Below, piece by piece: positions 1 through 64,000 of a DNA stretch of 64,000 nt; position 1 is the first letter of the stretch, and each line of letters begins with the position of its first letter. A program made the position numbers and the translations under genes. The stretch is from Xanthomonas hortorum pv. pelargonii. Lineage in GTDB: Bacteria > Pseudomonadota > Gammaproteobacteria > Xanthomonadales > Xanthomonadaceae. The notes under the pieces are model-generated. The model ran no database searches. It was not told the DNA's origin and saw only the letters and a program-made list of their open reading frames with translations. The DNA lies in contig NZ_CP098604.1 in the NCBI RefSeq assembly GCF_024499015.1, forward strand, positions 4,278,001 through 4,342,000. The letters are read 5' to 3'.

Positions 1-1332
1 CGGATCGCCAACCTGAGCTCGCTCAACTTTTTGGGCTTGTCGCCCCTGCACAACTTCGCCCAGGGCAAGCAGCACAACAATCCATGGGGCGATTGTGTGA
101 CTACGTTGCAAACCACCAATGGTCAGCCGTATTACTTCAATTTCCACGCCACTCACCCTGCGGAGAACTCCCTCGGTGAGAAGGCAATTGCCAACACGAT
201 GGTGATTGGTAAGTCAGGTACAGGTAAAACCGCACTGATCAATTTTCTATTGAGTCAGGTGCAGAAGTTCGACCCAATTCCGACCATCTTCTTCTTCGAC
301 AAGGATCGCGGAGCGGAGATCTTCGTGCGCGCCTGCGGCGGTAATTATCTGGCGCTGGAAAACGGCGCGCCGACAGGCTTCAATCCCTTTCAATGTGAGC
401 GTAATGAAGCTAATACGCAATTTCTGGCTGAGTTGATCAAGGTACTTGGCGGCAAACCCGAATACAGTTCGCGCGAGGAAGAGGATATTTACCGCGCGGT
501 AGAGGGTATGTTGGACACGCCGATGCAACTGCGCAGCATGAGCAACTTCCGCAAGAGCCTTCCCAACATGGGCGACGACGGGCTGTACGCACGTCTGCGT
601 CGCTGGACCGCCGGTAACTCGCTGGGCTGGGTATTCGACAACCCGGTGGACACGATCGACCTGACGCGTGCCTCAATCATCGGCTTCGATTACACCGACG
701 TGATCGACAACGCCGAAGTGCGCGTGCCGGTGATCAATTACCTATTGCATCGCCTGGAGGCACTGATCGACGGGCGTCCGCTGATTTATGTGATGGACGA
801 GTTCTGGAAGATTCTCGACGGTAAGGGCGGTCTGAAGGAATTCGCCAAGAACAAGCAGAAGACGATCCGTAAACAGAATGGCTTGGGCATCTTCGCTACA
901 CAGAGTCCGGAAGATGCACTTGCCAGCGACATTGCCGCGGCGCTGATTGAGCAGACCGCGACTATGATCCTGCTGCCCAATCCTAGTGCCAGCCGCGACG
1001 ACTATATGGAAGGGCTAAAGCTCACTGACGCCGAGTACCAGGTGGTGGTGTCGCTGGACGAGCGCTCGCGCTGCTTCCTAGTCAAGCAAGGCCATGCTTC
1101 GGCGGTGTGCCAACTCAACTTGCGCGGCCTGGACGACGCGCTGTCAGTGATTTCTTCGTCGACCGATAACATCGAAATCATGCATGAGATCCTGTCGCGT
1201 AAGGCGGGCCAGCTAGGCGTGAGCGTGGATCAGCTGACACCGGAGCAGTGGTTGGAAGACTTTTATGCCAACCGTAAGGGATCAGGCAAGCGCAAACGCG
1301 CCAAAGACACTGACCTTGAGGATCATGCATAA
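1..1332 (+). CDS. virB4: VirB4-type T4SS ATPase, C-terminal part (5' end outside window)
   Basis: This is the C-terminal ATPase half of a VirB4/TrbE-family protein, the inner-membrane motor of a type IV secretion system. The frame is open to the window edge, so the N-terminal domain lies upstream. A Walker A motif GKSGTGKT (about 208-231) and a Walker B region ending VMDEFW (about 790-807) are visible, followed by the FATQSPEDALAS segment typical of the family. The tail is short, basic then acidic. No virB5 or virB6 follows: the next gene is thrS. AT-rich wobble codons (aat, att, cta, ttg) are more frequent than in the genes downstream, which suggests a horizontally acquired system whose edge falls here. 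From memory, X. citri has a bacteria-killing T4SS near the gum region, so this may be its border. Confidence 0.9.
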   Translation, partial: RIANLSSLNFLGLSPLHNFAQGKQHNNPWGDCVTTLQTTNGQPYYFNFHATHPAENSLGEKAIANTMVIGKSGTGKTALINFLLSQVQKFDPIPTIFFFDKDRGAEIFVRACGGNYLALENGAPTGFNPFQCERNEANTQFLAELIKVLGGKPEYSSREEEDIYRAVEGMLDTPMQLRSMSNFRKSLPNMGDDGLYARLRRWTAGNSLGWVFDNPVDTIDLTRASIIGFDYTDVIDNAEVRVPVINYLLHRLEALIDGRPLIYVMDEFWKILDGKGGLKEFAKNKQKTIRKQNGLGIFATQSPEDALASDIAAALIEQTATMILLPNPSASRDDYMEGLKLTDAEYQVVVSLDERSRCFLVKQGHASAVCQLNLRGLDDALSVISSSTDNIEIMHEILSRKAGQLGVSVDQLTPEQWLEDFYANRKGSGKRKRAKDTDLEDHA

Positions 1333-2170
1333 CTTCTGTTTTTAAGTGCAATGATTGAGGGCGCATCACGGGCTGACGTTATACGTAGAGGCGTTACCCG
1401 ATGACTGTTGCCACAGAGGCCGCCCTCAGTACTACGTCCTGCTAAGAGTGGCTAACAAAACTACTGCACAGCCGTCATGCGGGCGCGGTTGGTGTTTGGA
1501 ATGTGCATCTACCGCTCGTACACTTCGGTTTCTGAGCGCGTCGCCCGCACCCACCTGGCGACCGCTCGCTACGTTTTGTTAGCCGATCTAACCACTATAT
1601 TCAAGGTGCCGACAAATATTTGCAGGTCCTCTACTCAAAGCGCTTGAAGTTAAAGGGTTTCTCGAGGTTTCATCTAGGATCACCCTGCGGTATTGCGACT
1701 CATGATTGAGCCTTTGAGGCTTCTCTCTGAGCTCATAGTGACGCTTCTGAGTGCGATCAATACGTATGCACGGATGCGTTGGGACGCTGCTACACCATTA
1801 CGCTAATGCATTCGTTTTGGCGCGTCTTGTGCGCGTGATGATCATCCTCAGCACTGGCACGACAGGTGGCCGGTCTCATGCCACGCGCCCGCGGGCCACG
1901 TGCCGGCATGCGCAACGCCGCGCTGATTGGTTTACCATTCGCCTCCAAGACCACTTGCGAGAAGGTGGCCCGCGCTCCGCGCCGGCCCAGCGTGCGACAT
2001 GAGCACTACCACCGCCCACTGCTGATTCCGGCCGCGCCAGTTCGCACGGCGCCCGCACGGCGTTCTTTCTGCACCACCTCTCGCCGCATCCATATCCGAG
2101 CCTGTCCCGCAGTGGGCAGATCTCCCTTGCAGCCGTCGCGCTGCAGCCAGCACAGACCTCATTCTTGCCC
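1333..2170. other. Gene-free spacer between virB4 and thrS
   Basis: No convincing gene is present. The first half is AT-richer than the neighbouring core genes and contains a 135-bp inverted-repeat element described separately. From about 1860 the composition returns to the core GC-rich type and runs into thrS. I found no clear thrS promoter and no clear Shine-Dalgarno sequence before its ATG. The spacer looks like the scar or border of the T4SS island. Confidence 0.6.
1450..1584. repeat. 135-bp MITE-like element with perfect 12-bp terminal inverted repeats
   Basis: The left end GGCTAACAAAAC (1450-1461) is the exact reverse complement of the right end GTTTTGTTAGCC (1573-1584). The interior has no coding capacity. 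The same ends, with one mismatch, bound a 351-bp segment at 32292-32642, and in both places the left end is preceded by agagt. No target-site duplication is obvious. A non-autonomous transposable element or a Xanthomonas-specific intergenic repeat fits best. Confidence 0.6.
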
Positions 2171-4075
2171 ATGATCAACATCACGCTCCCCGACGGCAGC
2201 CGTCGCGAATTTGAATCCCCTGTCTCGGTGATGCAGGTCGCCCAGTCGATCGGCGCCGGCCTGGCCAAGGCCACCATCGCCGGCCAGGTGGACGGCCAAC
2301 TGGTCGATGCCAGCGACGTCATCGAGCACGACGCCAGCTTGCGCATCATCACCGCCAAGGACGCCGAAGGCGTGGAGATCATCCGCCACTCCTGCGCGCA
2401 TCTGGTCGGGCATGCGGTCAAGCAGCTGTACCCGGACGTCAAGATGGTGATCGGCCCGGTCATCGCCGAAGGCTTCTATTACGACATCTACAGCGAACGC
2501 CCGTTCACGCCGGACGACATGGCCGCGATCGAGCAGCGCATGCAGGAATTGATCGCGCAGGACTACGAGGTGATCAAGAAGGTCACCCCGCGTGCCGAGG
2601 TGATCGAGGTGTTCGCCCGGCGCGGTGAGGAATACAAGCTGCGTCTGATCGAGGACATGTCCGACGACATCACCGCGATGGGCCTGTACTACCACCAGGA
2701 ATACGTGGACATGTGCCGTGGCCCGCACGTGCCCAATACGCGCTTCCTCAAGGCCTTCAAGCTCACGCGCATTTCCGGTGCCTACTGGCGCGGCGATGCC
2801 AAGAACGAGCAGCTGCAGCGCATCTACGGCACCGCCTGGGCCGACAAGAAACAGCTGGACGCCTACATCCTGCGCATGGAAGAAGCCGACAAGCGCGACC
2901 ATCGCCGCATCGGCAAGCAGCAGGACCTGTTCCATCTGCAGGAAGAGGCGCCCGGCCTGGTGTTCTGGCATCCCAAGGGCTGGTCGCTGTGGCAGGTGGT
3001 CGAGCAATACATGCGCAAGGTCTACCGCGACAGCGGCTACGGCGAAGTGCGTTGCCCGCAGATCCTGGACGTGTCGCTGTGGCAGAAATCCGGTCACTGG
3101 GACAACTATCAGGACGCGATGTTCTTCACCGAGTCGGAGAAGCGCACCTACGCGGTCAAGCCGATGAACTGCCCCGGCCACGTGCAGGTGTTCAACCAGG
3201 GCCTGCACAGCTACCGCGATCTGCCGATCCGCTACGGCGAGTTCGGCGCCTGCCACCGCAACGAGCCCTCCGGCGCGCTGCACGGCATCCTGCGCGTGCG
3301 CGGCTTCACCCAGGACGACGGGCATGTGTTCTGCCTGGAATCGCAGATCGAAGCCGAAGTCACCGCCTTCCATCAGCAGGCCCTGGCGGTCTACACCGCG
3401 TTCGGCTTCGACGACATCGAGATCAAGATCGCGCTGCGTCCGGAAAAGCGCCTGGGCGACGACGTCACCTGGGACAAGGCCGAAGCAGCGCTGCGCAGCG
3501 CGCTGGGCGTGTGCGGGGTGGAGTGGCAGGAGCTGCCGGGCGAGGGCGCCTTCTACGGCCCCAAGATCGAATATCACCTCAAGGACGCCATCGGCCGCAC
3601 CTGGCAGCTGGGCACCATGCAGGTCGATTTCATGATGCCCGGCCGCCTTGGCGCCGAGTACGTGGATGAGCACAGCCAGAAAAAGCATCCGGTCATGCTG
3701 CACCGGGCGATCGTCGGGTCGATGGAGCGTTTCATCGGCATTTTGATCGAACACCACGCCGGCGCGTTCCCCTCCTGGCTCGCCCCGGTCCAGGTCGTTG
3801 TCGCAAATATCACCGATGCCCAGGCAGACTATGTGGACTTGGTTCGGAAAACCCTTGCAAATCAAGGCTTCCGTGTAAACGCCGATTTGCGTAACGAGAA
3901 GATCGGATATAAGATTCGTGAGCATACGCTGCAACGCGTGCCCTATCTGCTCGTGGTCGGTGACCGCGAGAAGGGAAACGGCGCCGTCGCCGTGCGGACA
4001 CGTTCGGGAGAAGACCTCGGGACCATGACGGTCTCGGCCTTCGTCGAGCGTCTGCAGGCAGAGCAGGCAGCGTGA
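2171..4075 (+). CDS. thrS: Threonyl-tRNA synthetase
   Basis: Class II threonyl-tRNA synthetase (634 aa), which charges tRNA-Thr in the cytoplasm. Visible domains are an N-terminal TGS domain (about 1-60), an editing domain with the HSCAH motif near residues 73-77, the catalytic core with zinc-binding MNCPGH around 330, and a C-terminal anticodon-binding domain. The ATG start gives the usual family length; an in-frame TTG six bases earlier is the alternative, and neither has a clear ribosome-binding site. It heads a run that continues with infC, rpmI, rplT, pheS, pheT and ihfA, the conserved gammaproteobacterial order. Confidence 0.97.
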
Positions 4076-4138
4076 GCCAACCCCGGCCGGTCTGGATGAT
4101 CCGGATGCGCCGGTTCGATTCCCCTGGGAGATTGCAAT

Positions 4139-4666
4139 ATCAGTACCCCTGACAACAAACAGAACCGCAAGAACCAAGAAATCCGCGTGCCGCGCGTCCG
4201 CGTGATCGGCAGCGACGGAGAGATGGTCGGCGTGTTGTCGCGCGACGAAGCGCTCGCCAAGGCCGAGGAAGAAGGCCTCGATCTGGTCGAAATCCAGCCG
4301 CAGGCCGATCCGCCGGTCTGCAAGATCATGGATTTCGGCAAGTTCAAGTTCGAGCAGCAGAAAAAGGCCAACGAGGCCAAGAAGAAGACCAAGCAGGTCG
4401 AGATCAAGGAACTCAAGTTCCGTCCGGTCACGGACGAGGGCGACTACCAGATCAAGCTGCGCAACATGCGTCGCTTCCTGGAAGAGGGCGACAAGGTCAA
4501 GGTCAACATCCGCTTCCGTGGCCGCGAAATGAGCCACCAGGAGCTGGGTCGCGAAATGGCGTCCCGGATCGAGGCCGATCTTGGCGAAGACATCGTCATC
4601 GAGTCGCGTCCGCGCCTGGAAGGGCGGCAGATGGTCATGATGATCGCGCCCAAGAAGAAGATCTGA
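4139..4666 (+). CDS. infC: Translation initiation factor IF-3 (ATC start codon)
   Basis: IF-3 (175 aa) binds the 30S subunit and proofreads initiator tRNA and start codon choice. Both IF3 domains are complete, joined by the Lys-rich linker, and the protein ends MIAPKKKI. The in-frame sequence upstream of the first ATG-type codon encodes the normal N-terminus [13 protein letters not shown], which puts the start at the ATC at 4139, nine bases after GGGAG (4126-4130). Rare AUU or AUC starts are the known autoregulatory device of infC: IF-3 discriminates against them, so excess protein lowers its own synthesis. It lies 63 bp after thrS. Confidence 0.95.
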
Positions 4667-4675
4667 TCCCGCGTT

Positions 4676-4702
4676 GCGGCCGGCCCCGGCGGGGTCGGCT
4701 GC
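4676..4702 (+). other. GC-rich hairpin after infC
   Basis: GCGGCCGGCCCC (4676-4687) can pair with GGGGTCGGCTGC (4691-4702), with two mismatches and a three-base loop, just after the infC stop. There is no U tract, so it is not a classical terminator. The 240-bp infC-rpmI spacer is where other gammaproteobacteria place the structure through which L20 represses rpmI-rplT, and this stem may belong to such a leader. Confidence 0.35.
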
Positions 4703-4906
4703 AGTGCAGACAGCAGCGATTTGCAAGAATTCCCGGCAACGGGCATACTGCGCGGCCCGGTTTTACCGTGGCGCCGCGCAAGCGGTACAGGACCTGTCCG
4801 GATCGTGTTCGATCAAGGACTTACAAGCAGGCAAGGGCAAGGATGGAAAGCGTGGTCGCAAGACTGCCGCCCGGGTCAGTGACAAAACACCATCAAGGAC
4901 ATTGCA

Positions 4907-5104
4907 ATGCCCAAGATCAAGACCAACCGGGCGGCGGCCAAGCGTTTCCGCAAGACCGCCTCCGGCAAGTACAAGTGCGGCCACGCAAACCGTAGCCACA
5001 TCCTCACGAAGAAAGCGACCAAGCGGAAGCGCAACTTGCGGCAGACGAACCACGTCCGTCCCGAGGACGCGGGCCGTCTCGATCGTATGCTTCCCTATCT
5101 CTGA
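4907..5104 (+). CDS. rpmI: 50S ribosomal protein L35
   Basis: Ribosomal protein L35, 65 aa, strongly basic, with the family start [14 protein letters not shown]. An AAGGA sequence (about 4895-4899) precedes the ATG at normal spacing. It is cotranscribed with rplT ten bases downstream, and the gap before it is long enough to hold the regulatory leader expected for the L20-controlled pair. Confidence 0.98.
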
Positions 5105-5114
5105 GGACTGAACC

Positions 5115-5474
5115 ATGGCACGAGTAAAGCGTGGTGTGCAGGCGCGCCGCCGCCACAAGAAAATTCTGAATCTGGCGAAGGGCTACTACAACGCCCGTCG
5201 TAAGGTCTTCCGCGTTGCCAAGCAGGCGGTCATCAAGGCACAGCAGTACGCCTACATTGGCCGTAAGCAGAAGAAGCGCGTGTTCCGTGCGCTTTGGATC
5301 ACCCGCATCAATGCGGCTGCCCGCATCAATGGTCTGAGCTACAGCCGTTTCATGAACGGCATGCTCAAGGCTGGTATCACCCTGGACCGCAAGGTGCTGG
5401 CTGATATCGCCGTGCACGACGCCGCCGGCTTTGCCGCGCTGGCTGAGAAGGCTAAGGGCGCGTTAGCTGCGTAA
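5115..5474 (+). CDS. rplT: 50S ribosomal protein L20
   Basis: Ribosomal protein L20, 119 aa, starting [16 protein letters not shown] as the family does. It is an early 23S rRNA-binding assembly protein and, in relatives, the translational repressor of rpmI-rplT. The gene is full length and directly follows rpmI. Confidence 0.98.
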
Positions 5475-6754
<1,280 letters not shown>

Positions 6755-6759
6755 CGGCT

Positions 6760-6877
6760 GGGAATCGGGAATCGGGAGTGGAGAATCGGAGCAGCCAAGC
6801 GCGCTCCCAGCCCACCTTCCAGATCCCCGAAGACCTCCCGCTGTTGCGATTCCCGATTCCCTATTCTCCATTCCCGG
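6760..6877. repeat. Imperfect inverted repeat of GGGAATC units between pheS and pheT
   Basis: The left arm (6760-6789) has tandem GGGAATC units; the right arm (6847-6877) carries the complementary GATTCCC units in mirrored order. The pair fills nearly all of the pheS-pheT spacer and ends seven bases before the pheT ATG. GGGAATCGGGAAT-type sequences are familiar as dispersed intergenic repeats in Xanthomonas. In mRNA the arms would fold into one long hairpin next to the pheT ribosome-binding region. Confidence 0.7.
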
Positions 6878-6883
6878 CCCCTC

Positions 6884-9262
6884 ATGAAATTCTCTGAAAA
6901 TTGGCTGCGCAGCCACGTCCCCATCCAGGCCAGCCGCGACGAACTTGCCGCGACGCTGACGGCGATCGGTCTGGAGGTCGAAGAGGTCACGCCATTGGGC
7001 GAGGCCCTGGGTCAGGTGGTGGTGGCGCGCATCGTCGAGGCGGTGCGTCATCCGGAGGCCGATCGTCTGCAGGTCTGCAGCGTCGACGCAGGGCAGGGCG
7101 AGTTGCTGCAGATCGTGTGTGGCGCGCCCAATGCGCGTGCCGGTCTGGTGGCGCCGTTGGCGCTGGTCGGTGCGCAGATCGGTGCGCTGACCATCACCGC
7201 GGCCAAGCTGCGCGGTGTGGCGTCCAACGGCATGTTGTGTTCGGCCAAGGAGCTGGGCCTGGACAGCGATGCCTCCGGCCTGTTCGAGCTGCCGGACGAT
7301 GCGCCAGTGGGTCAGGCCTTGGCCGAGTATCTGGGGCTGCCCGATGCCAGCATCGAGATCAAGCTCACGCCCAATCGCGCCGATTGTTTCAGCGTGCGCG
7401 GCATTGCCTTCGATGTGGCCGCAGCCTGCGCCAGCGAAGTGGTGGCCTTCGATGCGGGCGCGGTGGCGCCGGTGTCGACGCGGACCTTGTCAATGGAGCT
7501 GGAGGCCGGCAACGAGGCGCCGCGTTACTGCGGTCGCGTGATCGAAGGCATCGACCCGGCGGCAAAAACGCCGGTGTGGTTGGCCGAGCGGCTGCGTCGC
7601 TGTGGCGTGCGTCCGGTGTCGCTGCTGGTGGATATCACCCAGTACGTGATGCTGGAGCTCGGCCAGCCGATGCATGCGTTCGACCTGGACACGCTGCAGG
7701 GGCCGATCGGTGTGCGGCGTTCGCGCAGTGGCGAGCAGCTCGCGCTGCTGGATGGGCGTCAGGTCACCTTGGACGATAGCTTTCTTACCATCACCGATGC
7801 AGGCCGGCTGGTTGCGCTGGCCGGTCTGATGGGCGGGTTGGAGACGCGTGTCACCGAGGCCACGCGCAACGTATTTCTGGAATCGGCGTATTTCGATCCG
7901 GCCGCGATCATGGGCCGTGGCCGCAAGCTCGGGCTGCATACCGATGCCGGTCATCGCTTCGAGCGTGGTGTGGATCCGGCATTGCCGCCACAGGCGATCG
8001 AAGTGGCGACACGGCTGGTGCTGGAGCTGGCCGGTGGGACGCCGGGCCCGGTGGTGCATGCGCAATTGCGGCAGCATCTGCCGCAGCCTGCGCGCATCCT
8101 GCTGCGGCGTGCGCGGATCTCGCGCGTGCTGGGCATCCAGATCGACGATGCCGAGGTTGTGCGCATTCTGACCGCGCTCGGCATGCAGCTCGACGCGGTG
8201 GCCGAAGGTTGGCAGGTGATGGCGCCGAGCCGTCGCTTCGACATCGCCATCGAAGAAGATCTGATCGAAGAGCTTGCGCGTATCCACGGCTACGACCGTG
8301 TGCCGACCACGCTGCCCGGTGGCGCAAGCCGGATCGCGATGCCGAGCGAAACCCAGCTGGACGAACTCAGCGTGCGTCGCCAGCTGGTGGCGCGCGAGCT
8401 GCAGGAAACCATCAATTACGCCTTTGTCGATGCGAACCTGTTGGAGCGCTGGCAGCTGACCGATGGTCTGGTGCCGTTGGCGAACCCGCTCAGTGCGGAA
8501 CTTGCAATCATGCGTCCGCGCTTGTTGCCGGGTCTGGTGGCGACGCTGGGCCGCAACGCCGCCCGCCAGGCCGGGCGGGTGCGCCTGTTCGAGCTGGGCA
8601 AGGTATTCACCGCGTCCGCCGAGACCGGCGCCGCGCCGCAGGAAGCGCAGCACGTCGCCGCAGCAGTCTGTGGCGATGCCTTGGCGCTGCAGTGGGGCGA
8701 GTCTGCACGCAAGGTGGATTTCCACGATCTGAAGGGCGATCTGGTGGCGCTGGCTGCGGCCAGTGGCGCGGTGCTGGATTTCCAGCCTTCCACGCAGGCA
8801 TTCGGGCATCCGGGGCGGTCGGCCGATATCCATCGCGATGGCGTGCACATCGGCTGGATCGGGCAGGTGCATCCGCGTCTGGCCAAGCAGTTGGAGATCG
8901 ACGTGGACGTGATCGCGTTCGAGCTGCAGCTGGCGCCGCTGGTGCAGCGTGCGCTGCCGCGTGCCGGCGAGCTGTCGCGATTCCCCTCGGTGCGTCGCGA
9001 TCTGGCCTTCCTGGTGCCGGAAGAGGTGAGCTGGGCGGCGCTGTCTGCCAGTGTGCGCACCACGGTTGGCCCGTTGTTGCGCGAGGTGCAGCTGTTCGAT
9101 CGCTATGTCGGGCAGGGGGTCGAGCCAGGTTTCAAGAGTCTGGCTATGGGCTTGATTTTGCAGGATAACTCGCGCACTCTCACCGACCGGGACGTCGACG
9201 CAGTCGTTGCCGATGTGGTGGCCGTGATCGAGCGCGCGCACCGCGCCCGGATTCGGAGTTGA
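6884..9262 (+). CDS. pheT: Phenylalanyl-tRNA synthetase beta subunit
   Basis: Beta subunit of PheRS, 792 aa. An N-terminal EMAP/OB-type tRNA-binding domain (about 40-150), the B3/B4 editing region, the B5 domain, an inactive synthetase-like core and the C-terminal FDX-ACB anticodon-binding domain follow in order. Length is normal for bacteria. It is the last synthetase gene of the block and runs into ihfA after 21 bp. Confidence 0.98.
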   Translation: MKFSENWLRSHVPIQASRDELAATLTAIGLEVEEVTPLGEALGQVVVARIVEAVRHPEADRLQVCSVDAGQGELLQIVCGAPNARAGLVAPLALVGAQIGALTITAAKLRGVASNGMLCSAKELGLDSDASGLFELPDDAPVGQALAEYLGLPDASIEIKLTPNRADCFSVRGIAFDVAAACASEVVAFDAGAVAPVSTRTLSMELEAGNEAPRYCGRVIEGIDPAAKTPVWLAERLRRCGVRPVSLLVDITQYVMLELGQPMHAFDLDTLQGPIGVRRSRSGEQLALLDGRQVTLDDSFLTITDAGRLVALAGLMGGLETRVTEATRNVFLESAYFDPAAIMGRGRKLGLHTDAGHRFERGVDPALPPQAIEVATRLVLELAGGTPGPVVHAQLRQHLPQPARILLRRARISRVLGIQIDDAEVVRILTALGMQLDAVAEGWQVMAPSRRFDIAIEEDLIEELARIHGYDRVPTTLPGGASRIAMPSETQLDELSVRRQLVARELQETINYAFVDANLLERWQLTDGLVPLANPLSAELAIMRPRLLPGLVATLGRNAARQAGRVRLFELGKVFTASAETGAAPQEAQHVAAAVCGDALALQWGESARKVDFHDLKGDLVALAAASGAVLDFQPSTQAFGHPGRSADIHRDGVHIGWIGQVHPRLAKQLEIDVDVIAFELQLAPLVQRALPRAGELSRFPSVRRDLAFLVPEEVSWAALSASVRTTVGPLLREVQLFDRYVGQGVEPGFKSLAMGLILQDNSRTLTDRDVDAVVADVVAVIERAHRARIRS

Positions 9263-9283
9263 GGCGGTAACCAGGGGATTGGC

Positions 9284-9583
9284 ATGGCATTGACGAAAGC
9301 GGAGATGGCCGAGCGTCTGTTCGACGAGGTCGGTCTGAACAAGCGCGAGGCAAAGGAATTTGTCGACGCCTTCTTCGATGTGCTGCGCGATGCGCTGGAG
9401 CAGGGCCGTCAGGTGAAGTTGTCCGGTTTCGGCAACTTCGATCTGCGGCGCAAGAATCAACGGCCCGGTCGGAATCCCAAGACCGGTGAGGAAATTCCGA
9501 TTTCGGCCCGCACGGTGGTGACCTTCCGTCCGGGCCAGAAGCTCAAGGAGCGGGTGGAGGCTTATGCTGGATCCGGGCAGTAA
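9284..9583 (+). CDS. ihfA: Integration host factor alpha subunit
   Basis: IhfA (99 aa) forms, with IhfB, the heterodimer that bends DNA sharply at specific sites. The HU/IHF fold is complete and carries the DNA-intercalating arm [15 protein letters not shown] with its proline. Placement directly after pheT is conserved in gammaproteobacteria. Its 3' end overlaps the next gene by 20 bp, implying translational coupling. Confidence 0.97.
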
Positions 9584-9920
9584 TCGCGAGCTACCGCCGA
9601 TCCCGGCCAAGCGCTACTTCACCATCGGCGAGGTCAGCGAGTTGTGCGATGTCAAACCGCATGTGCTGCGCTATTGGGAAACCGAATTTCCAAGCCTGGA
9701 GCCGGTCAAGCGGCGCGGCAATCGGCGCTATTACCAGCGTCACGACGTGCTGATGGTGCGGCAGATCCGCGGCCTGCTGTACGAACAGGGCTACACCATC
9801 GGTGGTGCACGTCTGCGCCTGGAAGGCGATGGCGCCAAGAGCGAGTCGGCGTTGAGCAACCAGATCATCAAGCAGGTGCGCATGGAGCTGGAAGAAGTGT
9901 TGCAACTGCTGCGCCGCTAG
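9564..9920 (+). CDS. MerR-family transcriptional regulator
   Basis: A small MerR-type regulator (118 aa). The N-terminal winged helix-turn-helix is clear ([20 protein letters not shown], about 14-33) with the wing GNRRYYQR, followed by a short helical segment suited to dimerisation. It lacks the cysteine pattern of metal sensors, so the ligand is unknown. The start lies inside ihfA, a pairing common in gammaproteobacteria. Confidence 0.92.
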
Positions 9921-9941
9921 GAAATTGTGTCGCAAAGCCGC

Positions 9942-9947
9942 TATAAT
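9942..9947 (+). promoter_or_regulatory. Candidate -10 box of tRNA-Pro
   Basis: A perfect TATAAT lies 34 bp before the tRNA-Pro gene and just after the merR-type gene. The -35 region at optimal spacing is weak. Position and match make it the likely promoter of the tRNA. Confidence 0.5.
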
Positions 9948-9981
9948 CGCAGGCCGTCCTCGCGACGGAGTGCAGCATCTT

Positions 9982-10058
9982 CGGGGTATAGCGCAGCCTG
10001 GTAGCGCACTAGTCTGGGGGACTAGTGGTCGTCGGTTCAAATCCGGCTACCCCGACCA
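9982..10058 (+). tRNA. tRNA-Pro (GGG)
   Basis: A 77-nt tRNA with a closed cloverleaf: acceptor CGGGGTA pairs with TACCCCG, the D arm is GCGCAGCCTGGTAGCGC, the anticodon stem-loop CTAGT-CTGGGGG-ACTAG has anticodon GGG, and the T arm contains GGTTCAAATCC. The 3' CCA is encoded. The gene is the classical left neighbour of the gum operon in Xanthomonas. Confidence 0.97.
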
Positions 10059-10066
10059 AGCACAAG

Positions 10067-10096
10067 GCCCATGTCTTTACTGGCATGGGCTTTTTT
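10067..10096 (+). terminator. Rho-independent terminator after tRNA-Pro
   Basis: GCCCATG (10067-10073) pairs with CATGGGC (10084-10090) and is followed by six T. It ends the tRNA transcript and shields the gum promoter region from read-through. Confidence 0.9.
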
Positions 10097-10530
10097 GTTG
10101 CGTCGCAACATGCCGATTCCGAGGCTTCAGCAAGGGGTTCGCATATGCAGAACGGCATATTGCGCTGCAGCAGGAAAAGGGCCGAAGAGCCCGCTTTACA
10201 CGGTCCCGTCTGCTGTGGACCTGGATCACAGAGCGGTGCTAAGTATCCGAAAATCCTCCAAATCATTAGCGCGTGATTAGTAACTGGATCACGTTTTGTT
10301 AACGTCGCAACGACGAACTTGAATCAATAGGCCAACGCCGTCAAAAAAATGGCGTGCAGCGTCTTGCGATGTTTTCTTTCTATGCCATAGTGCAGTGCAA
10401 CACGTCACACCTGTCGTGATCCCGATGTCATACGGGATGAATTTCTCTGTCGTACGTTCGTGCTGGCGTGTTGGCCGGTTGAATGCTGCGCGGGTTCCTG
10501 TCCCACCAATCAAGGCAGCCAGCTACACGC
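10097..10530 (+). promoter_or_regulatory. Upstream region of the gum operon
   Basis: A 434-bp gene-free, AT-richer stretch between the tRNA terminator and gumB, where the main gum promoter is expected. The best core promoter I can draw is TTGCGA (10364-10369), a 16-bp spacer, and CATAGT (10386-10391), about 140 bp before the gumB ATG. An A7 tract at 10343-10349 lies just upstream and could act as an UP-like or bending element. No operator can be assigned from sequence alone. Confidence 0.4.
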
Positions 10531-11229
10531 ATGAAAAGACTGATCGAACGATTCTGCCAAGGCCTCAGCCTGGCGTTGATCTGCTCGATGACACTGGGCG
10601 CTTGCAGCACCGGTCCGAAGATGGCGGACTCTCTGCCGCTCCCGGATCCGCTTGCGATGTCCGCAGTGCAGCCAGAGTATCGACTGGCGCCGGGCGACTT
10701 GCTGTTGGTCAAGGTGTTTCAAGTCGACGATCTGGAGCGGCAGGTCCGCATCGATCAGAACGGTCACATCTCGCTACCACTGATCGGCGATGTCAAGGCC
10801 ACCGGCCTGGGCGTTGGCGAGCTGGAAAAACTGGTCGCAGAACGCTACGCCGCCGGATATCTGCAGCAGCCGCAAGTGTCGGTGTTCGTGCAGGAGTCCA
10901 ACGGCCGCCGGGTCACGGTCACTGGTGCGGTGGATGCGCCCGGGATCTACCCGGTGATCGGCTCCAACCTGACCTTGCAGCAAGCGATTGCGCAGGCAAA
11001 GGGTGTCAGTACGGTGGCCAGCCGCGGCAATGTCATTGTCTTCCGCATCGTCAATGGGCAAAAAATGATCGCTAGATTCGACCTGACCGAGATCGAGAAG
11101 GGTGCCAATCCCGACCCGGAGATCTACGGCGGCGACATCGTTGTGGTGTATCGCTCGGACGCACGCATCTGGCTGCGCACCATGCTTGAACTGACCCCCT
11201 TGGTAATGGTGTGGCGCGCTTACCGATGA
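10531..11229 (+). CDS. gumB: Xanthan outer-membrane polysaccharide export lipoprotein GumB
   Basis: GumB (232 aa) is the outer-membrane polysaccharide export component of the xanthan secretion machine, Wza-like. The signal peptide ends in lipobox LGAC with Cys25 as lipidation site, followed by a Poly_export (PF02563-type) domain (about 45-125) and an SLBB domain. The ATG at 10531 matches the known N-terminus MK-LI; an upstream in-frame ATG at 10483 is less likely because it would bury the signal peptide. It is the first gene of the operon and overlaps gumC by four bases (ATGA). Confidence 0.97.
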   Translation: MKRLIERFCQGLSLALICSMTLGACSTGPKMADSLPLPDPLAMSAVQPEYRLAPGDLLLVKVFQVDDLERQVRIDQNGHISLPLIGDVKATGLGVGELEKLVAERYAAGYLQQPQVSVFVQESNGRRVTVTGAVDAPGIYPVIGSNLTLQQAIAQAKGVSTVASRGNVIVFRIVNGQKMIARFDLTEIEKGANPDPEIYGGDIVVVYRSDARIWLRTMLELTPLVMVWRAYR

Positions 11230-12650
11230 GTATGAATTCCGAAAATCGTTCCTCTTCTTCTCATCGTCACGGCCATCTCGAGCTGGCGGATGTGGGTTTG
11301 CTCGACTACTGGCGTGCGCTGGTCTCGCAGCGCTGGTTGATCATCGGGATCACGCTGTTCGCAGTGCTGCTGGCCTTCGGCATCACGCTGTTGATGCCGG
11401 AGAAGTACCGCGCCACTAGCACGCTGCAGATCGAGCGTGATTCGCTCAACGTGGTGAACGTCGACAATCTGATGCCGGTGGAGTCGCCGCAGGATCGCGA
11501 TTTCTACCAGACCCAGTACCAGTTGCTGCAGAGCCGTTCGTTGGCGCGTGCAGTGATCCGCGAAGCCAAGCTGGACCAGGAGCCGGCGTTCAAGGCGCAG
11601 GTCGACGAGGCACTGGAGAAGGCTGCGGCCAAGAATCCGGAAGCCGGCAAGTCGGTCGATTCGCGCCAGGCGATCGTGGAGCGCACCTTGACCGACACTC
11701 TGCTGGCCGGATTGGTGGTCGAGCCGATCCTCAATTCGCGCCTGGTCTACGTCAATTACGACTCGCCGGATCCGGTGCTGGCCGCCAAGATCGCCAACAC
11801 CTATACCAAGGTCTTCATCGTCAGCACGCAAGAGCGCCGGATGAACGCGTCCTCGTTTGCGACCAAGTTCCTGTCCGAACGTCTGGAGCAGTTGCGCGGC
11901 AAGGTCGAAGACTCGGAAAAGACGCTGGTCTCTTATTCGACTCAGGAGCAGATCGTGTCGATGGGCGATGACAAGCCATCGCTTGCGGCGCAGAACCTGG
12001 GCGATCTCAACGCGATGCTTGCCTCTGCACAGGACACGCGCATCAAGGCCGAGGCGGCATGGCGTCAGGTCAGCACCGGCGACAGCATGTCGTTGCCGCA
12101 GGTGCTGGGCAATCCGTTGATCCAGAGCCTGCGCGGTGAGCAGATCCGTTTGAACACCGAGTACCAGCAGAAGCTGTCGACCTTCAAGCCGGACTATCCG
12201 GAAATGCGGCGCCTGAAGGCGCAGATCGAAGAGTCGCGCCGTCAGATCAATGGCGAGGTCATCAACATCCGTCAATCGTTGAAGGCCGCCTACGACGCCT
12301 CGGTGCAGCAGGAGCGTTTGCTCAACGAGCGCATTGCCGGTCTGCGCAGCAACGAGCTGGATCTGCAGAGTCGCAGCATCCAATACAACATGCTCAAGCG
12401 CGACGTCGATACCAACCGTCAGCTTTACGATGCGCTCCTGCAGCGTTACAAAGAGATCGGTGTTGCGAGCAACGTGGGCGCCAACAACGTGACCATCGTC
12501 GATACCGCAGACGTGCCTACGTCGAAGACTTCACCGAAACTCAAATTGAACCTCGCCTTAGGCTTCATCTTTGGCGTATTCCTTGGTGTGGCTGTGGCCC
12601 TCGTGCGCTACTTCCTGCGAGGCAACGGGCCGGAGACGCGGTTGAACTGA
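11226..12650 (+). CDS. gumC: Xanthan chain-length/export co-polymerase GumC
   Basis: GumC (474 aa) is an inner-membrane polysaccharide co-polymerase of the Wzz/PCP family, bridging polymerisation and export with GumB. One membrane helix lies near residues 37-57 and one near the C-terminus, enclosing a long, charged, coiled-coil-rich periplasmic domain. There is no C-terminal tyrosine kinase domain. The ATG overlaps the gumB stop; a second ATG two codons on is an alternative. Confidence 0.96.
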   Translation: MSMNSENRSSSSHRHGHLELADVGLLDYWRALVSQRWLIIGITLFAVLLAFGITLLMPEKYRATSTLQIERDSLNVVNVDNLMPVESPQDRDFYQTQYQLLQSRSLARAVIREAKLDQEPAFKAQVDEALEKAAAKNPEAGKSVDSRQAIVERTLTDTLLAGLVVEPILNSRLVYVNYDSPDPVLAAKIANTYTKVFIVSTQERRMNASSFATKFLSERLEQLRGKVEDSEKTLVSYSTQEQIVSMGDDKPSLAAQNLGDLNAMLASAQDTRIKAEAAWRQVSTGDSMSLPQVLGNPLIQSLRGEQIRLNTEYQQKLSTFKPDYPEMRRLKAQIEESRRQINGEVINIRQSLKAAYDASVQQERLLNERIAGLRSNELDLQSRSIQYNMLKRDVDTNRQLYDALLQRYKEIGVASNVGANNVTIVDTADVPTSKTSPKLKLNLALGFIFGVFLGVAVALVRYFLRGNGPETRLN

Positions 12651-12893
12651 CATCGTGATGTTGCAAAACGGTGGTTAATTTAAGTGACAACTGATTCAGC
12701 GTGGAAAAAGTCGGATCCCGTAAGTTTTGGGATCCCTCGTTTGAAAGTTTGTCTCTGTTGAAACAAAGCGCTGTCGTGCGATCTGGGGTCGGTAAGTATT
12801 ACCGCGGTGATCGTTCGACGGAGATGATTGAAAGCTCGCGTGCGTTTCGTATGTTCCCCCGCATGCGCCGTATCGAGTTTGGAGGACATCCCC
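12651..12893 (+). other. gumC-gumD spacer with hairpin
   Basis: The longest gap inside the gum operon (243 bp), and AT-richer than its flanks. GGATCCC (12713-12719) pairs with GGGATCC (12729-12735), and a T-containing stretch follows. It may act as an attenuator or mRNA-processing site between the export genes and the assembly genes. A strong Shine-Dalgarno GGAGG (12881-12885) sits eight bases before gumD. I cannot identify a convincing internal promoter. Confidence 0.4.
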
Positions 12894-14348
12894 ATGCTTT
12901 TGGCAGACTTGAGTAGCGCGACCTACACCACATCCTCGCCGCGATTGTTGTCCAAGTATTCGGCTGCAGCCGACCTGGTTTTGCGCGTCTTCGACCTCAC
13001 CATGGTCGTGGTCTCCGGACTGATTGCGTATCGCATCGTGTTCGGCTCCTGGGTGCCGGCGGCGCCCTATCGGGTCGCGATCGCCACCACCTTGTTGTAT
13101 TCGGTGATCTGCTTTGCGCTGTTCCCGCTGTATCGCAGCTGGCGCGGTCGCGGGTTGTTGAGCGAGTTGTTGGTCCTGGGTGGTGCGTTCGGTGGTGTGT
13201 TCGCGTTGTTCGCGGTGCACGCGCTGATCGTACAGGTGGGCGAGCAGGTCTCGCGCGGCTGGATCGGCCTGTGGTTCGTCGGTGGCCTGGCTTCGCTGGT
13301 GGCGGCACGTACGGTGTTGCGCGGCTTCTTGAACCATCTGCGTACGCAAGGCGTGGACGTGCAGCGTGTGGTGGTGGTGGGTCTGCGCCATCCGGTGATG
13401 AAGATCAATCACTACCTCAGCCGCAATCCATGGGTCGGCATGAATCTGGTCGGCTACTTCCGTACGCCGTACGACATCGCCGTGACCGAGCAGCGGCAGT
13501 CGTTGCCGTGCCTGGGCGACCCGGACGCGTTGATCGAGTATCTGAAGGACAACCAGGTCGAGCAGGTATGGATCTCGCTGCCGCTGGGCGAGCGCGATCA
13601 CATCAAGCAGTTGCTGCAGCGTCTGGATCGTTATCCGATCAACGTCAAGCTGGTGCCGGATCTTTTCGACTTCGGTCTGTTGAATCAGTCTGGCGAGCAG
13701 ATCGGCAATGTGCCGGTGATCAATCTGCGTCAGGGCGGTGTGGATCGCGACAATTACTTCGTGGTCGCCAAGGCGCTGCAGGACAAGATCCTGGCCGTGA
13801 TCGCGCTGATGGGCCTATGGCCGTTGATGGCGGCGATTGCGGTGGGCGTCAAGATGAGTTCGCCGGGCCCGGTGTTCTTCCGTCAGCGTCGTCATGGTCT
13901 TGGCGGTCGCGAGTTCTACATGTTCAAGTTCCGCTCGATGCGCGTGCATGACGACCACGGCACCACCATCCAGCAGGCGACCAAGAACGACACCCGCATC
14001 ACGCGCTTCGGTTCGTTTCTGCGTCGCAGCAGCCTGGATGAGTTGCCGCAGATCTTCAACGTGCTGGGCGGCAGCATGTCGATCGTAGGCCCGCGTCCGC
14101 ACGCCGCGCAGCACAACACGCACTACGAAAAGCTGATCAACCATTACATGCAGCGGCACTACGTCAAGCCGGGGATCACCGGTTGGGCGCAGGTGAACGG
14201 TTTCCGTGGCGAAACCCCGGAACTGCGCACGATGAAGAAGCGTATCCAGTACGACCTCGACTACATCCGTCGTTGGTCGCTGTGGCTGGATATCCGCATC
14301 ATCGTGCTGACCGCGGTGCGTGTGTTCGGACAGAAGACCGCGTACTGA
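12894..14348 (+). CDS. gumD: Undecaprenyl-phosphate glucose-1-phosphate transferase GumD
   Basis: GumD (484 aa) starts xanthan repeat-unit assembly by moving glucose-1-phosphate from UDP-glucose to undecaprenyl phosphate. Four N-terminal membrane helices and a CoA-binding-like domain precede the C-terminal sugar transferase domain (PF02397-type), with FKFRSMRVHDDHG, RRSSLDELPQ and SIVGPRPHA. Length equals that of characterised GumD. The start is set by GGAGG eight bases upstream; a longer in-frame extension exists but would start inside the spacer. Confidence 0.98.
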   Translation: MLLADLSSATYTTSSPRLLSKYSAAADLVLRVFDLTMVVVSGLIAYRIVFGSWVPAAPYRVAIATTLLYSVICFALFPLYRSWRGRGLLSELLVLGGAFGGVFALFAVHALIVQVGEQVSRGWIGLWFVGGLASLVAARTVLRGFLNHLRTQGVDVQRVVVVGLRHPVMKINHYLSRNPWVGMNLVGYFRTPYDIAVTEQRQSLPCLGDPDALIEYLKDNQVEQVWISLPLGERDHIKQLLQRLDRYPINVKLVPDLFDFGLLNQSGEQIGNVPVINLRQGGVDRDNYFVVAKALQDKILAVIALMGLWPLMAAIAVGVKMSSPGPVFFRQRRHGLGGREFYMFKFRSMRVHDDHGTTIQQATKNDTRITRFGSFLRRSSLDELPQIFNVLGGSMSIVGPRPHAAQHNTHYEKLINHYMQRHYVKPGITGWAQVNGFRGETPELRTMKKRIQYDLDYIRRWSLWLDIRIIVLTAVRVFGQKTAY

Positions 14349-14388
14349 TGATGGTGGGTAGTGTGCGACCTGGCGCGTCCAGCGCCGC

Positions 14389-14411
14389 GGGCGGCTGCAT
14401 CGCAGCCGCCC
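14389..14411 (+). other. Strong hairpin between gumD and gumE
   Basis: GGGCGGCTGC (14389-14398) pairs perfectly with GCAGCCGCCC (14402-14411) across a 3-nt loop, 40 bp after gumD and 19 bp before gumE. A short CTTTC follows instead of a U run. It could damp read-through or protect the upstream mRNA 3' end. Confidence 0.5.
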
Positions 14412-14430
14412 CTTTCAAGCAGGCGTCTGC

Positions 14431-15729
14431 ATGCTGATCCAAATGAGCGAGGAGACCCGCGTTCGCTGGCATAACCTGCTGATCGAACTGACGCTGTTGG
14501 TCGGCGTGGGTTACAACCTGGTGCTGGCGCTGATCAACGCGAACGTGTTCACGGTGCGTCCGGTGATCACCTATGCAGTCGAGTTCATCATCTACGCCGC
14601 GTGCTTCCTGCTTGGCCTGGGCTCGATGAGCCGCAAGCGCATCGCGTTGATCATCAGCGGGTTGGGGCTGATCGTCACCTTGATGTTCGTGCGCTTTCTG
14701 GTGAACTGGCAGATCGATCCTAAATTTTTCCGCGATGCCCTGGTGGTGTTTGCGTTTGTCGTGCTGGGTTCGGCCTATACCGGGTCTGTGCCCAAGCTGT
14801 TCGTGCGCATGACGATCATCGTCTCGCTGGTTGCCGCCTTCGAGCTGGCGATGCCAAGCGCCTACGGCGATCTGGTCAATCCGAAGAGCTTCTTCGTCAA
14901 TGCGCGTGGCATGAGCGCGGAAGGCTTCTGGAACGAAGACAGCAATCTGTTCGTCAGCGCCACGCGGCCGGGCGAGCGTAACTTCCTGCCGGGCTCCAAC
15001 TTGCCGCGCGCCTCCTCGATGTTCATCGAGCCGGTGACGATGGGCAATTACATCTGCTTTTTCACCGCAATCGTGTTGGTGTTCTGGCGTTGGATGCGGC
15101 CGTCGATGCTGATTCTGTCGGTCGGCTTGATCGGTTTCATGATCGTTGCCTCCGATGGACGCCTCGCGGCGGGCACCTGTGTGCTGATGGTGTTGCTGTC
15201 GCCGCTATTGAAACGCCTGGATCAGCGACTGGCGTTCCTGGTGTTTCTGGTGGTGATCATGACCGCATGGTTGCTGGTGTGGATCACCGGGATCACCGCC
15301 TATCAGGACAACACGATGGGGCGGATATTCTTCACCGTGTATTCGATGAACAACCTGTCGTTCGAGTCCTGGATGGGCCTGGATTTTGCGCAGGCGTATC
15401 GCTACTTCGACAGTGGTATTGCCTACTTCATCGCATCGCAGTCGATCGTTGGCGTGCTGGCGTTTCTGTTGTCCTATTCGTTCCTGCTGCTGATGCCGAG
15501 CAAGGAAGGGCAGCTGTTCAAGAATCTGGCGATCTTTGCGTTCGCGCTGAGTCTGCTGGTGTCCAACGGCTACTTTTCGATCAAGACCTCGGCGCTGTGG
15601 TGGTTCGTGTGCGGCTGCATGTGGCACATGCTGCCGACCTGGTCTGCTGCAACGACGGCTAAGGTGAGCAAGCAGGATCCAACCGACGATGGCGGGCAGC
15701 TGTCATTGCCTGCGGGAGGGGCGCGATGA
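14431..15729 (+). CDS. gumE: Xanthan polymerase GumE (Wzy-type)
   Basis: GumE (432 aa) is the polytopic inner-membrane protein thought to polymerise lipid-linked pentasaccharide units. About a dozen hydrophobic segments are visible, with a larger periplasmic loop around residues 145-190. No soluble motif is diagnostic, so the call rests on gum gene order, length and topology. The stop overlaps the gumF start (ATGA). Confidence 0.93.
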   Translation: MLIQMSEETRVRWHNLLIELTLLVGVGYNLVLALINANVFTVRPVITYAVEFIIYAACFLLGLGSMSRKRIALIISGLGLIVTLMFVRFLVNWQIDPKFFRDALVVFAFVVLGSAYTGSVPKLFVRMTIIVSLVAAFELAMPSAYGDLVNPKSFFVNARGMSAEGFWNEDSNLFVSATRPGERNFLPGSNLPRASSMFIEPVTMGNYICFFTAIVLVFWRWMRPSMLILSVGLIGFMIVASDGRLAAGTCVLMVLLSPLLKRLDQRLAFLVFLVVIMTAWLLVWITGITAYQDNTMGRIFFTVYSMNNLSFESWMGLDFAQAYRYFDSGIAYFIASQSIVGVLAFLLSYSFLLLMPSKEGQLFKNLAIFAFALSLLVSNGYFSIKTSALWWFVCGCMWHMLPTWSAATTAKVSKQDPTDDGGQLSLPAGGAR

Positions 15730-16817
15730 ATCTGGCGGCGACGCAGGCACAGCAGCCGGTCTTGCCGACTGCCGGCGCACACGTCGCCACCCCGCAACGC
15801 GGTCGCGACTTGCGTATCGATGCCACCAAGGCGATCGCGATTTTGCTGGTGGTGTTTTGCCACGCCAAGGGCGTGCCGCACGGCATGACCTTGTTCGCCT
15901 ACAGCTTCCATGTGCCGCTGTTTTTTCTGGTCTCCGGCTGGCTGGCCTCCGGGTACGCCTCGCGCGCCACAGGGTTGTCGCAGACCGTCAGCAAGCAGGC
16001 GCGCAGCCTGTTGCTGCCATATGTGGTGTTCTATCTGCTTGGCTATGCGTACTGGCTGCTGACGCGCAATATCGGCGAAAAAGCTGCACGTTGGGGCAGT
16101 CACCCGTGGTGGGAGCCGATCGTGGCGATGTTCACCGGGATCGGCCCGGACCTGTACGTGCAGCCTCCGCTGTGGTTTCTGCCGGTAATGCTGGTGACGG
16201 TGGTTGGCTACGTGCTGCTACGCCGCTGGCTGTCGCCGGTGGTGATTGCGGTGGCGTCGCTGGTCGTGGCCTGGTTCTGGATGCACTGGTTCCCGGCACA
16301 GGGTGTGCGGATTTTTTTCGGACTGGATGTGCTACCGGTGTCGCTGTGCTTCTATGCACTTGGCGCCTTGCTGATCCACCTCTCGCCGCACCTGCCGAAG
16401 TCGTTGGTTGGGAGCGTGCTTGCGACGGTAGTGCTGGCGATTGCGGTTGCCTGGCTGGCTGATGTCAACGGCCGGATCGACGTCAACATGCTGGAATTCG
16501 GCCGCAGTCATGCGCTGTTTCTGCTGAGTGCATTGCTTGGGTCGCTGATGGTGATCTGCGCCGCGCGGTTGGTGCAAGGCTGGGTATGGGTGCAGTGGAT
16601 CGGGCGCAATACGTTGTTGATCCTGTGCACGCACATGCTGGTGTTTTTCGTGCTCTCCGGTGTTGCGGCACTGGCTGGTGGATTCGGTGCCTCGCGTCCG
16701 GGGCTTGGCTGGGCGTTGTTCGTCACCGTCTTCGCGTTGGCCGCATGCGTGCCGCTGCGCTGGTTCCTGATGCGTTTCGCACCGTGGACATTGGGTGCCC
16801 GCACGGTGGCGGCATGA
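15726..16817 (+). CDS. gumF: Xanthan acetyltransferase GumF
   Basis: GumF (363 aa) is an acyltransferase-3 family (PF01757-type) membrane protein that O-acetylates the internal alpha-mannose of xanthan. About ten membrane segments are present, with the family signature near residues 35-70 (DATKAIAILLVVFCHAKG, SFHVPLFFLVSGW). It is clearly paralogous to the next gene, gumG, sharing blocks in the same order, so the pair arose by tandem duplication. Confidence 0.95.
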   Translation: MNLAATQAQQPVLPTAGAHVATPQRGRDLRIDATKAIAILLVVFCHAKGVPHGMTLFAYSFHVPLFFLVSGWLASGYASRATGLSQTVSKQARSLLLPYVVFYLLGYAYWLLTRNIGEKAARWGSHPWWEPIVAMFTGIGPDLYVQPPLWFLPVMLVTVVGYVLLRRWLSPVVIAVASLVVAWFWMHWFPAQGVRIFFGLDVLPVSLCFYALGALLIHLSPHLPKSLVGSVLATVVLAIAVAWLADVNGRIDVNMLEFGRSHALFLLSALLGSLMVICAARLVQGWVWVQWIGRNTLLILCTHMLVFFVLSGVAALAGGFGASRPGLGWALFVTVFALAACVPLRWFLMRFAPWTLGARTVAA

Positions 16818-16830
16818 CCGGCACCGCGCC

Positions 16831-17919
16831 ATGACGACCGCGCCGTATTCCACTGCAGCCAGGCACGACAGCTCGGGGGCCAGGGCCGCGCCATCACCGG
16901 CGCTGACCCGCGATTGGCAGATCGATGCAGCAAAAGCGCTGGCCATCGTGCTGGTGGTGTTGGGGCATGCCAGCGGCATGCCGGCGGCCTACAAGCTGTT
17001 CGCCTACAGCTTTCACGTTCCGTTGTTTTTTGTGCTGTCCGGCTGGGTGGGCGAGCGCTTCGGTCGCCGTGCAATGACGGTGGCGACGATCAAGAAGTTG
17101 GCGCGCACGCTGCTCATTCCCTACCTTGCGTTCTTTCTGGTGGCCTACGCTTGCTGGATGTTGATGGGAGTGACCAGCCGCGCGGCGCATCCATCGCACA
17201 GCTTGCCGTGGTGGGATCCGTTTGCGGGTTTGTTCTGGGCCAACGGCGCAAGCCTGTATGTGCTTCCGGCGTTGTGGTTTTTGCCGGCGCTGTTTGTCAC
17301 CACGCTCGCCTACATTGCATTGCGCGCGCGCTTGAGTACGACGGTGCTGGCTGCAACCTGCCTGCCGCTTGCATTGGCATGGGCCGGCTGGTTCCCGTCG
17401 CTGCAGCTACGGCTTCCGTTTGCGTTTGACGTATTGCCGGTCGCGCTGTTCTTCATCGCCGTTGGCGGCTGGCTATCGCGCTACGCCGATGCGCTGCGAT
17501 CGCTTGGCGCCATGGCGTGGGCATTGGCACTCCCGGTGCTGGCAGTAGCCTGGTGGTGGTTGGCGGCATGGAACGGGCAAGTGGATGTGAACAATCTGCA
17601 GTTCGGGCAGTCCGCTGCGGCGTTTTTGCTGGTCAGCCTGCTGGGCACGGCGATGAACTTGTGCGTTGCCTACTTCGTTCGGCAATGGCGTTGGCTGCAG
17701 TGGATTGGCGCCAACACCTTGCTGATTCTGTGCACGCATACGCTGGTGTTTCTGGTACTCACCAGCGTGGTGGCACGTACCGGTGTGATCGCACCCAGCA
17801 TGATCGGCACGCCAGCATGGGCGATGAGTTTGTGCACGGTGGCGATTGTTGCCAGTGTGCCGATGCGTGCAGTGTTGGTGCGCATTGCGCCGTGGATGTT
17901 GGGGTTGAAAGGTAAATGA
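16831..17919 (+). CDS. gumG: Xanthan acetyltransferase GumG
   Basis: GumG (362 aa) is the second acyltransferase-3 family protein and acetylates the external beta-mannose. It repeats the gumF layout: AAKALAIVLVVLGHASG, SFHVPLFFVLSGW, and a late WIGANTLLILCTHTLVF helix. The ATG at 16831 is preferred; a GTG at 16795 would overlap gumF. It follows gumF by 13 bp. Confidence 0.94.
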   Translation: MTTAPYSTAARHDSSGARAAPSPALTRDWQIDAAKALAIVLVVLGHASGMPAAYKLFAYSFHVPLFFVLSGWVGERFGRRAMTVATIKKLARTLLIPYLAFFLVAYACWMLMGVTSRAAHPSHSLPWWDPFAGLFWANGASLYVLPALWFLPALFVTTLAYIALRARLSTTVLAATCLPLALAWAGWFPSLQLRLPFAFDVLPVALFFIAVGGWLSRYADALRSLGAMAWALALPVLAVAWWWLAAWNGQVDVNNLQFGQSAAAFLLVSLLGTAMNLCVAYFVRQWRWLQWIGANTLLILCTHTLVFLVLTSVVARTGVIAPSMIGTPAWAMSLCTVAIVASVPMRAVLVRIAPWMLGLKGK

Positions 17920-17986
17920 CGAGCTTCCAGAATCATCAGCCGTCGCAACACGCAGTTGCGCGTTGCGGGCACAGGAGATTGGCGTA

Positions 17987-19129
17987 ATGAAAGTGGTGCA
18001 TGTTGTCCGCCAATTCCATCCTTCGATCGGAGGCATGGAGGAAGTCGTTCTCAATGTGGCCCGTCAACATCAGGCCAACAGTGCCGATACTGTGGAGATC
18101 GTGACGTTGGACCGGGTGTTCACCGATCCAGGCGCGCAACTTGCTGCGCAGGAAACCCATCAGGGCCTGCCGATCCGGCGCATCGGTTACCGCGGTTCGT
18201 CGCGCTACCCGTTTGCGCCATCGGTGCTCGGTGCGATTCGCTCGGCGGATCTGGTGCATCTGCATGGCATCGATTTTTTCTACGACTATCTTGCGCTGAC
18301 CAAGCCGCTGCATGGCAAGCCGATGGTGGTCTCCACGCATGGCGGGTTTTTCCATACCGCCTACGCCTCGCGGATGAAGCAGTTGTGGTTTCAGACGCTG
18401 ACCCGCACCTCTGCGCTGGCGTATGCGCGGGTGATCGCTACCAGCGAGAACGATGGCGATCTGTTCGCCAAGGTGGTGTCGCCGGCGCGCCTGCGGGTGA
18501 TCGAGAACGGCGTTGACGTGGAGAAGTACGCAGGGCAGGGCGCAACAACGCCCGGCCGCACAATGCTTTATTTCGGGCGCTGGTCGGTGAACAAGGGGCT
18601 GATCGAAACCCTGGAGTTGCTCCAAGCCGCGCTCAAGCGCGATCCGCAGTGGCGGCTGATCATCGCCGGCCGCGAGTACGATTTGAACGAGGCCGATCTG
18701 CGCAAGGCGATCGCCGAGCGTGGCTTGCAGGACAAGGTGCAGCTGAGCATGTCGCCTTCGCAGGAAGAGCTGCGTACGCTGATGCATCAGGCGCAGTTCT
18801 TCGTGTGCCTGTCGCGGCATGAAGGGTTCGGCATTGCGGCAGTCGAGGCGATGAGTGCGGGCCTGATTCCGATCCTCAGCGATATCCCGCCGTTCGTGCG
18901 TCTTGCCGGCGAGTCCGGTCAGGGCGTGATCGTCAATCGCGACAGGCTCGAGATAGCGGCCGATCAGGTGCAGGCGCTTGCGCTGCAGGCGGATGCGGAT
19001 TTCGACACGCGTCGCGCCGCATCCATGGCGTATGTGAGCCGCTACGACTGGAAACATGTGGTGGGGCGCTATATCGACGAATACCACACCGCGCTGGGCA
19101 CGCGCCGCGCGCAGGAGGCGGTGCGATGA
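17987..19129 (+). CDS. gumH: GDP-mannose alpha-1,3-mannosyltransferase GumH
   Basis: GumH (380 aa, GT4, GT-B fold) adds the internal mannose to the lipid-linked cellobiose intermediate. The GT4 E-x7-E element appears as EGFGIAAVE near residue 283, and the N-terminus has the donor-side glycine segment SIGGMEE. The ATG at 17987 follows AGGAG (17973-17977); the longer in-frame extension lacks a ribosome-binding site. It overlaps gumI by four bases. Confidence 0.97.
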   Translation: MKVVHVVRQFHPSIGGMEEVVLNVARQHQANSADTVEIVTLDRVFTDPGAQLAAQETHQGLPIRRIGYRGSSRYPFAPSVLGAIRSADLVHLHGIDFFYDYLALTKPLHGKPMVVSTHGGFFHTAYASRMKQLWFQTLTRTSALAYARVIATSENDGDLFAKVVSPARLRVIENGVDVEKYAGQGATTPGRTMLYFGRWSVNKGLIETLELLQAALKRDPQWRLIIAGREYDLNEADLRKAIAERGLQDKVQLSMSPSQEELRTLMHQAQFFVCLSRHEGFGIAAVEAMSAGLIPILSDIPPFVRLAGESGQGVIVNRDRLEIAADQVQALALQADADFDTRRAASMAYVSRYDWKHVVGRYIDEYHTALGTRRAQEAVR

Positions 19130-20175
19130 GTGCGCTTGCGTCTGCCTCGCTGACGCGTGCGGCCACGCAGCCGCAGGTCACCGTGCTGTTCTCCACCGAG
19201 AAGCCCAACGCCAACACCAATCCGTATCTGACTCAGCTCTACGCTTCGTTGCCGGATGCGGTGCAACCGCGCTTCTTCTCGATGCGCGATGCGTTGTTGT
19301 CGCGTTACGACGTACTGCATCTGCATTGGCCGGAATATCTGCTGCGTCATCCGAGTGCTGCCGGCACGTTGGCCAAGCAGGTGTGTGCGGCGCTGTTGTT
19401 GCTCAAGCTGCAACTGACCGGCACGCCGGTGGTGCGTACCTTGCACAACCTGGCGCCGCACGAAGATCGCGATTGGCGTGAGCGCAACCTGTTGCGGTGG
19501 ATCGACCGTTTGACGCGTCGCTGGATCCGCATCAATGCGACCACGCCGCCGCGACCGCCGTTCACCGACACCATCCTGCATGGCCATTACCGCGACTGGT
19601 TCGCGACCATGCAGCAGGGCAGTACGGTGCCGGGGCGGCTGCTGCACTTCGGTTTGATTCGTCCGTACAAGGGTGTGGAAACGCTGCTGGATGTGATGCG
19701 CGAAGTGGACGATGCGCGCTTGAATCTACGCATCGTCGGCAACCCAGCCACGCCGCAGATGCGCACGCTGGTGGAGGATGCCTGCGCGCAGGATCCACGT
19801 GTCACCGCGCTGCTGGCCTATGTGGAAGAGCCGGTGTTGGCGCGCGAAGTCAGCCAGGCCGAGCTGGTGGTGTTGCCGTATCGGCAGATGCACAACTCCG
19901 GTACGCTGCTGCTGGCGTTGTCGCTGGCGCGCCCGGTGCTGGCACCGTGGAGCGAGTCGAATGCGGCCATTGCCGAGGAAGTCGGCCCGGGCTGGGTGTT
20001 TCTCTATGAAGGCGACTTCGATGCAGCGCTGCTGACCGGCATGCTGGACAAGGTACGCGCCGCGCCACGCGGCCCGGCACCGGATCTTTCGCAACGTGAT
20101 TGGCCACGGATCGGGCAGTTGCACTACCGCACCTACCTGGAAGCGCTCGGCAAGGATGGAGACGCCGCGCTGTGA
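19126..20175 (+). CDS. gumI: Beta-mannosyltransferase GumI
   Basis: GumI (349 aa, GT94-type) adds the terminal beta-1,4-mannose, completing the pentasaccharide. It has a two-domain GT-B-like layout with few diagnostic motifs; GLIRPYKGVETLLDVMREV marks the start of the nucleotide-sugar domain. Identity rests on position between gumH and gumJ and on length. Its start overlaps the gumH stop (ATGA). Confidence 0.95.
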   Translation: MSALASASLTRAATQPQVTVLFSTEKPNANTNPYLTQLYASLPDAVQPRFFSMRDALLSRYDVLHLHWPEYLLRHPSAAGTLAKQVCAALLLLKLQLTGTPVVRTLHNLAPHEDRDWRERNLLRWIDRLTRRWIRINATTPPRPPFTDTILHGHYRDWFATMQQGSTVPGRLLHFGLIRPYKGVETLLDVMREVDDARLNLRIVGNPATPQMRTLVEDACAQDPRVTALLAYVEEPVLAREVSQAELVVLPYRQMHNSGTLLLALSLARPVLAPWSESNAAIAEEVGPGWVFLYEGDFDAALLTGMLDKVRAAPRGPAPDLSQRDWPRIGQLHYRTYLEALGKDGDAAL

Positions 20176-20192
20176 CCGCAGAGATCCCAACG

Positions 20193-21677
20193 ATGACATC
20201 CCCCACGCCGCCCCCACCACGCAGCCTCGGTTCGCGTGCCGCAGGTGGCGCAGCGGTGACCATGATCGGCCAGTCGGCCAAGATGGTCGTGCAGTTCGGC
20301 GGCATCATTTTGCTGGCGCGGTTGCTGACGCCTTACGACTACGGCTTGATGGCGATGGTCACCGCGATCGTCGGTGCTGCCGAGATCCTGCGCGATTTCG
20401 GTCTGTCCGCCGCTGCCGTGCAAGCCAAGCATGTGAGCCGCGAACAACGCGACAACCTGTTCTGGATCAACAGCGGTATCGGCTTGTCGCTATCGGTGGT
20501 GGTGTATGCCTCTGCCCACCTGATCGCCAATTTCTACAAAGAGCCGGCGCTGGTGATGATCTCGCAGGCGCTGGCGGTGACCTTCCTGATCAACGGCATG
20601 ACCACGCAGTACCGCGCGCATCTGAGCCGTGGTCTGCGCTTCGGGCAGGTGGCGTTGAGTGATGTCGGTTCGCAGGTGCTGGGCTTGGTTGCAGCTGTTG
20701 CTGCGGCGTTGCTCGGGTGGGGTTATTGGGCGCTGGTGGTGCAGCAGGTGGTGCAAGCCAGCGTCAATTTCTTGATCGCCGCGAGTTGCTCACGCTGGTT
20801 GCCACGCGGCTACCAGCGTGCCGCGCCGATGCGCGATTTCATGAGCTTCGGCTGGAATCTGATGGCCGCGCAGTTGCTGGGATATGCCAGCCGCAATGTC
20901 GGCCAGGTCATCATCGGTTGGCGGACCGGCCCGGACGCACTGGGCCTGTACAACCGCGCCTTCCAATTGCTGATGATGCCGTTGAACCAGATCAACGCGC
21001 CGGCGACCAGCGTGGCGTTGCCGGTGCTGTCGCAGCTGCAGGACGACCGCGAACGCTTCAACGCTTTCCTGCTGCGTGGGCAAACGGTGATGGTGCACTT
21101 GATCTTTGCACTGTTCGCCTTTTCCTGTGCGCTGGCGATGCCGTTGATCGTGCTGGTGCTTGGCGAGCAGTGGCGCGATGCGGTTCCGTTGTTTCAGGTG
21201 TTGACCCTGGGCGGAATTTTCCAGACCGCGTCCTACGCCACCTATTGGGTCTTCCTGTCCAAGGGATTGATGCGCCAGCAGCTTATTTACTCGCTGGTCG
21301 GGCGCATCGTGCTGATTGGTTGCATCTTTGCCGGCTCGCGCTGGGGCGCGATGGGCGTGGCGATCGGCTATTCGTTCGGGCTGCTATTGATCTGGCCGTT
21401 GTCGCTGGTCTGGATTGGCAAGATTTCCGACGCGCCAGTGCGCTCGCTGTTTACCAACGCCTTGCGCCCGATGGTGGCCTACGGTGTGGCCGGTGGCTGC
21501 GCGTACTACGCCTCCGTCGTGGCCGGTGGCCCGTTGTGGCAGCAACTTGCCGCTGGGGCAGGGGCGATGGCAGCCGTCTGTCTGCTGGCCCTGGCGATCT
21601 GGCCGGCGTTCCGCCGCGATGTGCTGTCCATCGTCAATATCCGCAAATTACTGACCCAGGCCAAGGCACGCCGATGA
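20193..21677 (+). CDS. gumJ: Xanthan repeat-unit flippase GumJ (Wzx-type)
   Basis: GumJ (494 aa from this ATG) is a MOP/PST-superfamily membrane protein that moves the lipid-linked pentasaccharide across the inner membrane. Roughly 12-14 hydrophobic segments are visible after a Pro-rich cytoplasmic N-terminus ([11 protein letters not shown]). A GTG at 20172 overlapping the gumI stop would add seven residues. Length and position match known GumJ. Confidence 0.95.
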
Positions 21678-21741
21678 GATCGACACTGTCCTCGCCTGCG
21701 TTTGTGCATGCTCTTTTCCACTCATCCATAGGACACGGCCC

Positions 21742-22941
21742 ATGAGCGACACACCCGCCGCCGCTACCGGCATTGCCCGGCCTTGCTATCTGGTCTTGTC
21801 CGCACACGATTACCGTACGCCGCGTCGCGCCAATATCCACTTCATCACCGATCAACTGGCATTGCGCGGGACCACGCGATTTTTCTCGCTGCGCTATAGC
21901 AGGCTCTCGCGCATGAAGGGCGACATGCGACTGCCGCTGGATGAAACGGCGAACACTGTCGTCTCGCACAAGGGGGTCGACTGCTATCTATGGCGCACCA
22001 CGGTGCACCCGTTCAATACGCGCCGCGCGTGGCTACGCGCGGTCGAGGATGCGATGTTTCGCTGGTACGCCGCGCATCCACCGCGTCAGTTGCTTGACTG
22101 GATGCGCGAGGCGGACGTGATCGTGTTCGAGAGTGGCATCGCAGTTGCTTTCATCGAGCTCGCCAAGCGCATCAATCCTGCGGCCAAGCTGGTCTATCGT
22201 GCATCCGATGCCTTGAGCACGATCAATGTCGCTTCCTACATCGAGCGCGAGTTCGACCGTGTTGCGCCAACACTCGATGTGATTGCACTGGTGTCGCCAG
22301 CGATGGCCGAGGAAGTGGCAAGCCGCGACAACGTCTATCACGTCGGTCATGGCGTGGATCACAACCTGGACCAGCTGGGCGATCCATCGCCGTATGGCGA
22401 GGGCATCCACGCGGTGGCAGTGGGCTCGATGTTGTTCGATCCGGAATTCTTCGTTGTCGCCAGCAAGGCCTTTCCGCACGTCACGTTCCATGTGATCGGC
22501 TCGGGCATGGGGCGTCATCCTGGTTACGGCGACAACGTGACGGTCTATGGCGAAATGAAGCATGTCGAGACCATCGGCTACATCAAGCACGCCCGTTTCG
22601 GCATCGCGCCTTATGCATCCGAGCAGGTGCCGATCTATCTGGCCGACAGCTCGATGAAGCTATTGCAGTACGATTTTTTTGGGCTGCCGGCAGTCTGCCC
22701 GAACGTCGTCGTCGGGCCCTATCAGTCGCGTTTCGGCTACACTCCAGGCGACGCTGATTCGATCATTGCGGCAATCGGGCTGGCATTGGAAGCACCTCAC
22801 GTGCGCTATCGCCAGTGCCTGAATTGGTCCGATACCACCGATCGCGTGCTCAATCCCGGTGCGTATCCAGAGACCCGCTTGTACCCGCAGAACACCGGCG
22901 CAGCCGCGCGCACCTCCGCGGAGGCTGCGCTCTCGCATTGA
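21742..22941 (+). CDS. gumK: Glucuronosyltransferase GumK
   Basis: GumK (399 aa, GT70) is a membrane-associated GT-B enzyme that transfers glucuronic acid from UDP-GlcA to the lipid-linked trisaccharide. The Asp near residue 156 in VYRASDALS corresponds to the catalytic base reported as Asp157 in the X. campestris enzyme. A basic and hydrophobic N-terminal patch fits peripheral membrane binding. It sits alone between short gaps, downstream of gumJ by 64 bp. Confidence 0.97.
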
Positions 22942-22981
22942 TGCGGCTCGCTCATTCGTTTTTTAAAGGAGATCCCTCACG

Positions 22982-23776
22982 ATGGCCAACGCTTTACTGC
23001 AGAAGTGGATAGAACATGCCGAACGTCGTGCATTGTTCTGGTGGCAGCCGAAAAACGCTGGCGTCAACATGGGGGATCACCTGTCCAAGGTGATCGTCTC
23101 CTGCGTGCTGTCCTTGCAGGACAAAACGCTGATTGAAAAGCGCGATCTCAGCAAGAAATTGATCGCGATCGGCTCGGTGCTGCACTTCGCCAAAGATGGC
23201 GACACCGTCTGGGGCAGTGGCATCAACGGCAAGATTCCGGCCGAACGCAACACCTTCAGTACGCTCGACGTGCGTGCGGTGCGTGGGCCGAAGACGCGCA
23301 AGTTTTTGATGGAGCGCGGCATCGCGGTGCCCGAGGTCTATGGCGACCCTGGTCTGCTGACGCCGATGTTCTTTCCCGCCGATGCGCTTGGCGCGGTAAA
23401 CAAGCGTCCGTTCGCCATCGTTCCGCACTTCAACGAGCCGGTCGAAAAATACAGCGCGTATGCCGACCATCTGGTGTTTCCCAACGTCAAGCCTGCGACC
23501 TTCATGAGCGCACTGCTGGGCGCCGAGTTGGTGATCAGCAGCTCGCTGCACGGGCTGATTCTGGCCGAGGCGTACGGGATCCCGGCGGTATATCTGGACT
23601 GGGGCAACGGCGAAGACCGCTTCAAGTACGACGACTACTACAACGGCACCGGACGCACGCAGTGGCATTCGGGCAATAGCGTGGAAGAGTGCCTGAATCT
23701 GGGCGGCAATGGCGAGTTCGACCTGGCGAGTTTGCAGGCCGGATTGCTGGCCGCATTCCCTTACGACCTTTGGTGA
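22982..23776 (+). CDS. gumL: Xanthan ketal pyruvate transferase GumL
   Basis: GumL (264 aa) transfers pyruvate from phosphoenolpyruvate onto the terminal mannose as a 4,6-ketal, giving xanthan part of its charge. It belongs to the polysaccharide pyruvyl transferase family (PF04230-type), with the conserved late segment SSLHGLILAEAYGIPAVYL. A good Shine-Dalgarno AAGGAG precedes the ATG. Confidence 0.97.
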   Translation: MANALLQKWIEHAERRALFWWQPKNAGVNMGDHLSKVIVSCVLSLQDKTLIEKRDLSKKLIAIGSVLHFAKDGDTVWGSGINGKIPAERNTFSTLDVRAVRGPKTRKFLMERGIAVPEVYGDPGLLTPMFFPADALGAVNKRPFAIVPHFNEPVEKYSAYADHLVFPNVKPATFMSALLGAELVISSSLHGLILAEAYGIPAVYLDWGNGEDRFKYDDYYNGTGRTQWHSGNSVEECLNLGGNGEFDLASLQAGLLAAFPYDLW

Positions 23777-23780
23777 TTCG

Positions 23781-24575
23781 ATGATGCAGGGCCAGCACGT
23801 GGATACGGAAACAACGACTGCCGGCAATGGCGCGCCAACCCGAGGCGTGGTGATTCCGCTTGGCGGGTTTCCGGTGTTGTCCACGACGCAAGAGGCCTTT
23901 GCGCTGGAGTTGTTCCATGCGCTGGCGGCGCAGCAGCGGCGCCGGGTGTTCTTTGCCAACACCAATTTCATCGTGCAATGCCAGGCGTTGCGCATGCGGA
24001 TGCGCGAGCCCAGCGTGCGCATCGTCAATGACGGGATCGGCATGGATCTGGCCGCGCGGCTGATCCATGGCCGCCGCTTTGCCGGCAATCTCAATGGCAC
24101 CGATCTGATTCCGTATCTGTGCCGCCACGCTGCGCATCCGCTCAAGTTCTTCCTGCTGGGCGGGCGCCCCGGCGTGGGCAAGACCGCGGCCGCCACGCTG
24201 ACCGGCACGCTGGGGCAGCAAGTGGTGGGCATGTGCGATGGCTACGGCGAGTTTGCCGCGGCGGGCGAGGGCCTGGCCGAGCGCATCAACCGCTCCGGCG
24301 CCGACGTGCTGCTGGTGGCCTTCGGCAACCCCTTGCAGGAGCGCTGGATCCTCGATCACAGCCAGGCGCTGACGGTGCCGCTGGTGTTCGGTGTTGGCGC
24401 ACTGCTGGACTTCCTGTCCGGTACCGCCAAGCGTGCGCCCGAGTGGGTGCAGCGTCTGCATATGGAATGGATGTATCGGCTGCTCCACGAGCCACGCCGT
24501 CTGCTCAAGCGCTATAGCTGGGATCTGCTGGTGTTCTTCCGCACCTGTCTGCGTGCTGGCAAGCATTTACCCTGA
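23781..24575 (+). CDS. gumM: Beta-1,4-glucosyltransferase GumM
   Basis: GumM (264 aa) adds the second glucose, forming cellobiosyl-PP-undecaprenol. It is a WecG/TagA/CpsF-family (GT26) enzyme: NDGIGMDLAARL, the NGTDLIPYL block and PLQERWILDH are visible in order. The C-terminal basic, amphipathic tail (RLLKRYSWDLLVFFR) fits membrane attachment. Two adjacent ATGs are possible; the first is used. It ends the classical gum operon. Confidence 0.96.
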   Translation: MMQGQHVDTETTTAGNGAPTRGVVIPLGGFPVLSTTQEAFALELFHALAAQQRRRVFFANTNFIVQCQALRMRMREPSVRIVNDGIGMDLAARLIHGRRFAGNLNGTDLIPYLCRHAAHPLKFFLLGGRPGVGKTAAATLTGTLGQQVVGMCDGYGEFAAAGEGLAERINRSGADVLLVAFGNPLQERWILDHSQALTVPLVFGVGALLDFLSGTAKRAPEWVQRLHMEWMYRLLHEPRRLLKRYSWDLLVFFRTCLRAGKHLP

Positions 24576-24609
24576 TGCACGGCGGCGCGCGCTGTCTTAG
24601 CATGCAGGG

Positions 24610-25071
24610 ATGCATCCAACCGCCGCTGATCTGATTCGCTCGTTAGACCTCGCCCCGCATCCGGAAGGAGGGCACTTCCGTCGTGTCTATGCGTCTGCTC
24701 GTCAGATCACCGATGGCGGGCACACGCGTCCCGCGCTGACCGCGATCCGCTTTTTGCTCAGTGTCGGCGAATGCAGCGCCTGGCATCGCGTGGACGCCGA
24801 GGAAAGCTGGCATTGGCAGCAAGGCGATGCGCTGGAGCTGCTGATCTATGACGAGGCCAGCGGGCAGTTGCAACGCCTGATCCTGGATGCGGCCGAGCGC
24901 GGTGAGCCGATGCACGTGGTGCCGGCCGGCTGCTGGCAGGCAGCACGCTCGCTTGGCGATTTCACCCTAGTGGGTTGCACGGTCTCGCCCGGGTTCGTGT
25001 GGGAAGGGTTCGCGCTGCTCGACGATGCCTCGCCGCTGGCCGCGCACCTGGCAACCTTGGTCCCGCGCTGA
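24610..25071 (+). CDS. Cupin-domain protein (DUF985/YML079-like)
   Basis: A small single-domain cupin (153 aa). The N-terminus LDLAPHPEGGHFRRVYAS and later HRVDAEESWHWQQGDALEL and VSPGFVWEGFALLD are characteristic of the DUF985 family, whose members have the double-stranded beta-helix fold but no settled substrate. It begins 34 bp after gumM and may be read through from the gum operon. No role in xanthan synthesis is implied. Confidence 0.85.
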   Translation: MHPTAADLIRSLDLAPHPEGGHFRRVYASARQITDGGHTRPALTAIRFLLSVGECSAWHRVDAEESWHWQQGDALELLIYDEASGQLQRLILDAAERGEPMHVVPAGCWQAARSLGDFTLVGCTVSPGFVWEGFALLDDASPLAAHLATLVPR

Positions 25072-25163
25072 GCTACGGTTGGGCCTGCCATGCCGAACGC
25101 TTCCCTAACGCGGCGGTGGCCGGCTTGGCGTAATGTCCGCGTCTCACACAGGGGCGACATGTG

Positions 25164-26201
25164 ATGCGACGCAAGGGGGCGGTGTGGGGAGCCGGATTGA
25201 TGCTGGTGTCGCTGCTGGCGGCGGCCAGCGATAGCGCCACGCCGAAAGTGGCTGCGCCACCGCCACCGCCACCGCCACCGCCACCGGCGGTGGTCGATCT
25301 GGACGCGATGGTGGTGCGCGGCGTGCAACCCGGCCCGGGCTTGTGGAAGGTCAGCAAGGGCGATCAGGTGTTGTGGATCCTGGGCACCTTGTCGCCATTG
25401 CCGAAGCGGCTGCAGTGGCAGTCGACCGAGGTGGAAACGATCATCGGGCAGTCCCAGCAGGTCCTGATGGCGCCGACCGTGCAGATCGATGCGGACATGG
25501 GATTTTTCGGCAAGTTGACCTTGCTGCCGTCCGCGATGAAGGCGATGAAGAACGAAGACGGCCGCGAACTACGCGAGGTGTTGCCTCCCGATCTGTATGC
25601 CCGTTGGAGCCTGGCCAAGGCACGCTATATCGGTGGCGATCGGGGTGTGGAGCGCAAGCGCCCGATGCTTGCCGCCGGTGAGTTGTATCAGGCGGCGATC
25701 AAGCGCTCCGGCCTGGCCCGTTCGCCGGTGATCTGGTCGGTGGTGGAGCGTGCCGCCAAGCGCGCAGGTATCAAACCGACACCTACGGCGCTGGACTACA
25801 AGATCAAGGACCCGCGCCAGGCCATCAAGGAATTCCGTGCCGGCGGCATGGACGATACCGCGTGCTTTCGCAGCATTCTGGTGACAGTGGAGCGCGATCT
25901 GCCCACGATGGTCGAGCGCGCCAACGCATGGTCGGTGGGCGATATCGAAGCGCTGCGCCAACTGCCGCGCGAAGATCCGCAGGCCGCCTGCATGAGCGCG
26001 ATGGCCAGCTCCGGTGCGGCCAGGGCGCGTGGTATCGACGATCTCGAACGCCGCATGCGCGAGCCTTGGCTGAGCATCGCCACCACGGCGTTGCAACGCA
26101 ATCGCAGTACCTTCGCGGTGCTGCCGATCAGCCGGTTGACGGCGCCGGATGGATATCTCGCACGGCTGCAGGCGATGGGATATGCGGTGGAGGCGCCGTA
26201 A
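25164..26201 (+). CDS. gumN: TraB/GumN-family protein
   Basis: A 345-aa exported protein of the TraB/GumN family (haem- or protease-like fold, function unsettled). An N-terminal signal peptide is followed by a run of about ten prolines encoded by a CCACCG repeat (25255-25290), then the family start GLWKVSKGDQVLWILGTLSP. The usual GxH of the family first motif is replaced by GTLSP, so metal binding may be lost. A GTG one codon upstream is an alternative start. It lies in the gum extension shared by xanthomonads but outside the core xanthan enzymes. Confidence 0.82.
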   Translation: MRRKGAVWGAGLMLVSLLAAASDSATPKVAAPPPPPPPPPPAVVDLDAMVVRGVQPGPGLWKVSKGDQVLWILGTLSPLPKRLQWQSTEVETIIGQSQQVLMAPTVQIDADMGFFGKLTLLPSAMKAMKNEDGRELREVLPPDLYARWSLAKARYIGGDRGVERKRPMLAAGELYQAAIKRSGLARSPVIWSVVERAAKRAGIKPTPTALDYKIKDPRQAIKEFRAGGMDDTACFRSILVTVERDLPTMVERANAWSVGDIEALRQLPREDPQAACMSAMASSGAARARGIDDLERRMREPWLSIATTALQRNRSTFAVLPISRLTAPDGYLARLQAMGYAVEAP

Positions 26202-26315
26202 GCGCAGCAGGTTCGATGGCCGCTCCTAAGGCTTGATAGGCCGCGCCATGAACTTCTTCGTCTGAAGGCGATGCGCAGCGTGCGATCAATCGAGTCGGCC
26301 AACGCCAGCCACGTT

Positions 26316-27347
26316 ATGCTGCGCGCCTTGTCCAATGAGACCTCCGCGTTGAACGCATTGCCGCTGCGCATTCTGGGCACCGGGCGCCATGTCCCCGCGA
26401 CGGAGGTGACCTCGCAACAATTGGACGCGCGCTGGCAGTTGCCGGCGGGCACCACGTTCGCGCGCTCTGGCGTGGCCAGCCGCCATTACGTGGGCGAGGG
26501 CGAGACCGCATCGTCGATGGGCGCCGCCGCCGCGACCCAGGCGCTGGCCAGCGCCGGCATCGAGGCCGGCGACATCGATTGCCTGATCTCGGCCTGCAGC
26601 GTCATGGAGCAGCCGATTCCCTGCCAGGCGGTATTGATCCAGCGCGCGCTTGGCCTGGGCGATTCTGGCATTCCCGCGTTCGACGTCAATGCGACCTGTC
26701 TGAGTTTTCTGGTGGCATTGGACATGGCCGCCAATGCGTTGGCGCTCGGGCGCTATCAGCGCGTCTTGATCGTCTCCAGCGAGGTCGCATCGGGCGGGCT
26801 GGATGCATCGGCGCCGGCTACGGCCGGGTTGTTTGGCGACGGTGCGGCTGCAGTGATCGTGGGACGCAGCGCTGCGGAAGACGGCTCGGCATTGCTGTCC
26901 AGCCGCCTGTGCAGTTATGGCGATGGCGCGGAGCTGTGCCGTATTCGCGGCGGCGGCACGCGTTATCCGCGTGGCGAAGAAAGTGCGCCCGATGCCTTGC
27001 GCACCTTCAGTATGGATGGACGCGGCGCCTACCGCTTCGCGGCGCGCTACCTGCCTACCTTCTGGGAGCAATTGCTGCGCGAGGCGGGCACCACCACAGA
27101 CGCCTTGCGCTGCTTTGTGCCGCATCAGGCCTCCGGCGGCGGTCTGGATCATGTGGTGCAGGCCTTGGGGCTGCGCCCCGATCAGGTGATTCGCATCCTG
27201 CATGCCACCGGCAATCAGGTCGCCGCATCGTTGCCGCACGCCTTGCATCACGCGCGGATCGAGCAGCGTTTGCAACGCGGCGATCTGTTCGCACTGCTCG
27301 GCACCGGCGCCGGGCTGGCGATCGGCGGCATGGTATTGCGGTACTAG
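26316..27347 (+). CDS. gumO: KASIII-like 3-oxoacyl-ACP synthase GumO
   Basis: A FabH/KASIII-type thiolase-fold condensing enzyme (343 aa). The active-site cysteine is Cys128 in VNATCLSF; histidine and asparagine follow in VPHQAS and ATGNQVAAS, completing the Cys-His-Asn triad. Such enzymes condense or transfer acyl groups from CoA or ACP. It heads a run of five more closely packed genes, which suggests it makes an acyl precursor for them and not general fatty acids. The start is uncertain: an in-frame codon at 26271 would add 15 residues. Confidence 0.85.
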   Translation: MLRALSNETSALNALPLRILGTGRHVPATEVTSQQLDARWQLPAGTTFARSGVASRHYVGEGETASSMGAAAATQALASAGIEAGDIDCLISACSVMEQPIPCQAVLIQRALGLGDSGIPAFDVNATCLSFLVALDMAANALALGRYQRVLIVSSEVASGGLDASAPATAGLFGDGAAAVIVGRSAAEDGSALLSSRLCSYGDGAELCRIRGGGTRYPRGEESAPDALRTFSMDGRGAYRFAARYLPTFWEQLLREAGTTTDALRCFVPHQASGGGLDHVVQALGLRPDQVIRILHATGNQVAASLPHALHHARIEQRLQRGDLFALLGTGAGLAIGGMVLRY

Positions 27348-27382
27348 GACGTGTACTCACTTCCCGAACAGGTCGTGTCCTG

Positions 27383-28231
27383 ATGCCGCCGCGCGTGTCG
27401 CTGGAGTTGCTGCGCATCGGCCATTGCCGCCACTGCGAGCGCATGGTGCGTGCGGACGGGCGCTGGCATGCAGTGGAGTTCCCGGCATTGAGCGTGCTGA
27501 TTCGGCATCCGCAGCGTGGCGCACTGCTGTACGACACTGGCTATGCCGAGCATTTCTTTCGCGCCACCGATCCCTGGCCCGAGCGCCTGTACCGCTGGAC
27601 CACGCCGGTGAGTTTGCCCGCGCACGAAACGCTGGGCGCGCAGTTGGCACGTCGCGGCGTGCAGCTGGAGGAGATTGCCTGGTGCCTGATTTCGCACTTC
27701 CATGCCGACCATGTCGGCGGCCTGCGTGATCTGCCGAATGCGCGCTTCATCTGCCTGCGTGCGGATTATCAACAGCTGCGCAGTTGTTCGCGCCTTGGCG
27801 GCCTGCGCCGCGCCTTGTTGCCGCAGCTGCTACCCGCCGATTTCGACCGACGGCTGCAGTTTGCCGAGCAAGCACCGGTGCGTGCGCTGACCGGTGCCTG
27901 GCAAGGGTTGGGCGCGGCCTACGATCTGTTCGAAGACGGCAGCGTGCTGGCCGTGCCGTTGCCCGGACACGTGCCTGGGCAGATGGGCCTGTGGTTACGC
28001 GATCAGCACGACCGCGAGGTGTTGCTGTGTGCCGACGCGGTGTGGTCGTCGGCGACGTGGGCAACGCTGCAGTGGCCAGCATGGCCCACGCGTTTATTGA
28101 TGCACGATTGGGCAGCGTTTCAACGCACGGTGCATCAGTTGCACGGGCTGTCGCAAGCGCATCTCGAGCTGGCGATCCTGCCGTCGCATTGCCAGCCCAG
28201 CCTTGACCGTTATCAACCGGAGTGGCGATGA
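27383..28231 (+). CDS. gumP: Metallo-beta-lactamase-fold hydrolase GumP
   Basis: A 282-aa MBL-fold hydrolase of the AttM/AiiA-like group. The metal-binding motif HFHADH is at residues 105-110, with a further His in LPGHVPGQMG, an Asp in LLCADAVW and a late His in LPSHCQ. Members hydrolyse lactones, thioesters or related esters. It follows gumO by 35 bp and overlaps the next gene by four bases, so it probably acts on the gumO product or a downstream lactone. The exact start is not fixed. Confidence 0.85.
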   Translation: MPPRVSLELLRIGHCRHCERMVRADGRWHAVEFPALSVLIRHPQRGALLYDTGYAEHFFRATDPWPERLYRWTTPVSLPAHETLGAQLARRGVQLEEIAWCLISHFHADHVGGLRDLPNARFICLRADYQQLRSCSRLGGLRRALLPQLLPADFDRRLQFAEQAPVRALTGAWQGLGAAYDLFEDGSVLAVPLPGHVPGQMGLWLRDQHDREVLLCADAVWSSATWATLQWPAWPTRLLMHDWAAFQRTVHQLHGLSQAHLELAILPSHCQPSLDRYQPEWR

Positions 28232-29187
28232 GCCTGCGCATTCTCGTGACCGGCGCGTCCGGTTTTGTCGGTGGTTCGTTCCTGCGGCGTTTCCAGGGCC
28301 AGCCGGGTGTGGAGATCCATGGCATCGGTCGCCGCGCCAGCGATCTACCCAACTACCATCGCATCGATCTGAGCCGGCCATTCTCGCTGGAGTGGCAGCC
28401 GGATGTGGTGATTCACGCAGCCGCGCTGGCATCGCCGTGGGGCACGCGCGCGCAGTTCCAGCTGCATAACGTAGAGGCCACCGCCAACGTCATCGATTTC
28501 TGCACGCGCAATGGCTGCCCGCGTCTGCTGTATGTGTCGTCCAGTTCAGTGTTCTATCGCGAGGCACATCAATACGACCTCACCGAAGAAAGCCCGATCG
28601 GACCGGCGTTCGTCAATACCTACGCGCAGACCAAATATCTGGGCGAAACCTTGCTCGATCACTATCCAGGCGAGAAATCCGTGCTGCGCCCACGCGCAGT
28701 GTTCGGGCCGGGAGATACGGTGCTGTTCCCGCGCGTGATCGCCGCGGCGCGCAAAGGCGCGCTGCCACGCTTTGTCGGCCAGACCCAGCCGGTGATCGGC
28801 GATCTGATCTACATCGATACGTTGTGCGATTATCTGTATCGCGCGGCCACCGCGCCGCGGTTGCAGCCGGCCTACAACCTCACCAATGCACAGCCGGTGG
28901 ATCTGCAGCAGCTGCTAATGGACTTGCTGACGCGCCTGCAGCTGCCGTTGCCGCAGCGCGAGGTACGTATCGCAACCGCGCTGCGCATGGCAAGCGTGGT
29001 GGAAGCGGCCTACCGCCTGCTGCGGCTGCGCGGCGAACCGCCGATCACCCGCTTCGGTGTTGGCGCATTTGCTTATTCGAAGACCTTCGATCCGCGACGC
29101 ACGCTCGCCGATCTCGGGCAACCCAGCGTTGGCCTGGAAGAAGGTATCGAGGCGTTCGTGCGTTGGCAGGCGGCGCAATGGACGTAG
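28228..29187 (+). CDS. NAD(P)-dependent epimerase/dehydratase (extended SDR)
   Basis: An extended short-chain dehydrogenase/reductase (319 aa). The Rossmann motif TGASGFVG starts at residue 8 and the catalytic YxxxK is Tyr132-Lys136 (TYAQTK), preceded by the SSSSVFY serine segment. It resembles 3-beta-HSD/OleD-like reductases acting on long-chain keto substrates as well as sugar epimerases. Overlap with gumP (ATGA) and with the following glycosyltransferase (10 bp) ties it to this operon. Confidence 0.85.
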   Translation: MSLRILVTGASGFVGGSFLRRFQGQPGVEIHGIGRRASDLPNYHRIDLSRPFSLEWQPDVVIHAAALASPWGTRAQFQLHNVEATANVIDFCTRNGCPRLLYVSSSSVFYREAHQYDLTEESPIGPAFVNTYAQTKYLGETLLDHYPGEKSVLRPRAVFGPGDTVLFPRVIAAARKGALPRFVGQTQPVIGDLIYIDTLCDYLYRAATAPRLQPAYNLTNAQPVDLQQLLMDLLTRLQLPLPQREVRIATALRMASVVEAAYRLLRLRGEPPITRFGVGAFAYSKTFDPRRTLADLGQPSVGLEEGIEAFVRWQAAQWT

Positions 29188-30071
29188 CCGCACTGGCGTT
29201 GGCAGCGGCCTATCTGGCGGTGCTGATGGTCAAGACGGGGGCGGTGCTGTGGGTCGTGCACGATACACGCGCGCGGCCATCGAGCGATGCCGCTACAACC
29301 CAGGCCGAGGTGGCGATATTGCAACCCATCCTCGGCGGCGACGCGCATTTGCAGCAGGTGCTTGCCGCCAACCTGCAAGCACTGCCGGATGCACACTTCA
29401 TCTGGTTGCTGGATGCGGAGGATCGCGCAGGAAATACGGTTGCCGATACATTGGTGACTCTGTATCCGCAGCGATGCATCGAGCGCGTGCTGGTGCCTCC
29501 GGCGCCACCTGGTGTAAATCCGAAAGCATGGAAACTCGACTGCGCGCTGCCGCATGTGTGCGCACCGATCAGCCTGATCCTCGACGACGATGCGCAGCTG
29601 ACCAACAACGCGCTCGCACGGTTGTTGCAGGATCTGACCCACGCCGATGTGGTCACTGCGCTGCCGTATTACCAGGACAGCGCAACGCTGCCAGGCCGCC
29701 TGTTGTCGCAGTTCGTCAACAACAATGCAGCGCTCACCTATCTGGGCTGGCTGCCGTTCGCCGCGCCGCTGACCATCAATGGCATGTGCTATGCCGCCCG
29801 CACCGAACAGCTGCGCACCTGGGGTGGGTTTGCGGGGTTGCTGGAGCAGCTGACTGACGATCTGGCGTTTGCAACACTGGTGCGTGAGCGCGGTGGGCGA
29901 GTGTGCCAATCCACTGCAGCGGTGGCGATGCGCACTGCGATGCCCGATCTTGCGAGTTACCTGCGTCAGATGCATCGGTGGATGTTGTTCGCGCTGATCC
30001 TGCTGCGCCGTCAGACGTTGGGCGTACGCAGCGCAATTTTCGTACTGCAGGGCTGCCGCCGCTGTTGCTGA
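29178..30071 (+). CDS. Ceramide glucosyltransferase/HpnI-like GT2, frameshifted N-terminal part
   Basis: An N-terminal membrane helix (about 5-27) leads into a GT2/GT21 catalytic domain with ILQPILGG, the DDD motif at residues 136-138 (LILDDDAQL), a later LTDDLAF and the QxxRW motif (QMHRW). These are hallmarks of ceramide glucosyltransferases and hopanoid HpnI, which glycosylate lipids at the membrane. The frame stops early at 30069 after an odd tail, GCRRCC, while the expected C-terminal membrane segment continues in another frame. One G missing from the run at 30050-30052 would restore a 384-aa protein. As it stands the product is truncated and probably inactive. Confidence 0.8.
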   Translation: MDVAALALAAAYLAVLMVKTGAVLWVVHDTRARPSSDAATTQAEVAILQPILGGDAHLQQVLAANLQALPDAHFIWLLDAEDRAGNTVADTLVTLYPQRCIERVLVPPAPPGVNPKAWKLDCALPHVCAPISLILDDDAQLTNNALARLLQDLTHADVVTALPYYQDSATLPGRLLSQFVNNNAALTYLGWLPFAAPLTINGMCYAARTEQLRTWGGFAGLLEQLTDDLAFATLVRERGGRVCQSTAAVAMRTAMPDLASYLRQMHRWMLFALILLRRQTLGVRSAIFVLQGCRRCC

Positions 30072-30331
30072 CGGGCTTGCTGCTGTCTGTGTGCGTGCAG
30101 CCAACATGGCTGGCCATCGCATGTGCGCTGACTACGTTGCTGCTGCGTGCCTTGTTGCTGTGCCTGGTGCAATGGCGCGTCAGCGGAGCGATTCGTCACC
30201 GGCCATTGCTGTCGATTTGCGCCGAAGTTCTACAGCCGCTGCATCTGCTGCACGCAGCTGTGGTGCGCACGATCCGCTGGCGCACGCGTCGTTACCGCGT
30301 ATTCCCGGATGGGCGTTTTCGTGCCGATTGA
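30053..30331 (+). pseudogene. Out-of-frame C-terminal part of the HpnI-like glycosyltransferase
   Basis: In the -1 frame relative to the upstream gene this reads LPPLLLTGLLLSVCVQPTWL, continues with hydrophobic helices and ends RYRVFPDGRF, the kind of membrane tail and basic motif that closes HpnI-like transferases. It has no start of its own. Joining it at the G run gives the usual family length. Its stop overlaps the next gene start by 23 bp, as expected for the ancestral reading frame in this packed operon. Confidence 0.75.
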
Positions 30332-30926
30332 CAGCGCTACTGTGCAAATTGCCTTCCTTACCGGGCAAAGCGATCCGCAGCGCTGCGCGTTGAGCGTCGA
30401 ACAGCAGCACTTCTTGCAGCAGCTGCAAGGCCCGGGCCGGCAACTGATCGACTGCAATTATCCGTATCGCCCCGATCGCGCTGCGCACCGGCGCACGCCA
30501 CTCTGGCGCGCCAGTCTCTCCAACGCGCGGCAGTACCTGGCCGCACGCGCCGCACGCGTTGCGGACGCCGATCGCGTGCGCATCGTGGCGCTGCTGGAGC
30601 AGGCGCCGATCACGGTAGTGCTGGCAGGCAGTTGCGGCCTGCAGTTGCTCACCGCGCTGCAGCTTCCTCACGCGTTACGTGCACGTCTGGCGGTGTTCGC
30701 CTACGGTCCGGTCTGCACTGCGCCCGCGTCGTTCGGGCAGATGCGCGTGTTGCAAGGGCAGCGCGACTGGATCTCGCGCGTGCTGTTCGGTGCTGCGATC
30801 GATCTGGCACCCGCGTGCGGGCACATGGATTACCTGCGTAACGCGGCGGTGCTCGCCGATTGCCAGGTGTTCATCGCGCGGCTTGAACAAGCCGTGCAGG
30901 GGGAGGGCAGATGCGCATCGATCTGA
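30309..30926 (+). CDS. Unassigned protein, possible alpha/beta hydrolase-like
   Basis: I do not recognise this 205-aa protein. It is soluble, Arg- and Ala-rich, with no signal peptide. VVLAGSCGLQLLTAL near residue 103 looks like a nucleophile elbow of the A-x-S-x-G type, and a late CGHMDYLRN could supply a histidine and aspartate, so a small alpha/beta hydrolase is possible but unproven. It overlaps both neighbours (23 bp and 16 bp), which implies coupled translation and a role in the same pathway. Confidence 0.65.
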   Translation: MGVFVPIDSATVQIAFLTGQSDPQRCALSVEQQHFLQQLQGPGRQLIDCNYPYRPDRAAHRRTPLWRASLSNARQYLAARAARVADADRVRIVALLEQAPITVVLAGSCGLQLLTALQLPHALRARLAVFAYGPVCTAPASFGQMRVLQGQRDWISRVLFGAAIDLAPACGHMDYLRNAAVLADCQVFIARLEQAVQGEGRCASI

Positions 30927-32167
30927 TCGCGCCGCCATATAGCGGGCACCTGCATCCGATCCTTGCGATCGCCCGTCAGTTGGCGCCATATCACCAGGTG
31001 CAGGTCATCAGCACGCCGGCGGCGCAGGCGCGCATCCGTGCATGCGGGCTGAGCGCAGTCAGTGTGCTGGATGCGCAAGCCGATCGGCTGTTGCTGGAGA
31101 TCGCCAACCCACCGCATGCGGTGGGCCACCACCCGTTGCGCTTGCGTCGACAACTGCACAACGCGCTTGGGTTGATGGCGCGGATGGGGGATGTGCTGAA
31201 AGCGCGCTGGCGCGAGCGAAGGCCGGACCTGGTGATCGTCGATTTCACCTTGCCCAGCGCGGGACTGGCGGCGCAGGCGATGGACATCGCGTGGTGGACC
31301 AGCATGCCGTCGCCGTGCGTGATCGAAACCAGCGACGGTCCTCCCGCGTATTTCGGTGGTCTGCTGCCGGCGACCAGCGCAAGACAGCGCATCTGGCATG
31401 CAGTGGCGCGGCGGCTTACGCGTGGCTTCAAGCGGACCCTGCACGCATGCTATCGCCGCCGGATGCATGCCTGCGGATTGCCGGCGATCTATCGCCGCGA
31501 TCGCAGCGAGGCGGTGTACTCGCCGCTCTGCATTCTTGCCTTGGGCCTGCCGTCGTTCGAGTTAGCGCAGCGCTGGCCTGCGGCGGTGCGCTTCGTCGGG
31601 CCACAGCTGTGTACGCCGCCCGCATCGGTTGCGCCGCCTGCGTTTGTCGCCGGGAGGCGGCATGTGCTGGTGACGCTGGGCACGCATCTGCAGTGGGTCA
31701 AACACTGCATGGATGCGGTACTGCGCGCGCTGGCGCCGCAGTTTCCGGACGTGATCTTCCATTTCAGCGATGGCGACACCGCAGCGCCGCAGCAACAGGG
31801 CCATGGCAACTATCAGCGTCTGCCGTATGTGGACTATGCGCAGCACCTGCAGCGTTACGCGCTGGTGGTGCACCATGGCGGCGCTGGCATTCTGTATGCC
31901 TGCCTGGCCGCAGGCTTGCCATCGATCGTGTACCCGCTGGACTACGACCAGTTCGACCACGCCGCTCGCCTGCAGGTCGCCGGAGCAGCGTGGTGGTTGC
32001 GCGAGTTGGATGGCTTGCCGGCACTGCTGCGCGAAGCGCTTGGCACGAGCGAGCTGCCGTCAGGCGTACATCGATTGCAGACGGAGCTGCACGCCATCGA
32101 TGCGCAGGCACGCATCGTGCGGTTGGTGGATGCGTTTGCGCAGACCGGTGCGGTGCCGCAGGTCTGA
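30911..32167 (+). CDS. GT1-family glycosyltransferase (UGT/MGT-like)
   Basis: A 418-aa GT-B glycosyltransferase of the GT1 type that glycosylates lipids and natural products. The N-terminus APPYSGHLHPILAIARQL is typical for the acceptor domain, and the donor-binding signature VVHHGGAGILYACLAAGLPS with DYDQFDHA lies in the C-terminal domain. GGGAG precedes the ATG. As the last gene of the gumO-led row it probably decorates a small acyl product; the acceptor is unknown. Confidence 0.88.
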   Translation: MRIDLIAPPYSGHLHPILAIARQLAPYHQVQVISTPAAQARIRACGLSAVSVLDAQADRLLLEIANPPHAVGHHPLRLRRQLHNALGLMARMGDVLKARWRERRPDLVIVDFTLPSAGLAAQAMDIAWWTSMPSPCVIETSDGPPAYFGGLLPATSARQRIWHAVARRLTRGFKRTLHACYRRRMHACGLPAIYRRDRSEAVYSPLCILALGLPSFELAQRWPAAVRFVGPQLCTPPASVAPPAFVAGRRHVLVTLGTHLQWVKHCMDAVLRALAPQFPDVIFHFSDGDTAAPQQQGHGNYQRLPYVDYAQHLQRYALVVHHGGAGILYACLAAGLPSIVYPLDYDQFDHAARLQVAGAAWWLRELDGLPALLREALGTSELPSGVHRLQTELHAIDAQARIVRLVDAFAQTGAVPQV

Positions 32168-32291
32168 TGCGTCGCTACGCGAAATCGGTCGCGCATTGCG
32201 TCAGCGCAGCCGCGTCAACACGACGCGTGGGTCGCGGTTGATACGGGCAGGCGAATCTCCAATCCCCTGCCGGGACTGAACATCCAAGAGT

Positions 32292-32642
32292 GGCTCACAA
32301 AACTGCCAAGTGCGCGCAGCCGGCTGATCTGCAGCTTGGTTGCAGGGCCCTTGACCGCCCACCATCGCGGGACACGCCGCAAGTACGTCCGTGTAGGCTC
32401 TTACGCGGCATCCATGCCGCGTAAGATCCCGCGCCGGTGGGCGTGCAAGGGCCAGTCGAGAGGGGCGGTGTGCGTGGTTGCGGGCAATACGCGCGGCGCG
32501 ACCGTCCGATGCGGTCATGCTCGGCTCCTGTCGATCCGAGCAATGGCATTGCCATTGCCGACATCGCTCCAGTGTCCAACGAAGGCGAGTGCGACCATCA
32601 CGTTGTCGCCATCGATAAAGCGTTCGAGAGGTTTTGTTAGCC
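32292..32642. repeat. 351-bp segment bounded by the GGCTMACAAAAC terminal inverted repeats
   Basis: GGCTCACAAAAC (32292-32303) and GTTTTGTTAGCC (32631-32642) form terminal inverted repeats with one mismatch, the same ends as the 135-bp element at 1450. The segment fills most of the spacer between the GT1 gene and dxs, encodes nothing convincing, and contains the 108-bp palindrome listed next. Confidence 0.55.
32346..32453 (+). repeat. 108-bp palindromic intergenic repeat, copy 1
   Basis: A two-level hairpin: the outer arms begin GGCCCTTG (32346-32353) and end CAAGGGCC (32446-32453), with further pairing of CGCCCACC to GGTGGGCG and CGCGGGA to TCCCGCG; an inner perfect stem TTACGCGGCA/TGCCGCGTAA lies at 32401-32424. 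The reverse complement of the same unit occurs at 43530-43637. Confidence 0.75.
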
Positions 32643-32671
32643 GCCCCAAGTCGCTCTACTGACCGCGAGCC

Positions 32672-34588
32672 TCAACCCGCAGCCGCATTCAACGACGGCG
32701 CCTTGCTTGCCATCAGCTGCGGCCAACGCTTGAGCACGGCGGCACGGATACCGGCCTGATCAATGCCAGCATCGGCCAGCAGGTCTTCGCGGCTGGCGTG
32801 GTGCTGGAAGCTGTCGGGCAGGCCCAGGTGCAACATCGGCATGGTGATCGCTTCGGCATTGAGCAGCTCTGCCACGCCCGAGCCGGCGCCGCCGGCAACG
32901 ACGTTGTCTTCGATGGTGACGAAGCCTTCGTGGCTCTTGGCCAGTTCCAGCAGCATGGCTTTGTCGAGCGGTTTGACGAAGCGCATGTTGACCACGGTCA
33001 GGCCGAGTTCGCGCCCGACCGCTTCTGCCGCATCCACGCTCGCGCCGAAGCCGAGCAGGGCGATGCGTGCGCCGTTATGGCGCAGCTGCGCCTTGCCGAT
33101 CGGCAAGGTGGTGAGCGATGTGTCGAGCGTACTGCCGGGGCCTGTGCCACGCGGGTAGCGCACTGCTGCCGGGCCTTCGTAGCGCACGCCGGTGGTCAGC
33201 ATCTGGCGGCACTCGGCTTCGTCGGCCGGCGCCATCACCACCATGTGCGGCACGCAGCGCAGGAAGCTCAGATCCAGATTGCCTGCATGGGTGGCGCCAT
33301 CCGGGCCGACCACGCCGCCGCGATCGATCGCAAACAGCACGTCGAGCTTCTGCACCGCCACGTCGTGCACCAACTGGTCGTAGCCGCGCTGCAGGAAGGT
33401 GGAATAGATCGCCACCACCGGTTTGGCGCCCTGGGTCGCCATGCCGGCGGCCAGGGTGACCGCATGTTGCTCCGCAATCGCCACGTCGAAATAGCGCTGC
33501 GGATACTCCTTGCTGAAACGCACCAGGCCCGAGCCTTCGCGCATTGCCGGAGTGATCACCAGCAGCGTTGGCTCGGCCGCGGCCATGTCGCAGACCCAGT
33601 CGCTGAAGACATCGGTATAGGTCGGCTTCTTGGCGCCGGCCTTGGCAATCAGGCCCTTGCTCGGATCGAACGGACCCACCGCGTGGTAGCCGATCTGGTC
33701 GCCTTCGGCGAGCTCGTAGCCCTTGCCCTTGGTGGTGATGACGTGCAGCAACTGCGGGCCCTTGAGCGTCTGCAAGGTCTTCAGTGCGCCAACCAGGGTG
33801 GGCAGGTCGTGGCCGTCGATCGGGCCGGTGTAGTGGAAGCCCATTTCTTCGAACAACGTGGACGGCACGAACATGCCTTTCCAGTGTTCTTCCCAGCGCC
33901 GCACGAAGCGCGCGGTAGGGTTGTTCTTCTTGTCGCCGAGGATCTTCTTGCCGCCCTCGCGGATCGCGTTGAGCGTGCGGCTGCCGCTGGCACGGCCCAG
34001 CATCTTGGTCAGCCCGCCGACCGCCTCGGAGATCGACATGCGGTTGTCGTTGAGGATCACCAGCAGGTTCGGCTCCGGATCCATGCCGCCGGCGTGGTTG
34101 AGCGCTTCGTAGACCATGCCGGCAGTCATCGCGCCGTCGCCGATCACCGCGACCACCTTGCGCTCGTCGCCGTTGCGCTGCGCGGCGATCGCCATGCCGA
34201 GCGCCGCCGAGATCGAGGTCGACGAATGGCCGACGCCGAAGGTGTCGTAGATGCTTTCTTCGCGCTTGGGAAACGGCGCCACGCCGTCCTTCTGCTTGAC
34301 CGTGTGGATCTGGTCGCGACGGCCGGTGAGGATCTTGTGCGGGTAGGTCTGATGGCCCACGTCCCACACCAGCTGATCGACCGGGGTCTGATACAGGTAG
34401 TGCAGGGCGACGGTGAGTTCGATCACACCCAGGCCCGCCGCGAAGTGACCGCCGCTCTTGCCTACCGACTCGATGAGGTAGGCACGCAGTTCTTCGGCGA
34501 TCGCCGTGAGCTCGGCCTCGTCGAAGCGACGCAGATCGTCAGGGGTCTGGATGCGCGACAGGCGCGGATAGCGGGTGGAATCGATCAT
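32672..34588 (-). CDS. dxs: 1-deoxy-D-xylulose-5-phosphate synthase
   Basis: DXS (638 aa) condenses pyruvate and glyceraldehyde-3-phosphate in the first step of the MEP isoprenoid pathway, which also supplies the undecaprenyl carrier used by the gum enzymes. The thiamine diphosphate motif [18 protein letters not shown] and the transketolase central domain are intact. The start [12 protein letters not shown] matches the family; longer in-frame sequence upstream is not conserved-looking. Confidence 0.97.
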
Positions 34589-34775
34589 CATCGTGTCAAT
34601 GTTCTGAAGCCATATTGTCCTCCCCATGCGAAGGCCCGGCAAGCAAACCGGTTCAGCTGTCAGCGGGAAGTGATGGCTGCGCTCGCCGCCATTGCTGGCG
34701 GGCGCATTGAACGCCTGCGCATGCGGCAATCTGCCGCACCCGGTTGGACGCGCAGATGCATGCTGGGCGCGCGAA

Positions 34776-35432
34776 CTACAGCGACAGCTTGGAGCGCTTG
34801 GGCAACTGCGCGCGCAGGAACGCCATCTGATCGGAGAGGATATTGCGGTTGGAGAGGATCAGATGTTCGATCCAGCTCGGCCGATACGGCACCGCCAGCA
34901 GCGGCATATGCGCCTGCTGTGGCGTGCGGTTGGCCTTGCGCGAGTTGCACTGGAAGCACGCAGTGACCACGTTTTCCCAGGTATCGCGGCCGCCCTTGGA
35001 CACCGGCATGACATGGTCGCGGGTTAGTTGCGGGCGGCTGAAGTGCTGGCCGCAATACAGGCACAGCTGCGCATCGCGTGCGAACAGCGCGGTGTTGCTG
35101 AGCGTGGGGGTCGGGTCCAGTGCGCGCGAGCGTGCGTGACCACGCGCAGCGATGATGGGATGCAATTCCAGCACGCTGCGCTCGCCGGTCAGCCGCGAGA
35201 TGCCGCCATGGATCTGCATGCATGGCTCGCCCAGCGTCCAGGAGACCGCGCCGCGTGCGTACAGACAGGCCGCGTCTTGCCAGTTGATCCAGTCCAGCAC
35301 CCGGCCGTGCGCATCGAGCGAGAGCAGGCGCAATGCGGGAAGTTGCTGAAACGCAGCGACAGAGCTGCCCGCGACCGGGGCATCGAAGCCGCCGGGGACG
35401 ATCACACCACGTGCGTGAGTGTCTGTCTCCAT
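34776..35432 (-). CDS. HNH endonuclease-family protein
   Basis: A 218-aa protein with a C-terminal HNH nuclease domain: a CxxC zinc pair in LCLYCGQHF, the catalytic [11 protein letters not shown], and a second CxxC in CFQCNSRK. The first 100 residues form a separate unassigned domain ([19 protein letters not shown]). Standalone chromosomal HNH proteins of this shape are widespread and their targets are mostly unknown. It sits between acyl-CoA dehydrogenase and dxs on the same strand. Confidence 0.87.
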
Positions 35433-35481
35433 CGGGAAAACAGCTTATACCCGATCGTTGACAGTTTGTGTATCGCAGCGA

Positions 35482-37275
<1,794 letters not shown>

Positions 37276-37312
37276 GCGGAGTCCTTCAAACGAGTGCGGG
37301 AAGGCGTGCGCG

Positions 37313-37789
37313 TCAGCGCAGCACGCCGTTGAGGCCGGGGGCCGGGCTGAGCGTATTGCGCGATTCGACGGTGAAATCGCGCTGCTTCTTGTCCTGCGGG
37401 GTCGCCCATACCGTGCCCTTGAGCGTGTACGGCAGCGAGCGCCCGCTGGCGAGCACGTCGGCGACGGTGAGGCGGCCCAGCGAGGTCGGCTGCAGGGTGA
37501 CAGTCACCACGTCGGCGGTCTCCGGGCCGATCGAAATACCCACGGCCTGGTCGAGCTTGCCGGCCAGCTGGTCGCCGGCGGAGATCTCCAGCGCCACGCG
37601 CTCGAACTGCATCGGGATGCTGCTGTAGTTCTGCAGCCGCAGGTCCACCGACCAGGCGCCATCCGGGCGCACGGTCAGCTGCTGTATGCGGGCTGCCGGC
37701 TCAGACACGCGGCGCACCGCACCGCCGCAGGCGCTCAGCAGCAGGGCGCAGGTCAGCGACACAATCACAAGGCGATAGGCACGACGCAT
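37313..37789 (-). CDS. LEA/WHy-domain-like lipoprotein
   Basis: A 158-aa lipoprotein: signal peptide with lipobox LLSAC (Cys near residue 21), then a single beta-rich domain with VDLRLQNYSSIPMQFERVALEI, typical of the LEA type 2/WHy family associated with stress and desiccation. Expected to be anchored in the outer or inner membrane. Precise role unknown. Confidence 0.78.
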   Translation of the reverse strand: MRRAYRLVIVSLTCALLLSACGGAVRRVSEPAARIQQLTVRPDGAWSVDLRLQNYSSIPMQFERVALEISAGDQLAGKLDQAVGISIGPETADVVTVTLQPTSLGRLTVADVLASGRSLPYTLKGTVWATPQDKKQRDFTVESRNTLSPAPGLNGVLR

Positions 37790-37896
37790 GTACTCGGATC
37801 CTTGGCTGGGTAAGGCGGCGCCAAGAATACTACGCAGTACGGTTGCTGCCTTGCTGCAGCAACGGGGACTGAGGGCGTGCGGTCACAGCGCTGCAG

Positions 37897-38433
37897 TCAC
37901 AGCAATGGCGCAGCTACGATCAGCGGCGACAGGTCGTAGCCCATCTGCGTGGTTTGGCGTTTGAGCTGTTCAAACTGCGCGCGCTGCATCTGTGGCGAGC
38001 GCGACAGGATCCACAGGTACTTGCGATCCGGCTCGCCGACCACCGCCCATTGGTAGTCCGGATCGAGCGCGATAACCCAATAGTCGGCCCACACCAGTGG
38101 CAGCCAGCTCAGCCATTCCGGGGCGAAGCGCACCTGCAGTTGGCCGGGCTGGCCATCGACCGGCCGCGCCACACCGTCGGCCTGGGTCAGGGCGCCATCG
38201 GCGGTGCGGCAGCCGTTGCGCACGCCGATCAAACCATCGTCGCGCAAGGTGTAGCTGGCGGTGATATCGCTGCGGCACTTCTTCTGGAACGAGACCGGCA
38301 GGTGCGCGATCTCGTGCCACTGCCCGGCGTAGCGGGAGATGTCCAGCTGCGGCACCGCGCGTATCGGCTGTTGGGCAATAGCGGTCAATGGCAGCAGCAA
38401 AGCGAACGACAGCAGCAGGCGGGGCAGGCGCAT
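37897..38433 (-). CDS. blc: Bacterial lipocalin (Blc-like)
   Basis: A 178-aa exported lipocalin with signal peptide (MRLPRLLLSFALLLPLTAIA) and the lipocalin signature DISRYAGQWHEIAHLP. WAVVGEPDRKYLWILSR is the usual late strand. No lipobox cysteine follows the signal peptide, so it is likely periplasmic, unlike the lipoprotein E. coli Blc. The family binds fatty acids or lysophospholipids in membrane stress. The start is set by the signal peptide. Confidence 0.9.
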   Translation of the reverse strand: MRLPRLLLSFALLLPLTAIAQQPIRAVPQLDISRYAGQWHEIAHLPVSFQKKCRSDITASYTLRDDGLIGVRNGCRTADGALTQADGVARPVDGQPGQLQVRFAPEWLSWLPLVWADYWVIALDPDYQWAVVGEPDRKYLWILSRSPQMQRAQFEQLKRQTTQMGYDLSPLIVAAPLL

Positions 38434-38546
38434 GACAATCTCCTCGGGACGCGCGCAGGCTAGGCCATGCCACCCGCCGCGCGGCGTGAACCGGCGCAAG
38501 AAACCCGGCTGCCGGCACCGGCCCGCAACAAAGTTGCGCACAAGGC

Positions 38547-38575
38547 TTGCCCAAACTGCGCCTGCTCGCTATGAT
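38547..38575 (+). promoter_or_regulatory. Promoter of tRNA-Phe
   Basis: TTGCCC (38547-38552), a 17-bp spacer, and TATGAT (38570-38575) form a near-consensus sigma-70 promoter whose start would lie about 30 bp before the tRNA-Phe gene. Confidence 0.75.
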
Positions 38576-38613
38576 GCGCGTCCTCGCAACGCAGGCATCG
38601 CGTTGCAGGTAGT

Positions 38614-38689
38614 GGCCGAGTAGCTCAGTTGGTAGAGCAGGGGATTGAAAATCCCCGTGTCGGCGGTTCGATTCCGTCCTCGGCCACCA
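38614..38689 (+). tRNA. tRNA-Phe (GAA)
   Basis: A 76-nt cloverleaf: acceptor GGCCGAG pairs with CTCGGCC, D arm GCTCAGTTGGTAGAGC, anticodon stem GGGGA/TCCCC with loop TTGAAAA (anticodon GAA), T arm with GGTTCGATTCC, encoded CCA. No clear intrinsic terminator follows. Confidence 0.97.
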
Positions 38690-38973
38690 TTTCCCAGCCT
38701 TCATTCGCAAGGCTTTCCGGCAATCGCCGGGTTTTGAGACTCTTGTTTTGTTTCCTTTGAGCTAGACCTGCACACAGATTGGCGGGTGGTTTTGTCGTGT
38801 CTGTCGGCGAGTGCATTGACGATAAGGCTGTGTCGCGAACCGTCTTTGCAAATCGGCTCGAATGACGCTGCAAGTTGCCGTCGCAGTCAATCTGCGCGGG
38901 CGTCTTGCTCGGTCTCGCGATGAGTGCTTTGCTTCCACGTCGTCTTCAACTGCGCGTGGCGATACTTGCGCGC
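38690..38973. other. Spacer after tRNA-Phe
   Basis: About 280 bp with no supported gene. It is AT-richer than the flanks near 38700-38900. No repeat of the tRNA 3' end is seen nearby, so there is no sign of an integrated element at the tRNA. Confidence 0.5.
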
Positions 38974-39240
38974 ATGACGCACAAGACACTTCGACGCACG
39001 CTGATTCATGGCTATTGCGGTGAGTTCCGCGTGGAGACGTTGGAAAGCCAGGCGCCTGGCGCGACGTTGTGGCTGTCGACCGCGTTCGTCTACCACCGCG
39101 ACCGCGCGTCGCCAGTGGCCACGATCGAGGGCGCCGGGCAGGGCGAGTATCGCGGCGATGCGCGTGAGCAGGCGCTGCGCGTCGGCTCCTGCCTGGCGGA
39201 GTTTCTGGATCCAAAGGAATACCGGGTTCGCGAGACCTAG
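38974..39240 (+). CDS. Small hypothetical protein
   Basis: An 88-aa protein I do not recognise, starting MTHKTLRRTLIHGYCGEF. It has no signal peptide or membrane segment from this start. Its regular GC-rich wobble positions support real coding, and the upstream in-frame extension to 38875 looks less coding-like. It stands alone between tRNA-Phe and a secreted protein gene. Confidence 0.5.
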   Translation: MTHKTLRRTLIHGYCGEFRVETLESQAPGATLWLSTAFVYHRDRASPVATIEGAGQGEYRGDAREQALRVGSCLAEFLDPKEYRVRET

Positions 39241-39393
39241 CGCCGCCACAACGGTGTGTGAGTTGTTGGCTGTGCGCAGGTGGTGCTCAATCGCCTGTGG
39301 TGCTGCAGCGCGTGGTACTCCGCAACGCATCACCGGTCGAGGAGCCTGCATGGCCGGGTATCCTTGTGGGCTTGATCGGACGAAGGAACGGCA

Positions 39394-40005
39394 ATGACGA
39401 AAAACCACTGGTGGTTGGTGGCAATGGCACTGGCTGCGGCCATGCCGTGTGGCGCGTCCACGCTGCCTGCGAATGCGTCAAAGTTGCTGCCTGCCGGGCA
39501 GACGGTGATCGGCGTTGCCACTGCGGATCTGACTGGAGACGGCCGGCAGGATTATGTAGTGGCCCTGCGCGCCGCGTCTGAAGGCACCTTGGATGCGCTG
39601 CGCTCCAGCGGGCGCGTTGCGCCTGCACGCACCTTGCTGGTGTTGGTGGCGAACGCGGACGGTGGCTTTGTCGAAGCCGGGCGCAATACGCGGGTAATCT
39701 TCAAGGCCGACGAAGGCGGCCAGTGCGATCCGTTTCTGGATGGCGAAGAAGGCTTGGTGGCGAAGGGCGCGTATTTCACCGTGCAGAATGGCGTGTCGTG
39801 CGGGCAGCATTGGACCGACTACATCACCTTCCGCTACGACCGTGCGCGCGGTGGGTTCTTCTTCCACAAGCGTGTGACGGAAAGCTGGGAAATGAATACC
39901 GATGACAGGCCTGACGCCGAGGCGATGCGGATGAGCGAGCACACCGAGATCAAGGCTGACCCGCGCAAGCCGGTGTCGCTGTCGGCGTACACGCCGACGC
40001 CGTGA
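39394..40005 (+). CDS. Exported FG-GAP-repeat-like protein
   Basis: A 203-aa protein with an N-terminal signal peptide (ending near AMPCGAST). The segment VATADLTGDGRQDYVVAL looks like an FG-GAP/VCBS calcium-binding strand pair, as in secreted or periplasmic beta-propeller proteins, but only one such unit is clear. Two cysteines (QCDPF and VSCGQ) may form a disulfide. Function unknown. Confidence 0.7.
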   Translation: MTKNHWWLVAMALAAAMPCGASTLPANASKLLPAGQTVIGVATADLTGDGRQDYVVALRAASEGTLDALRSSGRVAPARTLLVLVANADGGFVEAGRNTRVIFKADEGGQCDPFLDGEEGLVAKGAYFTVQNGVSCGQHWTDYITFRYDRARGGFFFHKRVTESWEMNTDDRPDAEAMRMSEHTEIKADPRKPVSLSAYTPTP

Positions 40006-40021
40006 TGGCATAGCGCTGCGA

Positions 40022-40696
40022 TCAACCGCCTGTCGGCCTCCAGTTGTCCATGTTGCGCCGATAGACGAACAGGCGCGGTGCCTTGGCAACCTGCACCGAG
40101 GCCTGGCGATCGCCGGCAATCAGCGAAAACCCGATGTCTGCGAGCATGCGCGATAGCGCATTGGCATTGCCGCGGCCCGGGTCGCTGATGACGATCTCGC
40201 ACGAGGGCTTGGCAAGCGCGGGGATGAGTTTTGCCAGCATGGTGGCGTGGCGGGTTTCGTAAAGCACGTCGCTGGCGATGATCATGTCGAACTGGCCCAT
40301 GTTCGGCGCGCCGGTGTCCCAGTCCAGGCGCCGATACGGCACCGATTCCAGCGCATTGAGCGCAGCGTTGTAGGCCAGAAACACTTCGGCCAGCGGGTGG
40401 TGATCGCTGGCAACGACGTCGGCGCCGCGCCTGCGCAGCACCAGACTCGCCAGCCCCAAGCCGCAACCGAGTTCGAGGATGCGTCTGCCTTCGATCGGGC
40501 GCGTGGCCATCGCTTCGGCCAGCAGTTGCCCGGCCGGCCAGACCTGGCCGAACAGACTCCACTGCGCGGACGAAATGCCCGCCTCGGCAGCGCTTTCATC
40601 GGGATCGGCGTACTGCTGCTTGTCGGCCAGTGCGCGAATGACGTAGGTCAGCTGCCCGAAGGTCAACTCGTGAATCTGGGTCTGGTAGCCCGGCAT
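40022..40696 (-). CDS. SAM-dependent methyltransferase
   Basis: A 224-aa class I methyltransferase of the lysine-methyltransferase/METTL type. The SAM-binding loop ILELGCGLGLASLVL is motif I, followed by VVASDHHPLA and IIASDVLYE. The substrate may be a protein. Start MPGYQTQIHELTFG is chosen because upstream in-frame sequence is low-complexity. It is convergent with the preceding exported protein gene. Confidence 0.85.
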   Translation of the reverse strand: MPGYQTQIHELTFGQLTYVIRALADKQQYADPDESAAEAGISSAQWSLFGQVWPAGQLLAEAMATRPIEGRRILELGCGLGLASLVLRRRGADVVASDHHPLAEVFLAYNAALNALESVPYRRLDWDTGAPNMGQFDMIIASDVLYETRHATMLAKLIPALAKPSCEIVISDPGRGNANALSRMLADIGFSLIAGDRQASVQVAKAPRLFVYRRNMDNWRPTGG

Positions 40697-40983
40697 GGTG
40701 ATACCGCATGGGTCGCCAGACGAAGGCACTGGCGCGGGAAAGAATGCGCGCAACGGTGCCAGAACGGCCGGACGCGGCGCAGGAGCTGCTTGGTGCCCGC
40801 GCATGCTACGGCAAAACCTTGCCGATGCACGTCTGCGGATGTCTAGGCATGGCAGCGTGTGGCACCACGCTTGGCTGGCTTGCAGCAAGCGACCATGTCT
40901 GCAATGGCTCACAGCTGCGCGCTTGCATGCAAGCCGGCGCTGGCGGTTATGGTCGCCGGATTGCGGACGACAAGGTGGCAGCG

Positions 40984-41316
40984 ATGAAGAACTGGGTGTT
41001 GCTGGCGGTGGCAATCTGCGCAGAAGTCACCGCGACCTCGGCGCTCAAATCCAGCGAAGGCTTCACGCGCTTGTGGCCATCGCTGCTGACGGTGCTCGGC
41101 TACGGCATTTCGTTTTATTTTCTGGGGCTCACGTTGCGGGTCATCCCGGTCGGCATCGCCTACGCCCTGTGTTCGGGCGCGGGCATCGTGCTGATGTCGC
41201 TGGTGGCGTGGGCACTCCATGGGCAACGGCTGGATGCACCGGCGATGCTGGGTATGGGGTTGATCGCGGCTGGGGCAGTGGTGATCAATGTGTTTTCCAG
41301 GGTTGCGCCACACTAG
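40984..41316 (+). CDS. SMR-family multidrug efflux protein
   Basis: A 110-aa small multidrug resistance transporter with four membrane helices. The essential Glu14 is present (AICAEVTATSALK), as are GYGISFYFLGLTLRVIPVGIAYA and the C-terminal helix. It would exchange protons for lipophilic cations or guanidinium; the sequence is more EmrE-like than Gdx-like, but this is a judgement by eye. Monocistronic. Confidence 0.9.
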   Translation: MKNWVLLAVAICAEVTATSALKSSEGFTRLWPSLLTVLGYGISFYFLGLTLRVIPVGIAYALCSGAGIVLMSLVAWALHGQRLDAPAMLGMGLIAAGAVVINVFSRVAPH

Positions 41317-41425
41317 CCTGTACGGGTGAGCGCTGCCGTAGTGGCAAAACGTACCCAGCGCATGTGAGGAGTCAACTAACCGCCTCCAACTAGACTCCGG
41401 TCATGAACATTGCCCTGCGCAGAAG

Positions 41426-43054
41426 ATGCACTTGAACGATCCCGGTCACGGAGCGCCATGTGCGCCCCACATCAGCGGATCTCGCGCTCCTCCTGCCGAG
41501 AGGCAACGCTCGGATATCTTTTTTGCCGCGGTGGAAACCACGCGGATGCCGATGACGGTGACCGATCCGCATCTACTGGACAATCCCATCGTGTTCGCCA
41601 ACCGCGCATTCCTGGAAATGACCGGGTATTCGTCGGAAGAGGTCATCGGCCACAATTGCCGCTTTCTGCAGGGGCCGGACACCGATCCGGCCAACGTCAA
41701 CGAGGTTCGCGCCTCCATCGCCAACCGTCGCGAATTCGCCACCGAGGTGCTGAATTACCGCAAGGACGGCTCCTCGTTCTGGAATGCGCTGTTCGTCTCG
41801 CCAGTGTTCGATGACAAGGGCGAGCTGGTGTATTTCTTCGGTTCGCAGCTGGACGTGAGCCGGCGCCGCGACGCTGAGGACGCCTTGCGTCAGGCGCAGA
41901 AGATGGAAGCGCTGGGTCAATTGACCGGCGGTATCGCGCACGATTTCAATAATCTGCTGCAGGTGATGTCCGGCCATCTGGAAGTGATCCAGATGATGGC
42001 TGCGGACGGCGGTGGTAATGCCAAACGCATTGCGTTCAGTGCCGAGCAGGCGGCCGCTGCTGCGGCCAAGGCGGCCACATTGACCCAGCAATTGCTCGCA
42101 TTTTCGCGCAAGCAGAAGTTGCGCGGCGGCGTGGTGAATCTCAACGGTCTGGTGTCGGGCATGAACAACATGGCCGAGCGCACGCTGGGCGGCGACATCA
42201 GCCTGCGGCAGTCGCTGGAAGAGGGGCTGTGGAATTGTCAGATCGACACCACCCAGGCCGAAATGGCGCTGCTGAATGTGTTGATCAACGCGCGCGATGC
42301 GATGGCCTATGCCGAGCGCAAGGAAGTCACGGTACAGACGCAGAATGTGGAGATCACCAGCCACGAGCTGGCGACCTATCACCAGTTGGCACCGGGCCGG
42401 TATGTGAGCATCGCGGTGCGCGACACCGGCTCGGGCATGCCGCCGGACATCGCCAGCCGGGTGATGGAGCCGTTCTTCACCACCAAGGAAGAAGGCCAGG
42501 GCACCGGGCTGGGGTTGTCGATGGTGTACGGCTTCGTCAAGCAGTCTGGCGGCACCGTGCGCATCCATAGCGAAGTGGGCGAGGGCACCACGGTGCGGCT
42601 GTATTTCCCGGCATCCAGCGAGTATGCGGAGGACGTGCAGGCGGTCAAACAGCGCGTGATCGAGCAGGGAGGTAGCGAGAACATCCTGATCGTGGAAGAC
42701 AAGCAGGACGTGGCGGTGGTTGCCAAGCTCTTTCTGGAAGGTGCCGGCTACCGTGTCCTGTGCGCATCCAGCGGACGCGAAGCAATCGCAGTGCTGGAGC
42801 TGCATCCGGAGGTGGATGCGTTGTTCACCGATCTGATCATGCCGGGCGGCATGAATGGTGTGGTGCTCGCACGCGAGGCCTGCCGCATGCTGCCCAACAT
42901 CAAGATTCTGCTCACCACCGGCTACGCCGATGCCGGCATCCAGCGCACCGACGTGGGTGGCGCGGAGTTCGGCGTGGTCAACAAGCCGTATACGCAGAAG
43001 GAATTGCTCAAGCGTATCCGCCTGTTGCTGGACGGGCCTGCTGGGATCTGTTGA
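41426..43054 (+). CDS. LOV-domain hybrid histidine kinase with receiver domain
   Basis: A soluble blue-light receptor kinase (542 aa). The LOV/PAS domain (about 28-145) carries the flavin-adduct cysteine in GHNCRFLQG (Cys78 from this start). Then come a HisKA-like helix with the phospho-acceptor His172 ([12 protein letters not shown]), an HATPase domain with [16 protein letters not shown], and a C-terminal receiver with [10 protein letters not shown]. The X. citri homologue, XAC2555 from memory, was shown to modulate adhesion, motility and exopolysaccharide. The gene is monocistronic. The start is uncertain by a few codons. Confidence 0.94.
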
Positions 43055-43241
43055 GCGATGTTTGCCGAGGCTATGCGGATGCCTGGTTGAAAGTGTCGCG
43101 GCCAAGGGCGACTGACACAACGTAGCGAGCGGTCAAAACGGTAGCGAGCGTTCGCCTGGCGGTGAGCGCAGTGGTTTTTGTTGGCCGCTTCTTGTTCGAT
43201 GTAGTCAGAAGCCCAGATCACAAGCCTGGTCGGTCGAGGGC

Positions 43242-43342
43242 GCGGTGCCCTCGCCGCTCGCGGGACACGCCGTGAACCCGTCCCTGGGGGCTCGGTGGCG
43301 GCATCCATGCCGCCACGGTCCCGCAATCGGCGAGGGCACCGC
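43242..43342. repeat. 101-bp palindromic repeat related to the 108-bp family
   Basis: Outer arms GCGGTGCCCTCGCCG (43242-43256) and CGGCGAGGGCACCGC (43328-43342) pair perfectly; the interior keeps CGCGGGACACGCCG, GGCGGCATCCATGCCGCC and GGTCCCGC, matching the internal plan of the 108-bp palindrome. It appears to be a divergent subfamily. Confidence 0.7.
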
Positions 43343-43428
43343 ACCATAGAGTTGGTCGGTAGTCGGGTGAAAGCCTGCCTGCTGCTTGGCTTGTGTTGGG
43401 AAGCTGGAATTATTCAAACCACGCACGT

Positions 43429-43519
43429 CATGCATTGCTTGCACCATGTACACCGACCATATGCATTGCTTGCACTCTGCACACCGACCATATGCATTGC
43501 TTGCACTCTGCGCACCGAC
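43429..43519 (+). repeat. 31-bp tandem repeat, three copies
   Basis: Two adjacent 31-bp units (43458-43488 and 43489-43519) differ at one base; a third unit before them (43429-43457) is two bases shorter and differs in its middle. Each contains ATGCATTGCTTGCAC and ends ACCGAC. No open frame uses it convincingly. Copy number may vary between strains. Confidence 0.9.
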
Positions 43520-43529
43520 TATCTCGACT

Positions 43530-43637
43530 GGTCCTTGCCCGCTCACCGTCGCGGGACCTTACGCGGCATGGATGCCGCGTAAGAGCTTACAAGGACGTAC
43601 TTGCAGCGTGTCCCGCGATGGTGGGCGGGCAAGGGCC
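43530..43637 (-). repeat. 108-bp palindromic intergenic repeat, copy 2 (inverted)
   Basis: Read on the minus strand it follows copy 1 (32346-32453) closely, including GCCCACCATCGCGGGACACG, AAGTACGTCC and the perfect inner stem TTACGCGGCA/TGCCGCGTAA. Both copies are 108 bp long. Confidence 0.75.
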
Positions 43638-43831
43638 CTGCAGCCAAGCCGCAGATCAAGCCGCAGATTAGCCGCCCTACAGCGAAGACCCAGATCGTTC
43701 GCTCTGCAATAAACCAGCGTGAAGTCGTTTTGCGAGCCGCTCTAAATCAGCGCTGCATTAGTCAGTGCTGCATGAGCCGGCAGGCTGCGCGCCCGTCTGG
43801 CGGTAAGCGCAATGGTGCCCGATGGCCGCGC

Positions 43832-44110
43832 TTACTCTTCGCTCATCGGCGCGACATAGCCATCCGGCTTGTCGGCGTTGCGCTCGAACAGGAACTTCTG
43901 CAATTCGGCTTCGAGAAAGGCGCGGTGCTTGGGGTCGCGTGGCGAGAGCCGGTTTTCGTTGATCAGCATGGTCTGATGCGCCAGCCACGCCTGCCACGCG
44001 GTCTTGCCGATCTGCGCGAACACGCGCTGGCCGAGTTCGCCGGGATACGGAACGAAATCCAGGCCGTCGGTGTCGCATTGCTGGTACTGGCAGAACACGG
44101 TGCGTGACAT
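43832..44110 (-). CDS. yggX: Probable Fe(2+)-trafficking protein YggX
   Basis: A 92-aa YggX-family protein, starting [10 protein letters not shown] with the conserved Cys7, and containing [18 protein letters not shown]. It is linked to iron handling and protection of Fe-S clusters from oxidation. It lies 53 bp after mutY on the same strand, the conserved mutY-yggX pair, which makes sense because MutY carries an Fe-S cluster. Confidence 0.96.
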
Positions 44111-44163
44111 GCGGATTTCCTTGGATGCGCGCTCAGTGTGCGCGCTTGGAGTGTGAGTGCGCC

Positions 44164-45261
44164 TTACAGAGCGTCGAGCAGTTTGCGGATCGGCGCCGGC
44201 AGGCCCAGCGATGCGAGATCGGCGCGGGCCACCCAGCGCAGATCGTCATTGTCGCGCACCGCCGGACGCAGTGCGACCTTGCGGATGCGCAACGGCCGCA
44301 GATGCAGGCGGTAATGACTGAAGGTGTGCACGATCAGCGGCATCTCATCGGCGCGCTCGTAATCACCTTGGATATGGTTGGCGAACCATGCGCGCATGCC
44401 GCTATCGGTTTCGGCCTGTGGCAGTGTCCATAGCGAGGCCCAGATACCGGTCGGCGGGCGGCGCTGCAGGAGGATCTGCTTGTCTGCGTTTTCCAGCAGC
44501 AGCGCGGTGGCCTCGCGCTCGGGTAATTGTTTGCCGGGCTTGGGCGTGGGCAATGCTTCCACCAAGCCATCGCGGCGCGCCACGCAATCGTCCTGCAACG
44601 GACACAGCACGCACGCCGGTTTTGCGCGTGTACACAGCGTGGCGCCGAAATCCATTTGCGCCTGCGTGTAGTCGGCCAGGCGGCCGGCCGGCACATGTGC
44701 GACATGCGTCGTAGCCAATTGCCATAACTGCTTTTCGATCACCGGCAGGCCGGGATAGCCGGCAATGCCATGGAAGCGCGTCAGCACGCGTTTGACGTTG
44801 CCGTCCATGATCGCAAAGCGGTCGTTCCAGGCCTGGCTGAGGATGGCGCCCGCCGTGCTGCGGCCGATGCCGGGCAGCGCGAGCAGCGCATCGAAATCAC
44901 GTGGCAACTCGCCGTCGTGCAAGGCGACGCATTGCTTGGCGGCCGCATGCAGATTGCGTGCGCGTGCGTAGTAGCCCAACCCGGCCCAATGCGCCATCAC
45001 GCTGTCGTTGTCGGCCGCAGCCAGGTCGGCCAGGGTCGGGAAGCTGGCGACGAACTTCAGGAAGTACGGGATGACCACCGCGACCTGGGTCTGCTGCAGC
45101 ATGATTTCCGACAACCACACGCGGTAGGGCGCACGCGGATGTTGCCAGGGCAGATCGTGACGACCGTGGCCGTCGAACCAGTGCAGCAGGCGGTGGACGA
45201 AAGCGTCAGCGGTGGGCGTGGCGTGGTCGGCTGGCATGGGCTCTGCTGGCGATGACTTCAT
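44164..45261 (-). CDS. mutY: Adenine DNA glycosylase MutY
   Basis: MutY (365 aa) removes adenine paired with 8-oxoguanine. Present are the helix-hairpin-helix [13 protein letters not shown], the catalytic Asp in [12 protein letters not shown], the [4Fe-4S] loop C-x6-C-x2-C-x5-C ([17 protein letters not shown]), and the C-terminal NUDIX-like 8-oxoG domain. The ATG at 45261 is preferred over a TTG inside the upstream hairpin; an ATG at 45237 is also possible. It follows ftsY on the same strand. Confidence 0.95.
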
Positions 45262-45267
45262 AACGGC

Positions 45268-45291
45268 GGCAGACGCGTGCAAGCGTCTGCC
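45268..45291 (-). terminator. Perfect hairpin between ftsY and mutY
   Basis: On the minus strand, two bases after the ftsY stop, GGCAGACGC and GCGTCTGCC form a 9-bp stem with a 6-base loop. No U run follows, so it may be a weak or Rho-aided terminator or a 3'-end stabiliser. It ends seven bases before the mutY ATG. Confidence 0.5.
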
Positions 45292-45293
45292 GA

Positions 45294-46980
45294 TCAGCTG
45301 CCCAACGCTTCCGGCAGCAACGCATCGACGAAGGCGACCGGGTCGAACACGCGCAGATCTTCCGGGCGCTCGCCGATGCCGGCAAAGCGGATCGGAATAC
45401 CGAACTCGCGCGCCAGCGCGAACACCACGCCGCCCTTGGCGGTGCCATCGAGCTTGGTGACCACCAGTCCTGTGACGCCGACGGCGGCATGGAACCGGCG
45501 CAGCTGCGAAATGGCGTTCTGGCCGGTGGTGCCGTCGATGACCATCAGCACTTCGTGCGGTGCGGCGGCGTCGATCTTGCCGAGCACACGGCGGATCTTG
45601 CCGAGCTCGTTCATCAGCCCGGTCTGGGTGTGCAGGCGGCCGGCGGTGTCGGCGATCAACACTTCGGTGCCGCGCGCCTTGGCCGCCTGCAGCGCGTCGA
45701 ACGCCACCGAGGCGGCATCGGCGTTTTGCCCCTGCGCGATCACGGCCACGCCGTTGCGGTCGCCCCAGGCCTGCAATTGCGCCACCGCAGCGGCGCGGAA
45801 GGTGTCGCCGGCGGCCAGCATCAAGCTGTTGCCTTCGTCCTTGAAGCGCTTAGCGAGCTTGCCGATGGTGGTGGTCTTGCCGACGCCGTTGACGCCCACG
45901 GTGAGGATCACGAACGGCTTGACCGAGCGATTGATGACCAGCGGTTTGGAGACCGGCTGCAGCAGCGCGATGAGATCGGCGCGCAGCGCCTTGAACATCG
46001 CCTGTGCATCGACGAACTCGCGCGACTTCATGCGCTTGCGCAGGCCTTCGACCAATGCTGTGGTCGCGCCGATACCGACGTCGGCGGTGATCAGTGCGGT
46101 CTCGATCTCGTCGAGCAGATCGTCGTCGAGCTTGGGGTTGCGCGAGAACAAACCGCCGAAGCTGCGCGCGAAAGTGCTGTTGCGCAGACGATCGCGCCAG
46201 CCCGGCTTGCCGGCCGGGGCTGCGGGTAGCGCATCGCGCTGGCCAACGATGCTGTCGTTGCGTTCATTGTCTTGGGTGGTCGGCGGCGGGGTGCTGACGA
46301 TGACCGGTGCGGTGACGACGGGCGTAGCGACCGCGGGAGTTGCGGCAACCGGTGAAGCTGCAGACATAGGCGCTGCAGCAGGCGGTGCAACGACAGTTGG
46401 TGTCGCAGCCGGCGCAGCAGGTGTCGCAGTCGTCGACGGTGCGGCAGGTGCGAGCGTAGAAGCGGCACTCTGCGACGGCGTCGCAGGAGTTGCTGGCGTG
46501 GCCGGCTGCGAAGGCGCAGCAGCAGGCGGCACTGGTGCGGTGTATGACTGCGTGACAACCGGCGCCACCACCACTGGAGTGGGGGCAGTAGGCGTGACAG
46601 GCGGTTTGGGATCAGGCAGTGCCTGCAATGCCGAAGGCGCGGGCGTTGCCGGCGCGGCAGGCGCCGTGGGCACTGCCGCGATGCTCTGCGCCTGACCGGT
46701 ACGCGCGGCGATATCTTGCGCAAGCTGCTCGGCCGGAGCGGCAGCGGGCGGGGGCCGTCGGCTCGTCCTGTGCGGGAGCAGGTGTGGCACCCGGCGCAGC
46801 AACCGGCACCGCTGCTGGCGTGCCGCTCGGCGCAGCAGCTGGCATGGCCTCAGCCGGTGAAACCGGGGTGGCGGCAGAAGGTGCGGTCGGAAATGCGGCT
46901 GCCAGTTCTTCCAGGCTGTAGCGCGAGGTACGCGCGCTGTCGGGCGTGGTTGGCTTGTTGCGGCGAAAGAAGCTGGCCAT
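45294..46980 (-). CDS. ftsY: Signal recognition particle receptor FtsY, reading frame interrupted
   Basis: FtsY docks SRP-bound ribosomes at the inner membrane. The C-terminal NG GTPase domain is intact (GVNGVGKTTTIGKLA, LIDTAGRLHT-type ADTAGRLHTQ, TKLDGTAKGG). The expected N-terminus MASFFRRNKPTTP begins at 46980 and leads into a long Ala/Pro/Thr-rich acidic-domain equivalent, but this frame does not join the NG frame: a one-base excess in the G/C run near 46746-46754 separates them (about residue 76). The NG-containing frame alone is open from 46802. ftsY is essential, so an assembly error, internal initiation or frameshifting must be considered. Confidence 0.85.
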
Positions 46981-47184
46981 TGGCAACGCAGTTGGGGAAA
47001 CCCGAAATTCTACCATCCGGGCCCTGGCTCGCCTTGACGCGACCTTCAGCGTCGCCTCATCCGGGGCAGCATCCGGTGCGCTGCGTGGTCGCCGCAAGGA
47101 CTACGCAAATGACATCGCGACGGCAACCCGAATCCTGCCGAATTCGGCATTTGTGCCAGCCGTATGTCAGCGCCGATTTTTCGC

Positions 47185-47901
47185 TTACAACTGGCCCTTG
47201 AGCGCGCGGTAATCGCGCGGCGTCATGCCGACCGTGGCCTTGAATTGGCGTGCGAACGCGCTCTGGTCGGCAAAGCCGCAACGTTGCCCGATGCTGGCGA
47301 TGCTGTCGTCGCCGTACAGCAGCCGCATCGCCGATTCGATGCGCAGCTTGGTCAGCAGTTGCTGCGGCGTCACCTGGAATACGCGGCGGAAATGCCGCTC
47401 CAGCTGCGCCACCGACAAGCCGGCCAGATCGGCCAGACTCTGCACGCGCAGGTTGTCGCCGAAGTTGGCCTGCATGTGCTCCATCACCTGGCTCAAGCGT
47501 TCGTAGGCCGAGTGGCGGCTGTCGGGCTGGCCCAGATCGCGCGAAATACCCACGATGCCGATCACTTCGTCGGCTTCGCATAGCGGGCGCTTGAAGGTCA
47601 GGCACCAGCCGGGCAGGCGATTGGGGTACAGATGCACCTCCAACTGATTGTCGATGAGCTCGCCGCACAGCACGCGGCGGTCCTGCATCATGTAGCTTCC
47701 ACCCAGCGGCAGCGGGAACACTTCCAGCGGCGAGCGGCCGATGATTTCGCTGCGCAGCTTGCGTCCCAGCCGGCGCACGAGCGTAAGGTTGCAGTGGGTG
47801 TAGCGGCCCTGCCCATCCTTGATGAAGAACACCACGTCCGGCAGTGCGTCGAACAGCGTCTGCATTTCCAGCGCGGGAAGGTTGAGGTCCATCGGCGTCA
47901 T
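47185..47901 (-). CDS. PAS-domain AraC-family regulator of hydroxyproline catabolism (inferred)
   Basis: A 238-aa protein from this ATG with an N-terminal PAS domain (LFDALPDVVFFIKDGQGRY, about 15-125) and a C-terminal AraC helix-turn-helix pair (SLADLAGLSVAQLERHFRRVF and SIASIGQRCGFADQSAFARQF). A GTG at 47928 would add nine residues. It is divergent from the hydroxyproline epimerase gene across about 160 bp, so it is the likely inducer-responsive activator of that operon. Confidence 0.88.
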   Translation of the reverse strand: MTPMDLNLPALEMQTLFDALPDVVFFIKDGQGRYTHCNLTLVRRLGRKLRSEIIGRSPLEVFPLPLGGSYMMQDRRVLCGELIDNQLEVHLYPNRLPGWCLTFKRPLCEADEVIGIVGISRDLGQPDSRHSAYERLSQVMEHMQANFGDNLRVQSLADLAGLSVAQLERHFRRVFQVTPQQLLTKLRIESAMRLLYGDDSIASIGQRCGFADQSAFARQFKATVGMTPRDYRALKGQL

Positions 47902-48061
47902 GGTGGCGGTCACGATTGACGGCTGCACGAAAGGCGCGGCCCAGCAATGATCCTAGCGCAAACGCGGGGCTGTGAACCGGGTTGTCGATTGTGCAGATTT
48001 CCGCATTTGCAACTCGCATTGGACGCTAGTCGCCTGCCAGCCCGCAGTGGGAGCATGAGCC

Positions 48062-49000
48062 ATGCACACCATCGATGTCATCGACTCCCATACGGCCGGC
48101 GAACCTACCCGCGTGGTCCTCTCCGGCTTCCCCGATCTGGGCGATGGCGATCTGGCGCAGTGTCGCGAGCGCTTTCGCAACGAGTTCGATCAGTGGCGCA
48201 GCGCGATCGCCTGCGAACCACGCGGCTCGGACACCATGGTCGGCGCCTTGCTGCTGCCGGCGCGCGACCCCAGCGCCTGCACCGGGGTGATCTTCTTCAA
48301 CAACGTCGGCTACCTGGGCATGTGCGGGCACGGCACCATCGGAGTGGTGCGCACGCTGGCCGCGCTGGGGCGCATCGCGCCGGGCCAGCACCGCATCGAA
48401 ACCCCGGTCGGCACGGTCGGCGTGGAGCTGGCCGAAGACGGCACGGTGTCGGTCGACAATGTCGAGAGTTATCGCTTTGCGACCGGCGTGGAGGTGGACG
48501 TGCCCGGGCATGGCCGGGTGTGTGGCGATGTGGCCTGGGGCGGCAACTGGTTTTTCATCACCGAGCAGGCGCCGTGCGTGCTGGATCTGGCGCATCAGCG
48601 CGAACTGACCGCCTACACCGAAGCGATCCGGCTGGCGCTGGAAGCGGCCGGCATCACCGGTGAGGCCGGTGGCGAGATCGACCATATCGAAGTCAATGGC
48701 CCCGCGCCCGATGGCAGCGGCCTGGCACGTAATTTCGTGCTGTGCCCGGGCCTGGCCTACGACCGCTCGCCATGCGGCACCGGCACCAGCGCCAAACTGG
48801 CCTGCCTGGCCGCCGACGGCAAGCTGGGCGAGGGCGAGCACTGGGTGCAGCAAGGCATTCTGGGTAGCACGTTCGAAGGCAGTTATCGGTTGAGTGGGCG
48901 TGGCATTGCGCCGCGCATCAGCGGGCAGGCCTACATCACCGCGCGCTCGCAGTTGTCGATCGACCCGGCCGACCCGTTCGCCTGGGGCATCGTGGCCTGA
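48062..49000 (+). CDS. 4-hydroxyproline 2-epimerase
   Basis: A 312-aa proline racemase-superfamily enzyme that interconverts trans-4-hydroxy-L-proline and cis-4-hydroxy-D-proline. Both catalytic cysteines are present: Cys88 in GMCGHGT and Cys238 in SPCGTGTSAK, which marks a true epimerase and not the Thr/Cys dehydratase type. It starts the catabolic row; its TGA shares one base with the next ATG. Confidence 0.95.
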   Translation: MHTIDVIDSHTAGEPTRVVLSGFPDLGDGDLAQCRERFRNEFDQWRSAIACEPRGSDTMVGALLLPARDPSACTGVIFFNNVGYLGMCGHGTIGVVRTLAALGRIAPGQHRIETPVGTVGVELAEDGTVSVDNVESYRFATGVEVDVPGHGRVCGDVAWGGNWFFITEQAPCVLDLAHQRELTAYTEAIRLALEAAGITGEAGGEIDHIEVNGPAPDGSGLARNFVLCPGLAYDRSPCGTGTSAKLACLAADGKLGEGEHWVQQGILGSTFEGSYRLSGRGIAPRISGQAYITARSQLSIDPADPFAWGIVA

Positions 49001-50262
49001 TGCACCAGCCGCCGCGCGCGCAGGGAAATGCCAGCGCAGCGCCTGCTGCGTCAGCCGCCGTGTCCGCTGCCGCGCAGACCGGTGATGCGGCGGCGGCACA
49101 CGCCGCTGCACGAGCAGACACGCACACATCGCCGACCGCTGCGTCCACGCGACGCAGCTACGACCTGATTGTGATTGGAGCAGGCATTGTCGGCGCGGCC
49201 TGCGCCGAGGCGGCTGCTTGCGAAGGGTTGCGCGTAGCGATCGTCGAGCCGGGGCCGATCGGCGGCGGCTCCACCGCGGCGGCCATGGGGCACCTGGTGG
49301 CGATGGACGACGACCCGGCCGAGTTGGCGTTGTCGGCGTACTCGTTACGGCTGTGGGAGCGGTTTGCGCAACTGAGCGAGGCCGAATTCAGCCGCTGCGG
49401 CACGCTGTGGGTGGCGCGCGATGCACGCGAGCTGGCGGCGGTGCCGGCCAAGATCGCACGGCTGGCGGCGGCCGAGCTGCATGCCGAAGCCATCGACGCG
49501 AGCCAGTTGTACGCGCTGGAACCGCAACTGGTGCCGGGCCTGGCCGGCGGCATGCGCGTGCCCGGTGAGGCCATGGTGTATCCGCCGCGGGTGGCGCGGC
49601 ATCTGGTGAGCCTGGCCTGCAAGGCGGGCGCGCAGCTGTTTGCCGGCCGCAAGGTGGAGCGGTTGCAGGCGCATGGGGTGCGTCTGGACGATGGTCAGCT
49701 GTTGGCCGGCCCGGTGCTGGTGGCCAGCGGTGTGGCCTTGCCGCAGTTGCTGCCCGAGCTGGCGTTGCGCCCACGCAAGGGCCATCTGGTCATCACCGAT
49801 CGGCATCCGGGGGTGATCCGGCATCAGTTGCTGGAGTTGGGCTACGCGGATTCGGCGCATGGCGCCGACGACACCAGCGTGGCGTTCAATGTGCAGCCGC
49901 GACCGACCGGGCAGATCCTGATCGGCTCTTCGCGCCAGTTCGGCGAGCACGATCGCGCGCTGTCGATGCCGGTGCTGCAGCAGATGCTGCAACGTGCCTT
50001 CGCCTATCTGCCGGTGTTGCGCGAGCTGCAGGCGATCCGGGTGTGGACCGGGTTGCGCCCGGCCACACCGGACGGGCGGCCGTATCTGGGGGCGGTGCCC
50101 GGCCGGCGCGATGTGTGGGTGGCCGCCGGTCATGAGGGGCTGGGTGTCACCACGGCGCTGGGGAGCGCACGGGTGATCGTGGACAGCCTGCTCGGGCGTA
50201 CGCCGGCCATCGACCCGGCGCCTTATGCACCGGCACGCGCCGTGCACGGTGCGGCCGCATGA
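49000..50262 (+). CDS. FAD-dependent D-hydroxyproline dehydrogenase, catalytic subunit
   Basis: A 420-aa DAO/DadA-family flavoprotein with dinucleotide motif LIVIGAGIVGAACAEAAA and the late GLRPATPDGRPYLGAVPG. It would oxidise cis-4-hydroxy-D-proline to the pyrroline carboxylate. The two following genes supply iron-sulfur and FAD subunits, as in HcnABC and octopine/nopaline oxidase complexes. About 50 N-terminal residues before the flavin motif are Ala/Thr-rich and unusual; an in-frame GTG near residue 20 would remove part of them. Confidence 0.9.
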   Translation: MHQPPRAQGNASAAPAASAAVSAAAQTGDAAAAHAAARADTHTSPTAASTRRSYDLIVIGAGIVGAACAEAAACEGLRVAIVEPGPIGGGSTAAAMGHLVAMDDDPAELALSAYSLRLWERFAQLSEAEFSRCGTLWVARDARELAAVPAKIARLAAAELHAEAIDASQLYALEPQLVPGLAGGMRVPGEAMVYPPRVARHLVSLACKAGAQLFAGRKVERLQAHGVRLDDGQLLAGPVLVASGVALPQLLPELALRPRKGHLVITDRHPGVIRHQLLELGYADSAHGADDTSVAFNVQPRPTGQILIGSSRQFGEHDRALSMPVLQQMLQRAFAYLPVLRELQAIRVWTGLRPATPDGRPYLGAVPGRRDVWVAAGHEGLGVTTALGSARVIVDSLLGRTPAIDPAPYAPARAVHGAAA

Positions 50263-50504
50263 GCGCGACGGTGCGTCTGCACGTGGATGCGCAACTGGTC
50301 GAAGTGCCGGCCGGCGCCAGCGTTGCCGCGGCGGTGGCGCTGGCGACGCTGCAGTTTCGGCAATCGTGCAGTGGCCAGCCGCGCGCGCCGTTGTGCGGCA
50401 TGGGCGTGTGTTTCGAATGCCGGGTGCGTATCGATGGCATCGGCCAGCAACGCGCCTGCCTGGTGGATGCGCGCGACGGCATGCAGGTACGCACCGATGG
50501 CTGA
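50259..50504 (+). CDS. (2Fe-2S)-binding subunit of D-hydroxyproline dehydrogenase
   Basis: An 81-aa ferredoxin-like subunit. The cysteine pattern SCSGQPRAPLCGMGVCFEC with a distant Cys (QRACLVD) supplies the ligands of a plant-type [2Fe-2S] cluster, as in HcnA/SoxX-like small subunits. It overlaps the catalytic subunit gene by four bases and the next gene by eight. Confidence 0.92.
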   Translation: MSATVRLHVDAQLVEVPAGASVAAAVALATLQFRQSCSGQPRAPLCGMGVCFECRVRIDGIGQQRACLVDARDGMQVRTDG

Positions 50505-51810
50505 GCGCGTGCAGCATTTCGATGTGTTGGTGATCGGCGCCGGCCCGGCCGGTCTGGCGGCGGCGCAGGCGGCTGCCAGTCATGGCGTGCGCGTGGGCGT
50601 TGTCGACATGCAGCCGCGTGCCGGCGGGCAAGTGTGGCGCAGCGATGTGCAGCACGGCGCGCCGGCCGATGCGCGTGCGCTGTTGCAACAGGTGCAGGGC
50701 GATGCATCGATCACGCTGCTGACGCGCACGCAGATTCTGTTGGCGCAGCCGGGTTGGCTGTTAGCCGATGGCCCGGACGGCACGCTGCAACTGCATTACG
50801 CCGCGCTGGTGCTGGCCACCGGCGCGCGCGAATTGCTGCTGCCGTTTCCGGGCTGGACCTTGCCCGGCGTCACCGGCGCCGGCGCCGCGCAGGCGCTGGC
50901 CAAACAGGGCTGGCCGCTGGCCGGCAAGCGCGTGGTCGTCGCTGGTAGCGGCCCGTTGCTGCTGGCCAGTGCGGCCACGCTGCAACGGCATGGCGCACAG
51001 GTGCTTGGCATCCACGAACAAACTTCTGCAGCTGCGTTGCGGCAGTTCGCATTGCAGTTGTGGCGCTGGCCGGGTAAGGCGGCGCAGGCGGTGTCGTTGC
51101 GCCTGCAGTTGCGCGCGGTGGCGTATCGCGCCGGCAGCTTGGTTGTTGCCGCTTACGGCGACACGCAACTGCGCGAAATCGAAATCGAAGGGCCTGCCGG
51201 TCGTACGCGTGTCGCCTGCGATCAACTGGCGGTGGGCTATGGCCTGGTGCCCAACACCGAACTCGCGCAACTGCTGGGGTGTCAGCTAGAAGCCTGCGGC
51301 GCGCATCAGCAAGTACGCGTGGATGCGTTGCTACGCACCAGTGTCACCCAGGTCTTTGCTGCGGGCGAGGCCTGCGGCATCGGCGGGCGCGATTGCGCGC
51401 TGATCGAAGGCGCGATGGCCGGGCACATGGCTGCCGACGCACCGGACGCTGCGCTGCGCCTGCAGCCGCGGCGACGTGCCGCGCGTGCGTTCGCCGAGTT
51501 GCTGCAACAGCAGTTCGCTCTTGATCCACGTATCCGCACGCTGGCGCAGCCGGACACGCTGGTGTGCCGCTGCGAAGACGTGCCGCTGGGCGCGTTGGAC
51601 ACCTTCAACGATGCACGCGATGCCAAGCTCGCTTCGCGCTGCGGCATGGGCGCCTGCCAGGGCCGTATCTGCGGCACTGCGCTGGCCGAACTGGGGCGCT
51701 GCCCGCCCGAGCTTTCCACCGACGCCGGCCGCCGGCCGCCGTTGTTCCCGGTCCGCCTCGCGGCGCTGGCCGACCCGTTCACTTCCGACTCGCAAGGGAA
51801 TCATCCATGA
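50497..51810 (+). CDS. FAD/NAD(P)-binding subunit of D-hydroxyproline dehydrogenase
   Basis: A 437-aa pyridine nucleotide-disulfide oxidoreductase-like subunit. The first FAD motif VLVIGAGPAGLAAAQAAA and second motif VVVAGSGPLLLASAATL are clear, and the C-terminus has CRCEDV and CGMGACQGRIC, a BFD-like [2Fe-2S] site. It resembles HcnB/OoxA subunits and passes electrons from the DAO-type subunit. The start inside the previous gene points to translational coupling. Confidence 0.92.
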   Translation: MAERVQHFDVLVIGAGPAGLAAAQAAASHGVRVGVVDMQPRAGGQVWRSDVQHGAPADARALLQQVQGDASITLLTRTQILLAQPGWLLADGPDGTLQLHYAALVLATGARELLLPFPGWTLPGVTGAGAAQALAKQGWPLAGKRVVVAGSGPLLLASAATLQRHGAQVLGIHEQTSAAALRQFALQLWRWPGKAAQAVSLRLQLRAVAYRAGSLVVAAYGDTQLREIEIEGPAGRTRVACDQLAVGYGLVPNTELAQLLGCQLEACGAHQQVRVDALLRTSVTQVFAAGEACGIGGRDCALIEGAMAGHMAADAPDAALRLQPRRRAARAFAELLQQQFALDPRIRTLAQPDTLVCRCEDVPLGALDTFNDARDAKLASRCGMGACQGRICGTALAELGRCPPELSTDAGRRPPLFPVRLAALADPFTSDSQGNHP

Positions 51811-52715
51811 GTATTGCTGCGTTCTGGCACGGCGTGTTGCCGGCCATCACCACCCCGTTCACCGCCTCCGGTGAGATCGACCACGACTTCCTGGCCAAGC
51901 ACGCCAATCAACTGGTGGACGCCGGTTGCACCGCGATCGTGCCGCTGGGCTCGCTGGGCGAAGCGGCCACCCTGAGCGTGGACGACAAGCTGGCCGTACT
52001 CAAGACGCTGATCACTGCATTGAACGGCCGCGTGCCGGTGGTGCCGGGTATCGCCAGCCTGGCGACCGGTGAAGCGGTGGCGCTGGCGAAAGCGGCCAAG
52101 GAACTCGGTTGCGGCGGGCTGATGGTGTTGCCGCCGTACGTGTATTCCACCGATTGGCGCGAGATGGGCGCACATGTGCGCGCAGTGATCGCCGCGACCG
52201 ATTTGCCGGTGATCCTGTACAACAACCCGGTGGCCTACAAGACCGACTTCGGCCCGGCGCAGATCGCCGAGCTGGCGGCCGAATTCCCCAATCTGCAGGC
52301 AGTGAAAGAATCCTCGGGCGATGTGCGCCGCTTCGCCGCGTTGCAGGAATTGCTGGGCGATCGTCTGGCGCTGCTGGTCGGCATGGACGATGCCATCGTC
52401 GAAGGCCTGAGCATGGGTGCCAAGGGCTGGATCGCCGGTCTGGTCAATGCGTACCCGAAGGAATCGGTGCGCCTGTTCGAACTCGCGCGCGATGGCGGGT
52501 ATCCGGCCGCCAAGGAACTCTACGATTGGTTCCTGCCGCTGCTGCGCCTGGATACCGTGCCCACCTTCGTGCAGCTGATCAAACTGGTGCAGGCAAAGGT
52601 CGGCCTGGGCAGCGAGTATGTGCGCGCACCACGGCTGGTGGTGGCCGGCGCCGAGCGCGAGGCTGCGCTCAAGGTCATCGATCACGCGATTGCCACTGCG
52701 CCAAAACTGTCCTGA
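51807..52715 (+). CDS. DapA-family deaminase (1-pyrroline-4-hydroxy-2-carboxylate deaminase)
   Basis: A 302-aa DHDPS/NAL-superfamily TIM barrel. The Schiff-base lysine is in AVKESSGD, the tyrosine in ILYNNPVAY, and the GSLGEAATL loop replaces the usual GTTGE. In the hydroxyproline pathway this family deaminates pyrroline-4-hydroxy-2-carboxylate to 2-oxoglutarate semialdehyde, and the gene neighbourhood supports that assignment. It overlaps the preceding stop by four bases. Confidence 0.92.
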   Translation: MSIAAFWHGVLPAITTPFTASGEIDHDFLAKHANQLVDAGCTAIVPLGSLGEAATLSVDDKLAVLKTLITALNGRVPVVPGIASLATGEAVALAKAAKELGCGGLMVLPPYVYSTDWREMGAHVRAVIAATDLPVILYNNPVAYKTDFGPAQIAELAAEFPNLQAVKESSGDVRRFAALQELLGDRLALLVGMDDAIVEGLSMGAKGWIAGLVNAYPKESVRLFELARDGGYPAAKELYDWFLPLLRLDTVPTFVQLIKLVQAKVGLGSEYVRAPRLVVAGAEREAALKVIDHAIATAPKLS

Positions 52716-52816
52716 CGATGACGTCTTGCTGCACGCTACTGGGTGATCGCCGTGCACGGAGTCACGCGCTGACGTGGCGGCCGGTGTAGCGAGACTGGTG
52801 TAGTGAGACGTTTGTC

Positions 52817-52850
52817 GATGAGGATGTCGCATTACCGCGACATCCTCATC
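52817..52850 (+). other. 14-bp perfect stem-loop before the semialdehyde dehydrogenase gene
   Basis: GATGAGGATGTCGC (52817-52830) pairs perfectly with GCGACATCCTCATC (52837-52850) over a 6-base loop. No U run follows. It lies in the only sizeable gap (212 bp) of the early catabolic row, so it may be a processing site, an attenuator or a binding site for a regulator. Confidence 0.6.
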
Positions 52851-52927
52851 GCTCCTGGTCGGCCGCTGCCGCACGGTGCGCAGGGTCTGTTTCCATGCAA
52901 CTGTTTCATGCAACCGAAGGTGCCGCA

Positions 52928-54544
52928 ATGAACGACACGATCCACTCCATCCCCTTGCAGCAGGCCGAGGTATTGCTGGCCGGCCAGTGGCAAGCCAGCC
53001 GCGATGCGACCGGCAGCTTCCGTGCGGCCGACCCGACCACGGGCGAGGCGATCGGGCCGCAATTCCCGGTCAGCGGTGCGGACGACATCGAGACGGCGAT
53101 TGCGGCGGCGCAAGCGGTTGCAGCAGAGCTTGCGGCAGCGCCGGGCGAACAGATTGCCGGGTTTCTCGACGCCTACGCCGACGCGCTGGACGCCGATGCC
53201 GACACGCTGGTCGCGCTTGCGCATGCTGAAACCGCATTGCCGGCGCCCACGCGCTTGCGCGGCAACGAACTGCCGCGTACCAGCGGCCAATTGCGCCAGG
53301 CCGCACAGGCAGTGCGTAGTTACAGCTGGACCCAACCCATCATCGATACCGCTGCCGATCTGCGTTCGCATCTGGCGCCGCTGGGCAAGCCGGTATTGGT
53401 GTTTGGCCCGAACAATTTCCCGTTCGCCTTCAATGCGATTGCCGGCAGCGATTTCGCCTCGGCCATTGCTGCGCGTAATCCGGTGATCGCCAAGGCGCAC
53501 CCGCTGCATCCGGCCACCAGCCAGCGCATGGCGCAGCTTGCGCACGCCGCCTTGGTCGCGGCGGGCCTGCCGGCTGCGGCAGTGCAGTTGCTGTATCACT
53601 TCGACAACGCGATAGGTGTGCGACTGGCCGGCGACGCGCGGCTGGGGGCAATCGGCTTCACCGGTAGCCGCGCAGGCGGGCTGGCGCTGAAGGCGGCCGC
53701 CGATGCGGCCGGCGTGCCGTTTTATGCAGAGCTCTCCAGCGTCAACCCGGTGTTCCTGTTGCCGGGCGCACTGGCCGAACGCGGTGCCGCCTTGGCGCAG
53801 GAATTCTTTTCCTCGTGCACCTTGGGCAGCGGCCAGTTCTGCACCAATCCCGGCGTGGTGGTGGTGCCGCATGGCGAAGCCGGCGATGCGTTCGTTGCCG
53901 CGACCACGGCGCATTTCGACGCCGCCATGCCGATGGTGCTGTTTTCCGGCTCCGGCGTGGAAGGTGTGCAGCGCGGTGTGGCGGCCTTGCGCGCTGCCGG
54001 TGCCGCGCTGCTTGCTGGCGGGCACACCGGCGAGGACGGCTATCGCTATGCGCCGACCTTGTTGAGCGTGGATGCGCAGGCGTTCATCGCCAATCCGCAG
54101 GCGCTGCAGACCGAGGCCTTCGGCCCGGTGAGCCTGCTGGTGCGTACGCGCGACGTCGCACAGATGACGCAGGTCGCTGCTGCATTCGAAGGCAATCTCA
54201 CCGGCACCTTGTATCGCGCAACCGATTGCAGCGACGATGCCGCCTGGCAGGTCATCGCACCGGTGCTGCGCGCGCGGGTGGGGCGGTTGATCAACAGCAA
54301 GATGCCGACCGGCGTAGCGGTAAGCGCTGCGCAGAATCATGGCGGGCCGTTCCCCAGCACCGGGCATCCGGGGTTCACCGCAGTGGGAATGCCTGGCTCC
54401 ATTCGCCGTTTCGCTGCCTTGCATAGCTACGACGCGGTGCCGGACGCCTTGCTGCCGGCCGAGTTACGCCAACGCAATCCGGGCGGTGTGGCACGTCTGG
54501 TGGATGGGCAGTGGAGCACTGCAGATCTCGGAGCGGGCACATGA
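52928..54544 (+). CDS. 2-Ketoglutarate semialdehyde dehydrogenase
   Basis: A 538-aa NAD(P)-dependent aldehyde dehydrogenase that oxidises 2-oxoglutarate semialdehyde to 2-oxoglutarate, the last step of hydroxyproline breakdown. FGPNNFPFAF, GFTGSRAGG, the catalytic Glu in ELSSVNPVF and the catalytic Cys in SGQFCTNPG identify the KGSADH class. The ATG at 52928 follows GAAGG; an ATG at 52895 would add 11 residues. Its stop overlaps the next start. Confidence 0.94.
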   Translation: MNDTIHSIPLQQAEVLLAGQWQASRDATGSFRAADPTTGEAIGPQFPVSGADDIETAIAAAQAVAAELAAAPGEQIAGFLDAYADALDADADTLVALAHAETALPAPTRLRGNELPRTSGQLRQAAQAVRSYSWTQPIIDTAADLRSHLAPLGKPVLVFGPNNFPFAFNAIAGSDFASAIAARNPVIAKAHPLHPATSQRMAQLAHAALVAAGLPAAAVQLLYHFDNAIGVRLAGDARLGAIGFTGSRAGGLALKAAADAAGVPFYAELSSVNPVFLLPGALAERGAALAQEFFSSCTLGSGQFCTNPGVVVVPHGEAGDAFVAATTAHFDAAMPMVLFSGSGVEGVQRGVAALRAAGAALLAGGHTGEDGYRYAPTLLSVDAQAFIANPQALQTEAFGPVSLLVRTRDVAQMTQVAAAFEGNLTGTLYRATDCSDDAAWQVIAPVLRARVGRLINSKMPTGVAVSAAQNHGGPFPSTGHPGFTAVGMPGSIRRFAALHSYDAVPDALLPAELRQRNPGGVARLVDGQWSTADLGAGT

Positions 54545-55740
54545 GCAGCCAGATCGGCGGGGTGTCGTTGGAACAGGCACGCGCGCAACTGACGCCGTGG
54601 ACGCAACGCGCCGCGCCGATCGCCGCCGACGAATACCAACAGCGCATCGAACGCGCACGCCGCCTGATGCGCGCGCATGGCGTGGATGCATTGCTGGTCG
54701 GCGCCGGCACCTCGCTGCGCTATTTCACCGGCGTGCCATGGGGCGCGAGCGAGCGTCTGGTCGCGTTATTGCTGACCTTTAATGGCGACCCGGTGTTGAT
54801 CTGCCCGGCCTTCGAAGAAGGCTCGCTGGATGCAGTGTTGAAGATCCCGGTCGCCAAATATCTGTGGGAAGAACACCACGACCCGTACGCGCTGGTGGTG
54901 CAGGCCATGGACGAACGCCACGCGCATGCATTGGCGCTGGATCCAGGGATTGCGTTTGCCGTGCACACCGGCCTGCGCGCGCACCTGGGCACGGCGATCC
55001 GCGATGCCGCGGCCATCATCGACGGCTGCCGCATGTGCAAGTCGCCGGCCGAGCTGGCGCTGATGCAGCAGGCCTGCGATATGACCCTGCTGGTGCAGCG
55101 GCTGGCGGCCGGCATCGCGCAGGAAGGCATCGGGACCGATCAATTGGTGCGCTTCATCGACGAGGCGCATCGCGCGCTGGGCGCGGACAACGGCTCCACC
55201 TTCTGCATCGTGCAGTTCGGCCATGCCACCTCATTCCCGCACGGCATTCCCGGTGTGCAGCACCTGCGCGAAGGCGAGCTGGTGCTGATCGACACCGGCT
55301 GCACCGTGCAGGGCTATCACTCCGATATCACTCGCACCTGGATCTACGGCACGCCGAATGCTGCGCAACAGCGCATCTGGGACCTGGAGCAGGCGGCGCA
55401 GGCTGCGGCGTTTGCGGCGATACGCCCAGGCATCGCCTGCGAAGCAGTGGACCAGGCGGCGCGCAAGGTACTGGAGGCGGCAGGGCTCGGCCCCGACTAT
55501 CGCTTGCCCGGCCTGCCGCATCGCACCGGTCACGGCTGCGGGTTGGCGATTCATGAGGCGCCGTATCTGGTGCGTGGCAATGCGCAGCCGCTGCAGCCGG
55601 GCATGTGCGCCAGCAACGAGCCGATGATCGTGGTGCCCGGCGAGTTCGGCGTGCGTCTGGAAGATCATTTCTATGTCACCGACGCCGGCGCGCAGTGGTT
55701 TACGCCGCCGTCGCTAGCGATCGACCAACCGTTTGCATGA
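54541..55740 (+). CDS. Xaa-Pro dipeptidase/aminopeptidase (M24B)
   Basis: A 399-aa pita-bread metallopeptidase. All five metal ligands are visible: two Asp in LIDTGCTVQGYHSD, His in HRTGHGCGLAIHE, and two Glu in SNEPMIVVPGEFGVRLED. Family M24B cleaves X-Pro bonds, and by extension X-Hyp, releasing the imino acid. Placement right after the hydroxyproline genes suggests it feeds them. It has no signal peptide, so it works on imported peptides. Confidence 0.93.
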   Translation: MSSQIGGVSLEQARAQLTPWTQRAAPIAADEYQQRIERARRLMRAHGVDALLVGAGTSLRYFTGVPWGASERLVALLLTFNGDPVLICPAFEEGSLDAVLKIPVAKYLWEEHHDPYALVVQAMDERHAHALALDPGIAFAVHTGLRAHLGTAIRDAAAIIDGCRMCKSPAELALMQQACDMTLLVQRLAAGIAQEGIGTDQLVRFIDEAHRALGADNGSTFCIVQFGHATSFPHGIPGVQHLREGELVLIDTGCTVQGYHSDITRTWIYGTPNAAQQRIWDLEQAAQAAAFAAIRPGIACEAVDQAARKVLEAAGLGPDYRLPGLPHRTGHGCGLAIHEAPYLVRGNAQPLQPGMCASNEPMIVVPGEFGVRLEDHFYVTDAGAQWFTPPSLAIDQPFA

Positions 55741-55762
55741 GCCTGCACGGGCCAACGCATCC

Positions 55763-55828
55763 GTAGGAGCGCGCTTGCGCGCGAATGGCTTTATCGGTAA
55801 AGCCCATCGCGCGCAAGCGCGCTCCTAC
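55763..55828. repeat. REP-like palindrome GTAGGAGCGCGCTTGCGCGCGA
   Basis: The left arm (55763-55784) and right arm (55807-55828) are exact reverse complements, and inner bases ATGGCTTTA and TAAAGCCCAT also pair almost fully. GTAGGAGCGCGC palindromes are common intergenic repeats in Xanthomonas and Pseudomonas. It sits between the dipeptidase and DUF885 genes and may separate their expression. Confidence 0.85.
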
Positions 55829-55856
55829 AGCCGCCATTGCATCTTGGAGTAACTGC

Positions 55857-57674
55857 ACGAACCACCTGCGTCCTGTTGCCATCGGCCTGCTTGCCGCCGC
55901 CTTGTTCACTGCCTGCAAGCCGGCGCCGCCCGCAGCGGAGACAGCGGCTGCGGCCACTTCCGCGCCGAGCAGCGAACAGGCCGCCAAGGCCTTCGACGCG
56001 CTGCTGGACAAACAATGGCAGTACCAGCTGCAGCACAACCCGGAGTTCGCCAGCATTATCGGCGACAAACGTTACAACGATCGTTGGAGCGACTACTCGC
56101 TTGAGGCCGTGCAGGCCGAGCGCAGCGCCACTGCCGAGCTGCTCAAGCAGTTCGAAGCGATCGACAGCAAGACGCTGGACGAACAACGCCAGCTCAGCCT
56201 GCAGATGATGCTCGGCCAATTACGCGACAAGCTGGAAGGCATCGACCTGAAAACCTATGCGATGCCGCTGGAGCCGATCGGCGGCATCCAGTTGGGGTTG
56301 GCAGGCTATGGCGATGCGTTTCCGTTCGAAAACGCCAAGGATTATCAGGACTACATCAAGCGCCTGCAGACGATTCCCACGGTGATCGATCAGGTGATTG
56401 CGGTGTCGCGCCAGGGCGCGAAGGAGGGCCTGGTGCAGCCGCGTTATTTGCTGGAGCGCCTGCCCGAGCAGATCGACAAGATCGCCGCGCTGACCGGCGA
56501 GCAGAGCCCGTTCGCCTCGCCGCTGAAAAAACTCGACGCCGCCGTGCCGGCCGACCAGCGCGACGCGCTGCGCAAACAATTACTCGCTGCGATCGAGCAA
56601 CAGGTACGCCCGGCCTACGGCAAGTTGGCCGCGTTCGTGCGCGATGAATACGCCGCACAAGGGCGCGCGCAGGAAGGTGTGTGGTCGCTGCCCGATGGTG
56701 AGCGTCGCTATCGCTACGCGATCCATACCCAGACCACCACCGATATGGCACCGGAGGAGATCCACCAGATCGGCCTGAAGGAAGTCGCGCGTATCGAAGG
56801 CGAGATGACGGTGATCGCCAAGGCGCAGGGCTTTGCGGATCTGGCCAGCTTCCGCAAGGCGGTGGACACCGACAAACGCCATTTCGCCACCTCCGGCGAG
56901 CAGATCCTGCAGCAATACCGCCAGTACATCGCCGCAATGGAACCTGAGTTACCCAAGCTGTTCGGCCACCTGCCGAAAACACCGCTGGACGTACAGGCGA
57001 TGCCGGCGTTCCGGCGCAGCGCACCCGGCGCCGAATACTGGCAGAGCAATCCGGAAGGCACCAAGCCGGCGATCGTGAAGGTCAATACCAGCGACTTCGC
57101 CAGCCGCACCTTGATCAATATCGAAACCACCGCGTATCACGAAGGCGTGCCCGGCCATCACCTGCAGATTTCGCTTGCGCAGACGCTGCCGTTGCCGCCG
57201 TTCCGCCAGCAGGCCGGCTACAACGCCTACATCGAAGGCTGGGCACTGTACGCCGAGCGCCTGGGCAAGGAGATCGGCTTCTTCAAGGATCCGTACAACG
57301 ATTACGGTCGCCTCTCCGGCGAACTGTTGCGGGCAAATCGGCTGGTGCTCGACACCGGGGTGCATTACAAGCACTGGAATCGCCAGCAGATGGTGGATTT
57401 CTTTCACGCGCATCCGTCCGATGACGAGCCCAGCATCCAGTCCGAAACTGATCGCTATATCGTCTGGCCGGGCCAGGCCTTGGGTTACAAGCTGGGGCAG
57501 CTGCAGATTCTGGCGCTGCGTGCGGAGGCTGAAAAAGAACTCGGCGCTCGCTTCGATGTGCGCGCCTTCCACGATGCGGTGCTGGGCGGTGGCGCGATGC
57601 CGCTGGCGATGTTGCAGCAGCGCGTGCGGCAGTGGATTGCGCAGGCCAAAGCCGCGCCGGAGGCACGCGGATGA
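55857..57674 (+). CDS. DUF885-family lipoprotein peptidase, ACG in place of start codon
   Basis: A DUF885 (M32-like metallopeptidase fold) protein, 605 aa. The lipoprotein signal peptide (NHLRPVAIGLL to lipobox LFTAC) precedes the domain, and the zinc motif HEGVPGHHLQ is intact with a later Glu-rich helix. The expected start, seven bases after GGAG, is ACG, probably a mutated ATG. The only upstream in-frame ATG lies inside the REP palindrome and would bury the signal peptide. Expression may therefore be low. It overlaps the paralogue that follows. Confidence 0.8.
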   Translation, partial: TNHLRPVAIGLLAAALFTACKPAPPAAETAAAATSAPSSEQAAKAFDALLDKQWQYQLQHNPEFASIIGDKRYNDRWSDYSLEAVQAERSATAELLKQFEAIDSKTLDEQRQLSLQMMLGQLRDKLEGIDLKTYAMPLEPIGGIQLGLAGYGDAFPFENAKDYQDYIKRLQTIPTVIDQVIAVSRQGAKEGLVQPRYLLERLPEQIDKIAALTGEQSPFASPLKKLDAAVPADQRDALRKQLLAAIEQQVRPAYGKLAAFVRDEYAAQGRAQEGVWSLPDGERRYRYAIHTQTTTDMAPEEIHQIGLKEVARIEGEMTVIAKAQGFADLASFRKAVDTDKRHFATSGEQILQQYRQYIAAMEPELPKLFGHLPKTPLDVQAMPAFRRSAPGAEYWQSNPEGTKPAIVKVNTSDFASRTLINIETTAYHEGVPGHHLQISLAQTLPLPPFRQQAGYNAYIEGWALYAERLGKEIGFFKDPYNDYGRLSGELLRANRLVLDTGVHYKHWNRQQMVDFFHAHPSDDEPSIQSETDRYIVWPGQALGYKLGQLQILALRAEAEKELGARFDVRAFHDAVLGGGAMPLAMLQQRVRQWIAQAKAAPEARG

Positions 57675-59551
57675 AGACGAGCAGCGTTTTACGCGCCAGC
57701 GCATTGAGTCTGTTGATTGCCGCGAGCGTGAGTGGCGTTGCCGCGACCGTCCAGGCCGCCGAGCCGGTCGCCGCCACGCAGAATACCGCCACGCAGAACG
57801 CGGCAGCCGCGCGCTTCAAAGCGCTGTACACACGCGAATGGCGCTGGCGGCAGGCGCAGCTGTCCGGCGCGGTGGACGAAGACAACCAGGCCACGCAAGA
57901 CAAGCAGTCCGACCATCTGCCCAAGGTCGATGTGGCCACGCAAAACCAGCGCACCGCGTACTGGCAACACGCCTTGAAGGAACTGGATGCGATTCCGTCG
58001 GCGCAGTTGCCGGCCGAAGACCAGGTGAGTTATCAGGTGTATCGGCAACAGTTGCTGGTGCTGCTGGATCAGCAGCATTTTCGTGCCTGGGAAATGCCGT
58101 TCAACAGCGACTCGGCGTTCTGGAGCGATCTGGGTTTCAGCGCCGAGGCCAAGTTGCGCACGCGCGAGGACTACCAGCGCTATCTGAAGATGCTGGCCGA
58201 TATCCCGCGCTATTTCGCCGAGCACACCGACAATATGCGTGCCGGCCTGGCGCGTGGTTTCAGCCAGCCCAAGGTGACACTGACCGGACGCGACCAGTCC
58301 ATCGCCGATGTGGCGCAAGCCAAGGGCGAGGCAAATCCGTTCTATGCGCCGTTCAAGCAGATGCCGGCGACGCTGCCGGCCGATGTACAGGCGCAACTGC
58401 GGCAGCAGGCAGTGCAGACCATCGATGCGCAGGTGCTACCGGCCTACGCCAAGCTGCTGGACTTCATCCGCAACGAGTACCAGCCGCGCGCACGCACCAC
58501 GCTGGCCGGCGAGGCCTTGCCGGATGGCCAGGCCTACTACCGCGCGCAGATCCGCGAGTTCACCACGCTCGAGTTGAGCCCCGATCAAATCCATCAGATC
58601 GGCCTGCAGGAAGTGGCCAAGCTGCGCACGCAGATGGATGAGACCATCGTCGCCAGCGGCTTCAAACCGCCGGCCGGGCAGGCGGTGTTTCCGGCCTTTC
58701 TGCAGTTCCTGCGCAGCGACCCGCAGTTCTATGCCAAGACGCCGGAAGAATTGCTCAAACAGGCTGCATGGATCGCCAAGCGCGTGGATGCCAAGGTGGG
58801 CGATTACATCGGCCGGCTGCCGCGCAGACGCTTCGCCATCGAACCGGTGCCGCCGGAGTTGGCGCCGTTCTATACCGGCGGCCGCGGCGGTCCCGGCATC
58901 TATCTGGTCAATACTTACAACCTGCCATCGCGGCCGTTGTACAACCTGACCGCATTGACGTTGCACGAGTCATCGCCCGGCCACGCACTGCAAATGCCGC
59001 TGGCGGCAGAAGCGCAAGGCCTACCGGAGTTCCGCCGCTATGGGTTCATCTCCGCCTATGGCGAGGGCTGGGCGCTGTATTCGGAGTATCTGGGCCAGGA
59101 AATGGGCATGTACGACACGCCCTATGATCGCTTCGGTTACCTGACCTACCAGATGTGGCGCGCCTGCCGTTTGGTGATCGACACCGGCATCCACCACAAG
59201 GGTTGGACGCGTGCGCAGGCGCAGGCCTACCTGCGCGACAACACTGCCTTGAGCGAGCACGAAGTCACCACCGAGGTGGATCGCTATATCGCCTGGCCGG
59301 GGCAGGCGTTGTCGTACTACCTGGGTGAGTTGAAAATTCTTGAGTTGCGTCGCAAGGCCGAAGCCGCCCTGGGCGAGACATTCGACCTGCGCCATTTCCA
59401 CGACGCGGTGCTGCAGACCGGCTCGGTGCCGCTGCCGGTTCTGGAGGCGCGCATCGACCGGTTCATTGCCGACGGTGGTGTCTCGCCGTATGCCGCCGAA
59501 GACGCTGCCGAGTCACTGGCGGCAGATGCCAAGGCGGCTGCCAGCGACTGA
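57671..59551 (+). CDS. DUF885-family exported peptidase
   Basis: The second DUF885 protein (626 aa), paralogous to the preceding gene. It has a cleavable signal peptide (ASALSLLIAASVSGVAA, ending near VQAAE) but no lipobox, so it should be free in the periplasm. The zinc motif reads HESSPGHALQ. The family is thought to include carboxypeptidase-like or dipeptidase enzymes. ATGA overlap with its paralogue. Confidence 0.88.
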   Translation: MKTSSVLRASALSLLIAASVSGVAATVQAAEPVAATQNTATQNAAAARFKALYTREWRWRQAQLSGAVDEDNQATQDKQSDHLPKVDVATQNQRTAYWQHALKELDAIPSAQLPAEDQVSYQVYRQQLLVLLDQQHFRAWEMPFNSDSAFWSDLGFSAEAKLRTREDYQRYLKMLADIPRYFAEHTDNMRAGLARGFSQPKVTLTGRDQSIADVAQAKGEANPFYAPFKQMPATLPADVQAQLRQQAVQTIDAQVLPAYAKLLDFIRNEYQPRARTTLAGEALPDGQAYYRAQIREFTTLELSPDQIHQIGLQEVAKLRTQMDETIVASGFKPPAGQAVFPAFLQFLRSDPQFYAKTPEELLKQAAWIAKRVDAKVGDYIGRLPRRRFAIEPVPPELAPFYTGGRGGPGIYLVNTYNLPSRPLYNLTALTLHESSPGHALQMPLAAEAQGLPEFRRYGFISAYGEGWALYSEYLGQEMGMYDTPYDRFGYLTYQMWRACRLVIDTGIHHKGWTRAQAQAYLRDNTALSEHEVTTEVDRYIAWPGQALSYYLGELKILELRRKAEAALGETFDLRHFHDAVLQTGSVPLPVLEARIDRFIADGGVSPYAAEDAAESLAADAKAAASD

Positions 59552-59617
59552 TCCACGTAAGACCCGCTGACGTTTTTTCGCAACAGCAACCGCGCTTTCC
59601 ACTCTTCGGGGCGACGA

Positions 59618-61204
59618 ATGACCACACACGGTGCGATCACGCAAGGCAAGTTTCACAAGCGACTCAGCCTGACCGACCTGACCTTTATCGGGCTGGGTTC
59701 GATCTTCGGCTCGGGCTGGCTGTTTTCGGCCAGCCATGTCTCTTCCATCGCCGGGCCGGCGGGCATCCTGTCGTGGATACTCGGTGGCATCGCGGTGCTG
59801 CTGCTGGGCTTGGTGTATTGCGAATTAGGCGCAGCGCTGCCGCGTGCCGGCGGGGTGGTGCGCTACCCGGAGTATTCGCATGGCGCCTTGCTCGGTTCGT
59901 TGACCGGCTTCATCACCTTGATCGCGTTTTCCAGTTTGATCGCGATCGAAGTGGAAGCCGCGCGCCAATATGCGGCGGCATGGTTTCCGGTGCTCAATCA
60001 GGCCAATGGCTCGCACCCAAGCATCTGGGGTTGGTTGGTACAGCTGGCATTGCTGCTGCTGTTTTTCCTGCTCAACTATTTCAGCGTCAAGACCTTTGCG
60101 CTGGCCAACAACATCGTCAGCGTGTTCAAGTTTCTGGTGCCGATCCTGGTGATCGTGCTGCTGATGAAGCACTTCAATCCGGGCAATCTCACCGTGCACG
60201 GGTTTGCGCCTTCGGGCATGGCCGGGGTGGAAGCGGCGATCTCGGCCGGCGGCATCATCTTCGCCTACCTGGGCTTGACGCCGATCGTGTCGGTGGCCAG
60301 CGAGGTGCGCGACCCGCAGCGCAATATTCCGATCGCGTTGATCCTGTCGGTAGCGCTGTCCACGGTGATCTACGTGCTGTTGCAGCTGGCGTTTCTGGGC
60401 AGCATTCCGGCTGCGCAATTGGCGCCGGGGTGGAGCGGTATCGACAAGGTGTTTGCACTGCCGTATCACGACATCGCATTGGCCCTGGGCATGGCGTGGT
60501 TGGCCGCGTTGGTGATCTGCGATGCGATGGTGTCGCCCAGCGGCACCGGCAATATCTACATGAATGCCACCCCGCGCGTGGTGTACGGCTGGGCGCGTAG
60601 CGGCGGGTTCTTGCCGGTGCTGACGCGGGTGGATCCGCAATCGGGCATTCCGCGGCCGGCGTTGTGGTTGAGCCTGGGCCTGTCGATCTTCTGGACGTTG
60701 CCGTTCCCGTCGTGGGAGACCTTGATCGGCGTGGTGTCGGCCGCGCTGGTGCTGAGCTATGCGGTGGCGCCGGTCACCGTGGCCGCGTTGCGCCGCAGCG
60801 CGCCGGATTTGCCGCGGCCGTTCCGGGTGCGTGGTTTTGCGGTGCTGGGTCCGTTGTCGTTCATTGTCGCCGCCTTGATCATCTATTGGTCCACCTGGCC
60901 CACCTTGTCGTGGTTGCTCGGTCTGCAGGTGCTCGCGTTCGTGCTGTACGTGCTGTATCGCTTGCCCTTACGCGAGGGCCGTGCACGCTTGCTGCGGCAG
61001 GTGGGTGCATCGCTGTGGTTGATCGTGTTCTTCGTGCTGGTGATGGCGGTGTCGTGGGCGGGCACGTTCGGCGGTCACGGCTGGATCGCGCATCCGTTCG
61101 ACACCTTGAGCGTGGCGGTGATTGCGTTCTTCATTTACCACTGGGGCGCGCGTAGCGGCTTGCGCAGCGATGAGCTGGCGCTGGAGGAGGACGATGGCGA
61201 GTGA
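59618..61204 (+). CDS. APC-superfamily amino acid permease
   Basis: A 528-aa transporter with about 12-13 membrane helices. The N-terminal LSLTDLTFIGLGSIFGSGWLF and VYCELGAALPRAGG match the APC (amino acid-polyamine-organocation) signature. It probably imports amino acids or imino acids released by the neighbouring peptidases; substrate not determined. The next gene starts inside its 3' end. Confidence 0.88.
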   Translation: MTTHGAITQGKFHKRLSLTDLTFIGLGSIFGSGWLFSASHVSSIAGPAGILSWILGGIAVLLLGLVYCELGAALPRAGGVVRYPEYSHGALLGSLTGFITLIAFSSLIAIEVEAARQYAAAWFPVLNQANGSHPSIWGWLVQLALLLLFFLLNYFSVKTFALANNIVSVFKFLVPILVIVLLMKHFNPGNLTVHGFAPSGMAGVEAAISAGGIIFAYLGLTPIVSVASEVRDPQRNIPIALILSVALSTVIYVLLQLAFLGSIPAAQLAPGWSGIDKVFALPYHDIALALGMAWLAALVICDAMVSPSGTGNIYMNATPRVVYGWARSGGFLPVLTRVDPQSGIPRPALWLSLGLSIFWTLPFPSWETLIGVVSAALVLSYAVAPVTVAALRRSAPDLPRPFRVRGFAVLGPLSFIVAALIIYWSTWPTLSWLLGLQVLAFVLYVLYRLPLREGRARLLRQVGASLWLIVFFVLVMAVSWAGTFGGHGWIAHPFDTLSVAVIAFFIYHWGARSGLRSDELALEEDDGE

Positions 61205-63542
61205 GCTGCGCGGTGATGCGCGTGTGTCGCACTGGTTGCGTGGCTGCTGGAATGGGTTGGCTGCGTGCATCTTGGTGCTATCGACTGCTGCGCAGGCGGC
61301 GCCAAGCGTGGCCGATTACCAACGCTCGCTGGGGTTGCGCGAACAATGGAGTACGTTGACCGAGAACGTGGCGTGGCCCGCGCAATGGAAGGACAGCGGC
61401 GCGTTTTATTACCGCAAGACGGTGCCGGGCGGATTCGCCTTTGTCAGCATGGACGTCGCCACGCTGCAGAAAAAACCGGCCTTTGATCAACTGCGCGTGG
61501 CGCAGGCATTGCAGGCTGCGACTGGTAAGACCTACACGGCGCTGCAGTTGCCGTTCGAGCGCTTTGCGTATGCACAAGACGGCGAGGGTGACGCCGTTGC
61601 GATCCGCTTCGAGCTTGGCGAAGAGATCTGGCGTTGCACGCTGACGAGCTACCGCTGCGCACGCGATGATGCCGGTACGCAGGCACGTCCACGCGGCTTC
61701 GGTGTGGTGCGCGACCCTGTAGTACCAGCAGACAACATGCCACGTCGTTCGCCCGATGGCCGTTGGGAAGCGCTGGCCGATGGCTGGAATTTGGTCTTGC
61801 GCCGCGTTTCCGATGGGCAGCTGACCCGGCTCAGCACCGATGGTCGTGCAGAGGATTATTTCGATCCGGAGAGCATCGCCTGGTCGCCGGATTCGCAGCG
61901 GCTGGCGGTGTATCGCGTGCGTCCCGGCCTTGCCCGCCGCGTGACCCGTGTGGAGGCTGCGCCTGCGGGCGGCGGCCAGCCGGTCGTGCGCACCCAGCTG
62001 TATCCCAAGCCCGGCGATGCGGTGGATGTGGAGCGCCCGGTGGTGTTCGCCGTGGACGGCACGCGCCAGGACGTGGAGACCAGCTTGTTCGCCAATCCGT
62101 ATGTGCTGTCGCCTTTGCAGTGGCGCAGTGATGGCCGCAGCGTGAGCTTCGACTATGTGCAACGCGGCTTTCAACGCATGCGGGTGATTACGGTGGACGC
62201 GCAGACAGGTCGCGCGCATGTTGCTGTCGGCGAGGACACGTCTACATTCGTGTATGCCGACCGTAGCTTCCGTCACGAGGTAAATGGGCGCGGCGATGAA
62301 CTGCTGTGGATCTCCGAACGCGACGGCTGGCGGCATCTGTATCTGATCAATGGCCGCAGCGGTAAGCCCAAGCGACAACTCACGCATGGTGCGTGGATCG
62401 TGCGCGATGTGTTGCGCGTGGACGATGCGCAGCGGCGCATCTGGTTCACCGCCAGCGGCATGGATGCCCGCAAGGACCCGTACTACCGGCAGCTCTACAG
62501 CGTTGATTTCGACGGCCACCAGTTGACCCGGCTGACCCACACCGACGCCGATCACGATGTGACCATTGCTGAAGACGGCCGGCATTACGTCGATGTCTAT
62601 TCCCGTCCGGATCTGCCGCCGGTGATGGAACTGCACGCCATCAATGGCCGGCTGCTGCAGCAAGTGGAGCAGGGCAACATCGACAAGTTGCTGGCAGCCG
62701 GCTGGCGCGCGCCGGAGACCTTCGTGGCCAAGGGCCGCGATGGGCGCACCGACATCTGGGGCATGGTGGTGCGCCCGCGCGATTACGATCCCAGCAAGAA
62801 ATATCCGGTGATTGAGAACATCTACGCCGGACCGCACGACTCCTTCGTGCCCAAGACATTCTGGCCGTTCGGCTATCACTCCGGTGGCGACAAGCAGATC
62901 GGCATGCAGGCGCAGGCCGATCTGGGCTTTATCGTGGTGATGATCGACGGCATGGGCACCGCCAATCGCTCCAAGGCCTTTCACGATGTAGCGTGGAAAA
63001 ACCTCGGCGATTCCGGCTTTCCCGATCGCATTGCCTGGCATCGCGCGTTGGCCGCAAAAGATCCGTCCTACGATATCGGCCGGGTCGGCATCTATGGCGC
63101 GTCGGCCGGCGGGCAGAGCACGCTGGGCGCACTCGAACGCCATCCGGAGTTCTATAAAGTGGGCGTGGCGTTTGCCGGTTGCTACGACAACCGCATGGAC
63201 AAGATCAGCTGGAACGAGCAGTGGATGGGTTGGCCGGTGGATGCCAGCTATGCGCAGGCCTCGGGCGTGGTCAACGCGGCCACGCTGCAGGGCGATCTGC
63301 TGCTGATCGTCGGCGAGCAGGACAGCAATGTGGATCCTGCCTCCACGGCCCAAGTGGTCGATGCGTTGATCAAGAGCGGCAAGGACTTCGACCTGCTCAA
63401 CGTGCCCGGCGGCGAGCATTCGGTGGGCCGGTCCAGCGGGCCGATCGACTATGTGCAGCGCCGCCAGTACGACTTCTTCGTGCGCCATCTGCGCCATGAA
63501 CCCACACTGCATTGGAACTCACTACCGTCGGAGGCGCGATGA
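61194..63542 (+). CDS. DPP IV-like S9 prolyl peptidase
   Basis: A 782-aa exported serine peptidase. After the signal peptide (ending near AAQAAPS) come the beta-propeller domain (about 80-500) and an alpha/beta-hydrolase domain with the nucleophile Ser in GIYGASAGGQS, the Asp in GEQDSNVDP and the His in GGEHSVG. Family S9B removes X-Pro or X-Hyp dipeptides from the N-terminus. It overlaps the permease gene by 11 bp and the following gene by four. Confidence 0.92.
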   Translation: MASELRGDARVSHWLRGCWNGLAACILVLSTAAQAAPSVADYQRSLGLREQWSTLTENVAWPAQWKDSGAFYYRKTVPGGFAFVSMDVATLQKKPAFDQLRVAQALQAATGKTYTALQLPFERFAYAQDGEGDAVAIRFELGEEIWRCTLTSYRCARDDAGTQARPRGFGVVRDPVVPADNMPRRSPDGRWEALADGWNLVLRRVSDGQLTRLSTDGRAEDYFDPESIAWSPDSQRLAVYRVRPGLARRVTRVEAAPAGGGQPVVRTQLYPKPGDAVDVERPVVFAVDGTRQDVETSLFANPYVLSPLQWRSDGRSVSFDYVQRGFQRMRVITVDAQTGRAHVAVGEDTSTFVYADRSFRHEVNGRGDELLWISERDGWRHLYLINGRSGKPKRQLTHGAWIVRDVLRVDDAQRRIWFTASGMDARKDPYYRQLYSVDFDGHQLTRLTHTDADHDVTIAEDGRHYVDVYSRPDLPPVMELHAINGRLLQQVEQGNIDKLLAAGWRAPETFVAKGRDGRTDIWGMVVRPRDYDPSKKYPVIENIYAGPHDSFVPKTFWPFGYHSGGDKQIGMQAQADLGFIVVMIDGMGTANRSKAFHDVAWKNLGDSGFPDRIAWHRALAAKDPSYDIGRVGIYGASAGGQSTLGALERHPEFYKVGVAFAGCYDNRMDKISWNEQWMGWPVDASYAQASGVVNAATLQGDLLLIVGEQDSNVDPASTAQVVDALIKSGKDFDLLNVPGGEHSVGRSSGPIDYVQRRQYDFFVRHLRHEPTLHWNSLPSEAR

Positions 63543-64000
63543 TGCGTTTGTTTGCCCTGAAAATGGCGCAACCGCGCGGCCGTATCGCAGGCCTGCTGTG
63601 GTCGCTCGCGGTGTTAGCCAGTAGCGCGCCGCTGCTTGCCAGTGCAGAAGACCTGCCGCGCTTCGTTACCCAAAACGGTCGCCATGCGGTGTTCGTCGAT
63701 GGCGCGCCATATACCGTACTGGCCGCGCAACTGCACAACTCCAGTGCCTGGCCGGCCGTGCTGCCGAAGGCGCTGGACGAGGTGGTCACGCTGCATGCCA
63801 ACACGGTGGAAGCACCGGTGTATTGGGAGCAGTTCGAGCCGGCGCCCGGGCGCTTCGATACCACCAACGTGGATGCCTTGATTGCCGGCGCGCGCAAGCG
63901 TGGGCTGCGTGTGGCGTTGTTGTGGTTCGGCAGCTGGAAGAACGGCCAGATGCATTACGTCCCCGAATGGATCAAGCGCGACGAGGCCACCTATCCGCGC
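63539..64000 (+). CDS. GH35/42-like beta-galactosidase, DUF5597 type (3' end outside window)
   Basis: The first 154 residues of an exported glycoside hydrolase. A signal peptide (to about LLASAE) is followed by PRFVTQNGRHAVFVDGAPYTVLAAQLHNSSAWP and HANTVEAPVYWEQFEPAPGRFD, the N-terminal TIM-barrel pattern of GH35/GH42 beta-galactosidases. The catalytic residues lie beyond the window. It overlaps the S9 peptidase stop by four bases, so it is coexpressed with it and could trim galactose from plant glycoproteins. Confidence 0.82.
   Translation, partial: MMRLFALKMAQPRGRIAGLLWSLAVLASSAPLLASAEDLPRFVTQNGRHAVFVDGAPYTVLAAQLHNSSAWPAVLPKALDEVVTLHANTVEAPVYWEQFEPAPGRFDTTNVDALIAGARKRGLRVALLWFGSWKNGQMHYVPEWIKRDEATYPR

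What the first reader, a model, noticed from the sequence alone, without database searches (positions are those of the whole stretch)
26316..32167. Uncharacterised KASIII-MBL-SDR-glycosyltransferase operon attached to the gum locus
Six genes overlap or nearly touch: a KASIII-like enzyme with a complete Cys-His-Asn triad, an MBL-fold hydrolase, an extended SDR, an HpnI/ceramide glucosyltransferase-like GT2, an unassigned 205-aa protein and a GT1. The overlaps of 4, 10, 23 and 16 bp imply one co-regulated pathway. None of these is a known xanthan enzyme. The set reads as acyl condensation, reduction, hydrolysis and glycosylation; the condensing enzyme plus OleD-like SDR recalls the long-chain olefin/beta-lactone logic with an MBL hydrolase. 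A glycolipid or acyl-glycoside is my inference.
Basis: partly seen in the sequence, partly recalled or inferred. Interest (0 to 1): 0.78.

Follow-up and report, generated by a model that had tools for sequence, protein, structure and literature searches.

The report
Six-gene glycolipid-like cassette beside gum
Next to the genes for xanthan gum lies a separate six-gene set that probably builds a sugar-bearing lipid; the same set occurs away from gum genes in very different bacteria, and its product is not known.

Summary
27 of 35 genus genomes hold all six without a premature stop. The set is independent of xanthan: gumM is in 35 of 35 genus genomes, while the set is absent in 4, decayed in 1 and in pieces in 1. 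It also occurs in Lysobacter-type, Gemmatimonadota, Verrucomicrobiota and one actinomycete locus, with no gum or dxs match there. Its KASIII-SDR-MBL part belongs to a much wider operon family, usually with an adenylate-forming enzyme (60 of 80 loci). The ketosynthase is nearest to MxnB/CorB, which join two chains in myxopyronin and corallopyronin; it is neither FabH nor OleA. The 205-aa protein is a small alpha/beta-hydrolase without a Pfam or NCBIfam family. Most likely product: a hydroxylated acyl chain with one or two sugars; this is inference. gumO, gumP and chd2 are named in papers without function; my searches found no description of the whole set.

The parts
26316..27347 (+). KASIII-type ketosynthase (gumO); longer start at 26271 possible
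   Evidence: PF08541 90.7 bits, PF08545 77.1; nearest solved relatives MxnB 4v2p 244 bits and CorB 4yuc 234; C143, H285, N315 in 67 of 67 family rows
27383..28231 (+). Metallo-beta-lactamase-fold hydrolase (gumP)
   Evidence: PF00753 57.1 bits; H105, H107, D109, H110, H196, D218, H269 in 80 of 80 rows, Trp in 79 of 80 where aligned lactonases show Tyr
28228..29187 (+). Extended SDR reductase (probably chd2 of the literature; that equation is my inference)
   Evidence: PF01370 95.2 bits; Tyr132 and Lys136 in 74 of 74; cassette SDRs fall in one 19-row clade, 100/100, that also holds L086 and L119
29178..30071 (+). GT2 (GT21/HpnI-like) glycosyltransferase, first piece; frame broken near 29990-30070
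   Evidence: PF13506 124.4 bits, TIGR03472 65.1 bits on profile 5-269; D136-D138, D227-D228 and R267-W268 (L064 numbering) invariant in 12 relatives and present in this piece
30068..30331 (+). Second piece of the same GT2 gene (C-terminal part) in another frame
   Evidence: TIGR03472 19.6 bits on profile 293-370; 63-97% identical to the matching part in 15 genus loci
30309..30926 (+). 205-aa small alpha/beta-hydrolase without a Pfam or NCBIfam family
30911..32167 (+). GT1-type glycosyltransferase
   Evidence: PF04101 41.7 bits, PF00201 23.9; HHGGAG at residue 321 and SGHLHP at 11; nearest solved 9ke1 rhamnosyltransferase 54.8 bits
25161..26201 (+). gumN, upstream flank (not part of the cassette)
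   Evidence: PF01963 103.3 bits
32672..34729 (-). dxs, downstream flank (not part of the cassette)
   Evidence: PF13292 386.9 bits

Best explanation
A laterally inherited six-gene biosynthetic cassette parked between gumN and dxs, unrelated to xanthan, that makes a glycosylated hydroxy-acyl lipid. Proposed order: (1) the ketosynthase loads a long, possibly iso-branched, acyl chain on Cys143 and joins it to an activated second unit (malonyl- or beta-ketoacyl-thioester) to give a beta-keto chain; (2) the MBL enzyme hydrolyses the thioester and releases it; (3) the SDR reduces the keto group to a hydroxyl; (4) the GT2 puts a first sugar on that hydroxyl and GT1 a second; (5) the small alpha/beta-hydrolase trims or transfers an acyl or ester group. 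Shown: gene set, conservation, families, conserved catalytic residues, independence from xanthan genes. Inferred: every reaction, the substrate and the order. In this strain the broken GT2 would be expected to stop or shorten the pathway at the first sugar, unless the break is a sequencing error.
For: All six in 27 of 35 genus genomes with no premature stop; no genome has a clean subset: the other 8 are the window's (GT2 broken), one noisy assembly, two decayed or in pieces and four with none. Same set in 4 phyla without gum or dxs matches in 13 of 13 loci outside Xanthomonas; 4-bp overlaps also in Verrucomicrobiota and Gemmatimonadota. dN/dS 0.04-0.31 against 9 relatives, GT2 by its first piece. 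KASIII 39-40% identical to MxnB/CorB; at the OleA Glu117 position Ile116, aliphatic in 67 of 67 family rows and Val in MxnB/CorB, Phe in the FabH rows; the tree places MxnB/CorB inside the family. The wider core carries changing modules that fit a lipid with an acceptor group: glycosyltransferases here, a sulfotransferase directly after KASIII in L112 and divergent in L164 and L169, DUF3419 in L167. In 7 Lysobacter-type loci the cassette follows leucine dehydrogenase and isovaleryl-CoA dehydrogenase on the same strand, a source of branched acyl-CoA.
Against: No product, mutant phenotype or enzyme assay was found. The 5 of 5 six-gene loci outside Lysobacterales also hold an adenylate-forming enzyme (L074, L087, L094, L121 between MBL and SDR; L110 after MBL) that is missing in 35 of 35 Xanthomonas genomes, so Xanthomonas may run a shortened or different route. 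MxnB/CorB make alpha-pyrones, which would need no SDR or MBL. The aliphatic residue at the Glu117 position is not diagnostic: an unrelated paralogue in this genome (L002) has Ile there too. No acyl carrier protein lies in the cassette. Many of the outside loci are metagenome assemblies.
Confidence: 0.5

Rival explanations
1. Alpha-pyrone or related two-chain product: the ketosynthase joins two beta-ketoacyl chains as MxnB/CorB do, and MBL and SDR act on the resulting lactone or diketone before glycosylation.
For: KASIII is closest to MxnB/CorB among solved structures and MxnB/CorB fall inside its family tree with 99/95 and 100/98 support; the MBL family resembles lactonases.
Against: 39-40% identity is no proof of the same reaction; myxopyronin substrates are carrier-protein bound (PMC5724707, passages) and no carrier protein is here; MBL has Trp in place of the lactonase Tyr; the branch to MxnB/CorB is long (0.95).
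Confidence: 0.2
2. A second olefin or beta-lactone pathway: KASIII and SDR stand for OleA and OleD, and MBL replaces OleB.
For: SDR weakly matches OleD (142.5 bits); 14 of 80 wider loci, all in Chloroflexota or Trueperaceae, hold an OleC-like ligase (458 bits for L100) near SDR, MBL and, where the contig reaches, KASIII.
Against: No Glu at the OleA position; SDR far below the OleD cut-off; no OleB or OleC in the cassette; the genome has its own ole genes elsewhere.
Confidence: 0.07
3. Accessory part of xanthan biosynthesis or export, such as lipid-linked precursor supply.
For: [quoted passage not shown]
Against: gumM in 35 of 35 genomes but the set missing or decayed in 6; no gum or dxs match near the set in 13 of 13 loci outside Xanthomonas; papers state no shown role or call it questionable (PMC2585010, PMC4468381, passages).
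Confidence: 0.05
4. A catabolic or signal-quenching set: MBL as lactonase and the small hydrolase as esterase degrade a foreign lipid or lactone, glycosyltransferases inactivate it.
For: MBL hits AHL lactonases first; GT1 resembles macrolide glycosyltransferases (TIGR01426, 52.5 bits).
Against: A condensing enzyme stands in each of the 16 complete sets, which points to synthesis; the best lactonase model is far below cut-off (73.7 against 390); catalytic Tyr absent.
Confidence: 0.08
5. Decaying leftover: the set is on its way out and has no present function in this strain.
For: GT2 broken here; decay or loss in 6 other genus genomes.
Against: dN/dS 0.04-0.31 and five other genes open, though such values also reflect past selection; 27 of 35 genomes keep all six.
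Confidence: 0.1

Closest known systems
gumO, gumP and chd2 beside the Xanthomonas gum operon
   Same: These are the first genes of this cassette by position and annotation (PMC2585010, PMC4468381, PMC5554336, passages; chd2 as the SDR is my inference).
   Different: In the passages read they are treated as extra gum genes or host-group markers; none describes a six-gene unit or copies outside Xanthomonas.
MxnB and CorB, chain-joining ketosynthases of myxopyronin and corallopyronin
   Same: 39-40% identity, Cys-His-Asn, aliphatic residue at the OleA Glu117 position; nested in the same tree.
   Different: They act on carrier-protein-bound PKS chains (PMC5724707, passages); here there is no PKS or carrier protein in the set, but SDR, MBL, GTs and a hydrolase.
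OleABCD olefin pathway
   Same: Thiolase-fold condensing enzyme plus OleD-like SDR; some relatives add an OleC-like ligase.
   Different: No catalytic Glu, no OleB/OleC, SDR below cut-off; a separate ole set exists in this genome.
GT21 ceramide glucosyltransferase / HpnI
   Same: GT21 Pfam domain and conserved DDD, DD and RW motifs.
   Different: Far below the HpnI cut-off (65.1 against 310); no squalene-hopene cyclase match in this genome.
AttM/AiiA/GcL-type AHL lactonases
   Same: MBL fold with all seven metal ligands.
   Different: Trp for the lactonase Tyr, scores far below cut-offs.
PqsD-PqsE (KASIII-like enzyme and MBL thioesterase of quinolone synthesis; recalled)
   Same: A KASIII-like enzyme paired with an MBL-fold thioesterase.
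   Different: PqsD (as I read the entry 3h76) is a distant match (92 bits) and PqsE was not among the 18 matches.

Membership tests
Xanthan biosynthesis (gum operon) | Kept and lost together with the gum genes | tested here: not met
   gumM 35 of 35, set missing or decayed in 6 of 35; no gum or dxs match in 13 of 13 six-gene loci outside Xanthomonas
OleABCD | OleA Glu117 base | tested here: not met
   Ile116 in the window, I/M/L/V in 67 of 67 family rows; own OleA has Glu
OleABCD | SDR above the OleD model cut-off (580) | tested here: not met
   142.5 bits; own OleD 616.9
OleABCD | OleB and OleC in the set | tested here: not met
   None recognised among the six genes; the 205-aa hydrolase is of the same broad fold as OleB but matches no model
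MxnB/CorB-type ketosynthase | Cys-His-Asn triad with aliphatic residue at the Glu117 position | tested here: met
   C143, H285, N315, I116; an unrelated paralogue, L002, also has Ile there
MxnB/CorB-type ketosynthase | Groups with MxnB/CorB apart from FabH and OleA | tested here: inconclusive
   MxnB/CorB nest in the family at 99/95 with Bacteroidota and Chloroflexota, not next to the window; the branch around the whole family is 89/90, root at midpoint, OleA branch long
MxnB/CorB-type ketosynthase | Joins two long chains into an alpha-pyrone | not testable with these tools
   Needs enzyme assay
FabH | Above FabH model cut-off (292.1) | tested here: not met
   TIGR00747 208.8 bits
AHL lactonase | Metal ligands HxHxDH, H, D, H | tested here: met
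   80 of 80; the HxHxDH part was in a search pattern
AHL lactonase | Catalytic Tyr three residues after the bridging Asp (role recalled) | tested here: not met
   Trp in 79 of 80, Phe in 1; DAxY seen in the aligned lactonases
AHL lactonase | Above AttM cut-off (390) | tested here: not met
   73.7 bits
GT21 | Pfam PF13506 above cut-off and the D, D, D, RW motifs | tested here: met
   124.4 bits against 21.7 on the first piece; motifs in A4
HpnI (hopanoid) | Above HpnI cut-off (310) in a hopanoid-making genome | tested here: not met
   65.1 and 19.6 bits on the two pieces; no SQHop cyclase match in own genome
Macrolide glycosyltransferase (MGT) | Above TIGR01426 cut-off (260) | tested here: not met
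   52.5 bits
Serine alpha/beta-hydrolase (205-aa protein) | Alpha/beta-hydrolase fold | tested here: met
Serine alpha/beta-hydrolase (205-aa protein) | Conserved nucleophile, acid and His in the expected order | tested here: met
   S108, D153, H172 in 20 of 20; geometry in the model was not measured
KASIII-SDR-MBL core family seen here | Adenylate-forming enzyme beside the core | tested here: not met
   None in the window; TIGR02304 in 0 of 35 genus genomes; 60 of 80 loci have TIGR02304-like or OleC-like ligases

The most novel reading that the evidence does not exclude
An undescribed, phylum-spanning and partly plasmid-borne family of biosynthetic operons shares a KASIII-SDR-MBL core (usually with an F390-synthetase-related ligase) that builds a hydroxylated two-chain or elongated acyl backbone, onto which different lineages bolt different head-group modules: sugars (this cassette), sulfate, a BtaA-like (DUF3419) group, GNAT/ATP-grasp/Rieske chemistry. 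The chain-joining ketosynthases of the antibiotics myxopyronin and corallopyronin grew out of this family, and the Xanthomonas branch makes a new glycolipid.
Probability: 0.35. Interest if true: 0.82.

Novelty: new variant of a known kind. Interest (0 to 1): 0.62.

Why it matters
gumO and gumP have been carried as doubtful xanthan genes, and two papers suggest that they may mark eudicot-infecting lineages (PMC4468381, PMC5554336, passages). Reading them as the first two of six genes of a separate, transferable pathway makes the question testable: delete the set in a laboratory strain and look for a missing lipid. If the core family is what it looks like, it is a widespread source of unseen lipids or signals, and it gives the myxopyronin/corallopyronin ketosynthases a possible origin.
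Full report
WHAT IS THERE. The window lies at G000:C1:4278001-4342000 of a 5.3 Mb genome of a Xanthomonas: the nearest named loci are Xanthomonas sp. LMG 31884 and other Xanthomonas. Between gumN (25161-26201) and dxs (32672-34729, minus) six genes follow one another on the plus strand. Intact copies exist in relatives. I searched the pieces apart and mended nothing.

GENUS SURVEY. In 35 genus genomes gumM is present in 35. The cassette SDR is present at 88% identity or more in 29, and G172 has fragments. All six genes are matched over at least 85% of the reference in 27 of 35. A recheck of these 27 for stops found only the natural end of the 205-aa gene (residue 204 of a 210-aa reference) and, in G150, one stop at residue 6 of the long KASIII form, before the likely start. 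The other eight: G000 itself has only GT2 broken; G170 shows breaks in KASIII, MBL, gumN and also in dxs, so assembly noise is likely; G172 has pieces of four genes, no MBL, and a GT1 with a stop at residue 295 of 418; G092 has pieces of KASIII and MBL at a contig end; G153, G163, G164 and G168 have none, with gumM and dxs on the same stretch. The set therefore comes and goes as a block while gum stays. Papers report the same for gumO and gumP: no shown role in xanthan (PMC2585010, passages), absent from X. fragariae (PMC4408752 and PMC4046712, passages), and absent from several monocot-infecting lineages (PMC4468381 and PMC5554336, passages).

SELECTION. dN/dS between the window and nine relatives is 0.09-0.18 for KASIII, 0.05-0.12 for MBL, 0.04-0.10 for SDR, 0.15-0.22 for the first GT2 piece, 0.16-0.31 for the 205-aa gene and 0.13-0.19 for GT1.

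OUTSIDE THE GENUS. In 149 family genomes the 205-aa protein was found in 9: five of the genus, three of one other genus and one weak match without the other genes. In that other genus all six genes stand in the same order (L044-L046). All six genes were found in 16 of these 80: 5 Xanthomonas, 6 Lysobacter-type, 1 Gemmatimonadota, 3 Verrucomicrobiota, 1 actinomycete metagenome genome; in 15 they are colinear, in L110 they form two convergent groups. No gum or dxs protein of the window matches 13 of 13 six-gene loci outside Xanthomonas that I checked (E 1e-8; 8.8-20.8 kb each; L075, the same contig as L045, left out). Stops and starts overlap by 4 bp at many joints in these distant loci too. The places were chosen by MBL patterns, so the counts are not a random sample, and many are metagenome assemblies; L094 (Luteolibacter marinus) is titled as a strain. 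In seven Lysobacter-type loci (L044, L046, L069, L071, L073, L075, L090) the cassette follows leucine dehydrogenase and isovaleryl-CoA dehydrogenase on the same strand, closely in six and after a 2.6-kb gap in L071; L072 lacks them.

THE WIDER CORE. KASIII, SDR and MBL lie within 7 kb of each other in 68 of the 80 loci; in 9 of the other 12 a contig end lies within 3 kb of MBL. 46 loci add a TIGR02304-like ligase ('F390 synthetase-related'; three tested members score 310.8-454.2 against a cut-off of 251.9) and 14 others an OleC-like ligase (the L100 member scores 458 on the OleC model, cut-off 900), together 60 of 80. Further companions are a 371-aa protein (37 of 80; the plasmid-borne copy in L166 is annotated GNAT), an ATP-grasp protein (35) and a Rieske protein (13). 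Plasmid records hold relatives too: MBL in 13 records and KASIII in 26 at the limits used. I read 11 of these regions: 10 list KASIII, SDR and MBL together; the E. coli record L165 lists SDR and MBL only, from an incomplete table, and L168 lists no ligase. Sulfotransferases stand divergent to the core in L164 and L169 and directly after KASIII in L112; L167 has DUF3419 (that DUF3419 includes BtaA-type enzymes is recalled). In Xanthomonas the ligase is missing: TIGR02304 in 0 of 35 genomes.

KETOSYNTHASE. The nearest solved relatives are MxnB (244 bits) and CorB (234), ahead of the best FabH (162) and a PQS enzyme (92, PqsD as I read it); OleA structures score 50-62 in the 60 rows shown of 78. 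Identity is 39-40% to MxnB/CorB, 31-33% to FabH rows, 27% to the own OleA. The triad is complete in 67 of 67 family rows. At the position of OleA Glu117 and PpyS Glu105 the family has I, M, L or V in 67 of 67, MxnB/CorB have Val, three FabH-group rows have Phe and the own OleA has Glu; against this, an unrelated paralogue (L002) also has Ile, so the residue alone does not define the family (that Glu acts as base in OleA and PpyS and is V94 in MxnB/CorB: PMC4578411, section 0 part 1 of 3). In a tree of 74 rows MxnB/CorB sit inside the family, next to Chloroflexota and Trueperaceae rows (100/98) within a 22-row group (99/95), while FabH and OleA fall outside; the branch around the family has 89/90, the root is a midpoint and two outside rows are very long. 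MxnB has two tunnels for two long chains (PMC5724707, passages). No Glu means that an unactivated acyl chain is an unlikely nucleophile; malonyl or beta-ketoacyl partners are likelier. That is inference.

VERDICT. I could not find the six-gene unit, the core family or a link of it to MxnB/CorB in print (searches; open-licence papers only, mostly listings). The glycolipid reading is the best available at about even odds; the single-pathway, xanthan-independent reading I hold at about 0.9.

Noticed in passing
29178-30331: The GT2 gene is split by a frame change near 29990-30070 in this assembly; the conserved DDD, DD and RW motifs lie before it, the C-terminal part after it.
   Followed up: partly
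G000:C1:2753727-2764251 (L163): The same genome carries a separate olefin set: an OleA with its Glu (PRK09258 over cut-off), OleC and OleD over their cut-offs, and an OleB-like hydrolase below the haloalkane dehalogenase cut-off.
   Followed up: yes
L096:13479-15815 (Planktothrix): A core KASIII stands next to a GT2 of the same family (27% identical to an intact Xanthomonas copy), some 2.7 kb from MBL.
   Followed up: no
L082:13233-14348 and relatives: A 371-aa protein of the wider core without Pfam or NCBIfam match in L082; the protein at the same place in L166 reaches the GNAT domain PF13480 only just.
   Followed up: partly
L165 (E. coli plasmid pBone4_5): SDR and MBL of the core near a fatty acid desaturase on a large plasmid from a clinical isolate; the gene table is incomplete.
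   Followed up: no
L056 and L068 (X. phaseoli ATCC 49119): Several frame breaks, dxs included in L056, suggest a noisy assembly.
   Followed up: partly
L144:11707-12252: In G092 a KASIII piece runs into an MBL piece at a contig end, as if an internal deletion had fused them.
   Followed up: no
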